Shown here piece after piece: positions 1 through 64,000 of a stretch of DNA of 64,000 bases; position 1 is the first letter of the stretch, and every line of letters starts with the position of its first letter. The translations under genes and the position numbers were made by a program. The DNA is from Phycisphaerae bacterium. Its GTDB lineage: Bacteria > Planctomycetota > Phycisphaerae > Sedimentisphaerales > Anaerohalosphaeraceae. The stretch is taken from the NCBI GenBank assembly GCA_018052735.1, contig JAGPMT010000011.1:1-64000 (forward strand). Direction: 5' to 3'. The notes beneath the pieces were generated by a model. That model saw only the letters and a program-made list of their open reading frames with translations, searched no databases and was not told the origin of the DNA.

Positions 1-564
1 GATTTTTAGCCAAATTTTCCATAGATACAGGTATTTACATATATTCACATATAATTCCCTCATAGGGAGTCTGCCCCCATCGGCGGCATCGGACAGATAG
101 AGTCGCCATCTACCGCCACAGCCCCTTATCCCTCTGCGGGGGGCTGTCCCGCTTTCTGCTTGACGTCAAACAATTATAGGTTTAATCATCATCTATTCAA
201 AACGGCCTGAAACCAAAGGGAAAACTCTTGAGTAAATCGAGCACGAGCTGATAGATTAAACTTTTCCAGAAGATTTCGTTTCAAATGTCAGGTTCAATTT
301 AAGAAACCTGCCATAAAGTTCCCGCATAAAGCATTGTCAGCCCATGTTTACGGTGGTCAATCCCATGCTGATGATCTCCAGTAAGCCCGGCAAAACCTAT
401 TGGGACTGTCCCCCCATTTTGCCATATAAAAGAAATGCTCAATATCTATTGAACTTCTCAAAAAACAATTCTGATTGTTTGTTGTGTCGAACAGCCCTTA
501 ATAATAACAGTTACACAAGATGGAAGGCGATCCGTTATCTTTTCAAAGATCAGCAACCAGCAGG
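1..564. other. Non-coding start of window
   Basis: No convincing gene is visible here. The stretch is AT-rich at its ends. It holds one GC-rich inverted repeat (ACAGCCCC at 118-125 with GGGGCTGT at 140-147) lacking a T-tract, and a small one (CAGGTT/AACCTG near 279-300). The only open frame, 344-706 plus, overlaps the end of the large minus-strand gene and looks like a chance frame. Confidence 0.5.
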
Positions 565-3500
565 TCAATTACCGGGACTCGGTAAAGCGGCCTGCCAGTT
601 GGCGACATCGTTGCCATATAATTGGTCATTCTTCCGGTGCAGCGAACCGCCTTGTCCATCTGCTGCTGCCGGCCAGAGGTCTCCCGGGGCTGATCCGTCA
701 CTATAATTAACCCGATCCACACAGATATAATACCTTACCGCCGCTTCTTCATCACCCGGCATTGCTAATTCCAGCTTCTCCCCCCCATTGTCCAGTTTCC
801 CCGAATAGGGACCATAAATGACGCCGGCTGGAACGTCCGGATAACGTTCACTGAACGCAGCGGGATTCTTCACTACTACAATAGAGCCGCCGGGAGCAAT
901 GGATACCCCAAGCGGGAAGGTGTAATCAATGCCATTGGTAAACTTCCATGGCACATCGATATCCAGCAGGACATCATGTTCTTCCAGCGTTATCGTCTCG
1001 TCTTCAATATTTCGCAATTCGATGTATTCATAATCATCATGGTCGAAAGAACCGCCGGCCGGAGGATTATACATCATCTCACTTATCACAATGGGACCGA
1101 CCTTGGGGTATGCGTTCCCCTGCCCGGGCGTATTGACGCTCATTGCCACAAAGTTATAGCTGTCTGTGCTGGCCTTGTAATACCGCCCAAAGGCCACTCC
1201 GCTTTCCGATGCGCCAAAGCTTTCCTTTTCCACATAGCCGGTCAGCACGCCGCCGAGGCCGGAATGCAGATATACCGTTTCCCCGCCTTCGCTCAGCGCA
1301 AAAGGAATATGACAGCCCGGATCGGTGGTATTGCCGAAAGTCTGGTCCTGATAGAAGACCAGATAACCGTTGCCCGGGATGACCGTATCCAGTGCGATTT
1401 CATACTTCCTGATAGTCAGGTCATCGGCATCGCTGTCGGAAAGGAACCAGCCGCCGATGTTGATGTCATGGGCAGTGGTGTTGTGCAGCTCAATCCAGTC
1501 CGGTTCGGCAGCGTGGGAATGCGCCAGCAGTTCGTTAATAACAATCGCTCCCAGCGGCGGGACAATGCCTGCATCGCCGGTCCCCGGCGATCCGCCGGAG
1601 ACGGCACTGGGACGCCAGCCGGCCTTTTGATCCCATAGTGCCAGATCCGGATTGGTTTCATCTTTAATAGTCAGCGAAAATCCGTAACCGTCCGTGAATT
1701 TGTACCAGTCATCGCTGTAATCAAACAGGTGAATGACCTGTCCGGCCGCGTCAACGAGCTTTATTTTTTCTCCGGCGTTTTCCAGACTTCCGGCATACTG
1801 GCCGGCGATTGTCATGCCGGCGGTATTATAGCGGCCCGCAAATGCGGCCAGATTCTGCACCACAACGGCATACTCGCCCGGAGCAAGGGACAGACTCGGG
1901 AATGTAAAAGTCACCCCCCGCGTCATCTGCACCCGCGCCACGTTAATCGTCTGGCTGCCGATATTGCGAAACTCGATATACTCGCAGTTGGGATCGGCCG
2001 GATGGTACATCAGCTCCGTAATTCGCAGACTTTCAGCCACCGGCCCCACGGCATAAGCTGCCTCATTCAGCGCACTCCATGTGCCGTTGGTCAGCGCACG
2101 GGCCTTCACACAGCAGGACTCTGTAAGCGTTACAGCTCCGGAATAGAGCGAGGCAGAAGGAGACACCGCCCCGCCAGACTGGCGCGGGTCAGTCCCGTCT
2201 GTCGTGTACCAGATAGGCGGAATGACCGTGCTGCCGACAGAAGCAATCAGCTTCGGCAAAATCAGCAAATCACTGCTTGTCCTGCTGCTGTTGATGCCGT
2301 GAATCGCCAAAATATTGGTTCCGGCAGTCAATTGTCCAACAGCGGAAGTAATATCGAATTCTTCAAATGCCGATGCCGTATGGCTGGCAGCAGCTGCAGT
2401 CGGCGGAATCTCATAGGAAATATTGGAGCTTCGGCATACTTCCTGCCCGTTAAGATAGGCGATGAAACCATCGTCGTATTTGATCTGCAGCTTCAAACTG
2501 CTGACAACAGACGGATTGGATACCTCAAAGGCAATCCTGCAGTACACAGACGGCTGTTTTTGGTACATCAGAGACTGAACATCCGTCTGAATCAGAGCAT
2601 CATACGGCGTACTGAGATCATATCCGACGCCCGTGCCGGTGGAACCGTCTGTCCAGTCGGCACCCGGACTGAAAGATTGTCCGGTCCATGTCAAGCCCAG
2701 CGAATTGTCTGCAGGCATATAGACGCGAACCGCAGCGCCTTCTGAAACAAGTTCTGTGCTCACATAAGAGGTTGTACCTGTCACGTCCATCGTCAGCGCA
2801 GACGGATTGCCGACATACCCGCCGTGCTGATATGTCCCATTGATATTGAACGTCGGGGCATCCACCGCCGGATACAATCCGGCATTCCGCAATTGCTGAA
2901 TCAGAGTATTGGTGCGGACAGGGAAATAACTTCCTGTCAGTCGGTTTTGTTCGGCTATCCAGTGGTCATTGCGTGTATACAGGAAAGCCTCGCCCCGCAC
3001 ATGGACATCCCGCCGGTAGTCCCCCCAGCGGGCCGACTCGGCAATGACGGCGGTATTAATTTGCCCGGCTCGTTCCATCCATCGCGCGATACAGGCGCTG
3101 GGCGTCAGCAAGCCGCCGTTAAAAAGATGGCGGTGCGCCTGATCGGCAAACTGCATTCGAAATTCCGGATTGGCCCTGAGCTGTGCGTAAAAGTAGGCCG
3201 GACTGTTGGCGGCATTGACGCCGGTCACATTGTGAGCAACTGGATCTTCAAGGGTTCGCTCGGCATCCCAGCAGAAAAACTTGAATCTTTCGGTGCCGGT
3301 TTTTCTGCCCGCCGCGTACCAGTTGGCGGCGCCCCAGTCCTGATTGCCGCCGTAAAAGTTGACGAGCATATAATCAATCAGGTTTGGAATGTCCACATAT
3401 TCCGACAGAGCGGCATATCCGGCTGCATCCGATACGCCTGCGGAGGCGATGCTGAGGGCCTGTTTCCACGCTGCATCATCGCCATCGACAACAACGCCGG

Positions 3501-6168
3501 CATTAAATGCATCCCATTCTTCCTTTTCGCCTCCGTAATAACTCGCCGCAAACGATGCTTCCGGACGTTCCGTCGCATTGTACAGGCCCCAATAAAGGCC
3601 GTTGATATACAAATGCACAAAACGCCCGTGCGCAGACATCCGCCCCATTGCAAGCTGGGTATCGCGTGCAAACTGGTCCCGCAGGTACTGCCCCCGCAGA
3701 CGCTGCTGCGGATCCCAGTGAATCCAGGAATTATTGTAGTCGGCGCGAAGCACCAGTGTATCAAAGGAATCGACTGCATCATCGCCGAAGAAGGGGTAAT
3801 TCAGTTTGGACGCCCCGTAGGCGGATTTAAACAGCAGCCGCAGCGAATGCTTGGGCGAGTTGTTTGGATTCCGGCTGGCGCCCCCCTGAATCCGCAGCCC
3901 GCAATCCTCCTGAAAACTCTTTTCGGTTCCGCTGGGATCGACAAACTCCATTGAAACCGGCCGTTCCCACAAATCGCCCTCCATTGTTGTATTCAGATAA
4001 AGCCCTGTCGCCGGATCGAACAGGTTTTTCTTGTCGGTTACAAGGGACACTGTCGGCAGCGACAGCAAGGCATCGTCGATCAGATCGGCGTAAGCGGGAT
4101 TCGCGCAGATATCCGGATCCATCTCGTAATCGGCGGGGTAGCCATTCCATACAGCCGGGTATCCGGGCGGAGCGGTCTGGCTGATTACATCCTGAATAAA
4201 TAAATATGTCTGCGTATCCGTGTTGCTCGGACGCCATCCCGGCTTAAAGGCCGCCGCACGAAGACAGGTTGTGGCGGAGATTGCAATCGGACCGGTATAA
4301 GCCGGGCTGCTTTCATTGGGCGTGCTGCCGTCGGTTGTATAATGAATCGCCGCCCCCGGCGTTGCACAGCTGATAGAAACTTCAAACGGCGCCGTGTAAA
4401 AGCCTCGATTGCGGGAGAATTTGGTATCCGCCACCAGCCCTTCATACACCGCGCTGTTGGCTGACAGCGGCGTGGGTTGAACAAAATACCGATTTTGAAG
4501 CCGATATAGGCCGTAGGAAATATCCTTTTCCTGAGCAGGGTAGGATGGGTAGGCATGAACAACCGTCTGACCGTCTGGGCCAGTCAATGCCAGATAACCG
4601 CCGGAGGCATTCAGATTGAAATTGGTATGCAGAAAACCGCTGGAGTCAATGTACGGATAGAGCAGATCATTCTTGCCGGAGGCAAAAACCAGAAAATAGC
4701 TGTACGGCTGAATTACAGAGCCCGCCGGAAACCGCCATTTCGTCAGCCGTGCTGCATCATCGGTTAAATACCAGCCCTCCAGATTAACGGCCGCGTCTGT
4801 CATGTTATACAGTTCAATCCAGTCGGAGGACTGATTATCGCCGTCGCTTATGGTAATGCCGTTGGAGGCCATAAACTCGCTGATGACAACCGGGCCTTCT
4901 TGGTCGAGCCAGTTTTGTGAAAATAAGGACAGATCTTTTAAATCAATAATGCTGTCAGGATATAAGTTTGCCGGGTTTGCCGGATCTCCTAACCACGCCG
5001 CGGCTAACAACGCCAAATCGCCGATATCCACACGGCAATCATGATTCAGGTCTGCTGTTGGGCAGTCATTGATTGGGGAATCAAATACGGTAATCTGTAC
5101 CGGAAAAATAAGGCCGTCGTTAAAATCGGGATCGGTGCTGTGAATCCTGAATTCGATTGCGGCGTATTCGGTTCCTTCTTCCAGTTCATCCGGCACTGCG
5201 CGGACTGCAACAGTTTGGGGGACATCCCAGCTGGCCGGTGTAAAGGTCAGCACAATCGGCTCGCCCGGTCCGGCAGAACCGTCAATTTGAATATCGGCAG
5301 CATTTGAAACGGGCTGAACAGTCACATCCACTGCGGCAAGGGGCAATTTGTTTAAAACCACGCTGAATGTATCCGAAATGGCCGGTTTTTCCCATACTTC
5401 GGTGCTGCCGCCGGTTTCTGCAACCGAACCGACGATCCCTTTGCGAAAGCAAAGGGACTGCACGGCATTGAGAAAAATAGTCCGGCCGGCTTCGGTAATG
5501 TTGTACGCCGCACCGGAAACATCCTGACCCAAACCGCAAAACATGCGCGGTCCGCCGGCAACCGTCCCTGAACCGGGGTAAAACTCCGCTCCGGCATCCC
5601 ATCGGGCAATCCAGACGGACTGATCCGTCGCGCGGGTTGCCAGAACCGTGCCGCTGCCGGCAGCGGCTGTGATAACCGTGCTGGCAACGCCTGAATTAAT
5701 CACATCAACCTGATTGCTGCCATCCAGAGGCACTCCCCTGAAAATTTCATCTGACGCAACAGCAGCCTGCATCATCGCATCCGCTTCGCTTTGCAAGCCG
5801 TCTAGCCATTTCCACCGGACATTTCGTGTCAGATAAGCGCTCATGCACATCACCGGCGCCGTCAGGCCGTTCCACTGCGCCACTTCCGTGCTGCTGCTGG
5901 CGTATTCACCGCTGGAGGTCTTCCGGCTGACAATGACCAGATCCGCTGCGTTGAGCACTGCGATCTTCGCCTCATCCAGCGTTCGCCAGTATGTCGTCGC
6001 GCCGTCAGCTGCCGTAAGGACTGTGTAGCCCTGACTCGTCAGCAGATTGATCCACGGCTGGTCGAAATTAGCACTGTAGTCGTCCGATACCCATACGATA
6101 GTAGCCGCCTGCGGCAGGCCCGTCAGGACAACTACTACAACGAACAATAGTCTCTTTGCGTTTTTCAT
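565..6168 (-). CDS. Giant exported lamin-tail/CotH-kinase surface protein with dockerin-like segment
   Basis: A secreted multidomain protein of about 1,867 residues. I place the start at the Met giving MKNAKRLLF plus a hydrophobic stretch, a classic signal peptide; the frame stays open 27 bases further upstream without a ribosome site. Order seen (numbered from 6195): signal peptide, a ThuA/DUF4350-like module (about 30-250), a Calx-beta-like stretch (250-378), a dockerin-like segment with paired DLNHDCRVDIGDL and DSIIDLKDLSLF loops (380-433), a lamin-tail domain beginning VVISEFMAS, a chitobiase-C-like repeat (HYTTDGSTPN), a CotH-kinase-like domain (GLRIQGGASR, FFCWDAERTLE), a second HYTTDG-type repeat and three more lamin-tail repeats (ITELMYHP, VINELLAHS, VISEMMYNP). 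Such proteins are common in Phycisphaerae; their substrate is unknown. The N-terminal module is shared with the next gene upstream at 6405-8513. Confidence 0.85.
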   Translation of the reverse strand: MKNAKRLLFVVVVVLTGLPQAATIVWVSDDYSANFDQPWINLLTSQGYTVLTAADGATTYWRTLDEAKIAVLNAADLVIVSRKTSSGEYASSSTEVAQWNGLTAPVMCMSAYLTRNVRWKWLDGLQSEADAMMQAAVASDEIFRGVPLDGSNQVDVINSGVASTVITAAAGSGTVLATRATDQSVWIARWDAGAEFYPGSGTVAGGPRMFCGLGQDVSGAAYNITEAGRTIFLNAVQSLCFRKGIVGSVAETGGSTEVWEKPAISDTFSVVLNKLPLAAVDVTVQPVSNAADIQIDGSAGPGEPIVLTFTPASWDVPQTVAVRAVPDELEEGTEYAAIEFRIHSTDPDFNDGLIFPVQITVFDSPINDCPTADLNHDCRVDIGDLALLAAAWLGDPANPANLYPDSIIDLKDLSLFSQNWLDQEGPVVISEFMASNGITISDGDNQSSDWIELYNMTDAAVNLEGWYLTDDAARLTKWRFPAGSVIQPYSYFLVFASGKNDLLYPYIDSSGFLHTNFNLNASGGYLALTGPDGQTVVHAYPSYPAQEKDISYGLYRLQNRYFVQPTPLSANSAVYEGLVADTKFSRNRGFYTAPFEVSISCATPGAAIHYTTDGSTPNESSPAYTGPIAISATTCLRAAAFKPGWRPSNTDTQTYLFIQDVISQTAPPGYPAVWNGYPADYEMDPDICANPAYADLIDDALLSLPTVSLVTDKKNLFDPATGLYLNTTMEGDLWERPVSMEFVDPSGTEKSFQEDCGLRIQGGASRNPNNSPKHSLRLLFKSAYGASKLNYPFFGDDAVDSFDTLVLRADYNNSWIHWDPQQRLRGQYLRDQFARDTQLAMGRMSAHGRFVHLYINGLYWGLYNATERPEASFAASYYGGEKEEWDAFNAGVVVDGDDAAWKQALSIASAGVSDAAGYAALSEYVDIPNLIDYMLVNFYGGNQDWGAANWYAAGRKTGTERFKFFCWDAERTLEDPVAHNVTGVNAANSPAYFYAQLRANPEFRMQFADQAHRHLFNGGLLTPSACIARWMERAGQINTAVIAESARWGDYRRDVHVRGEAFLYTRNDHWIAEQNRLTGSYFPVRTNTLIQQLRNAGLYPAVDAPTFNINGTYQHGGYVGNPSALTMDVTGTTSYVSTELVSEGAAVRVYMPADNSLGLTWTGQSFSPGADWTDGSTGTGVGYDLSTPYDALIQTDVQSLMYQKQPSVYCRIAFEVSNPSVVSSLKLQIKYDDGFIAYLNGQEVCRSSNISYEIPPTAAAASHTASAFEEFDITSAVGQLTAGTNILAIHGINSSRTSSDLLILPKLIASVGSTVIPPIWYTTDGTDPRQSGGAVSPSASLYSGAVTLTESCCVKARALTNGTWSALNEAAYAVGPVAESLRITELMYHPADPNCEYIEFRNIGSQTINVARVQMTRGVTFTFPSLSLAPGEYAVVVQNLAAFAGRYNTAGMTIAGQYAGSLENAGEKIKLVDAAGQVIHLFDYSDDWYKFTDGYGFSLTIKDETNPDLALWDQKAGWRPSAVSGGSPGTGDAGIVPPLGAIVINELLAHSHAAEPDWIELHNTTAHDINIGGWFLSDSDADDLTIRKYEIALDTVIPGNGYLVFYQDQTFGNTTDPGCHIPFALSEGGETVYLHSGLGGVLTGYVEKESFGASESGVAFGRYYKASTDSYNFVAMSVNTPGQGNAYPKVGPIVISEMMYNPPAGGSFDHDDYEYIELRNIEDETITLEEHDVLLDIDVPWKFTNGIDYTFPLGVSIAPGGSIVVVKNPAAFSERYPDVPAGVIYGPYSGKLDNGGEKLELAMPGDEEAAVRYYICVDRVNYSDGSAPGDLWPAAADGQGGSLHRKNDQLYGNDVANWQAALPSPGN

Positions 6169-6364
6169 CTCATTGCCGTTCCTAAACCGAACCATTCAAA
6201 AGGAGTTAAACTATGACAACGATGATACGCCGCAGCTGCATCGTGACAGCAACTATCCGGCTTCCAGCCCCCATGCGGCTCATCTGCCCGTGCCCAAAAA
6301 AACGGCTGCAAACAATCTTGCCGACCTGGTTGCGATGTTTCCCCAGCATAACCGAACAGAAGCG

Positions 6365-6387
6365 AAAGCCCCCAAAAACAGGGCTTT
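6365..6387 (-). terminator. Weak hairpin between the two large surface-protein genes
   Basis: Inverted repeat AAAGCCC/GGGCTTT with a 9-base loop, lying just after the stop of the 6405-8513 gene on the minus strand. The stem is only 7 bp and the T-tract is poor, so a terminator role is a guess. Confidence 0.3.
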
Positions 6388-6404
6388 CCCTCCGATCAAT
6401 CATT

Positions 6405-8513
6405 CTAATACGGCCATATACAGCCGGTATCTTCCGGGTTATTGCATGTCAGCCAGCTGGCCGCCATCGCTGCCAGATCGTACATATTGACATAGCAATC
6501 CGGCACTCCGGCAGGACCGCTCAGATCTGCGGCCATTCCCAGACCCTCAGCCAGAATATCGGCACAGGTTGGAATCAGGATTACGAGGCTGACTTCATCA
6601 CTGACTTCAACAACGCCGTCGCTGCCTGTCAGCTTCAGGACATAAGTCCCGGCAACAGTCGGGAAGGTTACCAGCGGATCTTCAGCTGTCTTGTCACTGA
6701 AAATAACATCCTCGGGATCCACGCCTGCCGGCACTTTGGTAACCGACCACGATAAGGCCATCGGGGCGGGAATGCCGTCATTGACAATAAGCGTCGCATC
6801 CAGCGGAACCGGAGCCCCTGTGTACTGAACGGTCTGATCTATGCCTGCCGTCAGGTATGGAATCAAGTCGCCTTCTGCGGCCAGTGCGGCAATCTGGGCG
6901 TCACTGAGAGCGTAGTTGTAAACCCGCAGGTCATCCATCTGCCCGGGCCACATACGGACAGCATCCGCGCGGTTTCCGATCTGCGGCGGAAAGGCCCCGG
7001 TGGTCAGCAGATAGCCGCTTGGAGTAGCTGTGGTCCCGTCCAAAACGCCGTCAACATATATCTTGAACTGGGCATTGACGCCGTCATAGACACCAGCGAC
7101 ATGATGCCAGAAGCCATCAAAAACCGGACGGACGCTGAACACGTCCAATCCCGTCTGAACTAGATTCCACCGGTTTGCATTAATCTGAAATCTCACAGCA
7201 TCAATCCCAAAGCCGAAGATAACCGGCGTACTGACTGCTCCTTGCGCATCGGCCTTGGCCCAGACGGCAAATGTGGCGCCCGTTTGAATATCATTAAAAT
7301 TCGGGTCGCCTGCCCGCGCATTGGGGATTTCCCAATAGCTGATTTCCATAAAATCAGCTGCCTTCAGAGAGCCGGTAATATGTCCGGGGACAACATTCGG
7401 CTCGCCGGGAGTCGTTCTGTGGTAGATGCCGTCAAAACCATGTCCGCTGACATCAATCAGAGTATTGGGGTCCGGCAGACCGTCGAAATCCCAGTGGGCA
7501 ATCAGGGTGTCCTTGGCGGGATCTCTGACATAAACGGTCATTGTATCCGATGTTGCCAGCTCGCCATCGCTGGCTTCCAGTTTCAGGACATATGTTCCGG
7601 CGGCGCTGAAGGCGGCAGTCGTAGCCGCCGCGGAGGCATCGGCGATGGAGGCCGCTGCCGGTCCGGAAACCTGCGTCCAGCTTATGGTCATCACCGTCGC
7701 TTCCGGATCGATGGCAGATCCGGCCAGCGCGACAGCATTACCGATATAGGCGATGCGGTCTGGTCCGGCGTTTACCAGCGGCTTGCGGTTCCACGCAGCG
7801 CCGCTCATTTCATACACAATATTCAAAAACAAACTTTTGCCGGCTTCAGTAACGTTGAAAGCCGAACCGGAAACATCCTGCCCCATGCCGCAGAACACAC
7901 GCGGTCCGCCAGCATACTGTCCCGAACCCGGATAATACTCTTGGCCGGTATCCCATTTGGCAATCCAGATGTATTGGTCCGAGGCACGGGTCGCCAGAAC
8001 GGTGGAATTGCCGGGATTGGTCGTGGCAATTACGCTTGCCACGCCGGTGGCAATGGTGTCAACCTGATTGTTTGCATCCAAGGGCACGCCCCAAAAAAAC
8101 GGGTGGGATGGATCAAGAACCTTCATAATTGCGTCCGCCTCGTTTTGGTCGGCGTTCAGCCATTTCCAACGGCTGCTTCGTGCCAGAAATCCACTCATGC
8201 ACAGCACCGGCGCCGTCAAGCCGTTCCATTGTGCCACTTCCGTGCTGTTACTGGCATAATCGCCGCTGGATGTCTTCCGGCTGATGATGACCAGATCCGC
8301 CGCGTTCAGCGCTGCGATTTTCGCCGCATCCAGCGTGCGGTAGTACTGGTTGGCACGAGCAGTAACCGTGTATCCCTGACTGGTCAGCAGATTGATCCAC
8401 GGCTGGTCGAAACTTGAGCCGTAATCATCCGACACCCATTCGATGGTGACTGCCTGCAGCAGCCCGACCATCACAAGAAACACACCCAACAATACCCTCT
8501 TTCCATTTTCCAT
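6405..8513 (-). CDS. Exported LamG/PKD-like protein with C-terminal dockerin-like segment
   Basis: A 702-residue secreted protein. It starts with a signal peptide (MENGKRVLLGVFLVMVG), preceded on the minus strand by GGAAAGG as a ribosome site. Residues about 22-240 repeat the ThuA-like module of the downstream giant protein (TIEWVSDDYGSSFDQPWINL, with matching DNA stretches). Then come an Ig/PKD-like stretch (SWTQVSGPAAAS), a LamG/concanavalin-like domain (about 330-550, with GATFAVWAKAD, YVDGVLDG and MDDLRVYNYALSD), a second PKD-like stretch, and a C-terminal single dockerin-like loop (CYVNMYDLAAMAASWL). Likely role: extracellular carbohydrate-associated or adhesive protein. Not recognised as a named enzyme. 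Confidence 0.82.
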   Translation of the reverse strand: MENGKRVLLGVFLVMVGLLQAVTIEWVSDDYGSSFDQPWINLLTSQGYTVTARANQYYRTLDAAKIAALNAADLVIISRKTSSGDYASNSTEVAQWNGLTAPVLCMSGFLARSSRWKWLNADQNEADAIMKVLDPSHPFFWGVPLDANNQVDTIATGVASVIATTNPGNSTVLATRASDQYIWIAKWDTGQEYYPGSGQYAGGPRVFCGMGQDVSGSAFNVTEAGKSLFLNIVYEMSGAAWNRKPLVNAGPDRIAYIGNAVALAGSAIDPEATVMTISWTQVSGPAAASIADASAAATTAAFSAAGTYVLKLEASDGELATSDTMTVYVRDPAKDTLIAHWDFDGLPDPNTLIDVSGHGFDGIYHRTTPGEPNVVPGHITGSLKAADFMEISYWEIPNARAGDPNFNDIQTGATFAVWAKADAQGAVSTPVIFGFGIDAVRFQINANRWNLVQTGLDVFSVRPVFDGFWHHVAGVYDGVNAQFKIYVDGVLDGTTATPSGYLLTTGAFPPQIGNRADAVRMWPGQMDDLRVYNYALSDAQIAALAAEGDLIPYLTAGIDQTVQYTGAPVPLDATLIVNDGIPAPMALSWSVTKVPAGVDPEDVIFSDKTAEDPLVTFPTVAGTYVLKLTGSDGVVEVSDEVSLVILIPTCADILAEGLGMAADLSGPAGVPDCYVNMYDLAAMAASWLTCNNPEDTGCIWPY

Positions 8514-8683
8514 CTCATGACCCTTTCCAAAAAAATGATTGGTTAGGTAATTCCTGCAGCCTCATCGACTTCACGCCGATTTCATTAAATCCTATGCAGG
8601 CTTCCACTGTTCAATTTCTCCCGGAATCTGTTTGCTGCTAATCGCATTGTCTTCTATCAATCCTGCCGCTGTTATTCATCCGG

Positions 8684-9502
8684 TTATTTCTTCCGGTATC
8701 CCCAGCCGCTGTAAATATATTGTATATCCGTTGTGTGCCCTGCCGGGGGAGCTTCTCGGCCGTAGTTGGTGGTTCCAGTCTTTGCCAGCTTGTTGGGCCG
8801 GTCCTTGGTAAACGGATCCACCCACTTATGATTTTCTGCAGGCCCGTCGCAAAATCCCAAGGTGCTGCCGTCGCCGTGCGTTACCGCCAGAGGATCCCAC
8901 CACTCCAATCCGCCCCCTGTCCATTCCGGAGCCCCGAAACTCCAGGCGCCGTTGTTGTAATTCCGCATATCCGCCTCTTCGACCAGCATAATTTTTGTCC
9001 CCGGACCCACGATCTTTCCGAAACGGTGGATTTCATTAGTGCCGGTCAGGGTGCCGGACCAGTTCAGGTAAGCCGGCATAGAATACGTGCGAAAGATATT
9101 GGACAGGTCATATAAGCTTTTCCGCTGATCCATCGGGCAGTGAAATACGTCAGCGTTTTTGATGTATTCAAACAGGACGCCCTTGCTGATGCCCCGTTTT
9201 TCATCCTCATCCGTTACAATGGGGGTAACCTGCGTCAGCGAAGGGGTGTTTCCGGCCGTATCAACTGGATTTTTGACCCATGGATAGGCGTTTTGAGGGG
9301 TCAATGAACAAATCAGACCGTTATTTTCTCCCTGATACATATACCATGCCAGAGAGGTACTTTTGACATTCGCCAAGTCGGCCACCATTGAGGCCTTTCG
9401 TTTGGCCATATTCAGACCCGGGATAATGAGGGACAGCAGCTGAGCGATAATCGCTATCACCACCAGCAGCTTGATTAATGTAAATCCCTTTTGTTTGCGC
9501 AC
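8684..9502 (-). CDS. Type II secretion-like pseudopilin (planctomycete prepilin family)
   Basis: 272 residues starting at GTG. The N-terminus is a class III prepilin signal: MRKQKG then FTLIKLLVVIAIIAQLLSLI, with cleavage expected after Gly6. Position +5 of the mature protein is Lys (AAG), where prepilins normally have Glu; see findings. The rest is the globular part typical of planctomycete pseudopilins, with YPWVKNP, CPMDQRK and a C-terminal HGDGSTLGFCDG signature. It would be cut by a prepilin peptidase such as the one at 56568-57743. It lies downstream of the FecR-LamG gene in the same direction, 81 bases away, and may be co-expressed with the ECF sigma factor. Confidence 0.85.
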   Translation of the reverse strand: MRKQKGFTLIKLLVVIAIIAQLLSLIIPGLNMAKRKASMVADLANVKSTSLAWYMYQGENNGLICSLTPQNAYPWVKNPVDTAGNTPSLTQVTPIVTDEDEKRGISKGVLFEYIKNADVFHCPMDQRKSLYDLSNIFRTYSMPAYLNWSGTLTGTNEIHRFGKIVGPGTKIMLVEEADMRNYNNGAWSFGAPEWTGGGLEWWDPLAVTHGDGSTLGFCDGPAENHKWVDPFTKDRPNKLAKTGTTNYGREAPPAGHTTDIQYIYSGWGYRKK

Positions 9503-9583
9503 GTTCTATTCTTCTGAGAACAACATATTCTATTTCTGCTATCCGATCCTTCTCCGCATAGCAGCCGGTTCTTTGCCGGCCTT

Positions 9584-11302
9584 TCAGGGCCTGCCGGCCC
9601 GGTACATCTCGGCGATTTCCTCGCCGCTGAAAACACGTTTGGCAATAATGATTTCGTCGATTTTCCCATTGAACCGGGAGTTATCGCCGGGTGCATAGTC
9701 CGCACCAATCAGCAGAGGTGCCTCCCGAAACTCCTGTTGATGCGGCCACCGCTGCGAATCAACCAGCTGTCCGTTCAGGTAGAACTTCAGGGTTTCATTA
9801 TCATGGGTCGCTGCAACCAGTATCCAGCCGAACAGTTCGGGCAGCTGTCTGCTGGCTATTTGGTTGCTGTCATCATTCGAATCCAGTTTTCTGGCAAGAT
9901 GGATATTACGGCGCCAGTCTATCTCTACAGGACTGTGGTAGCCCAATTGGTAATTGCAGAAAGAACGCGGCGGGAGGCGGTTGGACACAATATGCCCGCC
10001 GTCCTTTGCATCGGCGCAGTAAATCCACGCGGCAAGAGTAATCGGCCCGTTGATGCAGAGCCGGGCATCGGCGGCAATTTCCGCATACTGGCGCCGGGAA
10101 CGGTCAAACGCCAGAGCGGTTTTTTGCGGCCACCGTCCCTGCGTCCAGGCGGGCGGGGCTTCGCCGCTGGCACTGCAGAGCTGCCCGTTGAGACTTCCGA
10201 AGGTTTCCGCCGCCACATTGACCAGCAGGTCGGGATTGGCAGGATCTTTCTCAAAGGTATAATACGCCGCCAGCGACGGATCTTTGCGAAGCTGAAGACT
10301 GTACGCCAGCCATCGATGGTAAGCCGAACCTTGGATTGCCCTGAGCCGCACTTCAAACTCGTCCGAGCGAATGAAGTGGTCCTGAGAACGAGTCTGGGAG
10401 GAAATGTCTCCGCTGCTGCTGACCTGTCCTCCCTGCCCTTCTTTGACTGTCAGATTTTTTTCATATCTCAGGAGATCAGAGCTGTTGCGGATTTCCACCT
10501 CGCCTTGAAAGACATAAGCATGGGTATTGCGCCCGTCAAAGCTGACCCCGAATTCCGTCCCAAAATCGACAACAGCGGCGTTAATCGTCCGGACGACAAA
10601 GTGCCTGTCGTTCTGCTTGTTCACATCCACCACCAAGCGGCCGGCCTTGAGAAAAATCTGGTTCATGGACTCCAGTTCAAATTCACTGGGCGCCTGGACA
10701 ATGATTTTGGTTCCGTTATCGAGAATAATCTCCGCCAGTCCGCAGATCAGTTTCATCGGGCCGGTGTAAAGGTCGCATCCTTCCTGAATCATTCCGCTGG
10801 CATCTGCCCACTGGGCATCTGCAACACGGGCAAGCCGGCCAACCAGCTGGGAATGAGAGACCGGAACGAATTTGATATACGCCAGAAACAGCAGCATGAC
10901 CGTCAACGACAGAACGGCAACAAACAGCGATGCCTTATTGACTGTTCGGGCAACCCGCTCTGTCCGGCCGTGCAGCACAGCAGGATGGATTTCCTGCTTG
11001 GGATGAAAAATCTCTACGGCCGGTGCGGTGGTTTCGGCGGCAGCCAATTCCATCAGTGCATCATTGTACACGCTCAAATCCGAATCGTGCGGAATGTGAC
11101 CGGCAAAGCCGGCCTCCGGAGATGTTAAAAACCTGTGCAGCCCGGAATGGAGGTAGGCATATTCCAAATAGCGCTGCCTTGCCTGCGGGTCGCGTTTCAG
11201 CTGAGTGTCAAGGTCGGCGATTCCCTCTTTCGTGATGACAGAATCGTGCATTTCTTCGATTAACCGGGGCAGGCGGAGATTGTCTTGGATATCGGGATGC
11301 AT
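9584..11302 (-). CDS. FecR-like anti-sigma protein with C-terminal LamG domain
   Basis: 572 residues. The cytoplasmic N-terminus (about 1-120) resembles the planctomycete anti-sigma region (short helices, DSVITKEGIADLD). One transmembrane segment follows at about 128-152 (ASLFVAVLSLTVMLLFLAYI), then a FecR domain at about 170-300 (DNGTKIIVQAPSEFELES, VVDFGTEFGVSFDG, YVFQGEVEI), and a LamG/concanavalin-like domain at about 375-570 (ITLAAWIYCADAKDGG, KFYLNGQLVDS, KIDEIIIAKRVFSGEE). The start ATG overlaps the sigma-factor stop as TAATG, so the pair is translationally coupled. By family knowledge it should hold the sigma factor at the membrane and sense an extracellular or periplasmic cue, perhaps through LamG. 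Confidence 0.88.
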   Translation of the reverse strand: MHPDIQDNLRLPRLIEEMHDSVITKEGIADLDTQLKRDPQARQRYLEYAYLHSGLHRFLTSPEAGFAGHIPHDSDLSVYNDALMELAAAETTAPAVEIFHPKQEIHPAVLHGRTERVARTVNKASLFVAVLSLTVMLLFLAYIKFVPVSHSQLVGRLARVADAQWADASGMIQEGCDLYTGPMKLICGLAEIILDNGTKIIVQAPSEFELESMNQIFLKAGRLVVDVNKQNDRHFVVRTINAAVVDFGTEFGVSFDGRNTHAYVFQGEVEIRNSSDLLRYEKNLTVKEGQGGQVSSSGDISSQTRSQDHFIRSDEFEVRLRAIQGSAYHRWLAYSLQLRKDPSLAAYYTFEKDPANPDLLVNVAAETFGSLNGQLCSASGEAPPAWTQGRWPQKTALAFDRSRRQYAEIAADARLCINGPITLAAWIYCADAKDGGHIVSNRLPPRSFCNYQLGYHSPVEIDWRRNIHLARKLDSNDDSNQIASRQLPELFGWILVAATHDNETLKFYLNGQLVDSQRWPHQQEFREAPLLIGADYAPGDNSRFNGKIDEIIIAKRVFSGEEIAEMYRAGRP

Positions 11303-11823
11303 TAAAAATCTCCGGTTCGCAGCTGCTTCTGCACACAGTTAACCAGAAGCATTTTAATTCTCGACATATTCTGATAAACCATGTGGATTGTCGTTCCAAT
11401 CCGCAGGGCTATCATTTTTGCAGAACAGCTATGGGTATAACGCAATTTTAATAATTCCAGATCTTTGCGGGGCAGTTTCCCCAAGCAGTCTTTTAAGGCC
11501 TGAAACCTCCGTTCCAGCTCCGGCATCATCTTTTCGCTCTGAGCGGCCAGAAGGTCCAGCGTCTCCTGACTCAGGAAGCAATCTTTCTTTTTTTTGCGGT
11601 ATTCGAGAATGCGATACTTGGCAATCGATATACCCCATGCGACAAAATCCGTTCCGGCGGAAAAATCATCAAATTTTTTCCACATTATCGTCGAAGTATC
11701 CTGCATGATGTCATCCGCATCGGCTTCATTAATCACAACACTCTGAATATATGCATAAATCCGGTAATGATTAGAAGACAATAAATGGATAAAATATTCT
11801 GTTTTCGTTCTATCTGAATCCAT
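11302..11823 (-). CDS. ECF RNA polymerase sigma factor, planctomycete type
   Basis: 173 residues, short as usual for ECF sigma factors. Region 2 is at about 10-80 (YRIYAYIQSVV, DADDIMQDT, FVAWGISIAKYRILEYRKKKK) and region 4 at about 115-165 (LKDCLGKLPRKDLELLKLRY, then a helix-turn-helix ending in MVYQNMSRIKMLL). It is the first gene of a minus-strand set sigma, FecR-LamG, pseudopilin and probably the two large exported proteins; the sigma factor presumably drives itself and some of these. AGGAGG lies about 30 bases upstream of the ATG, too far for a normal ribosome site, but I found no in-frame start nearer to it. Confidence 0.88.
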   Translation of the reverse strand: MDSDRTKTEYFIHLLSSNHYRIYAYIQSVVINEADADDIMQDTSTIMWKKFDDFSAGTDFVAWGISIAKYRILEYRKKKKDCFLSQETLDLLAAQSEKMMPELERRFQALKDCLGKLPRKDLELLKLRYTHSCSAKMIALRIGTTIHMVYQNMSRIKMLLVNCVQKQLRTGDF

Positions 11824-12367
11824 TGCCGTTGATATCCAAAGAGTCCTATTCCTCCTAAAAGCTTAAGCTTATATCGTTTATTTTCTCCTATATGGTAATG
11901 GCCATTCAGATGCTTTTCTGAATATAAAAATTAGAATTAAATTTGTGCCGCTTCCCGAACACCCGGCCTTTTGCTTCTGTCTGATGCCAAAATCGCATTT
12001 TGCACCTCCAGCAGCCAACACCGCTTGCCAAATAAGGTGTCCAGTATAAAACGCCTCAAATATGCATTTTAGAAAAAAGCGACTCCAGAATAGGATAATT
12101 AGGTTGCAGAAATTGTGTATCTAACTGACATTTCCCATTTAAACAGTTAAAAAACATAATTCCTCCTAACGACATCTACAATTTTACAAAATTCGCTACC
12201 GCAGGGTCAAGAAATCCATTCCATGCCCCAGTATTATCCAAAATCCCGTAAATATACGGTTTTCCATGCACTTGAACACTTACAGACATACTTTTTGACA
12301 GACCTTGACTGCTTTGACGTTCGTAAAATCAGGTTTTTAAGCATTCTTCGGCATCATTTATCCGGTC
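11824..12367. other. Long intergenic stretch upstream of the ECF sigma gene
   Basis: About 540 bases, AT-rich near the sigma gene, where its promoter must lie (minus strand). One short minus-strand frame with a perfect ribosome site is listed separately (12056-12157). A 58-codon plus frame at 12223-12399 runs into the insertion-sequence end and is not convincing. Confidence 0.4.
12056..12157 (-). CDS. Possible 33-residue small protein
   Basis: ATG at 12157-12155 preceded by AGGAGGAATT, an ideal Shine-Dalgarno at ideal distance. The translation begins MFFNCLNGKCQ and ends SKMHI with TGA at 12058-12056. It has two Cys and no membrane segment, and I recognise no family. It could be the 5' remnant of a gene cut when the neighbouring mobile DNA arrived, or a chance frame; the ribosome site is the only support. 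Confidence 0.3.
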   Translation of the reverse strand: MFFNCLNGKCQLDTQFLQPNYPILESLFSKMHI

Positions 12368-13350
12368 TGTCAACCTCCCCTTTTCTTGAACAGTTATAAT
12401 TGGAGAGTTTCACACACATAGCAGTTTTTTCCCTTTCGGCCCTTCGCCGGGGCATTGAGGGTCAAATGGGAAAAACTGCGGGCATATTCAACCGGGCTTT
12501 CCCCGCCCAGTGCACCGTGCCCGCGATCATAATTGTATTCCACCAGCCAGTCGCCCGCCAAATCCCTGACCTGCTGCAAATTCCTGAACGCATACATATC
12601 CAAAATATCCTCGCGAAAGCTGCGGTTAAAACGCTCGATAAAACTGTTCTGCTGCGGCTGGCCCGGCTCGATCCGCCGATGGCGAATCCGGTGCGAACAG
12701 CAAAACCGCCGGAAGGCCCGGCTGGTAAACTCCGGCCCGTTGTCACTGCGAATGTATCGCGGGAAACCGCGTTCAGCTCCAATGATCTCAAGGCTGCGAA
12801 TAATCCGGGCCGACGGCAGGCTCGTATCGATCTCAACCGTCAATCCCTCACGGTTAAAATCGTCGATCACATTAAATGTCCTGAAGGTTCTTCCGCGGCT
12901 TAGTGTGTCGCTCATAAAATCCATGCTCCATACTTCATTGAGGTAGCTTGCCTTTGGCATCGATTTAGGTTCTGCAGGCTCTAAACGCTTTTTCCTGCGG
13001 TTTGGCACTTGGAACCCGTTTTGTGTATACACCCGGTACACCTTCTTGTGATTGCCCACGACAACCCCTTTCTGCAAATCGCATCAAAGACCTTGCCGAA
13101 CCCGCGACGCGGACGTTCTTCAATCACCTTTTCAATCTCCTGTTTGACGTAGGCATCATCATTGGACACAGGCTGATAGTAAAAGCTGCCCCGGCTGATA
13201 CTCGCCGCTTTACAAGCAGCCTTAACGCTTAATCCCTGATCATTTGCCTGCCTGGCAAACTCTCTTTTACCGGCAGGCGTCAGAAGTTTTTTTCAATCAG
13301 GTCCTTCAGAATGGTGTTTTCCAGAGACGGGTGTTGCAGGGTAAACGCCG
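12368..13350 (-). mobile_element. Truncated IS3-family insertion sequence
   Basis: Contains a frameshifted OrfB and the last residues of OrfA on the minus strand. The likely intact end is TGTCAACCTCCCC at 12368, just past the OrfB stop, matching the TGT...GGGGAGG style of IS3-family ends. No matching inverted end is visible beyond 13350, and OrfA is cut to about 15 recognisable residues (LENTILKDLIEKNF, stop at 13280-13282), so this end is deleted. A slippery heptamer A AAA AAC (13286-13292, minus strand) sits where OrfA joins OrfB, the normal -1 frameshift site of the family. Confidence 0.75.
12394..13290 (-). pseudogene. IS3-family transposase OrfB (DDE integrase), frameshifted
   Basis: In IS3 elements OrfB is read after a -1 slip from OrfA. 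Here the slip product reads EKKLLTPAGKREFARQ and continues to VFDAICRKG, then the frame is lost near the G run at 13065-13068 (minus strand GGGG; five Gs would restore it). The remaining 227 residues hold the whole catalytic core: WSMDFMSD (first Asp), IRSDNGPEFTS (second Asp) and NSFIERFNRSFRED (Glu), ending YVCETLQL. One missing base is therefore the main lesion in OrfB, but with OrfA mostly deleted the element should be unable to move. Confidence 0.85.
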
Positions 13351-13434
13351 AGGGACAGAGAACGCGGACGGCTTGTAGGGCATTTTTGACGAATTACAGA
13401 TTGCAGAAATTTTCAGAATTTGTAAAAATGACTA

Positions 13435-13463
13435 TTGACACAGAATAGAAAATGTGATAAACA
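13435..13463 (+). promoter_or_regulatory. Possible promoter for the XRE regulator/integrase pair
   Basis: TTGACA (13435-13440), 17 bp, then TAAACA (13458-13463), 9 bases before the ATG at 13472. The -35 is perfect and the -10 is weak (3 of 6). Confidence 0.35.
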
Positions 13464-13471
13464 GCGATTAT

Positions 13472-13699
13472 ATGAGCAAAGAAAAAAAACTATCCGAATC
13501 GTCTTGGGAACAGCAATTCAGAAACGCCATTGAGGAAACCGGCCTTTCATTGGCGGAAATTGCCCGACGCGCTGACATTGATCACAGCCAGCTTTCCCGC
13601 TTTATGCGGGGTGAGCGGGGCTTGAGTATTACAACCGCCGAGCGGGTCGCCTCCGTTGTCGGGCTGGAGCTCCACAGGGCCAAGAAAGGATGCAAATAA
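13472..13699 (+). CDS. Small XRE-family DNA-binding protein
   Basis: 75 residues from ATG 13472 (an in-frame GTG at 13454 would add six). A helix-turn-helix of the Cro/CI type occupies residues about 20-70: GLSLAEIARRADIDHSQLSRFMRG and TTAERVASVVGLEL. It probably controls the integrase it overlaps: its TAA and the integrase ATG share a base (TAATG at 13697-13701). Small XRE proteins coupled to tyrosine integrases are typical of small integrated elements. Confidence 0.8.
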   Translation: MSKEKKLSESSWEQQFRNAIEETGLSLAEIARRADIDHSQLSRFMRGERGLSITTAERVASVVGLELHRAKKGCK

Positions 13700-15069
13700 T
13701 GAGAGTTTTTAAGCCAGTTTACCAGAAAAAAGGGTAGGCTGCCAAAAAGCTGAATCGGTGGTATGTGGATTTTGTTGATCACACACGAGAGCGGCACAAA
13801 TTCCCCGCGTTTGAGGATAAGCGGCTTTCAGAGGCGTTAGGGCGTCAGGTTGAACGGCTCGTTTCGCTACGGGTTGCAGGCGAACCACTGCCGGTCGATG
13901 TTCTAAAATAGGTTGAGGGGTTGCCTTCGGATATGGTCGCGCGCTTCGTCAAGTGGGGCTTATTGCCGAAAGAAAAGGCCGCCGCCGGAAACCTGCTGTC
14001 TGAACACCTCGAACAGTGGCGACAGGCCGTCAGCGTCAAGAATACCAGCAAGCACGCCGATTTATTGTACGCCAGAGCCAAGCGGGTATTTGGCGGCTGC
14101 GAGTTTAGGACGTGGACGCAGATCGAGGCGGGGAAAGTGCAGAAATATCTTAATGAGCTACGCAAGGACAGCGAAACCAAACGCGGCATATCGGCACAGA
14201 CGTTTAATTTCTATGTGCAAGCCGTCTGCCAGTTTTGCAAGTGGATGATACAGACCGGCAAAGCAAACGGAAACCCGCTGGCCTATCTGCCGAAGCTGAA
14301 TACAAAGACAGACCGCCGGCACGACAGGCGAGCATTGGATGTTTCCGAGATAGAACGGCTCTACGGTGCGACAATCAACGCAGAAGAGCGTTTCGGGATG
14401 ACAGGCCGCCAACGATACCTCTGCTACCGAGTGGCGATTGAGAGCGGTTTAAGAGCGTCAGAGATGCGAAGTCTGCGGGTAATGGACTTTGACCTTGAAG
14501 GGTTGACTGTTACCGTTCAGGCGGCATACAGTAAGAATCGACAGAAAGCGGTGATCCCTTTGCGTAAAGACACCGCCGAGGAACTGCGGGATTATCTGCG
14601 GGACAAACTGCCGACTGCCAAAGCATTCACAATGCCGACAGCCAATGACCTTGTGAAGATGCTGCGGGCTGATCTGAAATCTGCAGGGATTGAATACCGG
14701 GACGAATCGGGGCGGGTTGTGGACTTTCACGGGCTGCGACATACGACCGCATCACTACTGGCACAGAGCGGTGTACACCCGAAGGTTGCTCAGCAGATTA
14801 TGAGGCACAGCACGGTTGAATTGACGCTCGGCAGATACTCCCACGTTTACCGAGGACAGGAGGCCGCAGCGGTCGAGGCGTTGCCGTCGATTCAGCCGGT
14901 CTTTTCCGAGACCGTCAGGACGGGCACAGACGGCGAAAAAAGCATAACCTTCAGCATAACCAAACAGGGGCTTTTTTCGCAGTCTAACAAAGACGCTACT
15001 GGGCAGTTGGACGGATCAACATTGAACGCCAAAAACGCCGTTATTGAAGAAAAAAAACGGGGTTTTTAG
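13699..15069 (+). pseudogene. Tyrosine recombinase/phage-type integrase with two in-frame amber codons
   Basis: The frame from ATG 13699 codes MRVFKPVYQKKG, meets TAG at 13735-13737, continues as AAKKLNRWYVDFVDHTRE to a second TAG at 13909-13911, then stays open to TAG at 15067-15069. The 55-odd residues between the stops look like the usual N-terminal arm of integrases of this kind, so the frame is conserved. The downstream part holds the core-binding domain and the catalytic domain with the full set: SGLRASEMR (Arg), FHGLRHTTASL (His-x-x-Arg), MRHSTVELTLGRYSH (His and Tyr). A shortened product could start at TTG 13921 or ATG 13933, since the catalytic part is intact. The gene ends 14 bases from the 3' end of tRNA-Ser, the usual target. 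Confidence 0.8.
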
Positions 15070-15083
15070 CTCAAAAACAGCAT

Positions 15084-15168
15084 CGGAGGAGGAGGGATTC
15101 GAACCCCCGGCGGGTTGCCCCGCAACGGTTTTCAAGACCGTCACCTTAAGCCACTCGGTCACTCCTCC
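15084..15168 (-). tRNA. tRNA-Ser(UGA)
   Basis: Minus-strand cloverleaf: acceptor GGAGGAG pairs with CTCCTCC, discriminator G, anticodon stem ACGGT/ACCGT with loop CTTGAAA (anticodon TGA), a long class II variable arm rich in G and C, and T-loop TTCGAAT. CCA is not encoded. Its 3' end faces the integrase, so it is a plausible integration site; I found no second copy of the 3' end within the window. Confidence 0.95.
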
Positions 15169-15189
15169 AGAGCGGTCCTTTATTAGGAC

Positions 15190-15216
15190 GTAATCCTTTG
15201 GCAATCCAAAGATTAC
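15190..15216. repeat. Near-perfect hairpin between tRNA-Ser and the FHA gene
   Basis: GTAATCCTTTGG (15190-15201), loop CAAT, CCAAAGATTAC (15206-15216): an 11-pair stem with a single unpaired base. No T-tract follows on either strand. Function unknown; it could be a protein-binding site or part of the tRNA leader. Confidence 0.45.
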
Positions 15217-15244
15217 ATACTGAAGGCATAAAATTCAAGAAAAA

Positions 15245-15273
15245 TTGACAGCTGGATGAAACTTTGGTAAACT
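15245..15273 (+). promoter_or_regulatory. Sigma70-type promoter for the FHA-GAF gene
   Basis: TTGACA (15245-15250), 17 bp, TAAACT (15268-15273), 33 bases before the ATG at 15307. Confidence 0.6.
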
Positions 15274-15306
15274 GAGGGTTGTCCAAGCTTTTGGAAAGGG
15301 TCATTT

Positions 15307-16179
15307 ATGCGGCTTTTTATCAGTCTTGGCCAGAGCAGCGTCAATGAACTGAAATTCGACCAAGGACCCGTCTATGTGGGCCGTCAGATGGGCAGTCAGG
15401 TTTTCCTTCCCGACAAAGCCGTTTCCCGCCAGCACGCAGTTTTTTATACCACTAAAGACGGAAACTGGGTCATAGAAGACCTCGGATCATCCAATAAGAC
15501 CTATCTGAATAGTCATCCGATTCACAAAAGCGAGTTAAAACACAACGATGTCGTGCGTATAGCCGATTTTTTAATTCGCGTCAGTCTGGAACCGGATGAA
15601 GACCAAAACCGCCGCAATGAGCTGGAGGATACGCTTACTGTCGAGCATACGGCTGTAGCGCGGGATCTGCACACGGTCGAGCGGAACTTTGATGCCCTCG
15701 ATGCCCCCCCTGTCAAGTTTGCCGTCAAGCGGATCAAGCAGTATCATGAGGCCATCGAGCTTATCTCCAAAGCCACCAAGCTGGATATGCTGTATAAAAA
15801 CCTGATGGATTTGCTGTTCCGCCAGTTTATAGCCAAGCATGTATGGATGGCTTTCCGCAAAGCCCCTGCTGGCCCCATGGATATCGAAGGCGGCCGACAG
15901 ATTACAACTGAACACATTGACCGGACTGATTTGGCAGTTCCGGCCAGTCTGGCTGAGGCCCTCGCCGGCAATAAATACCTGCTGATTCACCAACTGCCCC
16001 GCCAGATTATAGCACGCGGCATACGCTCAGTGATGATCGCCCCCATTTTGACTGCCCACACCTGCCACGGTGTTATTTATGTTGCCAATTCTACTGACCA
16101 TCCCCATTATTCGCTGGCCGAAATGGATTATCTGATTCTGCTTTCTATCCATGTTGCCTATTGCATTGAAAAACTCTAA
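15307..16179 (+). CDS. FHA domain protein with C-terminal GAF-like domain
   Basis: 290 residues, cytosolic (no signal or membrane segment), with ribosome site GGAAAGG ahead of the ATG. The FHA domain at about 18-95 has the phosphothreonine-binding pattern: YVGRQMGSQVFL, AVSRQHAVF, DLGSSNKTYLN. Residues about 135-288 look like a GAF domain (ISKATKLDMLYKNLMDLLF at its start, then MIAPILTAHTCHGVIYVAN). FHA-GAF proteins read Ser/Thr phosphorylation and a second signal; the kinase partner is not in the window. It precedes the ECF sigma operon by 199 bases, in the same direction. Confidence 0.83.
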   Translation: MRLFISLGQSSVNELKFDQGPVYVGRQMGSQVFLPDKAVSRQHAVFYTTKDGNWVIEDLGSSNKTYLNSHPIHKSELKHNDVVRIADFLIRVSLEPDEDQNRRNELEDTLTVEHTAVARDLHTVERNFDALDAPPVKFAVKRIKQYHEAIELISKATKLDMLYKNLMDLLFRQFIAKHVWMAFRKAPAGPMDIEGGRQITTEHIDRTDLAVPASLAEALAGNKYLLIHQLPRQIIARGIRSVMIAPILTAHTCHGVIYVANSTDHPHYSLAEMDYLILLSIHVAYCIEKL

Positions 16180-16378
16180 TAAACAACAGGAAATGTCTAT
16201 ATCCTGCCTCTAAATTGACATACAAGTCCCTCTTTTTTCACATTTTTAAGTAAAAATTTGTAACCAACAGTCTCCGCTTTTCACTATTTTATAGAGATGC
16301 AGATGAAATGTGACGATACAGGCAGAGAACCATGTTCATTGGCAAGTGAATGCATAATATGACTGTATTGAGGCAGAA

Positions 16379-17101
16379 ATGATTGCTTGTTCAGACCAAA
16401 TGTTCTATACTGACAAACAGATGATTGAACATCTGTTTGAACATTTGGTTATAGGCGCACTGCCCGGCAGTAACACAGCAGCGGTAAAACCGCAGACAGA
16501 CGGAGTACAGTTCGCATCGGCAGTCTCTAACAAGACATCCAATATCCTGTTTTCGGAATTGGATGATATCTGCCGGTCGCAGAAAGGCGATTCAGAGGCC
16601 TACCGTCGACTGATAGAACGGTACCAGAGCCATATCAGCCGGCTGCTGTGGAGATTTACAAGGGACAAGACCTTCCACGAAGAACTGGTACAGGAAACCT
16701 TTGTGCAGGCGTATTTGTCCCTGCATACCTACAAATCGCAGGCGCCGTTTGAGCATTGGCTGACACGCATAGCTACGCGCACGGGTTATCGCTTCTGGAA
16801 ACAAAGCAATCGCCACCAGCACTTGTCACTGGATGACGGACAATGGGAGCAGACTGCCGCTGCCGAGCCGGATACCCTGACACCCGAGCAGGCCGCCGAT
16901 ATTGTGCATCGGCTGCTGTCCCAGCTTCCCCCGCGGGATCGGCTGGTGCTGACGCTGCGGTATTTGGAGCAGTGCGATGTAGAGGAAACAGCCCGCCGGA
17001 CGGGCTGGAGTCAGACACTTGTCAAGGTGCAGACGCACAGGGCTAAACAGAAACTCAAGGCCCTGCTTGAAAAAAGTCATATTCAATTTGAGATGGACTA
17101 A
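16379..17101 (+). CDS. ECF RNA polymerase sigma factor with N-terminal extension
   Basis: 240 residues. The ATG at 16379 is chosen because GAGG stands 5 bases upstream. Residues 1-60 are an extension with no recognised domain; region 2 is at about 65-135 (KGDSEAYRRLIERYQSHI, FHEELVQETFVQAYLSL, HWLTRIATRTGYRFWKQ), region 4 at about 175-235 (LSQLPPRDRLVLTLRYLEQC, ETARRTGWSQTLVKVQTHRA). It is the first gene of a three-gene set with overlapping stops and starts (TAATG at 17099-17103, then ATGA at 17358-17361). A nested palindrome covers codons 6-24; see findings. Likely senses envelope stress together with the Spy-like protein. Confidence 0.88.
   Translation: MIACSDQMFYTDKQMIEHLFEHLVIGALPGSNTAAVKPQTDGVQFASAVSNKTSNILFSELDDICRSQKGDSEAYRRLIERYQSHISRLLWRFTRDKTFHEELVQETFVQAYLSLHTYKSQAPFEHWLTRIATRTGYRFWKQSNRHQHLSLDDGQWEQTAAAEPDTLTPEQAADIVHRLLSQLPPRDRLVLTLRYLEQCDVEETARRTGWSQTLVKVQTHRAKQKLKALLEKSHIQFEMD
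16395..16449 (+). repeat. Nested perfect palindromes at the start of the sigma gene
   Basis: Outer arms ACCAAATGTTC (16395-16405) and GAACATTTGGT (16439-16449) are exact inverted copies; inner arms AAACAGATG (16415-16423) and CATCTGTTT (16430-16438) are also exact, with a 6-base loop. The only mismatch is a 9-base bulge on the left between outer and inner arms. It lies inside the reading frame. Confidence 0.9.
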
Positions 17102-17361
17102 TGAAAGAATTAACATTCAGCAAACTGGTTTCGCTGGCCCGGCAGGAATGCCCACCCGGAGTGCATGCGGCTGATGAGGTTATCGCCGCTTTGTCCTGCT
17201 TGATGGCACAGACAGCCGATCCATACCGGGCGTATGTCTGGATGGGAGCTTTCTCGGCAGCGGCAGCAGCCTGCATCCTGATTGCCGTATCGCAATTGGG
17301 ACAGTCTGCAGCTGATTCGGTCAGCGAAGTAATGACCTTCGTTTCTTGGGTTGCACAATGA
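17101..17361 (+). CDS. Small one-TM protein between ECF sigma factor and Spy-like protein
   Basis: 86 residues. A cytoplasmic N-terminal half (MKELTFSKLVSLARQECPPG) is followed by one membrane segment at about 44-64 (YVWMGAFSAAAAACILIAVS). It overlaps the sigma gene by one base at its start and the Spy-like gene by four at its end. Position, size and topology suggest an anti-sigma factor, but no zinc-binding HxxxCxxC motif is present, so this is inference. No family recognised. Confidence 0.7.
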   Translation: MKELTFSKLVSLARQECPPGVHAADEVIAALSCLMAQTADPYRAYVWMGAFSAAAAACILIAVSQLGQSAADSVSEVMTFVSWVAQ

Positions 17362-17993
17362 ACATTGAACAACATCCGGGAACGCGGATACAAAAGCCGA
17401 TGTTCAAGCCAGTGCTGTTGAGCATCGTGATTCTCGTGTCTGGTATTGTTATCGGATCGGGGCTGACGTGGCTGGCGTTACCCCGTCCGGCAATGCCGGA
17501 ACTGCCGCCGGCTCCAGAATTCATCCGAAGCCGCATGGTCGAGCGAATGGCCGAGGAGCTTCATCTTTCTGTCGAACAGCAGGAGCAGATCAAGCCTATT
17601 ATTGCCAAGCATATGAACGCCATAGATGCCCTTCGAGCCGAAGCCCAGCCGAAAATCCGGCAGGAAATCGAGGCGATGAATGAAGAAATCCTGCAAACCC
17701 TTGATGAAACCCAAAAACAGCGATGGCAGGAGCAGATTAAGCGGATGCAGGAAGGCTTCAGGCGAATGCATCGGAGAGGTCCCGGCGAGGAACGGCGAGA
17801 CAGAGACGAGGGCCGGATGGGGCCCGGCGATGACCGCCGCGACAGAGATGACCAGCGGATGGGGCCGTTTGACCGTCAGCGTCCTGAGATGCCCGGCAGA
17901 CCGCGCCGCCGGATGCCAGACCCAGCCGACGGCAATTTTCTGCCGGATGTCCAGCCGCCTCAGCTGCAGCCCAGCACTCCACCCCAGCCGTAG
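17358..17993 (+). CDS. Spy/CpxP-like membrane-anchored periplasmic protein
   Basis: About 211 residues from the ATG that overlaps the previous stop (ATGA); a TTG at 17346 would add four. An N-terminal membrane anchor (about 17-38 from the ATG) precedes a helical LTXXQ-like region at about 55-125 (MAEELHLSVEQQEQIKPII, IRQEIEAMNEEILQTLDETQ, QRWQEQIKRMQEGFRRM), as in Spy/CpxP/ZraP periplasmic stress sensors and chaperones. The C-terminal third is a low-complexity, highly charged tail with two near-identical GPG-[ED][ED]-RRDRD-x-x-RMGP repeats and Pro-rich ends. By context it is the envelope sensor of the ECF sigma factor at 16379. Confidence 0.78.
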   Translation: MNIEQHPGTRIQKPMFKPVLLSIVILVSGIVIGSGLTWLALPRPAMPELPPAPEFIRSRMVERMAEELHLSVEQQEQIKPIIAKHMNAIDALRAEAQPKIRQEIEAMNEEILQTLDETQKQRWQEQIKRMQEGFRRMHRRGPGEERRDRDEGRMGPGDDRRDRDDQRMGPFDRQRPEMPGRPRRRMPDPADGNFLPDVQPPQLQPSTPPQP

Positions 17994-18011
17994 CCGTATC
18001 AGGGCTTTTCT

Positions 18012-19298
18012 CTAAATTGTTCGACACTCCAGCAGCAGCTTATTGGCTCCATCCACAGCCAAAATCTGTGCTGTAGGCTCTTGTACCAGCCAATCGTCGA
18101 TTACCTGCTGAGGATCCGTACAGGGTTCCATATGGATGGCGCGGACAGTAGCCGAGTCAATTTCTGTATGCATCCACAGGCGGCTCAAACGCCGAATCAG
18201 CATTGCCAGCCGATACGGCTTATGACTGAAAAGACGATACTCTGATGGCCGCCGATTTAAAATGGATTCCAGCGGCTCTGTCAATGGCCGTTCGAACTGG
18301 TCGCGGGTCTGGGGACTGCCGATGCCGTCGGGACAGGCCGCCAAAAACAAAATATGGCCGCCGTCAGCTGCTGCGCTGTGCGTTAATTCCAGTGCACGCT
18401 GGGCAATATAAAGATCCACATCATTGGGTAACCCTCCCGGCGAAACCACCATATAATGTGTCTGCTCGACCGTATGCACATTCCATTCATCGGCCCTCTG
18501 AAAAGCCCGCGCACATACCTGCTGCGCCAAGCCCAAATCGGCCCACTGAATAACCTTGCGGCTGCTGATGACCGCCAGTGCCCAGAACGGCCGATCCCTG
18601 ACAATCCGCTCTGCTGCCTCCAGCATATCGCAGGCCAGCGGATTTTCCTGACGGCCGGCACAGGGATGCCACGGATGAAATCCGGCACGGCTTCGGGCAT
18701 CCAGCGTCCAGCGGTGATTCTGCTCAGCAACAGAAAAAGAACATAAACCCGGCACTATGTTTTTTATCGGATTAGAATAGCCCGCAAAATAATGGTGTTT
18801 AATATCTGACAGACAAAGGATGATCTCCGCTTCGTCCAGCCGGCTGTTATACAGCACATCTGTCCCTCGTTTAGTAAGACCAGCCGACTGAAAAGAGGCG
18901 TCCTGACAATCGTGTACAATCACCTCCCAGCGGGCAGGCAAATTCATCGAGCAGGCTGCTATCGTACGGAGGATTTCCTGATTGGCCGGGGTATTGCCGG
19001 GGTGCGTGCCGGTACAGATAAAAAAAAGCAGTTTCCGTGCCCTGCCAAGCGGTTCCAGAAGCAGCGGCAGAATTTCCTGATGCGGCAAATCGCGCGTACC
19101 GTCCGGAAGCAGGATGCCCACACATCGCCCCTGTGTCCGGCTGGCCAGCTGCCTACGGCAGGGCTCTATTGCCTGCAGGAGCAGCTGTCTGCCGTCAGAT
19201 GGCGTTGCCTGGTGCCGTGGCTGAATAAATCCGGCCAAATTGGCTTGCGGAATAATCAGTTCGACCCTCCCCTGACCGTAATGCAGTGATAGTTTCAT
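18012..19298 (-). CDS. LarA-family nickel-pincer racemase-like protein
   Basis: 428 residues, the usual LarA length. LarA enzymes interconvert 2-hydroxyacid stereoisomers with a Ni-pincer nucleotide bound to a Lys. The key residues of lactate racemase can be matched: LLPDGTRD (Asp66, Arg69), CTGTHPGN (His99), IKHHYFAGYSNPIKNIVPGL (His169, Lys179) and His195, with the same spacing His-10-Lys-16-His as in LarA. The maturation genes larB, larC and larE are not in the window. It is the last gene of the pyrF-mur-men operon, 19 bases after mraY. The substrate may differ from lactate; a D-lactate dehydrogenase-like gene lies at 62765. Confidence 0.8.
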   Translation of the reverse strand: MKLSLHYGQGRVELIIPQANLAGFIQPRHQATPSDGRQLLLQAIEPCRRQLASRTQGRCVGILLPDGTRDLPHQEILPLLLEPLGRARKLLFFICTGTHPGNTPANQEILRTIAACSMNLPARWEVIVHDCQDASFQSAGLTKRGTDVLYNSRLDEAEIILCLSDIKHHYFAGYSNPIKNIVPGLCSFSVAEQNHRWTLDARSRAGFHPWHPCAGRQENPLACDMLEAAERIVRDRPFWALAVISSRKVIQWADLGLAQQVCARAFQRADEWNVHTVEQTHYMVVSPGGLPNDVDLYIAQRALELTHSAAADGGHILFLAACPDGIGSPQTRDQFERPLTEPLESILNRRPSEYRLFSHKPYRLAMLIRRLSRLWMHTEIDSATVRAIHMEPCTDPQQVIDDWLVQEPTAQILAVDGANKLLLECRTI

Positions 19299-19317
19299 TG
19301 CATCTCCCGCAGGGTAC

Positions 19318-20457
19318 TTATCGCAGCTTCAAGGTTGCCAGCGCCAAGACCGCAAAGGCAACTGACAAAAGCCAGAACCGCACAACTACCTGCGGTTCCG
19401 ACCAGCCGGCCAAATGAAAATGATGATGAATCGGCGCACAGCGGAAGATGCGTTTGCCGCCGGTGTATTTGAAGTATGCCACCTGCAGCACCACGCTGAA
19501 CAGTTCCATCATAAAGACACCGCCGATGACAAACAGCAAGATTTCATTGCGGGTTACCACCGCTCCGTACCCCATCGCTGCCCCCAACGGCAGTGAACCG
19601 ATATCGCCCATAAATACCTGGGCCGGGTGGCAGTTGTACCACAAAAAGCCCAGCATTGCCCCCGAAATTGCCGCATAAAAGATGCACAGTTCTCCTGACT
19701 GCGGCACATGGGGCAGCAGCAGATAGCTGGCCCAAGTGACCTGTGCCGAGCGAGACATATACTCCGAAGCAATATAGCACAGAATCACTAACACTGTGGA
19801 CATAATACTCAAACATCCCGATGCCAGCCCGTCCATTCCGTCGGTCAGATTCACCGCATTGCTGGTCGCCGAGATATAAAGAACCGTCACGATAGCAAAT
19901 ACCCATCCGGCCAGCGGTACCCCGTGTTTATAAAACGGCAGCCACAGCCGGCGGGCATCTTCTATCTGGCGAAAATCCGAATACAGAAAGATAGCCACTA
20001 AAACAGCTCCCCCGAATTGAAACACCAGCTTTTCCCACGGTTTGAGCCCATCACGGCTGTGCTGGCGGTTTTTGCTGGTCAGCTTCAGCCAGTCATCCAT
20101 AGCCCCAATGCCGCCATACCAAATCAGGATAAAAACTGCTTTGTGGATAAACGGATTGTCCAGACGTGCCCACAGCCCCGTCGCTGCCAGAATTGCCGTC
20201 AGAATAATAATCCCTCCCATTGTCGGCGTATTGGCACGGTCGCGCATCAGTTCGTTGAGGGCTGCATGATGAAACTCCGGCCGGTCCCCGACTTTCATCC
20301 GCATCAGCCAGCGAATCATCCGCGGCGCCAGCAGCACGGCTATGGCCAGACTGGTTAAGGCAGCCAGGATCGCTCGAAACAGCACGTCCTGATATGCATA
20401 GAAGCCGAGTCTATGCGTAATGATATCCCGTAGCCACCATAGCAGATGATAAATCAA
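19318..20457 (-). CDS. mraY: Phospho-N-acetylmuramoyl-pentapeptide-transferase
   Basis: 379 residues, a polytopic inner-membrane enzyme that transfers phospho-MurNAc-pentapeptide to undecaprenyl phosphate to make lipid I. Signatures: NTPTMGGIII near residue 75, IGAMDDWLKL (Mg-binding Asp pair), NAVNLTDGMDGLASG, FMGDIGSLPLGAAMG and the HHHFHLAGW loop near the C-terminus. It follows murF by 3 bases and precedes the LarA-like gene. Length is slightly above the E. coli enzyme, with an extended loop around residue 235. Confidence 0.97.
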   Translation of the reverse strand: MIYHLLWWLRDIITHRLGFYAYQDVLFRAILAALTSLAIAVLLAPRMIRWLMRMKVGDRPEFHHAALNELMRDRANTPTMGGIIILTAILAATGLWARLDNPFIHKAVFILIWYGGIGAMDDWLKLTSKNRQHSRDGLKPWEKLVFQFGGAVLVAIFLYSDFRQIEDARRLWLPFYKHGVPLAGWVFAIVTVLYISATSNAVNLTDGMDGLASGCLSIMSTVLVILCYIASEYMSRSAQVTWASYLLLPHVPQSGELCIFYAAISGAMLGFLWYNCHPAQVFMGDIGSLPLGAAMGYGAVVTRNEILLFVIGGVFMMELFSVVLQVAYFKYTGGKRIFRCAPIHHHFHLAGWSEPQVVVRFWLLSVAFAVLALATLKLR

Positions 20458-20460
20458 GGA

Positions 20461-21873
20461 TCACTCCCTTGCGTTCGATATACACTGCTTTTCAAACAAG
20501 TCCCGCAGCCGGACAATAGACTTTTCCATTCCGGCCGAACGTGACCCTTTTATTAATATTATATCGTCAGCTTGAATCCATTTATGCAGATTATCACACA
20601 ACTGGTCTGTCTTTTCAAATGCTGCCATCCGTTCAGGCGGCAGCCCGGCCTGCACTGCTCCTTCCAAAACCGCCTTCGCAAAGGGACCGGCCGCCAGCAG
20701 GATTTCAACACCTTCGGCAGTGGCAGCGGCGCCAAGTTCCCGATGAAGCTGGGCCGACTGTGCACCCAATTCCGCCATGCAACCGGCTAAAAAAACCTTT
20801 CGCCTGCCCTGACTTGCTACAGAATGCAGACAGGACAGCGCATTGGCCATTGAAACAGGATTGGCGTTATAACAGTCATCCAATATCGTCAATCTGCCTA
20901 GAGAATAAATCTGAAGCCGCATTGGAATCGGTGTAAGGGCTTCGACAGCATGTTGGAAGTCCGATAAAGTAATATTAAAATCCTTGCAAATTGCCCAAAC
21001 TGTCAAAACGTTCATCAGGTTTGCCCTGCCGGCCAGCGGTACTTTGATACGCCGGCCTTCTATGGAAAGATATCCACTGCATCCTTCGGTTTCCAAATCT
21101 GTTCCAGCAATATCACAGTCTGATGTTGTTCCAAATGTAACGACTCGGCCGGGAAAAATAGTCTTTATATGCGTCGCTAATTCCGGCTGGTCACCATTCA
21201 GATACACCGTGCCATCGGGCTTAACACCAAGGGCAATAGAGGCCTTTTCCTTCAAAATCGCCTCCACCGAGCCGAATCCCTCCAGATGGGCAGGACTGAC
21301 CCGCGTAATCACGGCGGCATTGGGATTAGCTATGTTCGTAAGAACAGCGATCTCACCGGGATGATTGGTCCCCATTTCCAGCAAGAGAATGTCGTCATCT
21401 TTTTGGGCAGAAAGAATTGTCAGCGGCAGACCAATATGATTATTAAAACTTTTTTGGGCTTGTCGGCATTTGTAACGAGCAGATAATACCTGATAAAGGA
21501 TATGGCGTGTCGTGGTTTTCCCAACAGAACCAGTGATGCCAATGACTTTGGCAGAAAGCTGTTGCCGGTACCATGCAGCCAGCCGTCCCAGTGCCGCAAC
21601 CGTACTATTTGTTAAAATCATCGGAACACGGCACTCCTGCGGCGGCATTGCTATTTTTTCGACAATCACACAGGCTGCCCCTTTTTCAATAGCCGCTGCC
21701 GCATATGAATGGCCGTCAAAGTTCTGACCAGAAATAGCAAAAAAGGCCTGCTGCGGCTCAATCGTTCGGGAATCAATGCTGATGCCGCAGATATCTGCTG
21801 TCGGCTGTACACTCGGATTGAGCTGAAGGCCTTCAATTCCTTGAATAAGCTGCCGGAGAGAAATCGGATCCAT
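20461..21873 (-). CDS. murF: UDP-N-acetylmuramoyl-tripeptide--D-Ala-D-Ala ligase
   Basis: 470 residues. Cytoplasmic ATP-dependent ligase adding D-Ala-D-Ala to UDP-MurNAc-tripeptide. Mur ligase fold: N-terminal substrate domain (ICGISIDSRTIEPQQAFFAI), ATP-binding central domain with IGITGSVGKTTTRHIL at about 112-127, EMGTNHPGEIA, and C-terminal domain with DDCYNANPVSMANAL. Start ATG lies 26 bases after the murE stop. All conserved motifs appear present. Confidence 0.96.
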   Translation of the reverse strand: MDPISLRQLIQGIEGLQLNPSVQPTADICGISIDSRTIEPQQAFFAISGQNFDGHSYAAAAIEKGAACVIVEKIAMPPQECRVPMILTNSTVAALGRLAAWYRQQLSAKVIGITGSVGKTTTRHILYQVLSARYKCRQAQKSFNNHIGLPLTILSAQKDDDILLLEMGTNHPGEIAVLTNIANPNAAVITRVSPAHLEGFGSVEAILKEKASIALGVKPDGTVYLNGDQPELATHIKTIFPGRVVTFGTTSDCDIAGTDLETEGCSGYLSIEGRRIKVPLAGRANLMNVLTVWAICKDFNITLSDFQHAVEALTPIPMRLQIYSLGRLTILDDCYNANPVSMANALSCLHSVASQGRRKVFLAGCMAELGAQSAQLHRELGAAATAEGVEILLAAGPFAKAVLEGAVQAGLPPERMAAFEKTDQLCDNLHKWIQADDIILIKGSRSAGMEKSIVRLRDLFEKQCISNARE

Positions 21874-21899
21874 CTTTGCCTATACCTTTGAAAGGGACA

Positions 21900-23333
21900 T
21901 TATCCAACAACCTTCAGCACCTCTTCAGCATCACTGAAATGGAATTTCTGTGTACCGACTATTTGATACTTTTCATGCCCCTTGCCGGCCAGCAACACCA
22001 TATCATTGGGGCGGGCCTCCTCAATCGCACGGCGAATAGCTTTGGCTCTATCCGGTTCGACTATCAGCCGGCTGCTGTGCGGATCTGAAAATCCAGATAA
22101 AATATCGTTAATAATCGCCACCGGATCTTCCGTACGAGGGTTGTCGCTGGTAACAATAATCATATCGGCCATCTGTTCGGCTACACGCGCCATACGAGGC
22201 CGTTTGGTCTTGTCGCGGTCTCCGCCGCAGCCGAACAAAACAATAAGCCGGCCTTTACACAATGGTTTAAGCGTTCCTAAAACATTTTTCAGCGCATCAT
22301 CCGTATGGGCGTAATCCACAAACACCCCAATTTTACGGCGCTGTACGCCTTCGCTGTCCACCGGCTCCAGACGACCGGGTACCGATTCAAGAATCGACAG
22401 CCCTTCGGCAATATCCGAAAGCGTAAAACCAGCTGCCAAACACAGCCCTGCTGCGGCCAGACAATTGAGGATATTATGCCGCCCGGGCAGCGGCGTAATT
22501 ACTTTTTCGCTGATGCTGTTGAAAATGATGCTGAATGTACTACCCGCTGCATCCATCCGATGAATATGGGCAATGAGATCCACATCACGGTCGATGCCGT
22601 ACCAGAGAATGCGCGTAGCCGGCTCGATCACTTCCGCAATTGTGTGGGCTTCGTCTGATTCATAGTTCAGAATCGCCAGCCCATGCGGGGGCAAATCCAT
22701 AAACAGCGACAGCTTGGCTTCGAGATAATCATCCAGTGTTTGATGATAGTCCAGATGGTCGCCGGTGAGGTTCGTGAATGCCGCCGCCGTAAACGAAATG
22801 CCGGCCAGCCGCTTCTGGCTCAAGGCATGACTGCTGGCTTCTATCATCATATATTCGGCGCCGCTGCGGACCATTTCGTCGGCAGCACAGGCCAAGGTAA
22901 CGGCATCCGGCGTGGTTAGCGGCGCTGCCGTTGTGCTCGAACCGGTGCTGTATTCAATGGTGCCGATTAGTCCGCATTTGGCTCCGGTTCTTTCGATAAC
23001 GGAACGAACCAAGTAGGACGTGGTTGTTTTGCCGTTGGTTCCGGTAACTGCCAGATTGGTCAGTTTGCTGTTGGGATTGTCGTATGAGGCCTGCGCCAGC
23101 AGTCCCAGCGCTCGAGCACTGTCCTCGACAAGAATACATTCGATACCCGCTACCGGCTGCTGAGCAACAATATAGGCCGCTCCTTGAGCGGCTGCCTGCC
23201 GGATAAAGTTATGTCCATCGGCTTGAGTACCGCGAACAGCAACAAATACATCTCCTGGGCGAACTTGACGCGAATCCGCACATACCCGCAGGCGGCTTGA
23301 CTGGGTTAAAGACAATAATTGTGTAAATGTCAT
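21900..23333 (-). CDS. murE: UDP-MurNAc-L-alanyl-D-glutamate--2,6-diaminopimelate ligase
   Basis: 477 residues. Adds the third stem amino acid to the peptidoglycan precursor in the cytoplasm. Motifs: CADSRQVRPGDVFVAVRG, P-loop AVTGTNGKTTTSYL at about 95, SSHALSQKRLAGISF, NLTGDHLDYH with the Lys carbamylation site in the following DDYLEAKLSLF, and DYAHTDDAL. The C-terminal TSDNPRTEDP has the DNPR signature of meso-diaminopimelate-adding enzymes, so the wall is of DAP type. 90 bases separate it from menG. Confidence 0.96.
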   Translation of the reverse strand: MTFTQLLSLTQSSRLRVCADSRQVRPGDVFVAVRGTQADGHNFIRQAAAQGAAYIVAQQPVAGIECILVEDSARALGLLAQASYDNPNSKLTNLAVTGTNGKTTTSYLVRSVIERTGAKCGLIGTIEYSTGSSTTAAPLTTPDAVTLACAADEMVRSGAEYMMIEASSHALSQKRLAGISFTAAAFTNLTGDHLDYHQTLDDYLEAKLSLFMDLPPHGLAILNYESDEAHTIAEVIEPATRILWYGIDRDVDLIAHIHRMDAAGSTFSIIFNSISEKVITPLPGRHNILNCLAAAGLCLAAGFTLSDIAEGLSILESVPGRLEPVDSEGVQRRKIGVFVDYAHTDDALKNVLGTLKPLCKGRLIVLFGCGGDRDKTKRPRMARVAEQMADMIIVTSDNPRTEDPVAIINDILSGFSDPHSSRLIVEPDRAKAIRRAIEEARPNDMVLLAGKGHEKYQIVGTQKFHFSDAEEVLKVVG

Positions 23334-23423
23334 TCATATATCCTGCTGAAAACAGTCTGTCATTTTGAAAACCTGCATACTATATCGGCGTTTTTGCTTT
23401 TTAACAACAGCCCACGAGTCCAT

Positions 23424-24134
23424 TTACTGGCTGTGGGCAAGCCACAAGGCTGCAATGCCTGCCGTCAAGGGAGTTTTGCAGATTAATTTAAATCCTGCCT
23501 TGTCCAATTGGCCGGCAAAATCAACCGTATTATGCCATCGGCGGATGGAGTCAGCCAGATACCGCACCGGATCTGACGCACCAAGCACGGGCTTGGCCAA
23601 ATGCGGCATCAGGCGATTCAAATAAAAGTCATAAACCTTTCCCGCCAGCGGATGGCTCGGCAGCGCAAATTCCAGTATGCCCAGCTTGCCCTTGGGTTTG
23701 AGCAGCCGGCGCATTTCATTAAGAACAGCCGAACAGTCCGAGATGTTGCGAAGGCCGAAGGCACAGGTGATAATGTCAAAACTGCCGGCCGCCAGACCGG
23801 TTTGGGCAGCATCGCAGACATGCCAGGCAAGCGACTTGTTCTGCATCCACGGCTTTGTGCTGTACTGTATCTGTTTTTCGATTGCAAAATCAATCATTGC
23901 TTCACTGATGTCTGCCCCTGCAACCGTTCGCACCAGCGAATGCCGCAAAAAACTGAAAACCACTTCGCCCGTTCCGCAGCATAAATCCAGTATCTGCTGA
24001 TGAGGATGCGGCCGCACCATCTCTACAAGCTTTCGCCGCCACCAGCGGTCAATGCCGAAACTAAACAGCCGATTAAACCGGTCGTAATCGGCCGCTATTG
24101 CATCAAAAACAAATTGTGCGTTTTCATTTGTCAT
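23424..24134 (-). CDS. menG: Demethylmenaquinone methyltransferase (UbiE/MenG family)
   Basis: 236 residues from the ATG that overlaps the stop of the upstream protease gene (ATGA); the frame is open further but those residues lie inside the other gene. SAM-dependent methylation of demethylmenaquinone is the last step of menaquinone synthesis. Signatures: FDAIAADYDRFNRLFSFGID, SAM motif I ILDLCCGTGEVVFSFL, GADISEAMIDFA, and FGLRNISDCSAVLNEM with LKPKGKLGILEF. It is grouped with menA in the same operon; no other men genes are in the window. Confidence 0.93.
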   Translation of the reverse strand: MTNENAQFVFDAIAADYDRFNRLFSFGIDRWWRRKLVEMVRPHPHQQILDLCCGTGEVVFSFLRHSLVRTVAGADISEAMIDFAIEKQIQYSTKPWMQNKSLAWHVCDAAQTGLAAGSFDIITCAFGLRNISDCSAVLNEMRRLLKPKGKLGILEFALPSHPLAGKVYDFYLNRLMPHLAKPVLGASDPVRYLADSIRRWHNTVDFAGQLDKAGFKLICKTPLTAGIAALWLAHSQ

Positions 24135-24745
24135 TGGATTGGAAACAGCACAAAAATCATTACATCCCACAAGCAGTGGCTGATAATACAAGACCAAAGG
24201 TTTTGGGTCAAGAAAAACAGCAACGCCCAATAGACACCGCAGATGCCGGCAGCAGCCGACAGCATCAGGTTAAACGACCAGATATGAACCAGCGCATATA
24301 CCGCTGCAGCAGCCGCAAGTCCCGCTGCAAAACCGAATTGCCTTGATAGTCGATGCAAAACAAAGCCCCGCCAGAAGATCTCCTCTGCCGGAGCGATAAT
24401 CAAGCATAAAAGTCCTGTGATAATCCATGGATTTTGCCCAGCCCGCACAGCATAAACCGATTGCACCTGCGATGCGGCAAAGGGCAGGACAGCCGATGAG
24501 ATCCAATATCCCAACCAAAATAGCCCATACAAAATAATTGCGCTTCCAACGCCGAGAATAACAGCAGAACAGTCAAATCGGAAAACCGCCTTGAGCATCT
24601 GCCAATCCAAAGCCAGTGCCCCTCCCCCAAGCACAGCAGTCATTACAGTCATTACAGGCCAAAAAGGAATGTCCTTTGTCCACGGACTAAAAAGAACAAA
24701 AAAACCTGCTTGAGCAGCCAGCAGCAGTACAAGCAGCGCTTTCAC
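24131..24745 (-). CDS. CPBP-family intramembrane metalloprotease (Abi/CAAX-like)
   Basis: 204 residues from the GTG that overlaps the menA stop (GTGA). Several hydrophobic membrane segments, with the family motifs: PAEEIFWRGFVLHRL (Glu-Glu-x3-Arg), ALVHIWSF (His) and IISHCLWDV (His). Members range from Rce1-like prenyl-protein proteases to bacteriocin-immunity proteins. Here it is overlapped on both sides by menaquinone genes (menA before, menG after), so a function linked to prenyl lipid or membrane metabolism is plausible but unproven. Confidence 0.82.
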   Translation of the reverse strand: MKALLVLLLAAQAGFFVLFSPWTKDIPFWPVMTVMTAVLGGGALALDWQMLKAVFRFDCSAVILGVGSAIILYGLFWLGYWISSAVLPFAASQVQSVYAVRAGQNPWIITGLLCLIIAPAEEIFWRGFVLHRLSRQFGFAAGLAAAAAVYALVHIWSFNLMLSAAAGICGVYWALLFFLTQNLWSCIISHCLWDVMIFVLFPIQ

Positions 24746-25653
24746 AAAAAAGCCCCCAGCAAAACGGAAAAAATCAATTGCATCCCGAACAATAAATGCA
24801 GTTGAGCCGTCTGTACATCCAGCGCAGCAATCTGCTCCGGCCGGCTGAGCCGGCTGCGCCATGCGGCACGGACAGTTCGTACCGCCAGCAGCAGTGTCGG
24901 AAATGTCAGCAGCGACCAGAGCGGTAGAATCTTTAGCCCCATAAGCGTCAGCGTTATCAGATACGCCAACATCACCAAACCGGCATATTCTGCCCGTGCC
25001 CAGCGGTGTGTCAGCACCGAGGCCGTCGTGCGGATGCCTGCTTGCGTATCGTGCTGAATATCCCGCAGATTATTGGCAGAAAGAATCGCCGTCACTAGAC
25101 ACCCAATCGGCAGCGAAATCAGCAGGACATCTGTCTGGTATGCGCCAGTCAAAACAAAGAAGCTGCCGATAACCATCAGCGGCCCCATCAGAATAAAGAC
25201 AAACGGATCGCCCAATCCGCGGTATTTATAGCCTATCGGCAGCGCCGAGTAAAAAAATCCTCCGGCCAATCCAATCAGCCCCAGCAGCAGAATCGGCCAG
25301 CCGTAAAAGACAATAAAAATGAGTCCGATGCAGACTGTCAGGGCATACAGTACAAGACCGCCAGCAAGCACTTGCTTGGGCGAAAGCAGGCCATCCACCA
25401 GTATGCGGCTGCCGCCGAAACTGTCAGGAGTATCTACACCCTTTTTATAATCGAAATACTCATTGACCATATTCGTGGCAGCATGCATAAAAAGAGATGC
25501 CGCTGCAATAAACGGCAGCAGCAACCAGCGGCCGGACTTCTGCAGATACGGAACCAAAGCTGCCCCCAGTAAAACCGGCGTCATCGAAGCCGTCCACGAA
25601 AACGGCCGCGCAGCCCGAAGCCAGCAGCGCCACCCAAGTAATGACAATTTCAC
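24742..25653 (-). CDS. menA: 1,4-dihydroxy-2-naphthoate polyprenyltransferase
   Basis: 303 residues, UbiA superfamily membrane enzyme attaching a prenyl chain to dihydroxynaphthoate. First Asp-rich motif: ATNMVNEYFDYKKGVDT at about 60-76; second: LSANNLRDIQHDTQAG at about 190-205. About eight membrane helices. It lies 43 bases after murD and overlaps the CPBP gene by four bases. Other UbiA enzymes are possible, but NxxxDYxxGVDT with the menG neighbour favours MenA. Confidence 0.9.
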   Translation of the reverse strand: MKLSLLGWRCWLRAARPFSWTASMTPVLLGAALVPYLQKSGRWLLLPFIAAASLFMHAATNMVNEYFDYKKGVDTPDSFGGSRILVDGLLSPKQVLAGGLVLYALTVCIGLIFIVFYGWPILLLGLIGLAGGFFYSALPIGYKYRGLGDPFVFILMGPLMVIGSFFVLTGAYQTDVLLISLPIGCLVTAILSANNLRDIQHDTQAGIRTTASVLTHRWARAEYAGLVMLAYLITLTLMGLKILPLWSLLTFPTLLLAVRTVRAAWRSRLSRPEQIAALDVQTAQLHLLFGMQLIFSVLLGAFL

Positions 25654-25696
25654 AGATGATTCCTCAATTCGATTTTGTTTCGGATATCGGGTGTTG

Positions 25697-27085
25697 TTAA
25701 ATCCTTAACGGTGCTTCCAATGCTTTTACTGCTTGGATGAATGCCTCCGCCCGCTGGATGTAGTTTTTGAACATATCATAGCTGGCACAGGCAGGACTCA
25801 TCAGCACCACATCCCCCGGTACCGCCAGATCGCTGGACACACGGACGGCCTGCTCCATCGAGTCGGCGTAGCGGATGATACAGTTGGTCGTGCCGGCTGC
25901 TTCTATCGCCTGTGCAATCTTCGGCGCTGTCTGCCCCATCAGAATAACGGCCTTTGCCCGCTTGGCAATGCACAGCCCCAATTCAGCAAAACTGATGTGC
26001 TTGTCATAACCGCCGGCAATAAGAATCTTAGGTTCATCAATACCATTGAGAGCAGCCATTGTGCTAACAGGTGTGGTGGCTTTCGAGTCGTCATACCAGC
26101 GCACACCATTAACCTCGGCGACCAGCCGGCAGCGGTTCGGCAAACCTTCAAATGTTCCCGCTGCCTCGACAACCCGTTTCGCTGGCACATTGAAACAGGA
26201 AACTACCGCCAGCGCTGCGGCCAGATTGGAACGATTTGTTCGGCCGGGCAGCTTGAATGCCGCCGCTGCATCATTCGGCACATCATCCGCACAAAAGGAC
26301 AGACACCGCCGCCCTTTCTGGTCAAGATATTTCAGATACCATGCACGGGTAATGCTGTCCTCTGCATTAAAAATCGACACTGCCGGTCGGCTTTCGTCCA
26401 GCCGCTGATATTTGAAGATATTTTCCTTTGTCCGACAGTAAGATTCGAATGTGCCATGACGGTCGAGGTGATTGGCCGTTAAGTTGGTAATCAGAGCAAT
26501 ATGCGGAGCCGCCTGAATACGTGCCAGCTGGTCAAGCTGAAAATTGCTGATTTCCAGCACAACAATGTCCGCCTTATCGATATTGTCCAGATTATCCAGA
26601 AGGGGCTGATGCCCAATATTGCCGCCCAGCCAAACATTTTTGTAGCCAACACCTTCTTGTCCGCATCCGGCCTGCAAAAGATGAGCCGTAAGTGCCGTTG
26701 TGGTGCTTTTCCCATTGGACCCTGTAATACCGACAATACAGGCCGGGCACATCTGAAAAAAAAGCTCTAATTGCGAGGTAATCAGCAGGCCGGCCTGCGC
26801 TGCAAGCTGCACAAACCTATTGTCCGGCGGCACAGCAGGATTAACAATCAGCACATCGCCATGGCGAAAATCATCATCTTTGTGTCCGCCGAGATGGTAT
26901 TCTATATCCAGACCTCTTAATTCAGAAATAGAATCCTGCAAGTCGCTTTCGCCGGCTAAATCTGTTACCAGCACTTTCGCCCCAGCCTTGGCAGCAAACA
27001 GCGCTGAATCGAGCCCTCCGCCGAAACGGCCCAAGCCCATAACAACTATCCGCTTGTTTTTGAAAAATGCCGGTTCCATCAACAA
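25697..27085 (-). CDS. murD: UDP-N-acetylmuramoylalanine--D-glutamate ligase
   Basis: 462 residues; the start could also be Met3. Cytoplasmic ligase adding D-Glu to UDP-MurNAc-L-Ala. Motifs: VVMGLGRFGGGLDSALF at the N-terminal Rossmann part, IVGITGSNGKSTTTALTAHLL at about 115-135, NLTANHLDRHGTFESY with the catalytic His, and WYDDSKATTPVSTMAAL in the C-terminal domain. It begins 5 bases after pyrF. Its place upstream of menA and far from mraY differs from the usual murE-murF-mraY-murD order. Confidence 0.96.
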   Translation of the reverse strand: MLMEPAFFKNKRIVVMGLGRFGGGLDSALFAAKAGAKVLVTDLAGESDLQDSISELRGLDIEYHLGGHKDDDFRHGDVLIVNPAVPPDNRFVQLAAQAGLLITSQLELFFQMCPACIVGITGSNGKSTTTALTAHLLQAGCGQEGVGYKNVWLGGNIGHQPLLDNLDNIDKADIVVLEISNFQLDQLARIQAAPHIALITNLTANHLDRHGTFESYCRTKENIFKYQRLDESRPAVSIFNAEDSITRAWYLKYLDQKGRRCLSFCADDVPNDAAAAFKLPGRTNRSNLAAALAVVSCFNVPAKRVVEAAGTFEGLPNRCRLVAEVNGVRWYDDSKATTPVSTMAALNGIDEPKILIAGGYDKHISFAELGLCIAKRAKAVILMGQTAPKIAQAIEAAGTTNCIIRYADSMEQAVRVSSDLAVPGDVVLMSPACASYDMFKNYIQRAEAFIQAVKALEAPLRI

Positions 27086-27090
27086 TTTGC

Positions 27091-28032
27091 TTAAAAACGA
27101 GCCCTTGCCAATTCCATTTTGGCATCAATGATGGCCTGCTCAATGCATTTCTCCCAATTATCTCCAAATTGACTTTTATAGTGGGGATTTTCATAGGCAT
27201 AGATAATTGACCGCGATGCATTAATCAAAGCCCCAAGGCCGTTTTGTCCGCAAAAGCGAACACAGTCAGGCGCTGTGGCACCCTGTGATCCAAATCCGGG
27301 CACCAAAAACCAGCAATAAGGATATCGCTGGCGTAAAGCAGCTGTTTCATCCGGACTGGTGCCCCCGACAACCATCCCGACATTGCTGTAGCCGCTTGAG
27401 CCGATGCGCTTGCTTTGGCCGGCAATCTCACCGACAATCTGGGCAAGCTTTTCGTACATTTTAACACCTGATGCATCGGAAAAGTCCTGAATGGTGCTGG
27501 CGCCCGGATTGCTGCTGCGAACCCAGACAAACACACCTTTGCCCTGCTCATCAGCTGTATCGGCAAAGGGCAAAATGCTGTCGGCTCCGGCAAATCCATT
27601 TATGGTGATAGCATCCGGAGTTATAATATCTTCCATATCGTAAAACTCCGGATTTTGAAGATGTGCTTCCGCATAAGCCAGCGCCGTATGCCCCACATCG
27701 CCGCGTTTGACATCACCGATAATTTCCAGCCCCAATGCCTCGGCCTCTGCAATAAGGGCATAATATGTTTCAATGCCTTCCCACAGATAGCGCTCAAAAT
27801 AACCAATATTAATTTTAACCGCCGCAACCAGCGGGGCTGCTATTTTAAGTGTACGGGCACAAAACTCAAAAATTGCATCTACCGCCGCTCCTGCATCCGT
27901 CTCGTCGTTCATAAAACGATTTTTCCGGATAGGTTCCGGCAGACGGCCATAGACCGGATCCAGCCCTACCACCAATGGGGTGTTTTTCTGTTTGACAGCA
28001 TCTGCTAAACGATCCGCAAAATGATTTGCCAC
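27091..28032 (-). CDS. pyrF: Orotidine-5'-phosphate decarboxylase, long (type 2) form
   Basis: 313 residues. Decarboxylates OMP to UMP, the last step of pyrimidine synthesis. Signatures: LVVGLDPVYGRLPE near the N-terminus, VAAVKINIGYFERY, catalytic IIGDVKRGDVGHTALAYAEAHL at about 115-135, and WFLVPGFGSQGA near the C-terminus. The length and DVKRGDVG pattern are those of the longer type 2 family. First gene of a nine-gene minus-strand run; its promoter is listed separately. Confidence 0.95.
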   Translation of the reverse strand: MANHFADRLADAVKQKNTPLVVGLDPVYGRLPEPIRKNRFMNDETDAGAAVDAIFEFCARTLKIAAPLVAAVKINIGYFERYLWEGIETYYALIAEAEALGLEIIGDVKRGDVGHTALAYAEAHLQNPEFYDMEDIITPDAITINGFAGADSILPFADTADEQGKGVFVWVRSSNPGASTIQDFSDASGVKMYEKLAQIVGEIAGQSKRIGSSGYSNVGMVVGGTSPDETAALRQRYPYCWFLVPGFGSQGATAPDCVRFCGQNGLGALINASRSIIYAYENPHYKSQFGDNWEKCIEQAIIDAKMELARARF

Positions 28033-28086
28033 TGAATTTCCTTTCTCAAATAATTCTGAAATTTCCTGTAAAGTTACGGGTATGTT

Positions 28087-28115
28087 ACTATAATCAAAAC
28101 GCTTTATCAGAGCAA
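28087..28115 (-). promoter_or_regulatory. Promoter of the pyrF-mur-men operon
   Basis: On the minus strand: TTGCTC (28110-28115), 17 bp, TATAGT (28087-28092). It lies in the divergent gap between pyrF and the plus-strand gene at 28138. Confidence 0.6.
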
Positions 28116-28137
28116 CAGCATTTTTAGGAAACCGGAA

Positions 28138-28827
28138 ATGAAAAAAACGGCATCTTCGGCAGGCAAACCAATGTTCGGTCTGCGGCTGTTTCTATTAACG
28201 GTGGCGGCGGGGGCAGTCGGCATCGTGATAGGCATTTTTTCTCTTTATCGTTATACGCCAGGGGCCTATCAGCCGCCAGCAAGCCCAAATTCAGACCAGA
28301 TTAGTCCGTATCTGACTCATGAATTAGCTCCGGATTTTCTCAATCGGGTACAGTTAGACAAATCCTTCGAACTGATTATAAAACAGGATGGGCTGAATGA
28401 AATCATCAGCCAGCAGGATTGGCCTGCCGAGCTGGGAGAAATAACTTTTGACAAACCGATGGTCATTTTTGCCAATCGTGCCATTTATCTAATGGGCACG
28501 GTTAATTATCGAGACTTGTCATCCGTTGCTACCGTTCAGGCACAGCCAGTGCTGAATCCCGACGGCAGACTCCGGCTGAATATTCAATCGATTCGTCTGG
28601 GATTGCTGCCGGTAACTACATTGGTTGGTACGCTTGTCCAGCAAATATTGGACGCCAATCAGGAGTATTTTTCCGACCAGCCCCAGTTGGCAGCTGTCAT
28701 TGAGGCTATCATCCGAAGCGAACCGTTTGAACCAGTATTTACCATTTATAATTACACTGTACGTCTCAGCCGTTTTCATATCGAAGAGGGGATATTGAAG
28801 CTCTATCTGGAACCGGTCAGGCCTTAA
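28138..28827 (+). CDS. Membrane-anchored protein of unknown function
   Basis: 229 residues, with ribosome site GGAAACCGG before the ATG. One N-terminal transmembrane anchor at about 14-38 (RLFLLTVAAGAVGIVIGIFS); the remainder would be outside the cytoplasm. The region LNIQSIRLGLLPVTTLVG resembles the 'slope' of DUF2140/YpmS-like lipid-associated proteins, but this is a weak resemblance by eye. Transcribed divergently from pyrF. Confidence 0.7.
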   Translation: MKKTASSAGKPMFGLRLFLLTVAAGAVGIVIGIFSLYRYTPGAYQPPASPNSDQISPYLTHELAPDFLNRVQLDKSFELIIKQDGLNEIISQQDWPAELGEITFDKPMVIFANRAIYLMGTVNYRDLSSVATVQAQPVLNPDGRLRLNIQSIRLGLLPVTTLVGTLVQQILDANQEYFSDQPQLAAVIEAIIRSEPFEPVFTIYNYTVRLSRFHIEEGILKLYLEPVRP

Positions 28828-29040
28828 TCGCCTCGTCGGGCTTGTTTTTTCTTGGGCATCCTTATCGGACGCAACGACTCTTCCATCAATGCTTATCTCA
28901 CACCCTCCTTTGCCAATTGGATTTCGGCAGCGTTATTATCGGCCTTTGCATTCTGCCCGCAATTTGCATCTATATTTTTCCGATAGCACAGACAAAGACA
29001 GATCGTTTTAGATATACCTGTTCTGCAAGGAAAAACAGCC

Positions 29041-30909
29041 GTGTCATTGCGTGAACGAATTTTGGTAGTTTTGTTTTTTATGCTCTGCTGCTATGCGGGC
29101 TTGGAGTACTTGGTATTAAAAAAGATTCTGGCGCCGGGATTTGAAAAACAGGAACGCCAGCAGGCACAGGAAACACTTCGCCGCTGCACCGACGCCATTG
29201 GAACACAGCTGAGCGATCTGCAAAAGGAACTTTCGATGCAGGCCCGGTCTGGACGCTTGTATCCCCTGCCGACTTCATCCGATAATTCGCTGGATACACT
29301 GATGGAGTCGTTGGGACTTGATTTTGCTGTTATATACAATCTCAACTGGAAGCCGATTGCCTTGGCCGGCGCTGTAACGGCTGAAAAGGCGGATTCTGTG
29401 TTTTTCGATGCGGATAACACATTTATCAACCGAAATATTCCCGGCTATTCCAGTAAAGCTCTTCTGTATGATGCCAGATGTCCTCTTTTGGCGGCCGCTG
29501 TACCAATTATACGTTCGCCTGTCAGCCAAACGATAGAAGGCACGCTGGTTGGAGGCCGTTTTCTGACGAGGGATTACCTTGAATCGCTTCGAAAAAATCT
29601 TCAGGTCCAATTCAACTGGGAGTTCCTTCATCCGAATCAGCTATCTGAATTTAATAAGCAGATTGCTGACCATATTGATGCCGGCAATCCCTATGATTTC
29701 GTGCCTCTGGGCGAGCAGATTCTCCAGGCATCCACAATTCTCTATGATTGCCGCCGGCAGCCGGTTGTGCTGATAAAAACCTTTCAAGATCGCAGTATCA
29801 GCCGGCAGGGAATCTACACTCTTTATGCGGCTTTGTACATACGGCTGATAGCAGGTTTTGCAGCTGTGTTTCTCCTGACCATCCTGCTGCAGAATGCAGT
29901 GGTCAAACCCATCAACAAGCTGTGCTGGCATATCATTGATATCGGACATTCCGGCAGCAGCAAAACCGCTCTGACGCTGCAGCGGAAGGATGAGATCGGT
30001 ATATTGGCATCGGAATTCAATGCAATGTGCCGGCGGCTGCAGGAAGCCCAAGTCAAACTGATGGAAAAATCCTATCTGTCTGGATTGACGGAGATGTCAT
30101 CGGGTATTCTCCATAATGTACGCAATGCCCTTAGTCCGATTACGACCCGCATTGAACGCATCAAGGGACAGTTTCATCAGATTCCTTTGGCCAATCTTGA
30201 ACAGGCACAGCAGGAGCTGCAGTGTGCCGTGCTTGAGCCGCAGCGACGGCAGGATTTAATGCGATTTGTGGAGCTGACAATCCAGAATATCCTGATGACC
30301 CTCAAGGAAATGCTGTCCGGTCTTGATGAACTGTCTGAACAGGTGATACAGATTGAGGACATGCTGCAGATGCAGCGGACTTTTGGACGAAATGAGCGGC
30401 CGATTCAGTTTATGACCCCGATGCAGCTTTTGGAAAAAGCATTGGAAATGGTTCCCGAAAAATTCCGTAAAGAATGCCGCATTCAGATCCACCCGCAGAT
30501 TAAAAAACTGCCCCCCATTCCTGTCGAGCCGGTAACCTTTGTTCAGGTTCTCCAGAATCTTCTGATTAATGCAGCCGAATCGCTGGAAAATGAAAAACCT
30601 CTGTACCGCAAAATCCATATTGTAGCTGATGTAGAAAACAGCGATGGGAAAAATATGCTCCACTGGCAGATTCGCGACAATGGTATTGGTATTGAAGCAG
30701 AAAATCTCCGGCAGATTTTTGAACGCGGGGCTTCTACAAAGCGGAAAGGGCTTTCGGGCATTGGCCTGCATTGGTGTGCCAATACCATCACCGCTATGCA
30801 CGGCCGCATTTGGGCTGAAAGCCCCGGTAGTCATCATGGAGCCACGTTTCATATCCTGATTCCTGTCAGTACAGAAGAGATACCCGCCCTTGTGGGCAAG
30901 GAGATATAG
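29041..30909 (+). CDS. Membrane sensor histidine kinase with HAMP domain
   Basis: 622 residues from GTG (AAGGAAAA upstream). TM1 at about 7-24, an extracytoplasmic sensor at about 25-265 (LGLDFAVIYNLNWKPI; CHASE4-like by eye), TM2 at about 266-288 (LIAGFAAVFLLTILL), HAMP at about 290-340 (VVKPINKLCWHI, KDEIGILASEFNAMCRRL), His box GILHNVRNALSPI at about 357-369, and HATPase with N box QNLLINAAESLE, G1 RDNGIGIEAENL, then FERGASTKRKGLSGIGLHW. Four bases upstream of the response-regulator kinase, so the two almost certainly act together. Confidence 0.9.
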   Translation: MSLRERILVVLFFMLCCYAGLEYLVLKKILAPGFEKQERQQAQETLRRCTDAIGTQLSDLQKELSMQARSGRLYPLPTSSDNSLDTLMESLGLDFAVIYNLNWKPIALAGAVTAEKADSVFFDADNTFINRNIPGYSSKALLYDARCPLLAAAVPIIRSPVSQTIEGTLVGGRFLTRDYLESLRKNLQVQFNWEFLHPNQLSEFNKQIADHIDAGNPYDFVPLGEQILQASTILYDCRRQPVVLIKTFQDRSISRQGIYTLYAALYIRLIAGFAAVFLLTILLQNAVVKPINKLCWHIIDIGHSGSSKTALTLQRKDEIGILASEFNAMCRRLQEAQVKLMEKSYLSGLTEMSSGILHNVRNALSPITTRIERIKGQFHQIPLANLEQAQQELQCAVLEPQRRQDLMRFVELTIQNILMTLKEMLSGLDELSEQVIQIEDMLQMQRTFGRNERPIQFMTPMQLLEKALEMVPEKFRKECRIQIHPQIKKLPPIPVEPVTFVQVLQNLLINAAESLENEKPLYRKIHIVADVENSDGKNMLHWQIRDNGIGIEAENLRQIFERGASTKRKGLSGIGLHWCANTITAMHGRIWAESPGSHHGATFHILIPVSTEEIPALVGKEI

Positions 30910-30912
30910 CTA

Positions 30913-32208
30913 ATGCCACAAGAACAGCATTTAAATCGACGCATACTGCTGGTGGATGATGAAATCCGCATTCTGGATGAGCTTAAAAAAGTGCTGGCTC
31001 CCAGTGAAACAACCAGTCAGGAACTGCAGGACCTTGAAAGCCGCCTGTTTGGAACCAGCAGCAAAAAATCCAATCGCCTGAAAACTTACCATGTCGAATG
31101 CTGCTGTCAGGGGGATCAGGCGATTGAAGTTGTCCGCAATGCCATCGAAATCGGCAAGCCCTTTGCTGTTGCTTTTTTGGACATCCGAATGCCGCCGGGG
31201 CCGGACGGCGTCTGGACAGCGGAACAGATACGCCGGCTTGATCCCAATGTACAGATTGTGATGATGACAGGCTACTCGGATTTTGACATTAACGAAATTG
31301 CACGCCGCGTGCCCCCTGAAGACAAGCTGCTTTATATGCAGAAGCCGATTCATTCACAGGAGATTCTCCAATTTGCCTTAGCGCTGACAGCCAAATGGCA
31401 GTCGGATTACCTGCTCCACCTGCAAAATCAGAAACTGCAGGAACAGAATGAAGCTCTCAAAGAACACGACCGGCTCAAAAGTGAATTTGTAATGACAGTT
31501 TCACATGAATTGCGAACACCGCTGACAATTTTCAAGAACATTCTGTCCAATGCAATGGCCGGCGTGATGGGCAAAATCCCGCCCAAACTGCAGCGGAATC
31601 TTGAAATGGCCGATGAAGCCATCGCACGCCTGACCAGCATCATCAATGATTTTCTGGATATTTCCAAATTGGATGTCGGCAGGATGAAGCTCTATCCTGA
31701 AAAGCTCTGCGTTCAGAATGTCATCCGAGACATTGTTGAAATGATTCGTTTTGTAACCGATGCCAAAAATATCCAGCTGGAATTAACACTACATTCAAGC
31801 GACCTTTATATTTATGCTGATTACGAAAAATTTGCACGCGTTATAAACAATCTGATTGAAAACGCAGTCAAATTTGTTCCGGAACAGACAGGGAAAATCA
31901 CCATCCGCGTGGAAGACCGCGGTACACGCATCGGCATAGCAATTGAAGATAACGGCCCCGGCGTTCCTGATAAGGATAAGGAAAAGATATTCGACAGGTT
32001 TGTTCAGGTCGAAAAACACGTCGGTCCGGGCAAGCATGGAACAGGACTTGGATTGGCTATTTGCCGTGAGTTAGTTCAGCTCCACAGCGGACGGATTTGG
32101 GTGGAAGACAATCCCGGCGGCGGGGCCGTTTTCCGTATTCTGCTGCCGAAATATGATCCGCTGCTGGCAAAAGAGTCTTCTGCCGCTGTCCAGCCGGCAG
32201 CCGTATAG
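30913..32208 (+). CDS. Hybrid response regulator/histidine kinase
   Basis: 431 residues, no membrane segment. Receiver domain at about 8-155: LLVDDEIRILDELKKVL, phospho-acceptor Asp in VAFLDIRMPPGPDG, MMTGYSDFD and MQKPIHS; the receiver holds an insert of about 35 residues after the first helix (SETTSQELQDLESRLFGTS). HisKA at about 190-255 (VMTVSHELRTPLTIFKNIL, phosphorylated His), and HATPase at about 300-420 (NLIENAVKFVPE, EDNGPGVPDKDKEKIFDRF, GTGLGLAICRELV). Receives phosphate from the kinase at 29041 and signals on through its own transmitter. Confidence 0.9.
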   Translation: MPQEQHLNRRILLVDDEIRILDELKKVLAPSETTSQELQDLESRLFGTSSKKSNRLKTYHVECCCQGDQAIEVVRNAIEIGKPFAVAFLDIRMPPGPDGVWTAEQIRRLDPNVQIVMMTGYSDFDINEIARRVPPEDKLLYMQKPIHSQEILQFALALTAKWQSDYLLHLQNQKLQEQNEALKEHDRLKSEFVMTVSHELRTPLTIFKNILSNAMAGVMGKIPPKLQRNLEMADEAIARLTSIINDFLDISKLDVGRMKLYPEKLCVQNVIRDIVEMIRFVTDAKNIQLELTLHSSDLYIYADYEKFARVINNLIENAVKFVPEQTGKITIRVEDRGTRIGIAIEDNGPGVPDKDKEKIFDRFVQVEKHVGPGKHGTGLGLAICRELVQLHSGRIWVEDNPGGGAVFRILLPKYDPLLAKESSAAVQPAAV

Positions 32209-33192
32209 TCAAGCCGACTGGCCTACCAGCAAAACCCTGTTTTTGCCGCAGCGCTTGGCTTCAAGCATTGCCTGATCCGCTTTTTCAAGAAGTTCTTCGG
32301 CGGTTCTGCCGTCGCCCGGATACGATGCCAGCCCTCCGCTGATGGTCAGTGCCCCCTTGCCCTTGGAACCCAGCTGGTCAAATGCGGCTGCACTGATTTC
32401 TCTTCGCATGCGTTCAGCCATAAACACCGGCTCGCGGGGGTGATTTTGACTGCTCTTTCGGCGCTCCTCGGGGGTCTTCCGGCTGCTGTGATGTTCTGCA
32501 TCAGAAGCATCCCAAAAAACTACTGCAAACTCATCGCCGCCCAGTCGTGCTACGACATCCTGACTGCGGCAGCAGCGGCGTATAAGCCGGGCAGTCTGCC
32601 GAAGTACCTCATCGCCAACCGCATGCCCGTATGTGTCATTGTAATGCTTGAAATCATCTAAATCGAACAGGAGAACCGTAATTTGACTGTGTGACAGATC
32701 CGCCTTCTGTAAAATTGTAGGCAGAAAATGCCGCAGATAGCGTCGGTTTTTCAGACCAGTCAGATCATCCTGCATCACCAGCTTTTCCAGCTCTCGTATT
32801 CGGCGGTCCTTGTCATCGCTGGTCATCCGATAATCATCCGAAGCCGGGGTTTGGGCTGTTAAACAGCGGCTGCTGACAGGACAAATGCAATAATTCAGCC
32901 AATCCGACGGCCAGCCGAAACGGTCCAACAATTCTCGTGCCTGCAATTCTTCAGCCATCTGGACCAGAAGTACAATACGTGCCTGCGGACAAACGCTGTG
33001 GAGTGCCTCAATGGCTTGTTTTCGCGGATGGGGTATCGAAGCAAGAACGGCATAAATCGCATCCCAGTGGTCTTTCTGTGCGGCTGTAATTCCTTCAAAA
33101 ATCGAAGTATAAATCCGCAAACCAGCGGGAGTTTCTGAAAAAACTCCTTGCGCTGAGCCGATGAGCATACACGTTGTCTGTGATTTCTTCAC
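32209..33192 (-). CDS. Diguanylate cyclase (GGDEF) with degenerate N-terminal receiver-like domain
   Basis: 327 residues from GTG at 33192, one base after the stop of the upstream gene. Residues 1-130 look like a receiver-fold without the acidic pocket. The GGDEF domain at about 150-325 has DDLTGLKNRRYLR, LFDLDDFKHYNDTYGHAVGD, and the active site ARLGGDEFAVVF. An RSQD (RxxD) five residues before GGDEF is a c-di-GMP inhibitory site. A charged 30-residue insert (SSRKTPEERRKSSQNHPRE) follows GGDEF. It should make c-di-GMP. It converges on the two-kinase operon, stop codons adjacent. Confidence 0.9.
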   Translation of the reverse strand: MKKSQTTCMLIGSAQGVFSETPAGLRIYTSIFEGITAAQKDHWDAIYAVLASIPHPRKQAIEALHSVCPQARIVLLVQMAEELQARELLDRFGWPSDWLNYCICPVSSRCLTAQTPASDDYRMTSDDKDRRIRELEKLVMQDDLTGLKNRRYLRHFLPTILQKADLSHSQITVLLFDLDDFKHYNDTYGHAVGDEVLRQTARLIRRCCRSQDVVARLGGDEFAVVFWDASDAEHHSSRKTPEERRKSSQNHPREPVFMAERMRREISAAAFDQLGSKGKGALTISGGLASYPGDGRTAEELLEKADQAMLEAKRCGKNRVLLVGQSA

Positions 33193-33193
33193 T

Positions 33194-33682
33194 TTATCCA
33201 GCCCCCAGCAATGCCTCAACCTCTTGTTCGGTCAAAACATCGCGCGTATGTTCGAGCATTCTCATTTCATTAGGCTGCTGTTTATCTTGAACGCTGCCCA
33301 GTCGGCATAGTGTCTTTAGCATCCGCTCCAGCTGTTTTAATCCAGCGGTCATTGGTATAATGTGTCCCTTATTTGAACCAAATGACAGGTCCGACAGTCT
33401 TTCTTCACGCTCGAGCCAGCCGATAATATGCAGCTTTGGATACTGCCGACCCAGAAAAGCCAGAGATTCCGCCGTCAGCATAGAAGGCCTTACAATTAAA
33501 ACCGCCGGCCGGATTATTTCAGATGCATTGAGTTGAATGAGCACTTCATAGATATGTGCGCAGACAGTACATACAAACCGATACTCCCGCAGGAATGCCG
33601 GCAACACTAAACAAAGCGAATCTGCCGGACGAGCAAGGATAATCACACAGCCGTTATTTGAATGACTCTTGTCCAAATGCAT
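33194..33682 (-). CDS. Pseudo-receiver-like protein ending in an LTEQEVEALL motif
   Basis: 162 residues. I start it at the Met (MHLDKSHSNNG) because a promoter occupies the longer open frame and GGAG lies 9 bases upstream. The body (VIILARPADSLCLVLPAF, RPAVLIVRPSMLTAESLAFL, KLHIIGWLEREERL) alternates strands and helices like a receiver domain without the phosphorylated Asp. The C-terminus ends LTEQEVEALLGAG, a short motif resembling the LSQxEIDALL peptide of FliM. It is coupled to the GGDEF gene (1-base gap). No named family. Confidence 0.7.
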   Translation of the reverse strand: MHLDKSHSNNGCVIILARPADSLCLVLPAFLREYRFVCTVCAHIYEVLIQLNASEIIRPAVLIVRPSMLTAESLAFLGRQYPKLHIIGWLEREERLSDLSFGSNKGHIIPMTAGLKQLERMLKTLCRLGSVQDKQQPNEMRMLEHTRDVLTEQEVEALLGAG

Positions 33683-33704
33683 CACCCATATCTCCGATAA
33701 TAAT

Positions 33705-33733
33705 ACTATAACTTGTTCGGGACAAAAAGTCAA
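33705..33733 (-). promoter_or_regulatory. Promoter of the pseudo-receiver/GGDEF pair
   Basis: Minus strand: TTGACT (33728-33733), 17 bp, TATAGT (33705-33710), then CGGAG and the ATG at 33682. Its position rules out the longer start at 33733. Confidence 0.75.
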
Positions 33734-33897
33734 CTATAAAAGGCATTTTTCATCGACTTTTGGGCTTTCTCAAACCTTCATACAGGCAAGCAAATGTCCT
33801 TATAATATACTACTATTGATTAGACTCAATTGCAGGAATAGCACATTGGGATTTAATATGAGCAAAATAGGGTATTTCGTCGGGGCAGGCAATACAA

Positions 33898-34935
33898 TCA
33901 ACTGACGCGAATTAATGCCTTGACTACACCATCGCGATAACCGGAAACCAAATCAAAAGCCTTCTGTGTTTGGTCAAAGCTAAAAGTATGGGTAATCATA
34001 AAATCCAGATTAACACGCCCATCAGCCAGCAAATCGATGGCCTTCTGTGTACAGTGATTTTGCCGTCGGACATTAAGGATGGCAATTTCCTTTCGTCGAA
34101 TCTGGTCAGGGCTGAAATGAATTGTATCTTGACGGGGAATCCCGATGAGCATCAATTTACCGCCGGGCTTGAGAATCTTTACGGCCTGATCCAGCGTTTC
34201 CTGCTGACCGGCACATTCAAATACTACATCTATTCCGTCTGGCTCCTGATTTAATATCGCTCTTACTATGTCTTCATTGTCCGGATTGCCAACCCAATCT
34301 GCACCAGCAGTCTTGGCTATAGAACATCTCTGGGGAATCTTTTCGCTGCCATAAATCCTCGCAGCACCCTGATGCCGCAATCCTACCAGACAGCTTAATC
34401 CAATCGGCCCTGTTCCTAATACTGCCGCCGTCTGTCCCTTTCGCAAGCCCGATAAACTTACCGCATACAGCCCTATAGCAAATGGCTCGCAGAGTACCCC
34501 CTGCTGGAGCGTCAGATTGCCTTTTGTTGGGAAACAACATTCAGCAGGCATCACAATATATTCACATAAACACCCCTCTATCTGACCGGGACAGCCCAGA
34601 AATTTCAGTGCCCGGCAGGTATGCGGCCGGCCGGTCCGGCACTGGTCGCATTGCCCGCATGAAACAGCCGGCTCTACTACAACCGGCTGACCTTTTTCAA
34701 GTCCACATACCCCTGCACCGAAATCCTCCACCGTCGCCGAGCATTCATGCCCAACCGTAAAGGGATATGCAACTATCTGGCTGCCGATGCGTCCTGTTTC
34801 ATAATAGTGAACATCGCTGCCGCACACTCCAACATATTGGATTTTCAACAAAACATCATTGGGACGCGTCAATGCCGGCACAGGAAGTCGAACCATCCGC
34901 ATCTGGCGGATACCGGTAAGCTGCTGACATTTCAT
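33898..34935 (-). CDS. Zinc-dependent medium-chain dehydrogenase (sorbitol/threonine dehydrogenase-like)
   Basis: 345 residues from the Met giving MKCQQLTGIRQM, the normal family start; 33 more bases are open up to the tRNA. Catalytic zinc: GVCGSDVHYY (Cys), VGHECSATV (His, Glu). Structural zinc: CGQCDQCRTGRPHTC. NAD(P) Rossmann motif: AAVLGTGPIGLSCLVGL at about 160. It oxidises a secondary alcohol group of a polyol or amino acid; polyol (iditol/xylitol) dehydrogenases look closest, but the substrate cannot be read. Its 5' end nearly abuts tRNA-Gly, so the two may share a transcript. Confidence 0.88.
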   Translation of the reverse strand: MKCQQLTGIRQMRMVRLPVPALTRPNDVLLKIQYVGVCGSDVHYYETGRIGSQIVAYPFTVGHECSATVEDFGAGVCGLEKGQPVVVEPAVSCGQCDQCRTGRPHTCRALKFLGCPGQIEGCLCEYIVMPAECCFPTKGNLTLQQGVLCEPFAIGLYAVSLSGLRKGQTAAVLGTGPIGLSCLVGLRHQGAARIYGSEKIPQRCSIAKTAGADWVGNPDNEDIVRAILNQEPDGIDVVFECAGQQETLDQAVKILKPGGKLMLIGIPRQDTIHFSPDQIRRKEIAILNVRRQNHCTQKAIDLLADGRVNLDFMITHTFSFDQTQKAFDLVSGYRDGVVKALIRVS

Positions 34936-34970
34936 ATAGGGGGCTGCTCCAAGCGGTTTATTGTTCATAA

Positions 34971-35041
34971 AGCGGGCGAACGGAATCGAACCGTCATGAC
35001 CAGCTTGGAAGGCTGGGGCTTTACCATTAAGCTACGCCCGC
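34971..35041 (-). tRNA. tRNA-Gly(UCC)
   Basis: Minus-strand cloverleaf: acceptor GCGGGCG/CGCCCGC, D-arm GCTTAATGGTAAAGC, anticodon stem CCAGC/GCTGG with loop CTTCCAA (anticodon TCC), T-loop TTCGATT. 71 bases, discriminator T, no encoded CCA. Confidence 0.95.
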
Positions 35042-35052
35042 AAAACAGCCGG

Positions 35053-35081
35053 ATTATAATTCCCTTTCCATTCAAACGCAA
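35053..35081 (-). promoter_or_regulatory. tRNA-Gly promoter
   Basis: Minus strand: TTGCGT (35076-35081), 17 bp, TATAAT (35053-35058), 11 bases from the tRNA 5' end. May also serve the dehydrogenase gene. Confidence 0.7.
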
Positions 35082-35119
35082 GGGCTTCTTAGGATTTTTT
35101 CATGGTTAATGGCCAAACA

Positions 35120-35148
35120 TTGCTTTTGGGGGGCATTTCGGCTATAGT
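35120..35148 (+). promoter_or_regulatory. proAB promoter
   Basis: TTGCTT (35120-35125), 17 bp, TATAGT (35143-35148), 47 bases before the proA start codon. Confidence 0.65.
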
Positions 35149-35195
35149 AACGGTTTCGGGATAATAAATGAGTTTGTGAGCAGGAAATTGATTAT

Positions 35196-36494
35196 ATGTC
35201 TATCATAGAAACCGCCCGTCTGGCACGGAATGCCTCAATACGGCTGGCCGCAGTTGAGTCGGCACAGAAAAATCGAGCACTGGAGGCCATCCGCCGGGCT
35301 ATTGCAGATGACGCACAGGCCATTTTCGCCGCCAACCAACAGGACCTACGGCAGGCCGAACAAGAGGGCCTGTCCGCCCCTCTGCTGAAGCGGCTGAAAT
35401 TTGACCAGAACAAGATTGACGAGGCATGCGCCGGCATCGATGCTCTAATCCGCTTAGAAGATCCGGTCGGCAGAACTCTCAGCGCCATTGAACTTGATAC
35501 GGGTCTGGAATTGTACAAAGTTACCTGTCCCATTGGGGTTATCGGAGTTATTTTCGAATCCCGCCCGGATGCTCTTGTGCAGATTTCGTGCCTATGTCTT
35601 AAAAGCGGCAATGCCGTGCTGCTTAAAGGCGGTTCTGAAGCGCTGCGGACCAATCGCATTTTGTCTGACACCATCATGAAGGCCGCAGCCGCCGCCGGTC
35701 TGCCCAACGGGTGGCTGGGGCTTCTTGAAACGCGAACAGATGTCGCCGAAATGCTGCATCTGGATGAATACATCGATTTGATTATTCCTCGCGGGAGCAA
35801 TGAATTTGTCCGGCATATTATGAACCATACGGCAATCCCTGTTCTAGGGCATGCAGACGGGATTTGCCATATTTATATTGACGCCCAAGCAGATATAGAA
35901 ATGGGGGTAAAAATTACCGTAGATTCCAAATGCCAGTATGCCGCCGTATGCAATGCTGCTGAAACCCTGCTGGTGCATCGCACTATTGCGGCCGCATTTC
36001 TGCCGAAGCTCAAAGAGGCGATGGATGCGTTGCAGGTCGAGCTGCGCGGCTGCCCGCTGACACGGCAAATTATACCCGTTAAGGAAGCAACGGAACAAGA
36101 CTGGAAAACAGAATATCTTGATTATATTCTCTCTATTAAAACAGTGGATTCGCTGACGGAAGCGATTGACCATATCAATACCTACGGCTCCGGACATACG
36201 GACGCGATTGTAACCCAAAGCAGGCAGGCGGCTTTGACGTTTATGAACGGCGTGGACTCGGCCAGCGTGTTTTGGAACGCCAGCACCCGCTTTGCTGACG
36301 GTTTCCGCTATGGCTTGGGGGCGGAAGTGGGCATTAGTACCAACAAAATCCATGCCCGCGGTCCCGTCGGATTAGAGGGACTGCTAATTTACAAATGGCA
36401 TCTGGCCGGCAGCGGTCATATTGTTGCCGACTATGTCGGGCCGAACGCCAAGAAGTACACCCACCGGAAACTGAATAAAGACTGGATTTTCTGA
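35196..36494 (+). CDS. proA: Glutamate-5-semialdehyde dehydrogenase (gamma-glutamyl phosphate reductase)
   Basis: 432 residues. NADPH-dependent reduction of glutamyl-5-phosphate, second step of proline synthesis. Family signatures: VIGVIFESRPDALVQIS, GNAVLLKGGSEA, LIIPRGSNEFVRHIM, catalytic Cys in KCQYAAVCNAAETLLVH, and the C-terminal SASVFWNASTRFADGFRYGLG and GVEGL-like GLEGLLIYKW. Two bases separate it from proB, with proA first. Confidence 0.97.
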   Translation: MSIIETARLARNASIRLAAVESAQKNRALEAIRRAIADDAQAIFAANQQDLRQAEQEGLSAPLLKRLKFDQNKIDEACAGIDALIRLEDPVGRTLSAIELDTGLELYKVTCPIGVIGVIFESRPDALVQISCLCLKSGNAVLLKGGSEALRTNRILSDTIMKAAAAAGLPNGWLGLLETRTDVAEMLHLDEYIDLIIPRGSNEFVRHIMNHTAIPVLGHADGICHIYIDAQADIEMGVKITVDSKCQYAAVCNAAETLLVHRTIAAAFLPKLKEAMDALQVELRGCPLTRQIIPVKEATEQDWKTEYLDYILSIKTVDSLTEAIDHINTYGSGHTDAIVTQSRQAALTFMNGVDSASVFWNASTRFADGFRYGLGAEVGISTNKIHARGPVGLEGLLIYKWHLAGSGHIVADYVGPNAKKYTHRKLNKDWIF

Positions 36495-36496
36495 CT

Positions 36497-37603
36497 ATGC
36501 GAAACTTCAAACAGGCCAAACGGATTGTAATCAAAATCGGCACCAGCACACTGACGACTACCGATGGCGTTAATAGTGCTTATATCCGCACGTTGGCAGC
36601 ACAAGTAGCTTATTTACGCCAGCTTGGCAAGCAAGTCATCCTTGTCTCCAGCGGCGCAATTGGGATGGGGGCTAAACGGCTTAAGCTGACAGGTCCTGTA
36701 ACAGATATGAAAATGCGGCAGGCCTGTGCCGCCATCGGCCAGCCCCTTCTGATGCATGAATATCACAAGGCGTTCGGCGAAGCAGGCATGATTGTTTCCC
36801 AAGTGCTGCTGACCGCAGAGGTCCTGAACCATCGTAAAAGCTATTTGAATCTTCGAAATGCAATTGAACAGCTGCTTCATCTGGGTATTGTTCCTATTAT
36901 CAATGAAAACGACTGCGTGTCCACTGCAGAAATCGGTACAGCTTTTGGAGACAACGACAAGCTCAGCGCTTTGGTCGCCAGCAAAATTGATGCGGATTTA
37001 CTGATTATGCTGACGGACATAGATGCCCTGTATGATAAAGACCCTCGAAAGTATAAAGAAGCCAAGCCTGTCCATTTCGTAGAGGAAATTACAGAGCCGC
37101 TGATAAAGGCCGCAGGCGGCCGGGGCAGTGCTCACGGCACTGGCGGAATGAAAACAAAACTTCAGGCCGCTTCGATTGCTTCAGCTGCCGGCTGCAGAAC
37201 CGTGCTGGCACATGGAAAAGAGCCGGATGTTATTCAAAAAATCATTGACGGTCAGATCATCGGTACGTTGTTTGCCGCACGTCAAGAAAAATTAAGCAAC
37301 CGTGCCCGCTGGATACTTCATAATCGGCCGGAAGGAACCATTTATATTGATGAAGGGGCAATGGCAGCAATACGGAAACACAAAAGCCTGCTGCCAAGCG
37401 GGGTTAAAGGCGTTGAAGGCACATTTCCTACCGGAGCCGTTGTAATGATTAATGATGCGGCCAAAGCTATAACAAGTCTCAGTTCGGATGAATTGAACCG
37501 TGTAGCAGGACTGCACAGCACAAAGATACGGGATTTGCTTGGTCCGAATAGGCGCGATGTAGTAGCTCTGCCTGAAGACATCGTTTTCGTCGAAACTGGA
37601 TAA
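36497..37603 (+). CDS. proB: Glutamate 5-kinase with PUA domain
   Basis: 368 residues. ATP-dependent phosphorylation of glutamate, first step of proline synthesis, cytoplasmic. Amino-acid kinase domain at about 8-255: IVIKIGTSTLT, LVSSGAIGMGAKRL, INENDCVSTAEI, FGDNDKLSALVAS, LLTDIDALYDKDPR (as LIMLTDIDALYDKDP) and GTGGMKTKLQAA. C-terminal PUA domain at about 275-355 (AMAAIRKHKSLLPSGVKGVEG). In the family the PUA-bearing form is the usual feedback-inhibited one. Confidence 0.97.
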   Translation: MRNFKQAKRIVIKIGTSTLTTTDGVNSAYIRTLAAQVAYLRQLGKQVILVSSGAIGMGAKRLKLTGPVTDMKMRQACAAIGQPLLMHEYHKAFGEAGMIVSQVLLTAEVLNHRKSYLNLRNAIEQLLHLGIVPIINENDCVSTAEIGTAFGDNDKLSALVASKIDADLLIMLTDIDALYDKDPRKYKEAKPVHFVEEITEPLIKAAGGRGSAHGTGGMKTKLQAASIASAAGCRTVLAHGKEPDVIQKIIDGQIIGTLFAARQEKLSNRARWILHNRPEGTIYIDEGAMAAIRKHKSLLPSGVKGVEGTFPTGAVVMINDAAKAITSLSSDELNRVAGLHSTKIRDLLGPNRRDVVALPEDIVFVETG

Positions 37604-37610
37604 AAAACGA

Positions 37611-37639
37611 TTGACGCAGATGATTGAAATGTCTATAGT
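37611..37639 (+). promoter_or_regulatory. tRNA-Leu promoter
   Basis: TTGACG (37611-37616), 17 bp, TATAGT (37634-37639), 13 bases before the tRNA. Confidence 0.75.
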
Positions 37640-37652
37640 ATCGCCTTCATAA

Positions 37653-37735
37653 GCCGGAGTGGCGGAATGGCAGACGCGCGGGATTCAAAATCCCGTCCTG
37701 GCAACAGGGTGTGGGTTCAAGTCCCACCTCCGGTA
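37653..37735 (+). tRNA. tRNA-Leu(CAA)
   Basis: Acceptor GCCGGAG with CTCCGGT (terminal G-U pair), anticodon stem CGGGA/TCCCG with loop TTCAAAA (anticodon CAA), long class II variable arm, T-stem GTGGG/CCCAC with loop TTCAAGT, discriminator A. CCA not encoded. Confidence 0.95.
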
Positions 37736-38280
37736 GTATAGGAACCGACAGCCGGAGTTTGTATTGTTATCTGTCTCATTTCCGCACTATTTCTTATCCT
37801 GCTCTATTATTTTATGGGGATTGCTCGAATAGGCACCATTTCAAGACCTGCAACATCGTAATTTGCATTTTATTATGCAGCTTTTATTCATTACAAAGAT
37901 CTTCTGTCCAAGCCGCGTTTGGTCGAGTCCGGGCCGGTTTGCCCATTAACGGTCTGCACGCATAAATGGAAAGTGTCAAATGTGTTAATTTTTGAAACAA
38001 ATGTTGATATTTATGTTGATTTTTTGAAACATACCTAATTCGCTGTTACAAATTTAACTTTTGCCCTATAAAAAATAACCTATAAGAATAACTATAGGTA
38101 TACAGCGTTGCAATTTCGCAACATCCCTGCAAAAATCACCAAGTCATTTTTTTGACAACCGAAATCTAAAATTCCTAAACTGTTATAAAAAATACAGTTA
38201 TTCTTTATTTCTGATGCATTATTGTCCTATTTCAACTTATGGCACAGGGCTTGCACATCTTCGTATTTAATAAATCTAAA
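37736..38280. other. AT-rich intergenic stretch between tRNA-Leu and the thiE leader
   Basis: No supported gene. An 84-codon plus frame at 37711 overlaps the tRNA and looks spurious. A hairpin ACCTATA (38078-38084), 8-base loop, TATAGGT (38093-38099) is present; it could be a binding site. Otherwise nothing recognised. Confidence 0.45.
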
Positions 38281-38284
38281 TGAC

Positions 38285-38349
38285 ATCTACCGCGAAAGCG
38301 GACGAGGGTGATGCGCGGGGCTGGTACAGAATACCAGCCCAGTTTTTTT
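38285..38349 (+). ncRNA. Structured leader of thiE: GNRA hairpin followed by intrinsic terminator
   Basis: A tight hairpin CCGC-GAAA-GCGG (38290-38301) is followed by GACGAGGGTGATGCGC and then a 9-bp stem GGGCTGGTA/TACCAGCCC (38318-38340) with a T7 tract (38343-38349). It stands 46 bases ahead of the thiE start codon. The arrangement fits an attenuator or riboswitch-type leader, or a separate small RNA with its own terminator. The standard TPP-riboswitch core (CTGAGA and ACCTGAT elements) is absent. Confidence 0.5.
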
Positions 38350-38394
38350 AACTGCACTGTATTTTTCTGCATAAATTCCTTACAATTGAAGGGT

Positions 38395-39453
38395 ATGAAC
38401 TCTATTCTTTATCGAATCATAGATGCGAATTATAACCGTGCCCGAGAAGCTTTAAGGGTCATGGAAGAATACTGCCGCTTTGGATTGAACCATTCCGGAC
38501 TAAGCGGACGGGCTAAACAGCTTCGGCATACCCTATGCGCAACATTAAGCAAATTGGATACATTTGCCCTGTTATGCAGCAGGGATACCGCCGGAGATGT
38601 GGGAAGAGAACGGAAAGTTGAAGGCCAAATAAACCGCCAAACAATTGAAGACTGTTTTACCGCCGCGTCTAAACGGGCCAGCGAAGCACTTCGGGCACTG
38701 GCCGAAACGGCACAAACTATAGATCCGGAAATCGCAGCCGTAATGGAAAGACTGCGGTTTGAGGTATATACCCTCGAGAAAGATGCTGCGATGGCATCAT
38801 ACGTGAAAACTAAATTCGAGAAAGTACGGCTGTATGTTTTAATTAACGCTGATCCGCACACATCTGACACAGATGTTATCAACCTTGCCCGCATCTGTGC
38901 CGAAAATGGGGCCGACTGTCTTCAGCTAAGAGCCAAAAACCTCACGGATGCCCGCTTACTCAGCTTGGCAGAAGCGTTTACAGCAACTTGCAGGCAGAAC
39001 GGCACTGTAAGCATTATCAATGACCGGACTGATATCGCGGTACTTGCCGGAGCAGACGGGGTCCATTTGGGGCAAAATGAAATTCCTGTTCCCAAGGCCA
39101 GACGGCTTGCCGGAGCTCCTTTAATTATCGGCGTTAGTACACACAACACAGATGAACTCCATAAGGCAATCGATAATAGATGCGACTATGTAGGGCTTGG
39201 ACCGGCCTTTGCCAGCCCGACTAAACCGCATGTACCGGCTGCTGGTCTTGGTTATATCAGGCATGCCCTGCCTTTGCTCGAGCAAGCCGGTATTTTTCAT
39301 ACAGCTATCGGCGGGATTACATTAGATAATCTAATGGAGCTTCAGCAGGCAGGAGTAAAAACCATTGCCGTCTGTCAGACAATAGCTGGGGCTGATGACC
39401 CTGCCTTTATTTGTAAGGCGTTAAAAAACAAACTCTTAAATCCTTGTTGTTAA
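38395..39453 (+). CDS. thiE: Thiamine-phosphate synthase with N-terminal ThiD2-like domain
   Basis: 352 residues from ATG 38395 (MNSILYRIID); the longer open frame begins inside the terminator hairpin. Residues 1-140 form a helical domain (RIIDANYNRAREALRVMEEY, REALRALAETA-like repeats) seen fused to ThiE in planctomycetes and related to ThiD2, proposed to supply HMP-phosphate kinase activity. Residues about 145-345 are a ThiE barrel: CLQLRAKNLTDARLL, IINDRTDIAVLAGADGVHLG, IGVSTHNTDEL, YVGLGPAFASPTKP and AIGGITLDNL. Joins HMP-PP and THZ-P to make thiamine phosphate. Confidence 0.92.
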   Translation: MNSILYRIIDANYNRAREALRVMEEYCRFGLNHSGLSGRAKQLRHTLCATLSKLDTFALLCSRDTAGDVGRERKVEGQINRQTIEDCFTAASKRASEALRALAETAQTIDPEIAAVMERLRFEVYTLEKDAAMASYVKTKFEKVRLYVLINADPHTSDTDVINLARICAENGADCLQLRAKNLTDARLLSLAEAFTATCRQNGTVSIINDRTDIAVLAGADGVHLGQNEIPVPKARRLAGAPLIIGVSTHNTDELHKAIDNRCDYVGLGPAFASPTKPHVPAAGLGYIRHALPLLEQAGIFHTAIGGITLDNLMELQQAGVKTIAVCQTIAGADDPAFICKALKNKLLNPCC

Positions 39454-39890
39454 AAGTTATCGACAGCTTTTTCACCAACTGCTCAAATAGATATATCATA
39501 AAAATAATTGGCTTTTTCGGCATTTCAAATTTGTATTTTTATACCGACCAGTCCCCCTGTAATTCAACTGTTCTTAATGGCTATTCGTAACTTATTTAAT
39601 AGAAGAAGCTTATAAGAAAAAAAATCAATACTTGCAAAATAATCATTTCAAAAACATCAGGAGAGATAGCAATAAGCATAAATAAATCAAGGCATATTGC
39701 ATCCGGTACCAGTACAATCATCCAAATTATTAACAATTTGTCCACATCTCAGCTTTCGCGTATTTTGACGACTGCTCCACTGAATCAAACAGCAAAATTG
39801 TATTAAAAAAACGGAAGTTCAATATATTCACACTTTTATAATCCTTTATAATACCTGCTCATTGCTTGAACACATTTATGGAGCAAGACG
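39454..39890. other. AT-rich gap upstream of the MetF-methyltransferase fusion
   Basis: About 440 bases without a supported gene. Two TATAAT boxes occur near 39836-39853, so the promoter of the downstream gene is probably here; no good -35 can be assigned. No SAM, cobalamin or THF riboswitch core was recognised. Confidence 0.4.
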
Positions 39891-42338
39891 ATGACAGAAT
39901 CAAAACGACTAAAGGAAGTACTTGACAGCGGACAGTTCGCCGTATTAGCTGAACTAACGGGAGGTCCAGGTTTTAATTTCGGCCCCATAGAAAATTTCCT
40001 CTTCGACCACCAGCAGAATAAAAAGCCCCTGCCGGAGGGCTTTTGTTTTGCCGGCATTGCACTGCCCCAAAATCCCGGCGGCGTAGCCAACATAGACCCT
40101 GCTGATGTTCTGGCTGCTGTTACAGGAAAAAACTTGCTGGGGCAGCTTGATTGTATCCCGCACGTAAGCTGCAAAGACAGCAACAGCGATGGACTAATCA
40201 GCACGCTGGCAGGATACCGTCAGCAGGGAATCCAATCAATTCTTGCCCTGACCGGAGATAAACCCGCTTCTGCCAAAAAGGTTTTTGAACTTGAAAGCAT
40301 CGGCCTGCTTTCTCTTATAAAACGTCTCAACAGACAAGCAATGCTGGCAGCCAAACCCGGCCAGTGGAACTCGGTGCATCAATTTTATGCCGGTGCTGCA
40401 GTCTCTCCCTATAAATATACGGAACCTTCATTGATGCAGCAGTATTACAAAATGGAAAAAAAGATCGCTGCAGGCGCTGAATTTCTCATTACTCAAGTCG
40501 GCTGGGACTGGAAAAAAACGCTGGAATTGACACTTTATATGAAGGACAACAGGATTAAGATCCCTGTTATCGGCAATGCATACTGGCTAACAACCCTCAC
40601 TCCAGCTCCTCGGCTGATGCACGATATCAAACTGGCCGGCTGCTTTGTAAGTGACGCATTATTGTCCAAAATCCAATCTGAGTCCATTGATGAGCATATT
40701 GAGCGTACTGCACAGCAGGTTGCAATGTTCAAGTCACTTGGCTATGCCGGCGTGGATATCGGAGGTGTGCATAATTACGATATTTTCCTGAAAATACTCA
40801 CTCGTGCCGCTGAGATAGGAACAGACTGGGAAAAGTTCAAAGACAACCTCTTCTGGCCGGCTGAAAATCCGTTTTACTTATATGATGAAGCGGGCAAGCC
40901 GGTAAAACTGTCCAAAACCAAAAAAAAACCAAATGAACGTTTCTTTGATTTTATGCACCGAGCAATACTTGACCCGCAGTATCGGGGATTTCGGTGCTTT
41001 AAGAAGACCGTCAAGTTCTTTAACGCCGACAAAGAAGATACAATCACTTATAAGTTGTTTAATGCGGTTGAAAAGGCATTTAAATATTGTGTTTTTGACT
41101 GTCAAGAATGCGGCGACTGCTATCTGCCGGAGAATTTCGGCTATTGCACTATCGGCGGATGCGAAAAAGGCCTGGACAACGCCCCTTGCGGCGATGCTAC
41201 TGTAGAAGGTTATTGCGGCAACAATCTCCGGCGGCTGTGTATCGGTGAGAAAATATATAATTCTGCTTCAGCAGAACCGGGCGGACGTGATAAATTGCGG
41301 CGCATTATTAACAAACCAAGGATACCGGCATTGGAACACACCAGTTCGCTGGTAAATTATTTGTTTGGAAAGGATCATACGATGAAAGACCCGCTAATCG
41401 GCATTGGTGAATCCATACATGCATCCATCCCGAAAACAGGTCAGATTATGAAAGAACTGCATAATTTAGGCACCGATGCCTACACACGCCCCAGCGGGCC
41501 GCTAAACTATATTCGCGCCCTCATTGAAGACCAAGCTACCGAAGGCGCTTCCTATATAGCGGTCAATCTGGATGCATTCGGGGAAAATAATCCGCAGCAG
41601 GCCGTCAGTATGATGATCGAATACACCCGGCTGGTGCGTCAATGGGGCAAAGGAGTGCCGATTTGTGTTGACAGCAGCAACGATGATGTACTGACAGCCG
41701 GCCTGAAAGAATGGTACAATACCGACCAGCCGGTACGGCCGCCGCTGCTCAATTCGATAAAAGTTTATACCGCTGATAGAATGATGCCGCTTAAAATGAC
41801 TTATGACTTTGCCTTTATCGGATTGCTGGTCAGCGAAGAAAAACCGACCGGTCCGGGAGGGTCCCATTCGATTGACGAATTATATGCTCTGGCTCATCAA
41901 CTTTTTGATAAAGCGATGCAGTATGGTTTTAAGCCATCGGAAATCTTCTTTGATTCGACCGTATTTCCTATCGCAATTGATATGCCAATGGAGCCGGGGG
42001 TGCCGGGCTATACATATCGGGCTTTTGAGACAATTAAGAAAATAAAGAATGATCCCAAGATGAGAGGATGCCATTTTTCACTTGGAATCAGCAACTGCTG
42101 CCGGGACTTGCCGGGCCGGAAAATCGGCATCTGCCGTGCTTATGTGGCCAAAGCAATGGAATATGGATTGGACGCAGGAATTATCAATGTATCGCACCAT
42201 TACGGCCAGACGCCGCCAGATCCGGAGCTGCTGAAGCTCATTGATGCATATGCCAAACTGGATGGCACTATTGAGAAACTCAACGAAGCAATGACATTAA
42301 TGGGACAGTTTTGTGCCTCCTGCAGAAAACCGGTATAG
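39891..42338 (+). CDS. Fusion of methylenetetrahydrofolate reductase, Cys-rich MetV-like domain and pterin-binding methyltransferase
   Basis: 815 residues, cytosolic. Residues about 1-320 are a MetF-like TIM barrel (FAVLAELTGGPG, PHVSCKDSNSDGLIS, SILALTGDKPAS, GAEFLITQVGWD). Residues about 330-480 are a Cys-rich MTHFR-C/MetV-like region: CVFDCQECGDC, YCTIGGCEKG, APCGD, GYCG, probably binding zinc. Residues about 510-812 are a DHPS/MeTr-type pterin domain (PLIGIGESIHASIPKTGQ, ICVDSSNDDVL, LNSIKVYTADRM, EIFFDSTVFPIAID, HFSLGISNCC). Family knowledge: MetF reduces methylene-THF to methyl-THF and MeTr moves the methyl to a corrinoid protein, so one chain could do both steps. No corrinoid domain is present here. 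Confidence 0.85.
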   Translation: MTESKRLKEVLDSGQFAVLAELTGGPGFNFGPIENFLFDHQQNKKPLPEGFCFAGIALPQNPGGVANIDPADVLAAVTGKNLLGQLDCIPHVSCKDSNSDGLISTLAGYRQQGIQSILALTGDKPASAKKVFELESIGLLSLIKRLNRQAMLAAKPGQWNSVHQFYAGAAVSPYKYTEPSLMQQYYKMEKKIAAGAEFLITQVGWDWKKTLELTLYMKDNRIKIPVIGNAYWLTTLTPAPRLMHDIKLAGCFVSDALLSKIQSESIDEHIERTAQQVAMFKSLGYAGVDIGGVHNYDIFLKILTRAAEIGTDWEKFKDNLFWPAENPFYLYDEAGKPVKLSKTKKKPNERFFDFMHRAILDPQYRGFRCFKKTVKFFNADKEDTITYKLFNAVEKAFKYCVFDCQECGDCYLPENFGYCTIGGCEKGLDNAPCGDATVEGYCGNNLRRLCIGEKIYNSASAEPGGRDKLRRIINKPRIPALEHTSSLVNYLFGKDHTMKDPLIGIGESIHASIPKTGQIMKELHNLGTDAYTRPSGPLNYIRALIEDQATEGASYIAVNLDAFGENNPQQAVSMMIEYTRLVRQWGKGVPICVDSSNDDVLTAGLKEWYNTDQPVRPPLLNSIKVYTADRMMPLKMTYDFAFIGLLVSEEKPTGPGGSHSIDELYALAHQLFDKAMQYGFKPSEIFFDSTVFPIAIDMPMEPGVPGYTYRAFETIKKIKNDPKMRGCHFSLGISNCCRDLPGRKIGICRAYVAKAMEYGLDAGIINVSHHYGQTPPDPELLKLIDAYAKLDGTIEKLNEAMTLMGQFCASCRKPV

Positions 42339-42358
42339 AAAAAATTAACGCTGGATTA

Positions 42359-42808
42359 TTATCGTGTTTTTCGCGGCTTAAAAAGAAAGACAAGACCGCC
42401 TGAAGCTGCAAGCAAAAGTGTGGCCGGTTCCGGCACAACATTGAATGTCAAATACCCTCTATCGTCCAGATAATAGCTGCCATAGGGCTGCTGAGTGGCA
42501 TAAACATTCACAACAAGTTCATAGGAACCGGGGCTGAACGTCCCGATGGACTTGGAGGCATCCCAAGCATCAACTATAGTCAGCAGCCCCATGCTGTAAT
42601 AAATATCCCACTGTAAAACATTGCCTTCGGCATTAAACCGCATAAAATCAATATTAGCAAGATTGCATTCAGTCGTGCCGCCGGCAAATAATTCTATTAC
42701 ATCGGAAGAGGTCGGCTGGGTTGGAGATAACACGAGGTAACAAATCTTGCCCTCTGAAACAGAAAGCAGGCAAATAAACGTCCACAAAAGGAATATTGCT
42801 CTTTTCAT
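42359..42808 (-). CDS. Small PEP-CTERM exported protein
   Basis: 149 residues from the Met giving MKRAIFLLWTFICLLS, a signal peptide; the open frame extends 14 residues upstream through a purine-rich GGTGAGATTGGAGAG microrepeat that is probably leader. The C-terminus is a PEP-CTERM sorting signal: VPEPATLLLAASGG, hydrophobic stretch, then FKPRKTR. It should be exported and processed by an exosortase, which is not in the window. Middle part unrecognised. Confidence 0.82.
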   Translation of the reverse strand: MKRAIFLLWTFICLLSVSEGKICYLVLSPTQPTSSDVIELFAGGTTECNLANIDFMRFNAEGNVLQWDIYYSMGLLTIVDAWDASKSIGTFSPGSYELVVNVYATQQPYGSYYLDDRGYLTFNVVPEPATLLLAASGGLVFLFKPRKTR

Positions 42809-43021
42809 CTTTCCAATCTCTCCAATCTCACCAACTCCCCCATTCCTCAACTATTAGTTTAGCATAAATTAAGAAACAAATCAAGGAAAATCTGTCATAT
42901 AGGATAAAATATATCTTGATACATAAATTAACAAGACACTTGGCAGATTGTTTTTTTGCCTGCTGGTTCGGTACTTTCAGATCTTAAAAATATATAATCT
43001 GCGGCATTAAAAACAATGCTC

Positions 43022-43050
43022 TTGACAGGCATTACCGCATCCGTTACAAG
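43022..43050 (+). promoter_or_regulatory. Promoter of the MlaE-type operon
   Basis: TTGACA (43022-43027), 17 bp, TACAAG (43045-43050), 44 bases before the first gene. Confidence 0.55.
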
Positions 43051-43094
43051 TTTTTGGACAGATTATGTAAAGTATCTTATCGGGCTTACGATAA

Positions 43095-44237
43095 ATGGCA
43101 GAGCCATCTGCAGACAAATCATTCGGCACAACTTTTTCGGTAAAGCGCAGCAAAACTGGGGAAGTTCACCTTGAACTGGCCGGTTCGCTGACATATGCCT
43201 TTGTGGGGTCTCTATGGAATCCCTGCATCCATGCCGTCCGTCATAGCAATCCTCAAAAACTTATTATCGAACTTGACAAAATGAAGGACTATGACAGTGC
43301 CGGCATTGGCCTTTTGACCTTTCTGCAGTCATTGGGCCGCAAAAAAGGATACAGTGTTGAAATTGCTCATCTGCCGACGGAACTTGCGGCTCTGCTGGAG
43401 CGGTATTGTCAGACAGGTGAAAAACCTTCAGCCCCCCCTGCCGGTCTTGGAGCAGTCGCCTCGTTGGGCAAGACAGCAGCCGAAATATTGGCAGATATCC
43501 ACTCGCTTATTGCTTTCTTTGCACAGGTTTTGGTGACCGGACTTCGTTATGCTGTCCATCCGCTGCGGTTTCGCTGGAATGATTTTTTTGTGATGACTGA
43601 ATTGGCCGGCTTTCGCGCTTTGGGCATAGTATCGCTGCTGGGTTTTTTGTTCGGATTGATTATTGCCTTCAGTTCAGCAATGCCGCTGCGTCAGTTTGGG
43701 GTTGAAATCTATGTGGCCGATTTGGTGGCTATCGCATTGGCTCGGGTACTGGGGCCTTTCATTACCGCCATCATTGTGGCCGGGCGAACCGGCTCAGCCT
43801 ATGCGGCAGAAATCGGCACCATGAAAATCAACAACGAAATTGATGCTCTGGAAGTGATGAATCTGGATCCTGTAGGTTTTCTGGTGCTGCCGCGTGTACT
43901 GGCGGCTATATTGGCGACTCCCCTGCTGACTGTGATTGCAAACTTATGGGGTTTGGCAGGTTCCGGATTGGTCATTTTGTCTTTAGGTTATCCGCTGTCG
44001 TCCTATCTTCAGCATGTGGAGTCAATGCTGTCGGCAGCAGATGTACTGGTAGGGATAGTCAAAGCAGTAGTCTTTGGGGGACTTGTTGGAATGGTCGGCT
44101 GTCTTCGCGGCCTCCAAACCCAGCTGGGAGCAGGCGCGGTGGGCATAGCTACCACACGGGCGGTTGTTACGGCTATTATTCTTCTGGTTATAACAGAAGG
44201 GATTTTTGCTGTTCTGCTCCATTATTTGGGAATCTAA
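43095..44237 (+). CDS. mlaE: MlaE-family ABC permease with N-terminal STAS domain
   Basis: 380 residues. Residues about 10-105 are a STAS domain (SLTYAFVGSLWNPC, LIIELDKMKDYDSAGIGLLTFLQ), equivalent to the separate MlaB of E. coli; residues about 135-378 are the permease with five to six membrane helices and the family signature GFLFGLIIAFSSAMPLRQFG, ARVLGPFITAIIVAGRTGSAYAAEIGTMK, NEIDALEVM. It moves phospholipids between membranes with the ATPase and MCE protein encoded next. Four bases before the ATPase start. Confidence 0.93.
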   Translation: MAEPSADKSFGTTFSVKRSKTGEVHLELAGSLTYAFVGSLWNPCIHAVRHSNPQKLIIELDKMKDYDSAGIGLLTFLQSLGRKKGYSVEIAHLPTELAALLERYCQTGEKPSAPPAGLGAVASLGKTAAEILADIHSLIAFFAQVLVTGLRYAVHPLRFRWNDFFVMTELAGFRALGIVSLLGFLFGLIIAFSSAMPLRQFGVEIYVADLVAIALARVLGPFITAIIVAGRTGSAYAAEIGTMKINNEIDALEVMNLDPVGFLVLPRVLAAILATPLLTVIANLWGLAGSGLVILSLGYPLSSYLQHVESMLSAADVLVGIVKAVVFGGLVGMVGCLRGLQTQLGAGAVGIATTRAVVTAIILLVITEGIFAVLLHYLGI

Positions 44238-44241
44238 TCCA

Positions 44242-45003
44242 ATGAACGAACCGATTATCCAAGTAGAGAATCTAACGGCCGGATATGAGGACACTGTTAT
44301 CCTTGAAAGGGTCTCGTTTGAGGTGTACCGGGGGGAGATTTTCGTCATTTTGGGAGGTTCCGGATGCGGCAAAAGTACCCTGTTGCGGCACTTGATAGGA
44401 CTGCAGACCCCGATGGCCGGAAACATTCGGATTCTCGGCCAAGACATCACAGCCGCTGCAGGCAGTCAGAAGGAACAGATCCTCTCGACTTTCGGGGTAT
44501 CCTTTCAGGGCGGAGCACTGCTCGGTTCTATGACAGCCATTGAAAATGTTATGCTGCCTTTGTCGGAGCACACCAATCTGCCGACCGGCGCCATCGAATG
44601 GATTGCTCATCAAAAACTGGAGTTGGTCGGGCTGGGCGGCTATGCGGATTACAAGCCGGCCCAGCTGAGCGGCGGGATGCAGAAACGCGCTGCACTGGCA
44701 AGGGCTATGGCGCTGGACCCGCAAATTCTGTTTCTGGATGAGCCGTCGGCAGGGCTTGATCCCATCACGGCGGCACAGCTGGATGAACTGATTATTCAAT
44801 TGTCGCAGAGCATGGGGATTACCTTTGTGATTGTAACACATGAGCTGCAAAGCATATTTGCTCTGGCCAGTCGGGCAATTATGCTGGAAAAAAATGCCAA
44901 AGGCATCATAGCCCAAGGCCATCCCAACGACCTGAAAAACGATAAAACCAATCCGGCAGTCTGGCGATTTTTCAATCGAATGCCGCCTTCTTTGCCGGTA
45001 TAA
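44242..45003 (+). CDS. mlaF: ABC transporter ATP-binding protein, MlaF type
   Basis: 253 residues from ATG 44242 (MNEPIIQVENLT). Walker A GGSGCGKSTLLRHLIGLQ, Q-loop FQGGALLGSMTAIENVMLP, ABC signature LSGGMQKRAALARAMAL, Walker B ILFLDEPSAGLDPITAAQ and H-loop IVTHEL. Powers lipid transport with the permease at 43095. Confidence 0.95.
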   Translation: MNEPIIQVENLTAGYEDTVILERVSFEVYRGEIFVILGGSGCGKSTLLRHLIGLQTPMAGNIRILGQDITAAAGSQKEQILSTFGVSFQGGALLGSMTAIENVMLPLSEHTNLPTGAIEWIAHQKLELVGLGGYADYKPAQLSGGMQKRAALARAMALDPQILFLDEPSAGLDPITAAQLDELIIQLSQSMGITFVIVTHELQSIFALASRAIMLEKNAKGIIAQGHPNDLKNDKTNPAVWRFFNRMPPSLPV

Positions 45004-45021
45004 TACCATCGGAAGACTGCA

Positions 45022-45969
45022 ATGAAGCAAAACAGCACTTACTTCAAAATCGGGATTTTTATTCTGGGATGCACGGCCATTCTGCTGGGCGGGCTGGCGT
45101 GGCTCAGCAGCAGCGCCTTTCGCGGAAAGCCGGTGCTGGTGGAAACCTATCTCAATGAATCCGTACAGGGCTTAAATATCGGTTCTGCCGTCACGCACCG
45201 CGGCGTAAAAATCGGCCGAGTCAAGACAATCACGCTGGTTGCTCTGGAGTATGCGCTTAAACCCGATACCCCTGAGTATAATGCCTTTCACAGCTATGTG
45301 GCGGTGATTATGGAAATTGACAGCCGCGCATTTTTAGGGGTGGATAATAATCGGCTCCTGGTTGAGTCGCTGCTTGACAGCAAAATAAAGCTCGGCCTGC
45401 GATTCAAGCTCAGCTTTCAGGGGATTACGGGGCTGGCTTATATGGAAGCAGATTATTTTGATCCCCAGCGCAGCGTACCGCCAGATGTACCGTGGAAGCC
45501 CAAATACATTTATGTTCCTTCTACAGCAAGCTTGTTTACCAGCTTTACACAGGCGGTAGAGCGAATCTATCAGCGGCTTGAAAAAATGCCTATCGAAGGT
45601 GTTTTGGAGAAGATGCAGAATACGCTGAGCAGCATGGACCAAGCCGTTCAAGAGGCCGAAGTAGGAAAAATCAGTCAATCTGTCACTGCGCTGGCTGAAG
45701 ATTTGCGTCAAACCAATCGCCGGCTGCAGGATTTTCTTGAATCTGCAAAGAGCCTTCCGGCCGATTTCGACAGTGCCATCCTCCAGCTAAACTCGACTCT
45801 GTCTCATATTGAACAACTGATTGACCGCAATGAATCGGATGTAGAAAAGCTGCTTATCAATCTGAATATCGTGACGCAGCATCTCAAACAGCTTGCAGAA
45901 AAACTCAATACAGACCCGGCGCAATTTCTGTTGTCAAAACCAAGACCGCCATCGGAGTACATCAAATGA
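45022..45969 (+). CDS. mlaD: MCE-domain protein, MlaD type
   Basis: 315 residues. One N-terminal membrane anchor at about 8-30 (FKIGIFILGCTAILLGGLAWL), MCE domain at about 35-150 (LNESVQGLNIGSAVTHRGVKIGRVKTI, FQGITGLAYMEADYF), then a long helical coiled-coil part to the C-terminus (YQRLEKMPIEGVLEKM, MDQAVQEAEVGKI). Forms the periplasmic lipid-binding ring or tube. Overlaps the lipoprotein gene by four bases (ATGA). Confidence 0.93.
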   Translation: MKQNSTYFKIGIFILGCTAILLGGLAWLSSSAFRGKPVLVETYLNESVQGLNIGSAVTHRGVKIGRVKTITLVALEYALKPDTPEYNAFHSYVAVIMEIDSRAFLGVDNNRLLVESLLDSKIKLGLRFKLSFQGITGLAYMEADYFDPQRSVPPDVPWKPKYIYVPSTASLFTSFTQAVERIYQRLEKMPIEGVLEKMQNTLSSMDQAVQEAEVGKISQSVTALAEDLRQTNRRLQDFLESAKSLPADFDSAILQLNSTLSHIEQLIDRNESDVEKLLINLNIVTQHLKQLAEKLNTDPAQFLLSKPRPPSEYIK

Positions 45970-46595
45970 ACGCAAGATTAAACAGCGGAAAACTGGGGCT
46001 CTGCATTCTGGCAGGGATAGTTCTGACCGGCTGCCCCATTCAAAAGCGTCTGCCTATTCCGCAGCAGACTTTTCTGCTGGAGGTTCAGCGCCCGCAGGAA
46101 GAAAAACCGGCCGCTTTGCCCGTCTGCCTTCGCATCAGTTCCTGTACACCCGCTTCGCCTTATGCGGGTACTCCATTTATCTATCGGACTGGACCAACTG
46201 TTTATGAAAAAGATGCTTACAATGCCTTTTTAGTAAGCCCCGATGAGCAAATCACGGAGATTTTGAATCAATGGTACCTGTCCAGCGGCTTATTTTCCTG
46301 CCCGCCAAAAGCAGACACATTGAGGATGGAACCTCACTTGAATATCCTGCACACTGATTTCCGGGATAAAAACAAGCCAGCCGCTGTCGTGCAAATGAAC
46401 TTTCGGCTTACCCGGACGGATAAAACCTGTTCCTGCCCAATTGTACTGCTGAACAAGACTTATTCGGCCGAAATACCCCTTTTACAAACTCCCGCAGCGT
46501 CCGATATTGTAAGCGGTTTAAGTACTGCCTTGACCAGCATTCTGCAGGAACTTGAAAGAGATGTTGTGCAATCGATAGCGAGTACTTCTTTATGA
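45966..46595 (+). CDS. ABC-type transport auxiliary lipoprotein (PqiC/YmbA-like)
   Basis: 209 residues. Signal peptide with lipobox LTGC at about residue 22. The rest resembles the outer-membrane lipoprotein that ends MCE operons (TFLLEVQRP, LRISSCTPASPYAGTPFIYRT). By family knowledge it connects the MCE protein with the outer membrane. Overlap with mlaD places it in the operon. Confidence 0.8.
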   Translation: MNARLNSGKLGLCILAGIVLTGCPIQKRLPIPQQTFLLEVQRPQEEKPAALPVCLRISSCTPASPYAGTPFIYRTGPTVYEKDAYNAFLVSPDEQITEILNQWYLSSGLFSCPPKADTLRMEPHLNILHTDFRDKNKPAAVVQMNFRLTRTDKTCSCPIVLLNKTYSAEIPLLQTPAASDIVSGLSTALTSILQELERDVVQSIASTSL

Positions 46596-46604
46596 TGCTG
46601 CCGT

Positions 46605-47522
46605 TTAGAATGCCGCAGCGACCAAATCTGCTTTGCGGATTCGATTGATTTGCTCATATACCTGTGCCAAAGTAACTGCATTGCGGGTTAAAGCCGCCGC
46701 TTCTTCTGTTTTGGCCAGATAGTATTCGCATCGCTCCATCTGTCCCTGCATTCGGGACAGCCGAGCCATTGTCAGCCAGCCGTCAATCAACATGGGATGA
46801 TACCGACCGAAAATGCGGCTTTTAATCGCCAGCGACTGGGACATCGTCTCTTGGGCTTGGGTGAAATTGTTGCAGGCAAGCCAGAATTTTGACATCTGCT
46901 CCAGCACATCAGCGGTCATCAGATGCTCGGAGCCGTAGTACTGTTCATACATATCCAATGCGGATCTGTAATTGCCTTCCGCCTGCTCCATCTGCCCTTG
47001 TGCAAACTGCAGATTAGCCGATTCCAGTATAAAAGGTGCCATTTCTCTGTCCTGCAGGCCGCAATGCCGGAGCATTATTTCAATCGCCTGCGACAGGCAG
47101 GATTGGGCCTGTTCAAGATCGCCCTGACGTCTGCAGACAGCGCTAAGCATGCGGAGGGTATGGGCAACATAAGGATGACTCTCAAATAAGGCCTGCTTCT
47201 GGAGCTCCGCTCCCTCCTCAAACCGCTGCCGCGCTTCGTTGAGCAAGCCTTCATAACTGCATACGGTTCCCATATCAATCAGGCATAAGGCCAGCTCCCC
47301 TGCATCGGTTTTGCCGGAACGGGCCTGCTGCAGCGCCTGTGAAGCCAAAATATGGGCTTTGTCATATTTCCCAAATGCCATATAGGCCCGTGCCATCGAG
47401 CGAAGTGTCCGCGTGGATAGTTCCGTTTCGTGGGCTGTTGCAGAGAGTTTATCTGTTACTATTCCTGCAGCCAACAAAACAATAACGGCAAGTTTTAGAG
47501 AAAAACGGCGGCTTTGGGCCAT
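46605..47522 (-). CDS. Exported tetratricopeptide-repeat protein
   Basis: 305 residues with a signal peptide (MAQSRRFSLKLAVIVLLAAG). Residues about 37-290 are TPR-like helical pairs: RTLRSMARAYMAFGKYDKAH, LCLIDMGTVCSYEGLLNEARQ, YVAHTLRMLSAVCRRQGDLEQAQ and more. A scaffold for protein contacts in the periplasm; partner unknown. It converges on the Mla operon. Confidence 0.83.
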   Translation of the reverse strand: MAQSRRFSLKLAVIVLLAAGIVTDKLSATAHETELSTRTLRSMARAYMAFGKYDKAHILASQALQQARSGKTDAGELALCLIDMGTVCSYEGLLNEARQRFEEGAELQKQALFESHPYVAHTLRMLSAVCRRQGDLEQAQSCLSQAIEIMLRHCGLQDREMAPFILESANLQFAQGQMEQAEGNYRSALDMYEQYYGSEHLMTADVLEQMSKFWLACNNFTQAQETMSQSLAIKSRIFGRYHPMLIDGWLTMARLSRMQGQMERCEYYLAKTEEAAALTRNAVTLAQVYEQINRIRKADLVAAAF

Positions 47523-47823
47523 TCTTCTACCCTCTTAACAGAACGTCTATCAAATAGTCCATTTAAAACATAAGATACATTGTGTCTTTACGGCTGAAAG
47601 ATTGGCTGACTTGAGCAGAATTGGCCAGAATTTCTATCGATGGGGAAATTTTTTATAAATCGTTTTGCATATGAAACAGCACTTTATAGGACTAAATCCC
47701 AAGTGCCCGATTATCCCGAATAATGCATACCCACAATATCGCTATATTTTGTAATTTAATTACATCAGAGAAAAAACGTAAAAAAAACTGGAAATTATGG
47801 GATTTCTTACTAAAATCCCTCCT
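47523..47823. other. Divergent gap between the TPR gene and the fatty-acid/polyketide-like cluster
   Basis: About 300 AT-rich bases that must hold the promoters of both neighbours. No hexamer pair stood out clearly. Confidence 0.35.
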
Positions 47824-48294
47824 ATGAAATTTGTACTGATTGATAAAATTACAGCACTGGAATCGGGTCAGCGTCTAACAGCTGTCAAAAGCGTATCGCT
47901 GGCGGAAGAATATTTGGCGGACCACTTTCCGACATTTCCGGTACTTCCGGGTGTCCTTTTGCTGGAAGGATTGATAGAATCCGCTTCATGGCTGGTGCGC
48001 GAATATCAGAATTTTTCCAATAGTATGATTCTGCTGGAAAGCGCTGCCAATGTAAAATACAAGAGTTTCGCGGCGCCGGGTATGCAGATTCACTACACCG
48101 TAACAGCCGCAGCCATCGAGCAGAATACCAGCAGTTTTAAGGGCGTTGGAACGTGCGGGGATGAATCCATTGTAGAGGCCAAGCTGACACTTCGGCATTT
48201 TAACTTGGCCGACGAAAATCCCCGATTGGCCCGAACCGACACTATTCTCATTGAAAATCTTAAGCAGCGTTGGAAATTGCTGTATAATGGATAG
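47824..48294 (+). CDS. FabZ-like hydroxyacyl-ACP dehydratase (first copy)
   Basis: 156 residues from the Met aligned with the second copy (MKFVLIDKI against MRWIWIDKF); an upstream ATG at 47797 has a weak GGAA ribosome site and would add nine. Hot-dog fold signature: LADHFPTFPVLPGVLLLEGL, with the catalytic His and Glu of FabZ in place. By family it removes water from 3-hydroxyacyl-ACP. It is the first of five genes (dehydratase, ACP, dehydratase, KS, KS). It is more divergent than the second copy, notably after residue 60. Confidence 0.85.
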   Translation: MKFVLIDKITALESGQRLTAVKSVSLAEEYLADHFPTFPVLPGVLLLEGLIESASWLVREYQNFSNSMILLESAANVKYKSFAAPGMQIHYTVTAAAIEQNTSSFKGVGTCGDESIVEAKLTLRHFNLADENPRLARTDTILIENLKQRWKLLYNG

Positions 48295-48356
48295 AATCTC
48301 GTATAGAATGAGTTCTTTAATGAATTCCATAAAGACCGTAATGGAGGCAATTTATT

Positions 48357-48749
48357 ATGGCAATGAGCCGCGATGAAATTTTTGAAAAAGTGAAGGATGT
48401 GCTTGTAGATGCACTTGGACTGGACGATGACGATGTTACCGAAGACGCCACGCTGATGGGCGACTTGGGTGCAGAAAGCATCGATTTTCTGGATATCGTA
48501 TTTCGTCTTGAAAAGGCATTTAATATCAAAGTTCCGCGCGAAGAGCTTTTCCCGGCTGAAGCCGTGATGAACAATCCCGAATATGTCAGCGGCGGCAAGG
48601 TCACCGCAAAAGGTCTTGCAGAACTGCGGGCCCGTATGCCTCACACCGATTTGAGCAACTTTGAAAAAGATCCGGATGTCAACAAAATTGCCGACCTTTT
48701 CACAGTAGGTGCGGTTATAAACTTTATTGAGAGCAAAATCAGCGCCTGA
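48357..48749 (+). CDS. Acyl carrier protein with an unusual C-terminal insertion
   Basis: 130 residues; ATG preceded by GGAGG at 9 bases. The first 60 residues match a normal ACP, with the phosphopantetheine Ser in LGAESIDFLDIVF (Ser41; GAES replaces the common GADS). Between the third helix (VPREELFPAEAVMNN) and a final helix (TVGAVINFIESKI) there is an extra stretch of about 45 residues (KVTAKGLAELRARMP, SNFEKDPDVNKIADL). Typical ACPs are about 78 residues. It should carry the growing chain for the KS pair at 49326-51956. Confidence 0.9.
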   Translation: MAMSRDEIFEKVKDVLVDALGLDDDDVTEDATLMGDLGAESIDFLDIVFRLEKAFNIKVPREELFPAEAVMNNPEYVSGGKVTAKGLAELRARMPHTDLSNFEKDPDVNKIADLFTVGAVINFIESKISA

Positions 48750-48843
48750 TATTGGCCGCCTCGGCACAATAATTTTCTCTGCCGCGGCAGGAGAGAGTAT
48801 ATCTTTTCTGCCGATGTCCTTTTTTAATAGAAAATCAAAAATC

Positions 48844-49329
48844 ATGCGTTGGATATGGATTGATAAGTTTTTAGAATTTAAAAGCGGCCAATATGCTGTG
48901 GCCTTAAAAAATGTCACGCTGGCCGAAGAGCACCTGCACGACCATTTTCCGGGCTTTCCGGTCATGCCGGAATGCCTGATGATAGAAGCAATGGCCCAAA
49001 CAGGCGGTATCCTTGTCGGTGAAGCACGAAATTTTGCCGAGAAGGTCATTTTGGCAAAGATTAAAAAGGCCGTCTTTTACCATTATGTCTGTCCCGGCGA
49101 TACGATAACGCTCCATGCTCGGATTGAATCCATCGCTCCGGAGGCCGCCAGCATCGAAGGGGAAATCAAACGCGGTGACCAGCGGATTGCTCAAATCAGC
49201 TTAATGTTCAGTCACATTGACAAAAACCTTGCCGGCAAGCAGTTTCCGGAAGAGAATTTTGTATTTACCGATATGTTTCATTCTCTTCTAACCGGTTTTG
49301 TCGAACGTCCGACGGAGCCAGCCCTATGA
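48844..49329 (+). CDS. FabZ-like hydroxyacyl-ACP dehydratase (second copy)
   Basis: 161 residues from the Met giving MRWIWIDKFLEF; the frame is open further upstream into the ACP gene, but that part has no family likeness. Signature: LHDHFPGFPVMPECLMIEAMAQTGG, with the catalytic His and Glu present but PGV changed to PEC. Overlaps the following KS by four bases (ATGA), so translation is coupled. Either this or the first copy may have become a structural or binding partner. Confidence 0.88.
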   Translation: MRWIWIDKFLEFKSGQYAVALKNVTLAEEHLHDHFPGFPVMPECLMIEAMAQTGGILVGEARNFAEKVILAKIKKAVFYHYVCPGDTITLHARIESIAPEAASIEGEIKRGDQRIAQISLMFSHIDKNLAGKQFPEENFVFTDMFHSLLTGFVERPTEPAL

Positions 49330-50648
49330 ACAAACGCCGCGTGGTAGTTACAGGCATCGGCGCAGTAACCCCTCTGGGGCTGTCGAGTTCTGACTTATGG
49401 TCGGGTCTTCTGGAAGGCCGATGCGGCATCCGTAAAATCCGTGCATTTGATGCTTCGGCGTTTCCCTGCCAGCTGGCTGGCGAAGTGGCAGAATACAATA
49501 TTCGCGACTATGTCCCTAAATCATATCGCAAGGCAACCAAACTGATGAGCCGGGATATCGAGCTGTCAGTCATTGCCGCCGATGAGGCCATCCGAAACAG
49601 CGGGCTGATTACCAAAGCCGCGGAAACAGAATCTCGTTCCGTTCCGCCGGAACGGTTTGCTATCAGCTTCGGCGCCGGACTAATCAGCTGTGATATGCAG
49701 GAAATCGCTCCCTGTATTGCGATGAGTCTCACAGACGGCCGGTTTGACATACGCAAATGGGGCAAGGATGGAATGCAGGCATTAACTCCCCTGTGGCTGT
49801 TGAAGTATCTGCCCAATATGCTGCCCTGCCATATCGGCATCATTCACGACATACAAGGCCCCAGCAATACCATCACCTGCGGGGAAACCGCAGGACATAT
49901 TGCTGTCGCAGAAGCGGCTGAAATGATAGCCCGCGGTGACGCGGATGCCGCCCTTGCTGGCGGCTGCGAAGCCAAGGTCAATCCCATTGTGATGCTTCGC
50001 CAATGCCTGCTGAAGCGCTCTGCTGAAAATGCCAACGACACACCCGAACAGGCCTGCCGGCCTTTTGATGCCGATGCGGGCGGCTCTGTTTTCGGAGAAG
50101 CCGGCGGCGTGCTGGTGCTCGAGGAGCTGCAGGCGGCTGTCTGCCGCAAGGCCCCTATTGCCGCTGAGCTGGTTGGAGCCGCATCAAGCAACAATTTGAA
50201 TGCAGATTTCATCCATTTGGAATCCGACGGCAAAGGGCTTCAAATTGCAATCCGCAAAGCCCTCGAGGAAGCACATATCAGACCCGAGCAGATTGACCTG
50301 ATTATCCCGACGGGGACCGGCATTGCTGCTGACGACAGGGCTGAGGCCGCCGCTCTGGAAGCGGTGTTTGGCTCGGCCCTGCAAACAATCAATGTCTGGC
50401 CTATTAAAAGCATGGTTTCGCATACAGGAGCTGCTGCGGGAGTGGTCGATTTGATTGCTGCAGTTTTGGCAATCCAGCATGGTACTATCGGGCCTGCTGT
50501 GAACTTCTCCCGACCTGCTAACGGCTGCCGGCTGAAGATTCATACAAAACAAACAACCCAAAATATCCGGTTTGCATTATGCTGCGGCTACTCTTTCGGC
50601 GGTCAGACAGCGGCGGTTGTGATAAAGAAATATGAGGATTCGCTATAA
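49326..50648 (+). CDS. Beta-ketoacyl synthase-like protein lacking the catalytic Cys and first His (chain-length-factor-like)
   Basis: 440 residues of thiolase-fold KS (VVVTGIGAVTPLG at the start, GDADAALAGG, FGEAGGVLVLE). The usual Cys site reads ITCGETAG: aligned from GDAD backwards, Glu187 stands at the Cys position (Cys185 is two residues early). The first His site reads IPTGTG with Thr329 in place of His. The second, KSMVSHTGAAAG, keeps Lys361 and His366. This pattern (dead KS beside a live one) is that of KS-beta/chain-length factors of type II polyketide synthases, where Gln replaces Cys. It abuts the intact KS with no gap. Confidence 0.88.
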   Translation: MNKRRVVVTGIGAVTPLGLSSSDLWSGLLEGRCGIRKIRAFDASAFPCQLAGEVAEYNIRDYVPKSYRKATKLMSRDIELSVIAADEAIRNSGLITKAAETESRSVPPERFAISFGAGLISCDMQEIAPCIAMSLTDGRFDIRKWGKDGMQALTPLWLLKYLPNMLPCHIGIIHDIQGPSNTITCGETAGHIAVAEAAEMIARGDADAALAGGCEAKVNPIVMLRQCLLKRSAENANDTPEQACRPFDADAGGSVFGEAGGVLVLEELQAAVCRKAPIAAELVGAASSNNLNADFIHLESDGKGLQIAIRKALEEAHIRPEQIDLIIPTGTGIAADDRAEAAALEAVFGSALQTINVWPIKSMVSHTGAAAGVVDLIAAVLAIQHGTIGPAVNFSRPANGCRLKIHTKQTTQNIRFALCCGYSFGGQTAAVVIKKYEDSL

Positions 50649-51956
50649 ATGAAACAGCGCGTTGTCATTACAGGAATGGGTATTGTTTGTCCGCTGGGAA
50701 ACGATGTAGCGGCGATGTGGAACGGCCTGATGACCGGTCAGTCAGGGGCGGGCCGCACCACCCTTTTCGACGCTTCAGCATTTCCCACGACGTTTGACGC
50801 CGAAGTTAAAAATTATGATCCTGCACGCTTTGTCAAACATATGCATCTGCACAAAAACGGCAATCGCGGCTCCCTGTTTGTGCTGGGTGCGTGTGTACAG
50901 GCCTGCAGACAGGCCGGCATCGACGTAGAAACCGATGCCCCTGCTGACGGAATCGACCGAACCCGTCTGGGAATTTATCTGGGGGCAGGCGAAGGACCGG
51001 CCGTTGCCGATGCTTTTTTCAACTCCATCGCAGAAAGCTGGGACAGCCAAGCCCATCGTTTCGACTGGCCCCGCTGGACACACGCGTTTGCATCAAGAAC
51101 AACACCGGCATTGGAGCTGGAGCAGGAACCGAATATGCCTTCAGCACATCTAGCGCTGCTGACCGGGGCTCGCGGGATCACACGCAATTGCCTGACCGCT
51201 TGTGCCGCCAGCACACAGGCCGTCGGCGAAGCAGCCATGCTGGTCCGACACGGCAAGGCCGATATTATGATCGCCGGAGGAGCCCATTCCATGATTCACC
51301 CGCTGGGTGTAACCGGATTCAACCGGCTGACTGCCCTTTCAACCCGCAATGACAGCCCGACAACAGCATCCAGACCCTTCTCCGCCAGCCGGGATGGTTT
51401 TGTTCTCGGGGAAGGAGCAGCGATTGTCATTCTTGAAACCCTTGAATCGGCCCAACAACGCAAGGTTCCGATTTTAGCAGAACTCATCGGCTTCGGCAGC
51501 AGCAACGATGCATTTCGCGTTACCGATATGCATGAAGAAGCCCGCGGAGCAGTACAAGCCATGCAGGCCGCACTGAACGATGCCGGTGTAACAATTTATG
51601 ACATCGATTACATCAGTACGCACGGCACCAGTACGGCCGAAAATGATTCGATTGAGACGCTGGCAATCAAAAAGGTCTTCGGCGACCATGCCAAAAAAGT
51701 CCCCTGCAGCAGTCCGAAGAGCCAATTCGGCCACCTTATTGGAGCAACGGGCTGTGCAGAGCTGATTACCTGCATTATGGCCATACAGGAACAAATATTG
51801 CCGCCGACCATGAACTTGACAGACCCCGATCCGGCGCTGGATTTGGATTATGTGCCCAACTGCCCCCGCAGGACCCGTGTCAATACCGTGATGAGTGAAT
51901 CCTTCGGCTTTGGGGGACAGAACAATGTCTTGATTCTACGGCGGTTTTCGGACTAA
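50649..51956 (+). CDS. Beta-ketoacyl-ACP synthase with intact catalytic triad (KS-alpha-like)
   Basis: 435 residues, FabF family. Cys185 in NCLTACAASTQAVGEAA, His325 in YISTHGTSTAENDS, His362 in KSQFGHLIGATGCAEL, and the C-terminal SFGFGGQNNVLIL. Performs Claisen condensation on the ACP-bound chain. It starts immediately after the stop of the degenerate KS, which suggests a KS-alpha/beta dimer. The cluster has no ketoreductase, enoyl reductase or malonyl transferase, so those would be shared with primary metabolism or encoded elsewhere. Confidence 0.93.
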   Translation: MKQRVVITGMGIVCPLGNDVAAMWNGLMTGQSGAGRTTLFDASAFPTTFDAEVKNYDPARFVKHMHLHKNGNRGSLFVLGACVQACRQAGIDVETDAPADGIDRTRLGIYLGAGEGPAVADAFFNSIAESWDSQAHRFDWPRWTHAFASRTTPALELEQEPNMPSAHLALLTGARGITRNCLTACAASTQAVGEAAMLVRHGKADIMIAGGAHSMIHPLGVTGFNRLTALSTRNDSPTTASRPFSASRDGFVLGEGAAIVILETLESAQQRKVPILAELIGFGSSNDAFRVTDMHEEARGAVQAMQAALNDAGVTIYDIDYISTHGTSTAENDSIETLAIKKVFGDHAKKVPCSSPKSQFGHLIGATGCAELITCIMAIQEQILPPTMNLTDPDPALDLDYVPNCPRRTRVNTVMSESFGFGGQNNVLILRRFSD

Positions 51957-52005
51957 TGTAGGCAAGATATGAGAGAGGAATATCCGGTTTTTTAGAGGCA
52001 ACGCC

Positions 52006-53277
52006 ATGATAGACATAAAGCAGATTCGGGAAAATCCGCAGAAGTATAAAGACGGCTCCAAGGCCAAGAAATTTCAAATAGATATTGACCGGCTGCTGGA
52101 AGTGGACAAATGCCTGCTGGCCTGCAAAAAGAGGCTGCAGGATATCGCAACAGACAAAAACCGCATCGGCAAGGATATTCCGAAGCTGCCGCCGGAGCAA
52201 AAAAAAGAAGTGCTGGCCGCCCTTTCCCGGCTCAAAGAAGAAGAAGCCGAACTCAACGAAGAAATCAAAAATCTCCAGCCTGAGTTCGATGCTCTGATGA
52301 TGCAGGTTCCGCAGCCGCCCGCACCAGAAGTCCCATACGGCGAGGATGATACGCAAAATGTTGAACTGCGGCGGTGGGGAACAGTTCGGCAATTTGATTT
52401 TCAGCCGAAAGACCACGTAGAGCTGGGGCTGGCCCTTGACATTATTGATATTGAGCGCGGTGTAAAGCTGGCGGGAACACGCAATTATTTTCTTAAAGGC
52501 GACGGTGCTCTGCTGCATTGGGCTGTTCTCCGCTTCGCAATGGACCATATGATTGCCAAGGGGTATACCCCTATGGTTGTCCCGCTTTTGATGCGGGACG
52601 AAGTGATGATGGGAACGGGTTATTTCCCCGGCTCTGAAGAACAGACCTACCAGATGGAACGGGATGCACTGAATTTGGCCGGTACAGCCGAGGTCCCTGT
52701 AACAGCTTACCATTCAGGTGAGATTCTAAGCCAAGATAAGCTTCCCATAAAATCTGTGGCCTTGAGCACATGTTTCCGCCGCGAGGCCGGTGCCGCCGGC
52801 AAAGATACCCGCGGGCTTTACCGCATCCACCAATTCGACAAAGTCGAGCAGGTTATCATCGGTGAAAATGATGAGGCCAAGAGCATTCAGTATCACTATG
52901 AAATCCTGAATAATTCCGAAGAGGTTCTGCAGGCGCTTCATCTGCCCTACCGCGTGGTGAATGTGTGCACAGGCGATCTTGGGCGGGGGCAAGTGCAGAA
53001 ATTCGATATTGAAACCTGGATGCCGTCACGCAGCGGTTATGGCGAAACACATTCGGCCAGCCGTTTTTATGAATTTCAGGCCCGGCGAATGAATCTGCGG
53101 TATAAAACTGCCGCCGGCAGAAATGAATTCTGCCACACGCTCAACAATACCGTCATTGCTTCGCCCCGCATTCTGATTCCTATTCTCGAACTGTATCAGA
53201 ACGCTGACGGCAGTGTAACAATTCCTGAAGTACTCCGGCCATATATGTTCGGCAAAGAAAGGATCGAGCCCAAATAA
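52006..53277 (+). CDS. serS: Seryl-tRNA synthetase
   Basis: 423 residues. N-terminal coiled-coil tRNA-binding arm at about 1-110 (MIDIKQIRENPQKYKDG, KEEEAELNEEIKNLQPEFDA). Catalytic core with TAEVPVTAYHSGEIL, motif 2 STCFRREAGAAGKDTRGLYRIHQF, and motif 3 region TLNNTVIASPRILIPILE, which differs slightly from the common NGSGLAVGR form. Charges tRNA-Ser such as the one at 15084. Confidence 0.96.
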   Translation: MIDIKQIRENPQKYKDGSKAKKFQIDIDRLLEVDKCLLACKKRLQDIATDKNRIGKDIPKLPPEQKKEVLAALSRLKEEEAELNEEIKNLQPEFDALMMQVPQPPAPEVPYGEDDTQNVELRRWGTVRQFDFQPKDHVELGLALDIIDIERGVKLAGTRNYFLKGDGALLHWAVLRFAMDHMIAKGYTPMVVPLLMRDEVMMGTGYFPGSEEQTYQMERDALNLAGTAEVPVTAYHSGEILSQDKLPIKSVALSTCFRREAGAAGKDTRGLYRIHQFDKVEQVIIGENDEAKSIQYHYEILNNSEEVLQALHLPYRVVNVCTGDLGRGQVQKFDIETWMPSRSGYGETHSASRFYEFQARRMNLRYKTAAGRNEFCHTLNNTVIASPRILIPILELYQNADGSVTIPEVLRPYMFGKERIEPK

Positions 53278-53295
53278 CCGCACGGAGGCAGGGGC

Positions 53296-55860
53296 GTGAA
53301 GCGAAGGAGCTTCGACGAATCTGACCGAATCCGGCTGAATCTCGAGCGGCTGGATATTCAAACTCGCCAGCGGACGGCTGCCGAATATCTTTTTTCCGAA
53401 GCTCCGCTGATGCCCTATGCAGTTGCTTTTATCATCGGCATTCTGTTTGCCGATGCCGCCTGCCGGCATAACCGTCTTTTCTGGCTTACAGCGGCTGGTG
53501 CACTGCTTACGGCAGCTTTGTGTTTCATCTTGTCTTTCAGGACCCCTGCATCGGGGCGATTGGGGCTTTTGCTGTTTTGCTCCTGTCTGACTGTCTTTTC
53601 TCTTGCAGCACTGCGCTGCTGTTCTATTCTTGCAATCGGTCCCAATCATATTCTTCACTACCTTGGCAGCAGCCAGAGAGAATTAGCAACTCTGCAGGGC
53701 AAGGTGATTTCTCCTGTCATTGTCAATGCCCCTACGGCCGATTCGTCAATTCCTTGGCTTGAGTCCAAAAGTTCTTTTTACATTAAAACGAGCCGTCTCA
53801 GAAGCTCCTCGGGCTGGCATACAGTGTCCGGCATCATCCGCGTGCAGGTCAATGAGCCCATCCGCCACGTCCGGCCGGGTAATACCGTACAGGTTTACTG
53901 CTGGCTGAGCCGTTTTGGACCGCCCGCCAATCCCGGTCAGTTTGATCTCCGTCGGTATATGCATCGCAAAGGGGTCTATCTGGCCGCATCCGTCGACATA
54001 CGGGAAGGCATTGAGGTGCTCGATTCCTCTTCATCATATCTGACCCAAGTTCGGTCGGTTCTTTATCGTATCGCGGCCAATGCTCTGCTGGATGAAACGA
54101 TTACAACAGATGAAGATGCCGCTTCTCTGGCCTCTGCGCTGCTGTTGGGGGAAAGAGGCGGTCTGCATCCGCAGCTGCTGGCTGCATTCGGCAATACAAA
54201 TTTGGCCCACTATATCAGCTTATCGGGACTGCATATAGGAATTCTGGCCGGCTCGCTCTGGGGGCTGCTGCGGACAGCCGGTCTGCCCAGGCGGTCTCGG
54301 GCTGTGCTGTGCATCTTTCTGATTTTGATTTATGCACTGATTGTTCCCCCGCGGGCTCCGACACTGCGTGCGGTAATTTTAAGCTGCTTTTTCTTCATTT
54401 CTGTTCTTGCCGCCCGCCGGCCAAGTGGGCTGAATACATTAGCACTGTCTGCGGTCATCCTGCTGTATATTCGGCCTTACGATCTATTCAATGCGGGCTG
54501 GCAATTGTCTTTTTTGTCGGTCTTAGGTATTCTGCTGTTTTATAAACCGGTTCAATTTTATCTGCTGAACTGGTTTTTTTATTCTTTTCTGCCGTATCTT
54601 CGCTTTTTCGGGATGCAGCACTTTCTGCATTCGCTATTGGAAATGCTGGCTGTCGGCATATCGGCCTGGCTGGCAATTGCAGGCCTTTTGCTGTTCTATT
54701 TCGGCAAAATCAATCCTCTCTCCCCGCTTTGGACGGTTTTACTATTTCCGTTCGTCATCGTCATCTTGTATGCTGGATTCCTTAAAATTCTCCTGTCGGC
54801 TGTTCTTCCGACCGCTGCGGCATTGTGCGGATTGATACTGAATCTGACGACAGACGGTTTTGAAAAAACCGTTATTTTTTTGGCCCAGATTAATTTGGAT
54901 CAGCTTGCATTTCGGCCAAGCAGTCTTTGGGCAGGATTCATTTACTTTCTAATGGCGGCTTTCTATTTGACGCCTTTTCGATACAGCCGATCAAGAAAAA
55001 CACTTCTTGGGCTGCTGGTTATCAGTTTTTTGCTGCCGGCACTCTGGCAAAAAATTTCTGTCAGCCGGCAAAACATGCTGGAGATAGTCTGCTTGTCTGT
55101 CGGGCATGGGCAGGCGATTGTGTTGTCGGGACCGGCCGGCGAGCATATTATTTTCGACGCCGGTTCCATCACACATCAGCATCTTGCAGCCAGCGTCATT
55201 GTGCCCTTTCTGCAGCAAAAGGGCATCGCTGCGCTGGATGCCGCTTATTTAAGCCATGGAGACCTTGACCACATCAACGCAGCAGCCGATCTTGCCGACT
55301 GGATCGGCATCCGGGCTGTTTATGCCAACAGCATTCTTATTGAATCCGCCCAGAGGCCGTCTGTCGAAAAGGAACTTAAAGACCGTCTGGAACAAATGCA
55401 CAAGCCGTTACGGCCGCCGGCAGAGTACCGCAGTAAAAAGGGCATGCATATCCGTTCCATCTGGCCGACGCAAGAGGCCGTCTCTAATCTTTCCTTATCC
55501 GAAAATGACAAGTCGGAAGTCTTTCTGATTGAGTACGCCGGCCGCAGAATTCTTCTCTGCGGAGATATTGAAGACTATGCACAAAGTGAGTTGATGCGCC
55601 GTGATCCCCCGCTGCAAGCGGACGTTGTCATTTTGCCGCATCACGGCTCCACCGCCAACCTGCAAACCGGCTTTGTCGAGCATTTTCAGCCGCAAGTCGT
55701 GGTGGCAAGCTGCGCTGCGAACCGTCTGGCAACTATTTACCGGCCGCTGCCATCATCGGGCATCAAGGCCTTTTACACCCCTGCCGACGGCGCTGTTACT
55801 ATACAAATAAAAGCCGACGGCACACTTTCAGCCGTCGGCTTTTCGAATGGCTTCAACTAA
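53296..55860 (+). CDS. comEC: ComEC/Rec2-family DNA uptake channel
   Basis: 854 residues from GTG (GGAGG at 53284-53288, 7 bases upstream). N-terminal membrane and DUF4131-like region to about 270, the competence domain at about 285-560 with many membrane helices (HYISLSGLHIGILAGSLWG, PPRAPTLRAVILSCFF), and a metallo-beta-lactamase-like domain at about 600-850 (VGHGQAIVLSGP, SHGDLDHINAAADL, LLCGDIEDYAQSEL, VILPHHGSTAN). Forms the inner-membrane pore for single-stranded DNA uptake. Its last codons contain a terminator hairpin for the convergent OmpA gene. Confidence 0.94.
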   Translation: MKRRSFDESDRIRLNLERLDIQTRQRTAAEYLFSEAPLMPYAVAFIIGILFADAACRHNRLFWLTAAGALLTAALCFILSFRTPASGRLGLLLFCSCLTVFSLAALRCCSILAIGPNHILHYLGSSQRELATLQGKVISPVIVNAPTADSSIPWLESKSSFYIKTSRLRSSSGWHTVSGIIRVQVNEPIRHVRPGNTVQVYCWLSRFGPPANPGQFDLRRYMHRKGVYLAASVDIREGIEVLDSSSSYLTQVRSVLYRIAANALLDETITTDEDAASLASALLLGERGGLHPQLLAAFGNTNLAHYISLSGLHIGILAGSLWGLLRTAGLPRRSRAVLCIFLILIYALIVPPRAPTLRAVILSCFFFISVLAARRPSGLNTLALSAVILLYIRPYDLFNAGWQLSFLSVLGILLFYKPVQFYLLNWFFYSFLPYLRFFGMQHFLHSLLEMLAVGISAWLAIAGLLLFYFGKINPLSPLWTVLLFPFVIVILYAGFLKILLSAVLPTAAALCGLILNLTTDGFEKTVIFLAQINLDQLAFRPSSLWAGFIYFLMAAFYLTPFRYSRSRKTLLGLLVISFLLPALWQKISVSRQNMLEIVCLSVGHGQAIVLSGPAGEHIIFDAGSITHQHLAASVIVPFLQQKGIAALDAAYLSHGDLDHINAAADLADWIGIRAVYANSILIESAQRPSVEKELKDRLEQMHKPLRPPAEYRSKKGMHIRSIWPTQEAVSNLSLSENDKSEVFLIEYAGRRILLCGDIEDYAQSELMRRDPPLQADVVILPHHGSTANLQTGFVEHFQPQVVVASCAANRLATIYRPLPSSGIKAFYTPADGAVTIQIKADGTLSAVGFSNGFN
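55809..55843 (-). terminator. Terminator hairpin inside the comEC C-terminus, serving the convergent OmpA gene
   Basis: Perfect 13-bp inverted repeat AAAAGCCGACGGC (55809-55821) and GCCGTCGGCTTTT (55831-55843) with a 9-base loop. On the minus strand it is followed by TTTTATTTGTAT and lies just after the OmpA stop at 55867; on the plus strand it is still within the comEC reading frame. Confidence 0.8.
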
Positions 55861-55866
55861 ATGCTG

Positions 55867-56544
55867 TTACCGGACATGAACCACAATCTCTACCCGGCGG
55901 TTCTTGGCCTTTCCTGCCGCTGTAGAATTGGAAGCAACCGGACGGCTTTCTCCGCAGGCAACCGCACGGATATTCTGCGGGCTTACACCGCGGTCAACCA
56001 GATAACGCAGCACTGTCAACGCACGTTCGGCAGACAGTTCCCAGTTATCTTTCCATTGGTCCTTTGTTTTGCGAATCGGATCTGTATCCGTATGGCCGAC
56101 GACATCGACTTTCTTGCCGCTGTAGCGCTCCCGCAAAACACTGTATATTTGATCCAGCTCCGAACTGGTGGCACCTTTTAATGTGGCTTTTCCAGAGGCA
56201 AACAGAATTTCATTGGGTAGAGTTACCGTAATCGTTCCGGCTGCTTCATCCACCTTTACATCACCGGAAAAACCGGTTGCTTGGGCTGCCGTTTTGCCCT
56301 GCTGCATCTGCCGCTTCAATTCAGCCAGTTCCTGCTGACTCTTGGCCAGTTCCTGACTCATTTGGCTTTTCTCAGAAGCCGAAGATTCCAAAGAAGCAAC
56401 GCAGTTTTCATAAAGACCTTTGAGATTCTGGTGTTCCACATCCAGTGCATTATATTTCTTTTTCCAGTTGGTACAGCCGGTCAGCATAACCGCCGTCACC
56501 ACCAAAAACGTTGCAAATACCATCTTCTGTACAGTTCGTTTCAT
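55867..56544 (-). CDS. OmpA/Pal-family outer-membrane lipoprotein
   Basis: 225 residues from the ATG with GGAGG seven bases upstream (the frame is open further without support). Signal peptide with lipobox LTGC (Cys about 22), coiled coil at about 35-90 (NALDVEHQNLKGLYENCVA, SQELAKSQQELAELKRQMQQ), and an OmpA C-terminal peptidoglycan-binding domain at about 100-225 (LFASGKATLKGATSSELDQI, VVGHTDTDPIRK, ELSAERALTVLRYLVDRGV, NRRVEIVV). Tethers the outer membrane to the DAP peptidoglycan. Confidence 0.92.
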   Translation of the reverse strand: MKRTVQKMVFATFLVVTAVMLTGCTNWKKKYNALDVEHQNLKGLYENCVASLESSASEKSQMSQELAKSQQELAELKRQMQQGKTAAQATGFSGDVKVDEAAGTITVTLPNEILFASGKATLKGATSSELDQIYSVLRERYSGKKVDVVGHTDTDPIRKTKDQWKDNWELSAERALTVLRYLVDRGVSPQNIRAVACGESRPVASNSTAAGKAKNRRVEIVVHVR

Positions 56545-56567
56545 AGAGACCTCCGTTTCGATTTCAG

Positions 56568-57743
56568 CTAAAACCCGTAAAAGTCTGTTAAGACACGTTG
56601 TATCCAATCGTGAAAGATAATAACACTAAAAACAGCGATTGACAAGAAAGGTCCGTAAGGAATTTGACGGATTTTTTGAAAAAATGCCTGATATAAGGCC
56701 CATAGGATGCCCAAAAAAGGCGCCAAAAAAAACGCCAGCAGAACCCATTTTGCTCCAATGACTGCCCCAGCCGCTCCCATAAGATGCACATCTCCTAAAC
56801 CCATTGCCTCTTTTGCAAAGGCAAGAGTTCCCAAAATCCGGGTAATCCATACCACCGCACAGCCTGCAAAATACCCAGCCAGAGCGCCCAAAAGCCCCGA
56901 AATGACCGGATACCCGATAATGCTGCACCACTTTTCAGATATGGCCGGCATTTGCGTCACTTTAAGAACTGAAAAAGCTCCTATCACCACAGGCAGAAGA
57001 AAAATGACTTCTTTAAGAATCTCTTTGCGGTCATCAAACTGCGGCTCTGGTTTTTCCTTATCTGGATGGCCGTGATCCTCTTGTTGCTCCTGGATTTCGT
57101 AACTTGGTTTGATGATGCCAAGATATAAACCGGCCAGTGATACAAGCAGTCCTAAGGCCGCTCCAACTGTCAATGCAGCGATTTTGGGGGAATATGCCGC
57201 AGACGGAAAAAGCTTTTCCAATGCATATCCCTGATGGATTAAAAATGGAGCAATTGCCGCGCCTGCCAGCCCCACCATCGTCGAAAACCAGCATATTTCA
57301 AGCGGAATTATCCACATTTCCAAATCTACTGCAGAAGCTGCAAGAAAAGCCGCAGCCAATGTTATTACAACCAGATAAAACAGCCACCCCCCTGTAAAAA
57401 ACTTTTCTATTGGCGTAGAGCCCGGTAAGCCAGTCTGCCGGTATTCAAACCAGAAAAACCACAGGTACACACCGCCAAACAGGAGTGAAGTCAGCAGCTC
57501 GATTATGAAATACCGGCAGGAAATCGGGGCGCTGCAATCGGAACAGCGTCCCTTCAAAACCAGCCACGAAATCAGCGGGATGTTATTGTAAAACCGGATG
57601 GGCTTTCCGCAGGCAGGACAGGCCGAAGGCGGACTGACCAGCGACTTTCCCCTCGGAAGCCGATAGATTACAACATTCAGAAAACTGCCGACGCAGGCCC
57701 CTAATACAAAGATAAAAATCAGCCATATCCAATCGACAGCCAC
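56568..57743 (-). CDS. Prepilin peptidase (A24 family, PilD-like)
   Basis: 391 residues, polytopic membrane protein; typical PilD is about 280. N-terminal domain: GSFLNVVIYRLPRGKSL, zinc-site CPACGKPIRFYNNIPLISWL then CSDCSAPI. First active Asp in VDLEMWIIPLEI, second in GLGDVHLMGAAGAVIG (His replaces the common Lys). A cytoplasmic loop of roughly 60 charged residues (QEQQEDHGHPDKEKPEPQFD) and extra helices separate the two, explaining the length. Cuts and N-methylates prepilins such as the one at 8684-9502. Confidence 0.92.
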   Translation of the reverse strand: MAVDWIWLIFIFVLGACVGSFLNVVIYRLPRGKSLVSPPSACPACGKPIRFYNNIPLISWLVLKGRCSDCSAPISCRYFIIELLTSLLFGGVYLWFFWFEYRQTGLPGSTPIEKFFTGGWLFYLVVITLAAAFLAASAVDLEMWIIPLEICWFSTMVGLAGAAIAPFLIHQGYALEKLFPSAAYSPKIAALTVGAALGLLVSLAGLYLGIIKPSYEIQEQQEDHGHPDKEKPEPQFDDRKEILKEVIFLLPVVIGAFSVLKVTQMPAISEKWCSIIGYPVISGLLGALAGYFAGCAVVWITRILGTLAFAKEAMGLGDVHLMGAAGAVIGAKWVLLAFFLAPFLGILWALYQAFFQKIRQIPYGPFLSIAVFSVIIFHDWIQRVLTDFYGF

Positions 57744-57764
57744 AAATCGCCTCTATATCAGGAG

Positions 57765-59012
57765 TTATTTTTTCGCTTTCTTGTTTTGACCAGCTTTTGA
57801 AGCAGTGCTTTGCCGCTCGACGATTCCTGCAACCTTCATCGGCAGACCAAACAGCCGGATAAAGCCGGTCGCATCGGTCGAATTGTATTCGGCCCCCATC
57901 GTAAAACTGGCCAAGTGGGGATTATACAAGCTCTTGGGACTTTTGACGCCGGCAAGGGTTGCTTGCCCTTTGTATAGTTTGAGCCGCACTGTCCCTGTAA
58001 CATTCTCCTGCGTTACATCAATAAACGCATCCAGGGCCTGACGCAATCTGCAAAACCATTGGCCGTAATAAACCAGTTCGGCATAACGCAGCGCAACCTG
58101 CTGCTTGTAATGAGCAGTCTCTCGGTCAAGCGTGAGCATCTCCAACGCCCGATGAGCCGTACTTAAAATCGTTCCGCCCGGTGTTTCATACACACCCCGC
58201 GATTTCATTCCCACCAGACGATTTTCAACCAAGTCTGCTTGTCCAATTCCATGAATGCCGCCGAGGTCATTAAGTCTCTCTATCAGCTTAACACCCCCGA
58301 TTGCCCGCCCATTGAGTTTGACCGGTATGCCTTTTTCGAAGCCAATTTCGATATAATCGGGCTTATTCGGGGTCTTGGAAACAGGCCGGCTGATAACGAA
58401 CAAACTGTCCTTGGGTTCATTCCAAGGATCCTCTAAATCCGCCCCCTCGTGGCTGATATGCCAGAGATTGCGGTCCTGCGAATAGATTTTTTTCTTCGAC
58501 TGGGCTATCGGAATATTATGTTTTTTGGCATAGTCCACAGCAGCTTCCCGGCTGGTCAGAGTGAATTGGGGGTCTTTCCAGGGAGCAATAATCTTCAGTG
58601 ACGGATCCAGTGCCATATAGGTCAGCTCAAACCGCACCTGATCATTGCCCTTGCCGGTGGCGCCGTGGGCAACCGCAGTTGCTCCGGTCTGGTGGGCTAC
58701 CTCTACCTGATGCTTGGCAATCAAAGGACGGGCAATGCTGGTGCCTAAAAGATACCCGTTTTCATAGACCGCCCCGCTTTTGAGCATCGGCCACAGGTAA
58801 TCTTCAACAAACTCCCTGCGCAAGTCTTTAACCACACATTTGACAGCACCAGTCGCCAAAGCTTTCTTTTGAATGCCGGCCAGCTCGCTGCCCTGCCCCA
58901 ATTCGGCCGCAAATGCTACAACCTCATACCCATAGGTCTCTTTCAACCATGGGAGAATTACACTCGTATCCAACCCCCCGCTGTATGCCAATACAACTTT
59001 CTCTTTTTTCAT
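57765..59012 (-). CDS. argG: Argininosuccinate synthase
   Basis: 415 residues from the Met giving [18 protein letters not shown], the PP-loop ATP site; 28 residues of open frame lie upstream without likeness. Other signatures: [29 protein letters not shown] and [14 protein letters not shown]. Joins citrulline and aspartate in arginine synthesis. C-terminal tail is short and Lys-rich (GQNKKAKK). No argH in the window. Confidence 0.96.
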
Positions 59013-59136
59013 TTTTCTGCCATCCGTTTTATTCTCTGAAATTATGTTTTTCACAATAAAGTCGGAAAATATATATCCATACAGGAAAAAATGCAATGAA
59101 AACCTTCTGCAGACAGAAACTCAAACCCGATAAAGG

Positions 59137-60684
59137 CTAGCCGGCGGCCTGCAGCCGGTCATAGACAATTTTCCGCATAAGAGCCTCATCGGGTTCCCTG
59201 CCGATGAAAATCCTATATTGCGCCATGGCCTGCCGGATAAACATTTCGGCACCGCTGACCGTTCGAGCCCCTATCTGACGGGCTTTCTTTAAAAGTACGG
59301 TTTCCATCGGATTATAAACCGTGTCAAAAACCGTCATTTCCGGATTCAGAACACCTTCTGGAACAGGACAGCCCTCTGTATTCGGCCGCATCCCTACACT
59401 GGTACAGTTGATTAATACAGCCGCCTCTGTCTGGGACAGTGCATCCAATTGAGCAGCTTTGCAGCGAAATTCATTAGCCAGCGCCTGTGCCTTGCTGACG
59501 GTTCGGTTGTAAATGGTTACTCTGGCGCCCATATCGACCAGCCCAGCCACAACCGCCCGTGCTACCCCCCCGGCCCCGACAACAGCCACTTTGACTGCAT
59601 GCAAGCATCGATGATCCCCCCCCAGTGCGGCTGTCAGCGAATCCATAGCTCCTATATAATCGGTATTATAGGCGCTTATAATCCCGTTAAATCCGATTTT
59701 GAGGGTATTGACCGAGCCGATTGTCTCAGCCAATCCATCGACATAATCGCCATGCTGATGGGCATAGTCGAGGGCCCGACCTTTGTGCGGCATCGTTACG
59801 CTGAAGCCGCCAAAACCCGCCGCAGTGCCTACATAATCCAGAAAGGCATCAAATTCTGTTTTTTCCCCTTCCACCAAAAACGGTAGAAAAACAGCATTGA
59901 TGCTGTCGGCATCAAAGCAGGTATTAAAAAGCACCGGTCCCAGCGAATGGCAAACCGGATTTCCCACTACGCCGAATATTTCGGTTTGGCTGTTTAAGCA
60001 GTCCCAGCGGTACAGGGATTTCATCTGATGCACAGGAATCTGCCCCGGGGCAGTCGCTTCTTCTTCCAGACAGGCGAATGTCAGAAATGCCCCAAATTTT
60101 TTCGATAAGATGCGGGTGATTTGTCCTGCCGGCCCCATGCAGAACACGATGGCCGGCGTATCCGCCGATTTGAGAAGGTTCAACGCCGCAAAGCAATCAT
60201 TTATATGCCGGGCATAATAAACCAATTTCGGAATAGCCGCCGGATACAGCGCCAGCATCGATTCGTACAGCAGATTGAGGTTATCAAAAGGACCGTCAAA
60301 ATTATGACAGGAAAGAATCAGCCGTGTCCGGGAATCCTCCAGAGCTGCTTTTAGTACGGAATAGGCATCCGGGTGTCTGAAATTCCGCAGTTCGATATCG
60401 ACCATATCTGCCCCCGACAGAATGGCTTTGCGTAAAATTGTCAGACGATGCGAGAAATCAATCTCTTGAAAACCCCCTTCAATCTTATCCCGGCAGGTTA
60501 CAATAACCGGCAAACCCGCTCTTTGGACGGCCTGAATCATTCTTGAGACAGACTCAGGATCGGGCTGATTAAGGGCATCTGCACGTATTTCGATTGCCTC
60601 AGCGCCTTGGGAGCGGACCTTTGACAACTGGATGCAGAAGCTGTCAACATCTTTTGCATAAAGTGAAACTGCCAGATACGTCAT
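59137..60684 (-). CDS. aroDE: Bifunctional 3-dehydroquinate dehydratase/shikimate dehydrogenase
   Basis: 515 residues from the Met giving MTYLAVSLYAKD (a further in-frame start 14 codons upstream is possible). Residues about 1-215: type I dehydroquinase with VIVTCRDKIEGG, LSCHNFDGPFDN (catalytic His) and IPKLVYYARH (Schiff-base Lys). Residues about 230-515: shikimate dehydrogenase with GVVGNPVCHSLGP, VTMPHKGRALD (catalytic Lys), NTDYIGAMDSL (Asp), Rossmann VAVVGAGGVARAVVAGL. Does steps 3 and 4 of the shikimate pathway, as in the fused enzymes of plants and planctomycetes. Confidence 0.93.
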   Translation of the reverse strand: MTYLAVSLYAKDVDSFCIQLSKVRSQGAEAIEIRADALNQPDPESVSRMIQAVQRAGLPVIVTCRDKIEGGFQEIDFSHRLTILRKAILSGADMVDIELRNFRHPDAYSVLKAALEDSRTRLILSCHNFDGPFDNLNLLYESMLALYPAAIPKLVYYARHINDCFAALNLLKSADTPAIVFCMGPAGQITRILSKKFGAFLTFACLEEEATAPGQIPVHQMKSLYRWDCLNSQTEIFGVVGNPVCHSLGPVLFNTCFDADSINAVFLPFLVEGEKTEFDAFLDYVGTAAGFGGFSVTMPHKGRALDYAHQHGDYVDGLAETIGSVNTLKIGFNGIISAYNTDYIGAMDSLTAALGGDHRCLHAVKVAVVGAGGVARAVVAGLVDMGARVTIYNRTVSKAQALANEFRCKAAQLDALSQTEAAVLINCTSVGMRPNTEGCPVPEGVLNPEMTVFDTVYNPMETVLLKKARQIGARTVSGAEMFIRQAMAQYRIFIGREPDEALMRKIVYDRLQAAG

Positions 60685-60760
60685 ATCGTATTCTATACCC
60701 GGCAGTTTCACAAATTGCAAGCCCAAAGTTGCCGGAAATGCCCGCCTTACAGGATATATG

Positions 60761-61423
60761 CTAACGGCTTTTCTCGCTCGGCGGGTATTTTACTGTGCAG
60801 CCGTAGGGCTTTGTTTTCCGTATGGAAACCTCTTTGCCGTTGGTTAATTCTTCCAGCACCCGGTCGACATAATTCAGATACGATTCATCCGCAGGCGTTT
60901 TACCCAATGGAGCATTATCAAAAGCCCCCTCATACACCAGCTTGCCTTCCTTGCTGATCACAAATAAATGCGGCGTGGTCTGGGCTTTGTACAATCTGCC
61001 TATCTTGCCATCGGTATCCATCAGAACCGGCAGCGCAAGCTTTAATCCTGCAGCCCACTCTTTTACAGACTCTGCAGTTGCATAATACGTGCTGTTGATA
61101 AGGAGCCAAACAACATCTTTATCCTTGTATTTAAGATAAAGGGCCGTACTGGTGGGAAGTTCCTTGCTGTAATGTGCCTTGACGAATGGACAGTCATAAT
61201 TAACCCATTCCAGCACAACAATTTTCTTCCCTTTGAAGCTGCCTAACTGCACCGGCTTGCCGTCCAGATCGGGCAATGTAAAATCGTTGGCGTCCTTGAC
61301 AGTTTCGGGCTTTGTATTGACCCGATCAGCAGCCGGCTGGGTGTCGTCACCCATAACTGAAGCCCCTGTCAGCAATATCAGCAAAGCCGACGCTGCTATC
61401 CCTAATTTTATTGTCTTGTGCAT
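60761..61423 (-). CDS. Exported thioredoxin-fold redoxin
   Basis: 220 residues; AAGGATATAACAATG start. Signal peptide (MHKTIKLGIAASALLILLTG), then an AhpC/TSA-like fold: ANDFTLPDLDGKPVQLGSF, WVNYDCPFVKAHY (a single Cys followed by Pro, not CxxC), TTPHLFVISKEGKLVYEGAFDN and PYGCTVKYPP at the end. Probably a periplasmic peroxiredoxin-like or disulfide protein; the reaction is not certain. Confidence 0.85.
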   Translation of the reverse strand: MHKTIKLGIAASALLILLTGASVMGDDTQPAADRVNTKPETVKDANDFTLPDLDGKPVQLGSFKGKKIVVLEWVNYDCPFVKAHYSKELPTSTALYLKYKDKDVVWLLINSTYYATAESVKEWAAGLKLALPVLMDTDGKIGRLYKAQTTPHLFVISKEGKLVYEGAFDNAPLGKTPADESYLNYVDRVLEELTNGKEVSIRKTKPYGCTVKYPPSEKSR

Positions 61424-61737
61424 TGTTATATCCTTTCTGCTAAATGGGCGATCATTATTTTGCGCATTTATACGGATTTGGATGAAATAAGTTTGAAAAA
61501 AAAGATATGTGGACTAAAATCCCCTCAATAGCAAATTCACAATTTCTGCAGAATTGAGGCTTCTATGGGAGGCAGGCTGGCGGGGCTTATATTCCACAGC
61601 AAGCACGAACACTATATGCCGAAGCACAAATTCCTGCGGGATTGTGCAAAAATTGTATGCGTTTTCTAATGTTTGAAGGCTGTTTTGCTCGATAAAAAAT
61701 TGCACAGATAAGCATTGTTTTGGGCTCTCAAAATTAG
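61424..61737. other. Divergent gap between the redoxin and the M14-like peptidase
   Basis: About 310 bases, holding the promoters of both neighbours. A loose inverted repeat CCTCAAT...ATTGAGG surrounds an AAATTcacAATTT hairpin near 61526-61562. A 63-codon minus frame at 61514-61705 has no likeness to anything I know. Confidence 0.35.
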
Positions 61738-62505
61738 ATGAAATCCATTAGACATATCAGTCAAGCTGCTTTGATTGCAGGGATGTTAATGCTGTCAGCC
61801 TGCCGGCCGGCCCAGCGGGATCCTTATGCTCCGGTTCTCGTAACACCCGCGGTACAGGCCACAGAAACACTTGGTGTTTCAGTACAGAATCGCCCTATCT
61901 ATATGACCGCCATCGGAAAAGGGCCGGAAACGGTACTGGTTATGGCGGCCATCCACGGCAATGAAGATGCCGGAGTCCCTTTGGTCCAGCAGCTGATTCA
62001 GGTTTTGCGAAGCCGGACAGACTTGCACCCAACCCATACGGTTCTCATCATCCCAATCGCCAATCCGGATGGCTATGCTCTTCAATCCCGAATGAATGCG
62101 CGGGGTATTGACCTGAACCGCAATTTTCCTGCATCCAACCGAATCGACAGCGCAGTTTTCGGCCAAGCCGGACTTACAGAGCCCGAATCGCAGATTCTCT
62201 ACAATCTCATATTAACCCGCCAGCCTGCCCGTATTATATCCATACACCAGCCGCTGTATTGTCTGGATTATGACGGTCCCGGCGAGGAGATTGCACAGTT
62301 TATGTCGTATTTTTGCCCCCTTCCGGTTAAAAAACTCGGTTCGAGGCCGGGATCGCTGGGATCATTTGCAGGGACAGAACAAAATATTCCCATCATCACA
62401 ATGGAGCTGGCCGAAGAGGACAGCCGTCTTTCGCCTCATCAACTCTGGCTTCGATATGGCCCGGCATTGCTGGCAGCCATAACCTACCCCCGGCCGCCTT
62501 ATTAA
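61738..62505 (+). CDS. Lipoprotein M14-like zinc carboxypeptidase/amidase
   Basis: 255 residues. Lipoprotein signal with lipobox LSAC (Cys about 22). Zinc ligands of the M14 fold: MAAIHGNEDAG (His, Glu) and IISIHQP (His); the catalytic Glu is likely in ITMELAEEDS. NARGIDLNRNFPA is the substrate-binding Asn-Arg motif. Resembles MpaA-type murein peptide amidases (gamma-D-Glu-DAP cleaving), which would suit DAP peptidoglycan, but the substrate is inferred. Confidence 0.85.
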   Translation: MKSIRHISQAALIAGMLMLSACRPAQRDPYAPVLVTPAVQATETLGVSVQNRPIYMTAIGKGPETVLVMAAIHGNEDAGVPLVQQLIQVLRSRTDLHPTHTVLIIPIANPDGYALQSRMNARGIDLNRNFPASNRIDSAVFGQAGLTEPESQILYNLILTRQPARIISIHQPLYCLDYDGPGEEIAQFMSYFCPLPVKKLGSRPGSLGSFAGTEQNIPIITMELAEEDSRLSPHQLWLRYGPALLAAITYPRPPY

Positions 62506-62532
62506 TCTGCATATTTGTGAGTCTATTAATAC

Positions 62533-62556
62533 AAATCGTCTTGTATAATACGATTT
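62533..62556 (+). promoter_or_regulatory. Inverted repeat around a TATAAT box upstream of the D-lactate dehydrogenase gene
   Basis: AAATCGT (62533-62539) and ACGATTT (62550-62556) flank CTTGTATAAT. An operator overlapping a -10 box is possible; no good -35 was found 17 bp upstream. Confidence 0.35.
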
Positions 62557-62764
62557 AAATTAATATGTTGAATTGGGAAAATTGTCAGCCTCCTATGTCT
62601 TGATTAGGAAGTTGGTACTTTGACAATCTGAATACAGCAATTCGAAATAGATGAATCATCTGAGTTGTTCATAGTGTACTCGATACGCTGGCAACCTGTC
62701 CACCAGAAATGACATTGAACCGCCTTGGCTGCCCAACGTACAAACAGAAACAAGGAATAAACCG

Positions 62765-63784
62765 ATGCAAGTTGCCGTTTACAGCACAAAACCATATGTA
62801 GAAGATTTTTTTAAGCGTGCCAACCAACAATGCGGGCATAAGCTTGTTTTTCTGCAAGAGCCACTGACCATCGACACTGTACCGCTGGCCAAAGGCAGCC
62901 AAGCCGTATGCATTTTTGTCAATGACACTGCTGACGCTGCTGTTCTGATGAAGCTTAAAGAAGCAGGAATCAAATTGGTAGCTCTTCGCTGTGCCGGCTT
63001 CAATAATGTCGACATTGAGGCAGCCCAGCGGCTGGGGTTGTGTGTGGTCCGTGTGCCGGCCTATTCGCCCTATGCAGTAGCCGAACATACTGTTGCCCTG
63101 ATGCTGGCGCTGAATCGACGGATTCACCGTGCCCATTGGCGTGTGCGGGAAGGCAATTTTTCTCTCGACGGTCTAATGGGCTTCGACCTGCACGGAAGTT
63201 CCGTCGGCATCATCGGCACCGGCCGCATAGGAGAAGTTGTCGCACAGATTCTGCACGGCTTCGGATGCAGGCTGTATGCCTACGATGTGAACCGCAATCC
63301 GGCTTGTGAAAAACTGGGCGTTCAGTATGCGGAATTGGATGCGATTTACCGCACGTGTTCCATCATCACTCTGCACTGCCCTCTTGTTCCCCAAACCTAT
63401 CATCTTATTGACAAAGCCGCCATTGACAAGATGCAGGATTGCGTCATGCTTATCAACACCAGCCGAGGGGCATTAATTGATACCAAGGCTGTTATCGACG
63501 GACTCAAAAGCCGGCGCATCGGCTATCTGGGTCTGGATGTCTATGAGGAAGAAGGCGACCTGTTTTTCCAAGACCTGTCCGATCAGATTATCCAAGACGA
63601 TGTCTTCGCGCGGCTGCTGATGTTTCCCAATGTCATCATAACCGGCCATCAGGCATTCTTTACCCATAATGCCCTGCAGGCAATTGCTCACACTACGCTG
63701 TCGAATATCACCGCCTACGAAAAAGGCAACTGTCAAAATATCTTGACATGCAGCCGCATCATCAAAACGCCGGCCAGCCGATAG
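62765..63784 (+). CDS. ldhA: D-lactate dehydrogenase-like 2-hydroxyacid dehydrogenase
   Basis: 339 residues; AAGGAATAAACCG precedes the ATG. D-isomer 2-hydroxyacid dehydrogenase fold: [18 protein letters not shown], Rossmann [17 protein letters not shown] at about 145, catalytic Arg in [11 protein letters not shown], Glu in [11 protein letters not shown] and His in [24 protein letters not shown] is typical of the LdhA branch that reduces pyruvate to D-lactate with NADH, a fermentation reaction. An operator-like inverted repeat lies upstream. Confidence 0.88.
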
Positions 63785-63807
63785 GATTCCCGATGCAGAT
63801 TGTCCTG

Positions 63808-64000
63808 TCATCCGATAGCGGCCTTGCCGTGGTCCCCGGTGCGAATGCGGATGCAATCCACTAAATCAATAATAAAGATTTTGCCGTCGCCGATTTCGCC
63901 GGTGCGGGCGGCAGAGATAATCGCATCGACGGTTCTCTGCACAAAGTCCTCATTTACGGCAATTTCCAGACGCACCTTCTTAAGCAGATTCACTTCAAAC
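63808..64000 (-). CDS. glnB: PII nitrogen-regulatory protein, C-terminal part (cut by window end)
   Basis: 64 residues of the C-terminal half, continuing beyond the window. [20 protein letters not shown] matches the strand after the T-loop, and [14 protein letters not shown] with [13 protein letters not shown] is the PII B-loop and C-terminal signature. Binds ATP, ADP and 2-oxoglutarate to regulate nitrogen assimilation. Whether it is GlnB or GlnK cannot be told without the T-loop and neighbours. It ends 24 bases from the dehydrogenase gene, converging. Confidence 0.88.

Follow-up and report, generated by a model that had tools for sequence, protein, structure and literature searches.

A MetF-MetV-methyltransferase fusion as a candidate pterin module of a split methionine synthase in a Phycisphaerae bacterium

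The window analysed in this study is a stretch of 64,000 nucleotides (positions 1 to 64,000 of contig JAGPMT010000011.1, assembly GCA_018052735.1, Phycisphaerae bacterium). It contains an 815-residue reading frame in which an enzyme predicted to make methyl-THF and a methyltransferase predicted to use it appear on one chain, and the question is what such a protein does in this organism. The initial annotation left two roles side by side, methionine synthesis without a canonical MetH or methyl-branch carbon metabolism. The former is favoured by the gene content of the own genome, and the latter finds its support in other lineages, where Fhs, FolD, and FDH genes are neighbours of the fusion. The features of the locus are as follows.

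38308..39453, + strand: thiE-like gene, conserved upstream neighbour in 18 loci (locus comparison)
39880..39883, + strand: GGAG, likely Shine-Dalgarno of the fusion gene (judged from the sequence)
39891..42338, + strand: MetF-MetV-MeTr fusion gene, 815 aa (ORF call, Pfam, homologues, predicted structure)
39903..40817, + strand: MetF-like methylene-THF reductase barrel, residues 5-309 (Pfam, alignment, structure match)
41052..41375, + strand: MetV-like module, about residues 388-495, with 8 invariant Cys (Pfam, alignment; PMC8515935)
41379..42329, + strand: pterin-binding methyl-THF:corrinoid methyltransferase barrel, residues 497-813 (Pfam, PDB sequence match, structure match)
41670..41672, + strand: D594, equivalent to D75 of Moorella AcsE, pterin contact (alignment)
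41751..41753, + strand: N621, equivalent to N96 of AcsE (alignment)
41952..41954, + strand: D688, equivalent to D160 of AcsE (alignment)
42093..42095, + strand: N735, equivalent to N199 of AcsE, N5 hydrogen bond (alignment)
42117..42119, + strand: R743, equivalent to R207 of AcsE (alignment)

The product is a fusion of MetF, MetV (DUF5981), and a pterin-binding methyltransferase (MeTr). Pfam matches, all over the curated cut-offs, were MTHFR (PF02219) at residues 85-294 (E 1e-16), DUF5981/MTHFR C-terminal (PF12225), which corresponds to MetV, at residues 388-470 (E 6e-12), and Pterin_bind (PF00809) at residues 543-735 (E 2.5e-8). NCBIfam and PDB sequence searches gave the same three-part picture, and among solved structures in the PDB, the C-terminal part came closest to a methyl-THF:corrinoid FeS protein methyltransferase (MeTr 2yci, E 1e-11). 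An AlphaFold2 model based on a 49-sequence alignment (mean pLDDT 89, pTM 0.89) contained two barrels, at residues 5-309 and 499-813. In a structure search with the model, the first barrel gave Z scores of about 24 against solved MTHFRs, the best of them superposing at an rmsd of 2.9-3.2 Å, and the second gave Z 28-29 against solved structures of MeTr and of the folate domain of MetH (about 2.0-2.6 Å); the search with the whole model showed no solved-structure match to the MetV module. The start codon is ATG, and the likely Shine-Dalgarno GGAG lies 7 nt upstream of it. No SAM, cobalamin, or THF riboswitch was found in the window or in loci L090, L091, and L092. The ThiE-like protein encoded at 38308-39453 carries a long N-terminal extension; its gene is a very stable neighbour on the 5' side of the fusion and is not thought to be part of its function.

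The key residues of the MetF, MetV, and MeTr parts are intact in the window protein. Alignment of the fused homologues showed that the reductase residues E21 and D123, which correspond to E28 and D120 of E. coli MetF, were kept in 67/67 and 68/68 sequences, respectively; the MTHFR barrel has the catalytic Glu and the flavin-site Asp that mark a MetVF-type reductase. The pterin-binding barrel has the equivalents of all of D75, N96, D160, N199, and R207, as a MeTr should (AcsE numbering from the 2e7f alignment); the roles of these residues in MeTr are established. The middle domain had been described as zinc-type at first. It is better described as a [4Fe4S]-binding MetV module; Cys 404, 407, 410, 419, 424, 433, 442, and 450 are invariant in 68/68 aligned fusions, and such a PF12225 module with conserved Cys is again a mark of the MetVF type. 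By analogy with the known enzymes, the module is expected to carry FeS clusters (PMC8515935).

One scan of genome contigs gave 78 fusion loci, and 68 full-length fused proteins, the window's included, were used; the homologues were 48-81% identical. An assembly or frameshift artefact was ruled out by these 68 sequences from independent assemblies. The carriers are records labelled Phycisphaerae, Sedimentisphaerales, or Planctomycetota and records labelled Kiritimatiellales, so that the check across Phycisphaerae suggested in the initial annotation found the fusion there and in a further lineage. The single-chain architecture itself, as first proposed, agrees with the family and PDB matches, the predicted structure, and the full-length homologues. 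The fusion is real and conserved, and it is undescribed in the literature searched, where no earlier account of a MetF-MetV-MeTr fusion was found (subscription papers were mostly outside coverage). The contigs of two fusion loci, L052 and L041, bear the labels Candidatus Kuenenia and Blastopirellula marina, and these assemblies are probably mislabelled or mis-binned. In the cultured Pontiella sulfatireligans F21 (L074:9998-12435), the fusion is broken into two frames that overlap (9998-11104 and 11056-12435), which is a frameshift or sequencing error; MetH is present in the same genome. Phage records gave only distant partial matches.

The own genome (G000; 2.88 Mb, 70 contigs, 96% complete) was searched by family and examined in selected stretches. 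Neither canonical MetH nor MetE was found in this 96% complete genome, nor was MttB, and CODH/ACS gave no PF03598 match; the absence of MetH supposed initially was thus observed and extends to MetE and CODH/ACS. Canonical Wood-Ljungdahl acetogenesis was ruled out for the organism, since there is no ACS match in its genome. PF00809 was found only in a folP-like gene and the fusion, and PF02219 only in the fusion and in a protein of 619 aa, encoded on contig C45, that joins a homocysteine methyltransferase to MetF. Since this only other MTHFR is fused to a homocysteine methyltransferase, the genome has no ordinary stand-alone MetF. The combination named at the outset as speaking against the proposal, an ordinary MetF and MetH with lost pterin-binding residues, is not what was observed: MetH is absent and the pterin residues are intact.

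The remaining parts of a split MetH, including a corrinoid protein, were also found there. PF02574 occurs in the C45 protein and in a stand-alone 299-aa protein (C20). A single MtaC-like corrinoid carrier of 208 aa (C49) has the cap and binding domains (PF02607+PF02310) and the DxHxxG motif. A RACo/RamA-like activator (DUF4445) and a DUF1638 protein are encoded on C18 and C47, respectively. A genome with no MetH or MetE (at 96% completeness), in which PF02574, PF00809, and PF02607+PF02310 lie on separate proteins together with DUF4445 and DUF1638 proteins, has the composition of the Phaeobacter-type split methionine synthase. The fusion is not itself a canonical MetH, in which homocysteine, folate, and B12 domains share one chain. 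The parts are on separate contigs, and no operon joins them in this genome. Two further loci of the own genome were observed: a 741-aa ORF, an EtfB-EtfA fusion by appearance, is followed by an ETF:quinone oxidoreductase-like gene and is divergent from the corrinoid protein gene (L090:10707-14596), and a glycyl radical enzyme-like gene lies with that for its activating enzyme (L095:15774-18001).

Co-occurrence was examined in 198 genomes of the class that were at least 85% complete, 40 of them from the own order. The MeTr domain of the fusion type was found in 38/198 genomes, all in the own order, fused in 26 and alone in 12. MetH was absent from all 38 carriers, and both non-carriers of the order (G008 and G178) have canonical MetH (1698 and 1680 bits), being its sole MetH genomes; neither has RACo or DUF1638. 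This mutual exclusion gave a Fisher p of 0.0013 with relatedness ignored. Among the 38 carriers, RACo was found in 37, DUF1638 in 30 (undetected in 8), MttB in 7, and MetE in 5.

Gene neighbourhoods in relatives connect the parts that are scattered in the own genome. In L009, whose fusion is 74% identical to that of the window, genes for a corrinoid protein, Fhs, and the fusion follow one another with gaps of <100 bp. In L081, a homocysteine methyltransferase and a regulator face a cluster of corrinoid protein, Fhs, FolD, and fusion, and in L080 an unfused MeTr is directly preceded by a corrinoid protein. The own corrinoid protein (C49) shares 69-73% identity with those near the fusion or unfused MeTr in these three loci, and the own homocysteine methyltransferase shares 65% identity with that of the L081 cluster. 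A corrinoid partner, as a MeTr needs, is thus encoded in the own genome and linked to the fusion or MeTr in relatives. Furthermore, in G082, from another family, MetF-MetV (522 aa) and MeTr (288 aa) are separate adjacent genes beside Fhs and FDH; this looks like the arrangement that the fusion would have joined.

In Phaeobacter inhibens, the same five parts make methionine, as was shown by mutant fitness (PMC5764234). In Ruegeria pomeroyi, the MtgCDE modules also serve glycine betaine demethylation, and the gene for the pterin module is immediately followed by metF2 (PMC12478193); this pair is a gene-pair analogue of the fusion. Taken together, these findings suggest, with a probability of roughly two in three, that the fusion is the pterin module of a divided, B12-dependent methionine synthase and that it includes the enzyme that makes methyl-folate. 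In the own organism and its relatives, where the usual methionine synthase is missing, the fusion apparently takes over part of its task. Against this reading speak the scatter of the parts in the own genome, the second MTHFR with its homocysteine methyltransferase domain (C45), the five carriers with MetE, the eight in which DUF1638 was undetected, the lack of a riboswitch at the loci examined, and the MetH of the Kiritimatiellales carriers described below.

From the domains, residues, gene content, co-occurrence, and linkage observed, we infer the activities, partner binding, electron donor, and direction of flux as follows. Reduced ferredoxin or another low-potential donor would probably pass electrons through the MetV FeS clusters to the flavin on the MetF barrel; the donor is suggested by analogy with MetVF enzymes, the known ones of which use reduced ferredoxin (PMC8515935, PMC8760232). 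The MetF barrel would convert methylene-THF to methyl-THF; the channelling proposed in the initial annotation is possible between the two barrels but was not supported. The C-terminal barrel would transfer the methyl group to the cobalt of the separate 208-aa corrinoid protein, and the zinc-type homocysteine methyltransferase (C20) would pass it from there to homocysteine, forming methionine; the N-terminal part of the bifunctional C45 protein may also methylate homocysteine. The RamA/RACo-like ATPase (C18) and the DUF1638 protein (C47) would help cobalt re-reduction. A bolder version, in which the single, low-potential FeS-linked chain hands methyl-THF over directly, replaced the folate half of MetH throughout the order, and later spread to Kiritimatiellales for C1 metabolism, is tentative and, in our view, rather doubtful.

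The role need not be the same everywhere. In nine Kiritimatiellales carriers, the fusion is accompanied by MetH, some copies being fragments. A universal methionine role was ruled out on this ground; hence, the role there differs, or methionine synthesis is not the sole role. In the Kiritimatiellales, L037 for example has the order FolD, fusion, Fhs, corrinoid protein, RACo, and DUF1638; adjoining DUF1638 in this cluster is a gene whose product resembles URO-D family methyltransferases and carries a thioredoxin-like domain at its C-terminus (L037:18377-19750). The main role could accordingly be C1 catabolism or assimilation, in which formate-derived methylene-THF and methyl-corrinoid are interconverted in either direction, with methylated substrates, and methionine is secondary. 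The neighbours of the fusion in Kiritimatiellales and some Phycisphaerae (Fhs, FolD, corrinoid protein, RACo, DUF1638, URO-D methyltransferase, or FDH/HylB) and the MetH of the Kiritimatiellales are consistent with this, as is the work of separate MtgD and MetF2 of Ruegeria in methyl oxidation (PMC12478193). For the own organism we consider it unlikely, because its genome has a single MtaC-like corrinoid protein and neither MttB nor ACS, the exclusion of MetH in the order is complete within the sample, and few carriers have MttB (the 7 of 38 given above, MttB being the family covered by the search).

It is still less probable that the C45 protein alone makes methionine and the fusion serves another purpose. 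This protein is intact and has both PF02574 and PF02219, but neither a pterin-binding nor a B12 domain; therefore, a methyl-THF:corrinoid step is still needed, and the fusion is its sole source in the own genome. Moreover, in G059 and G065 the homocysteine methyltransferase-MetF gene, like that of C45, lies directly beside the unfused MeTr.

The two halves of the fusion have been lost separately. Most unfused MeTr genes occupy the same syntenic spot as the fused gene, with thiE near one end and smpB/trpC-like genes near the other. In L103 (G187), two stretches of the fusion, residues 3-37 followed by 468-499, can still be recognised upstream of MeTr, though in different frames, and L106 (G112) retains a fragment of MetV; hence, in these cases at least, the ancestor was fused and its reductase half has since been lost. 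About 8 changes between the fused and unfused states are needed on the tree, of which well-supported branches force only 2. ACS was found in 6/12 unfused genomes versus 0/26 fused ones (Fisher p = 0.0003, relatedness ignored). Conversely, a clade of 10 fusions (L061, L062, L063, L065-L069, L071, and L073; support 100/99) lacks the N199 and/or N96 equivalents in a full-length barrel, and its conserved MetF-MetV is still about 55-60% identical to that of the window. Two of its members, L067 and L068, lie in an operon with AcsE-, AcsD-, and Fhs-like genes (AcsE and AcsD were named by eye from the sequence, and the ACS loci L120 and L121 back these names with matches of 70-73%). In the genomes with the degenerate domain, no MetH match exceeded the cut-off, and only about half of these genomes yielded a separate pterin domain. 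These independent losses indicate that MetF-MetV and MeTr are separable functions, and we argue that their physical fusion is not essential, because some genomes keep one half only or have one half dead. That the C-terminal barrel serves as a scaffold without catalysis, in a protein that is only a MetVF-type reductase, as this well-supported clade might suggest, is most improbable, since D75, N96, D160, N199, and R207 are all kept in the window protein and its close relatives and MeTr is the surviving half, retained in the own order, where MetF-MetV was deleted.

The proposed pterin module is made of parts of known kinds, a MetVF-type reductase and a split-synthase pterin module, newly combined in one chain. 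It resembles the Phaeobacter/Ruegeria system in its separate homocysteine, pterin, and B12 modules, its RamA-like and DUF1638 proteins, and the lack of MetH in the genomes. It differs in that MetF and MetV precede the pterin module on one chain, in that the hosts are Planctomycetota and the enzymes of the anaerobe type, and in that the own genome lacks an MttB-type glycine betaine methyltransferase. The MetF barrel and the FeS MetV module are shared with the MetVF-type (type II) reductase of acetogens (PMC8515935, PMC8760232); in the known reductases, however, the two are separate subunits and metV precedes metF, whereas here one chain has the order MetF, MetV, methyltransferase. The fold and the pterin-contact residues are those of AcsE/MeTr, but the fusion is only about 29% identical to the L067 AcsE, ACS is absent from the own genome, and the partner is probably the MtaC-like corrinoid protein rather than the corrinoid FeS protein. 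The folate barrel is shared with canonical MetH, and the two-barrel chain resembles the N-terminal half of that enzyme; unlike in MetH, the first barrel is a reductase instead of a homocysteine domain, and the chain has no B12 or activation domain.

These results suggest a possible route to methionine for a planctomycete order that lacks MetH and mostly lacks MetE; searches for MetH by a full-length model would score such organisms as methionine auxotrophs. The natural fusion predicts that MetVF reductases and corrinoid methyltransferases are directly linked in function, and its intact, half-deleted, and half-dead natural versions make the role of each half directly testable.
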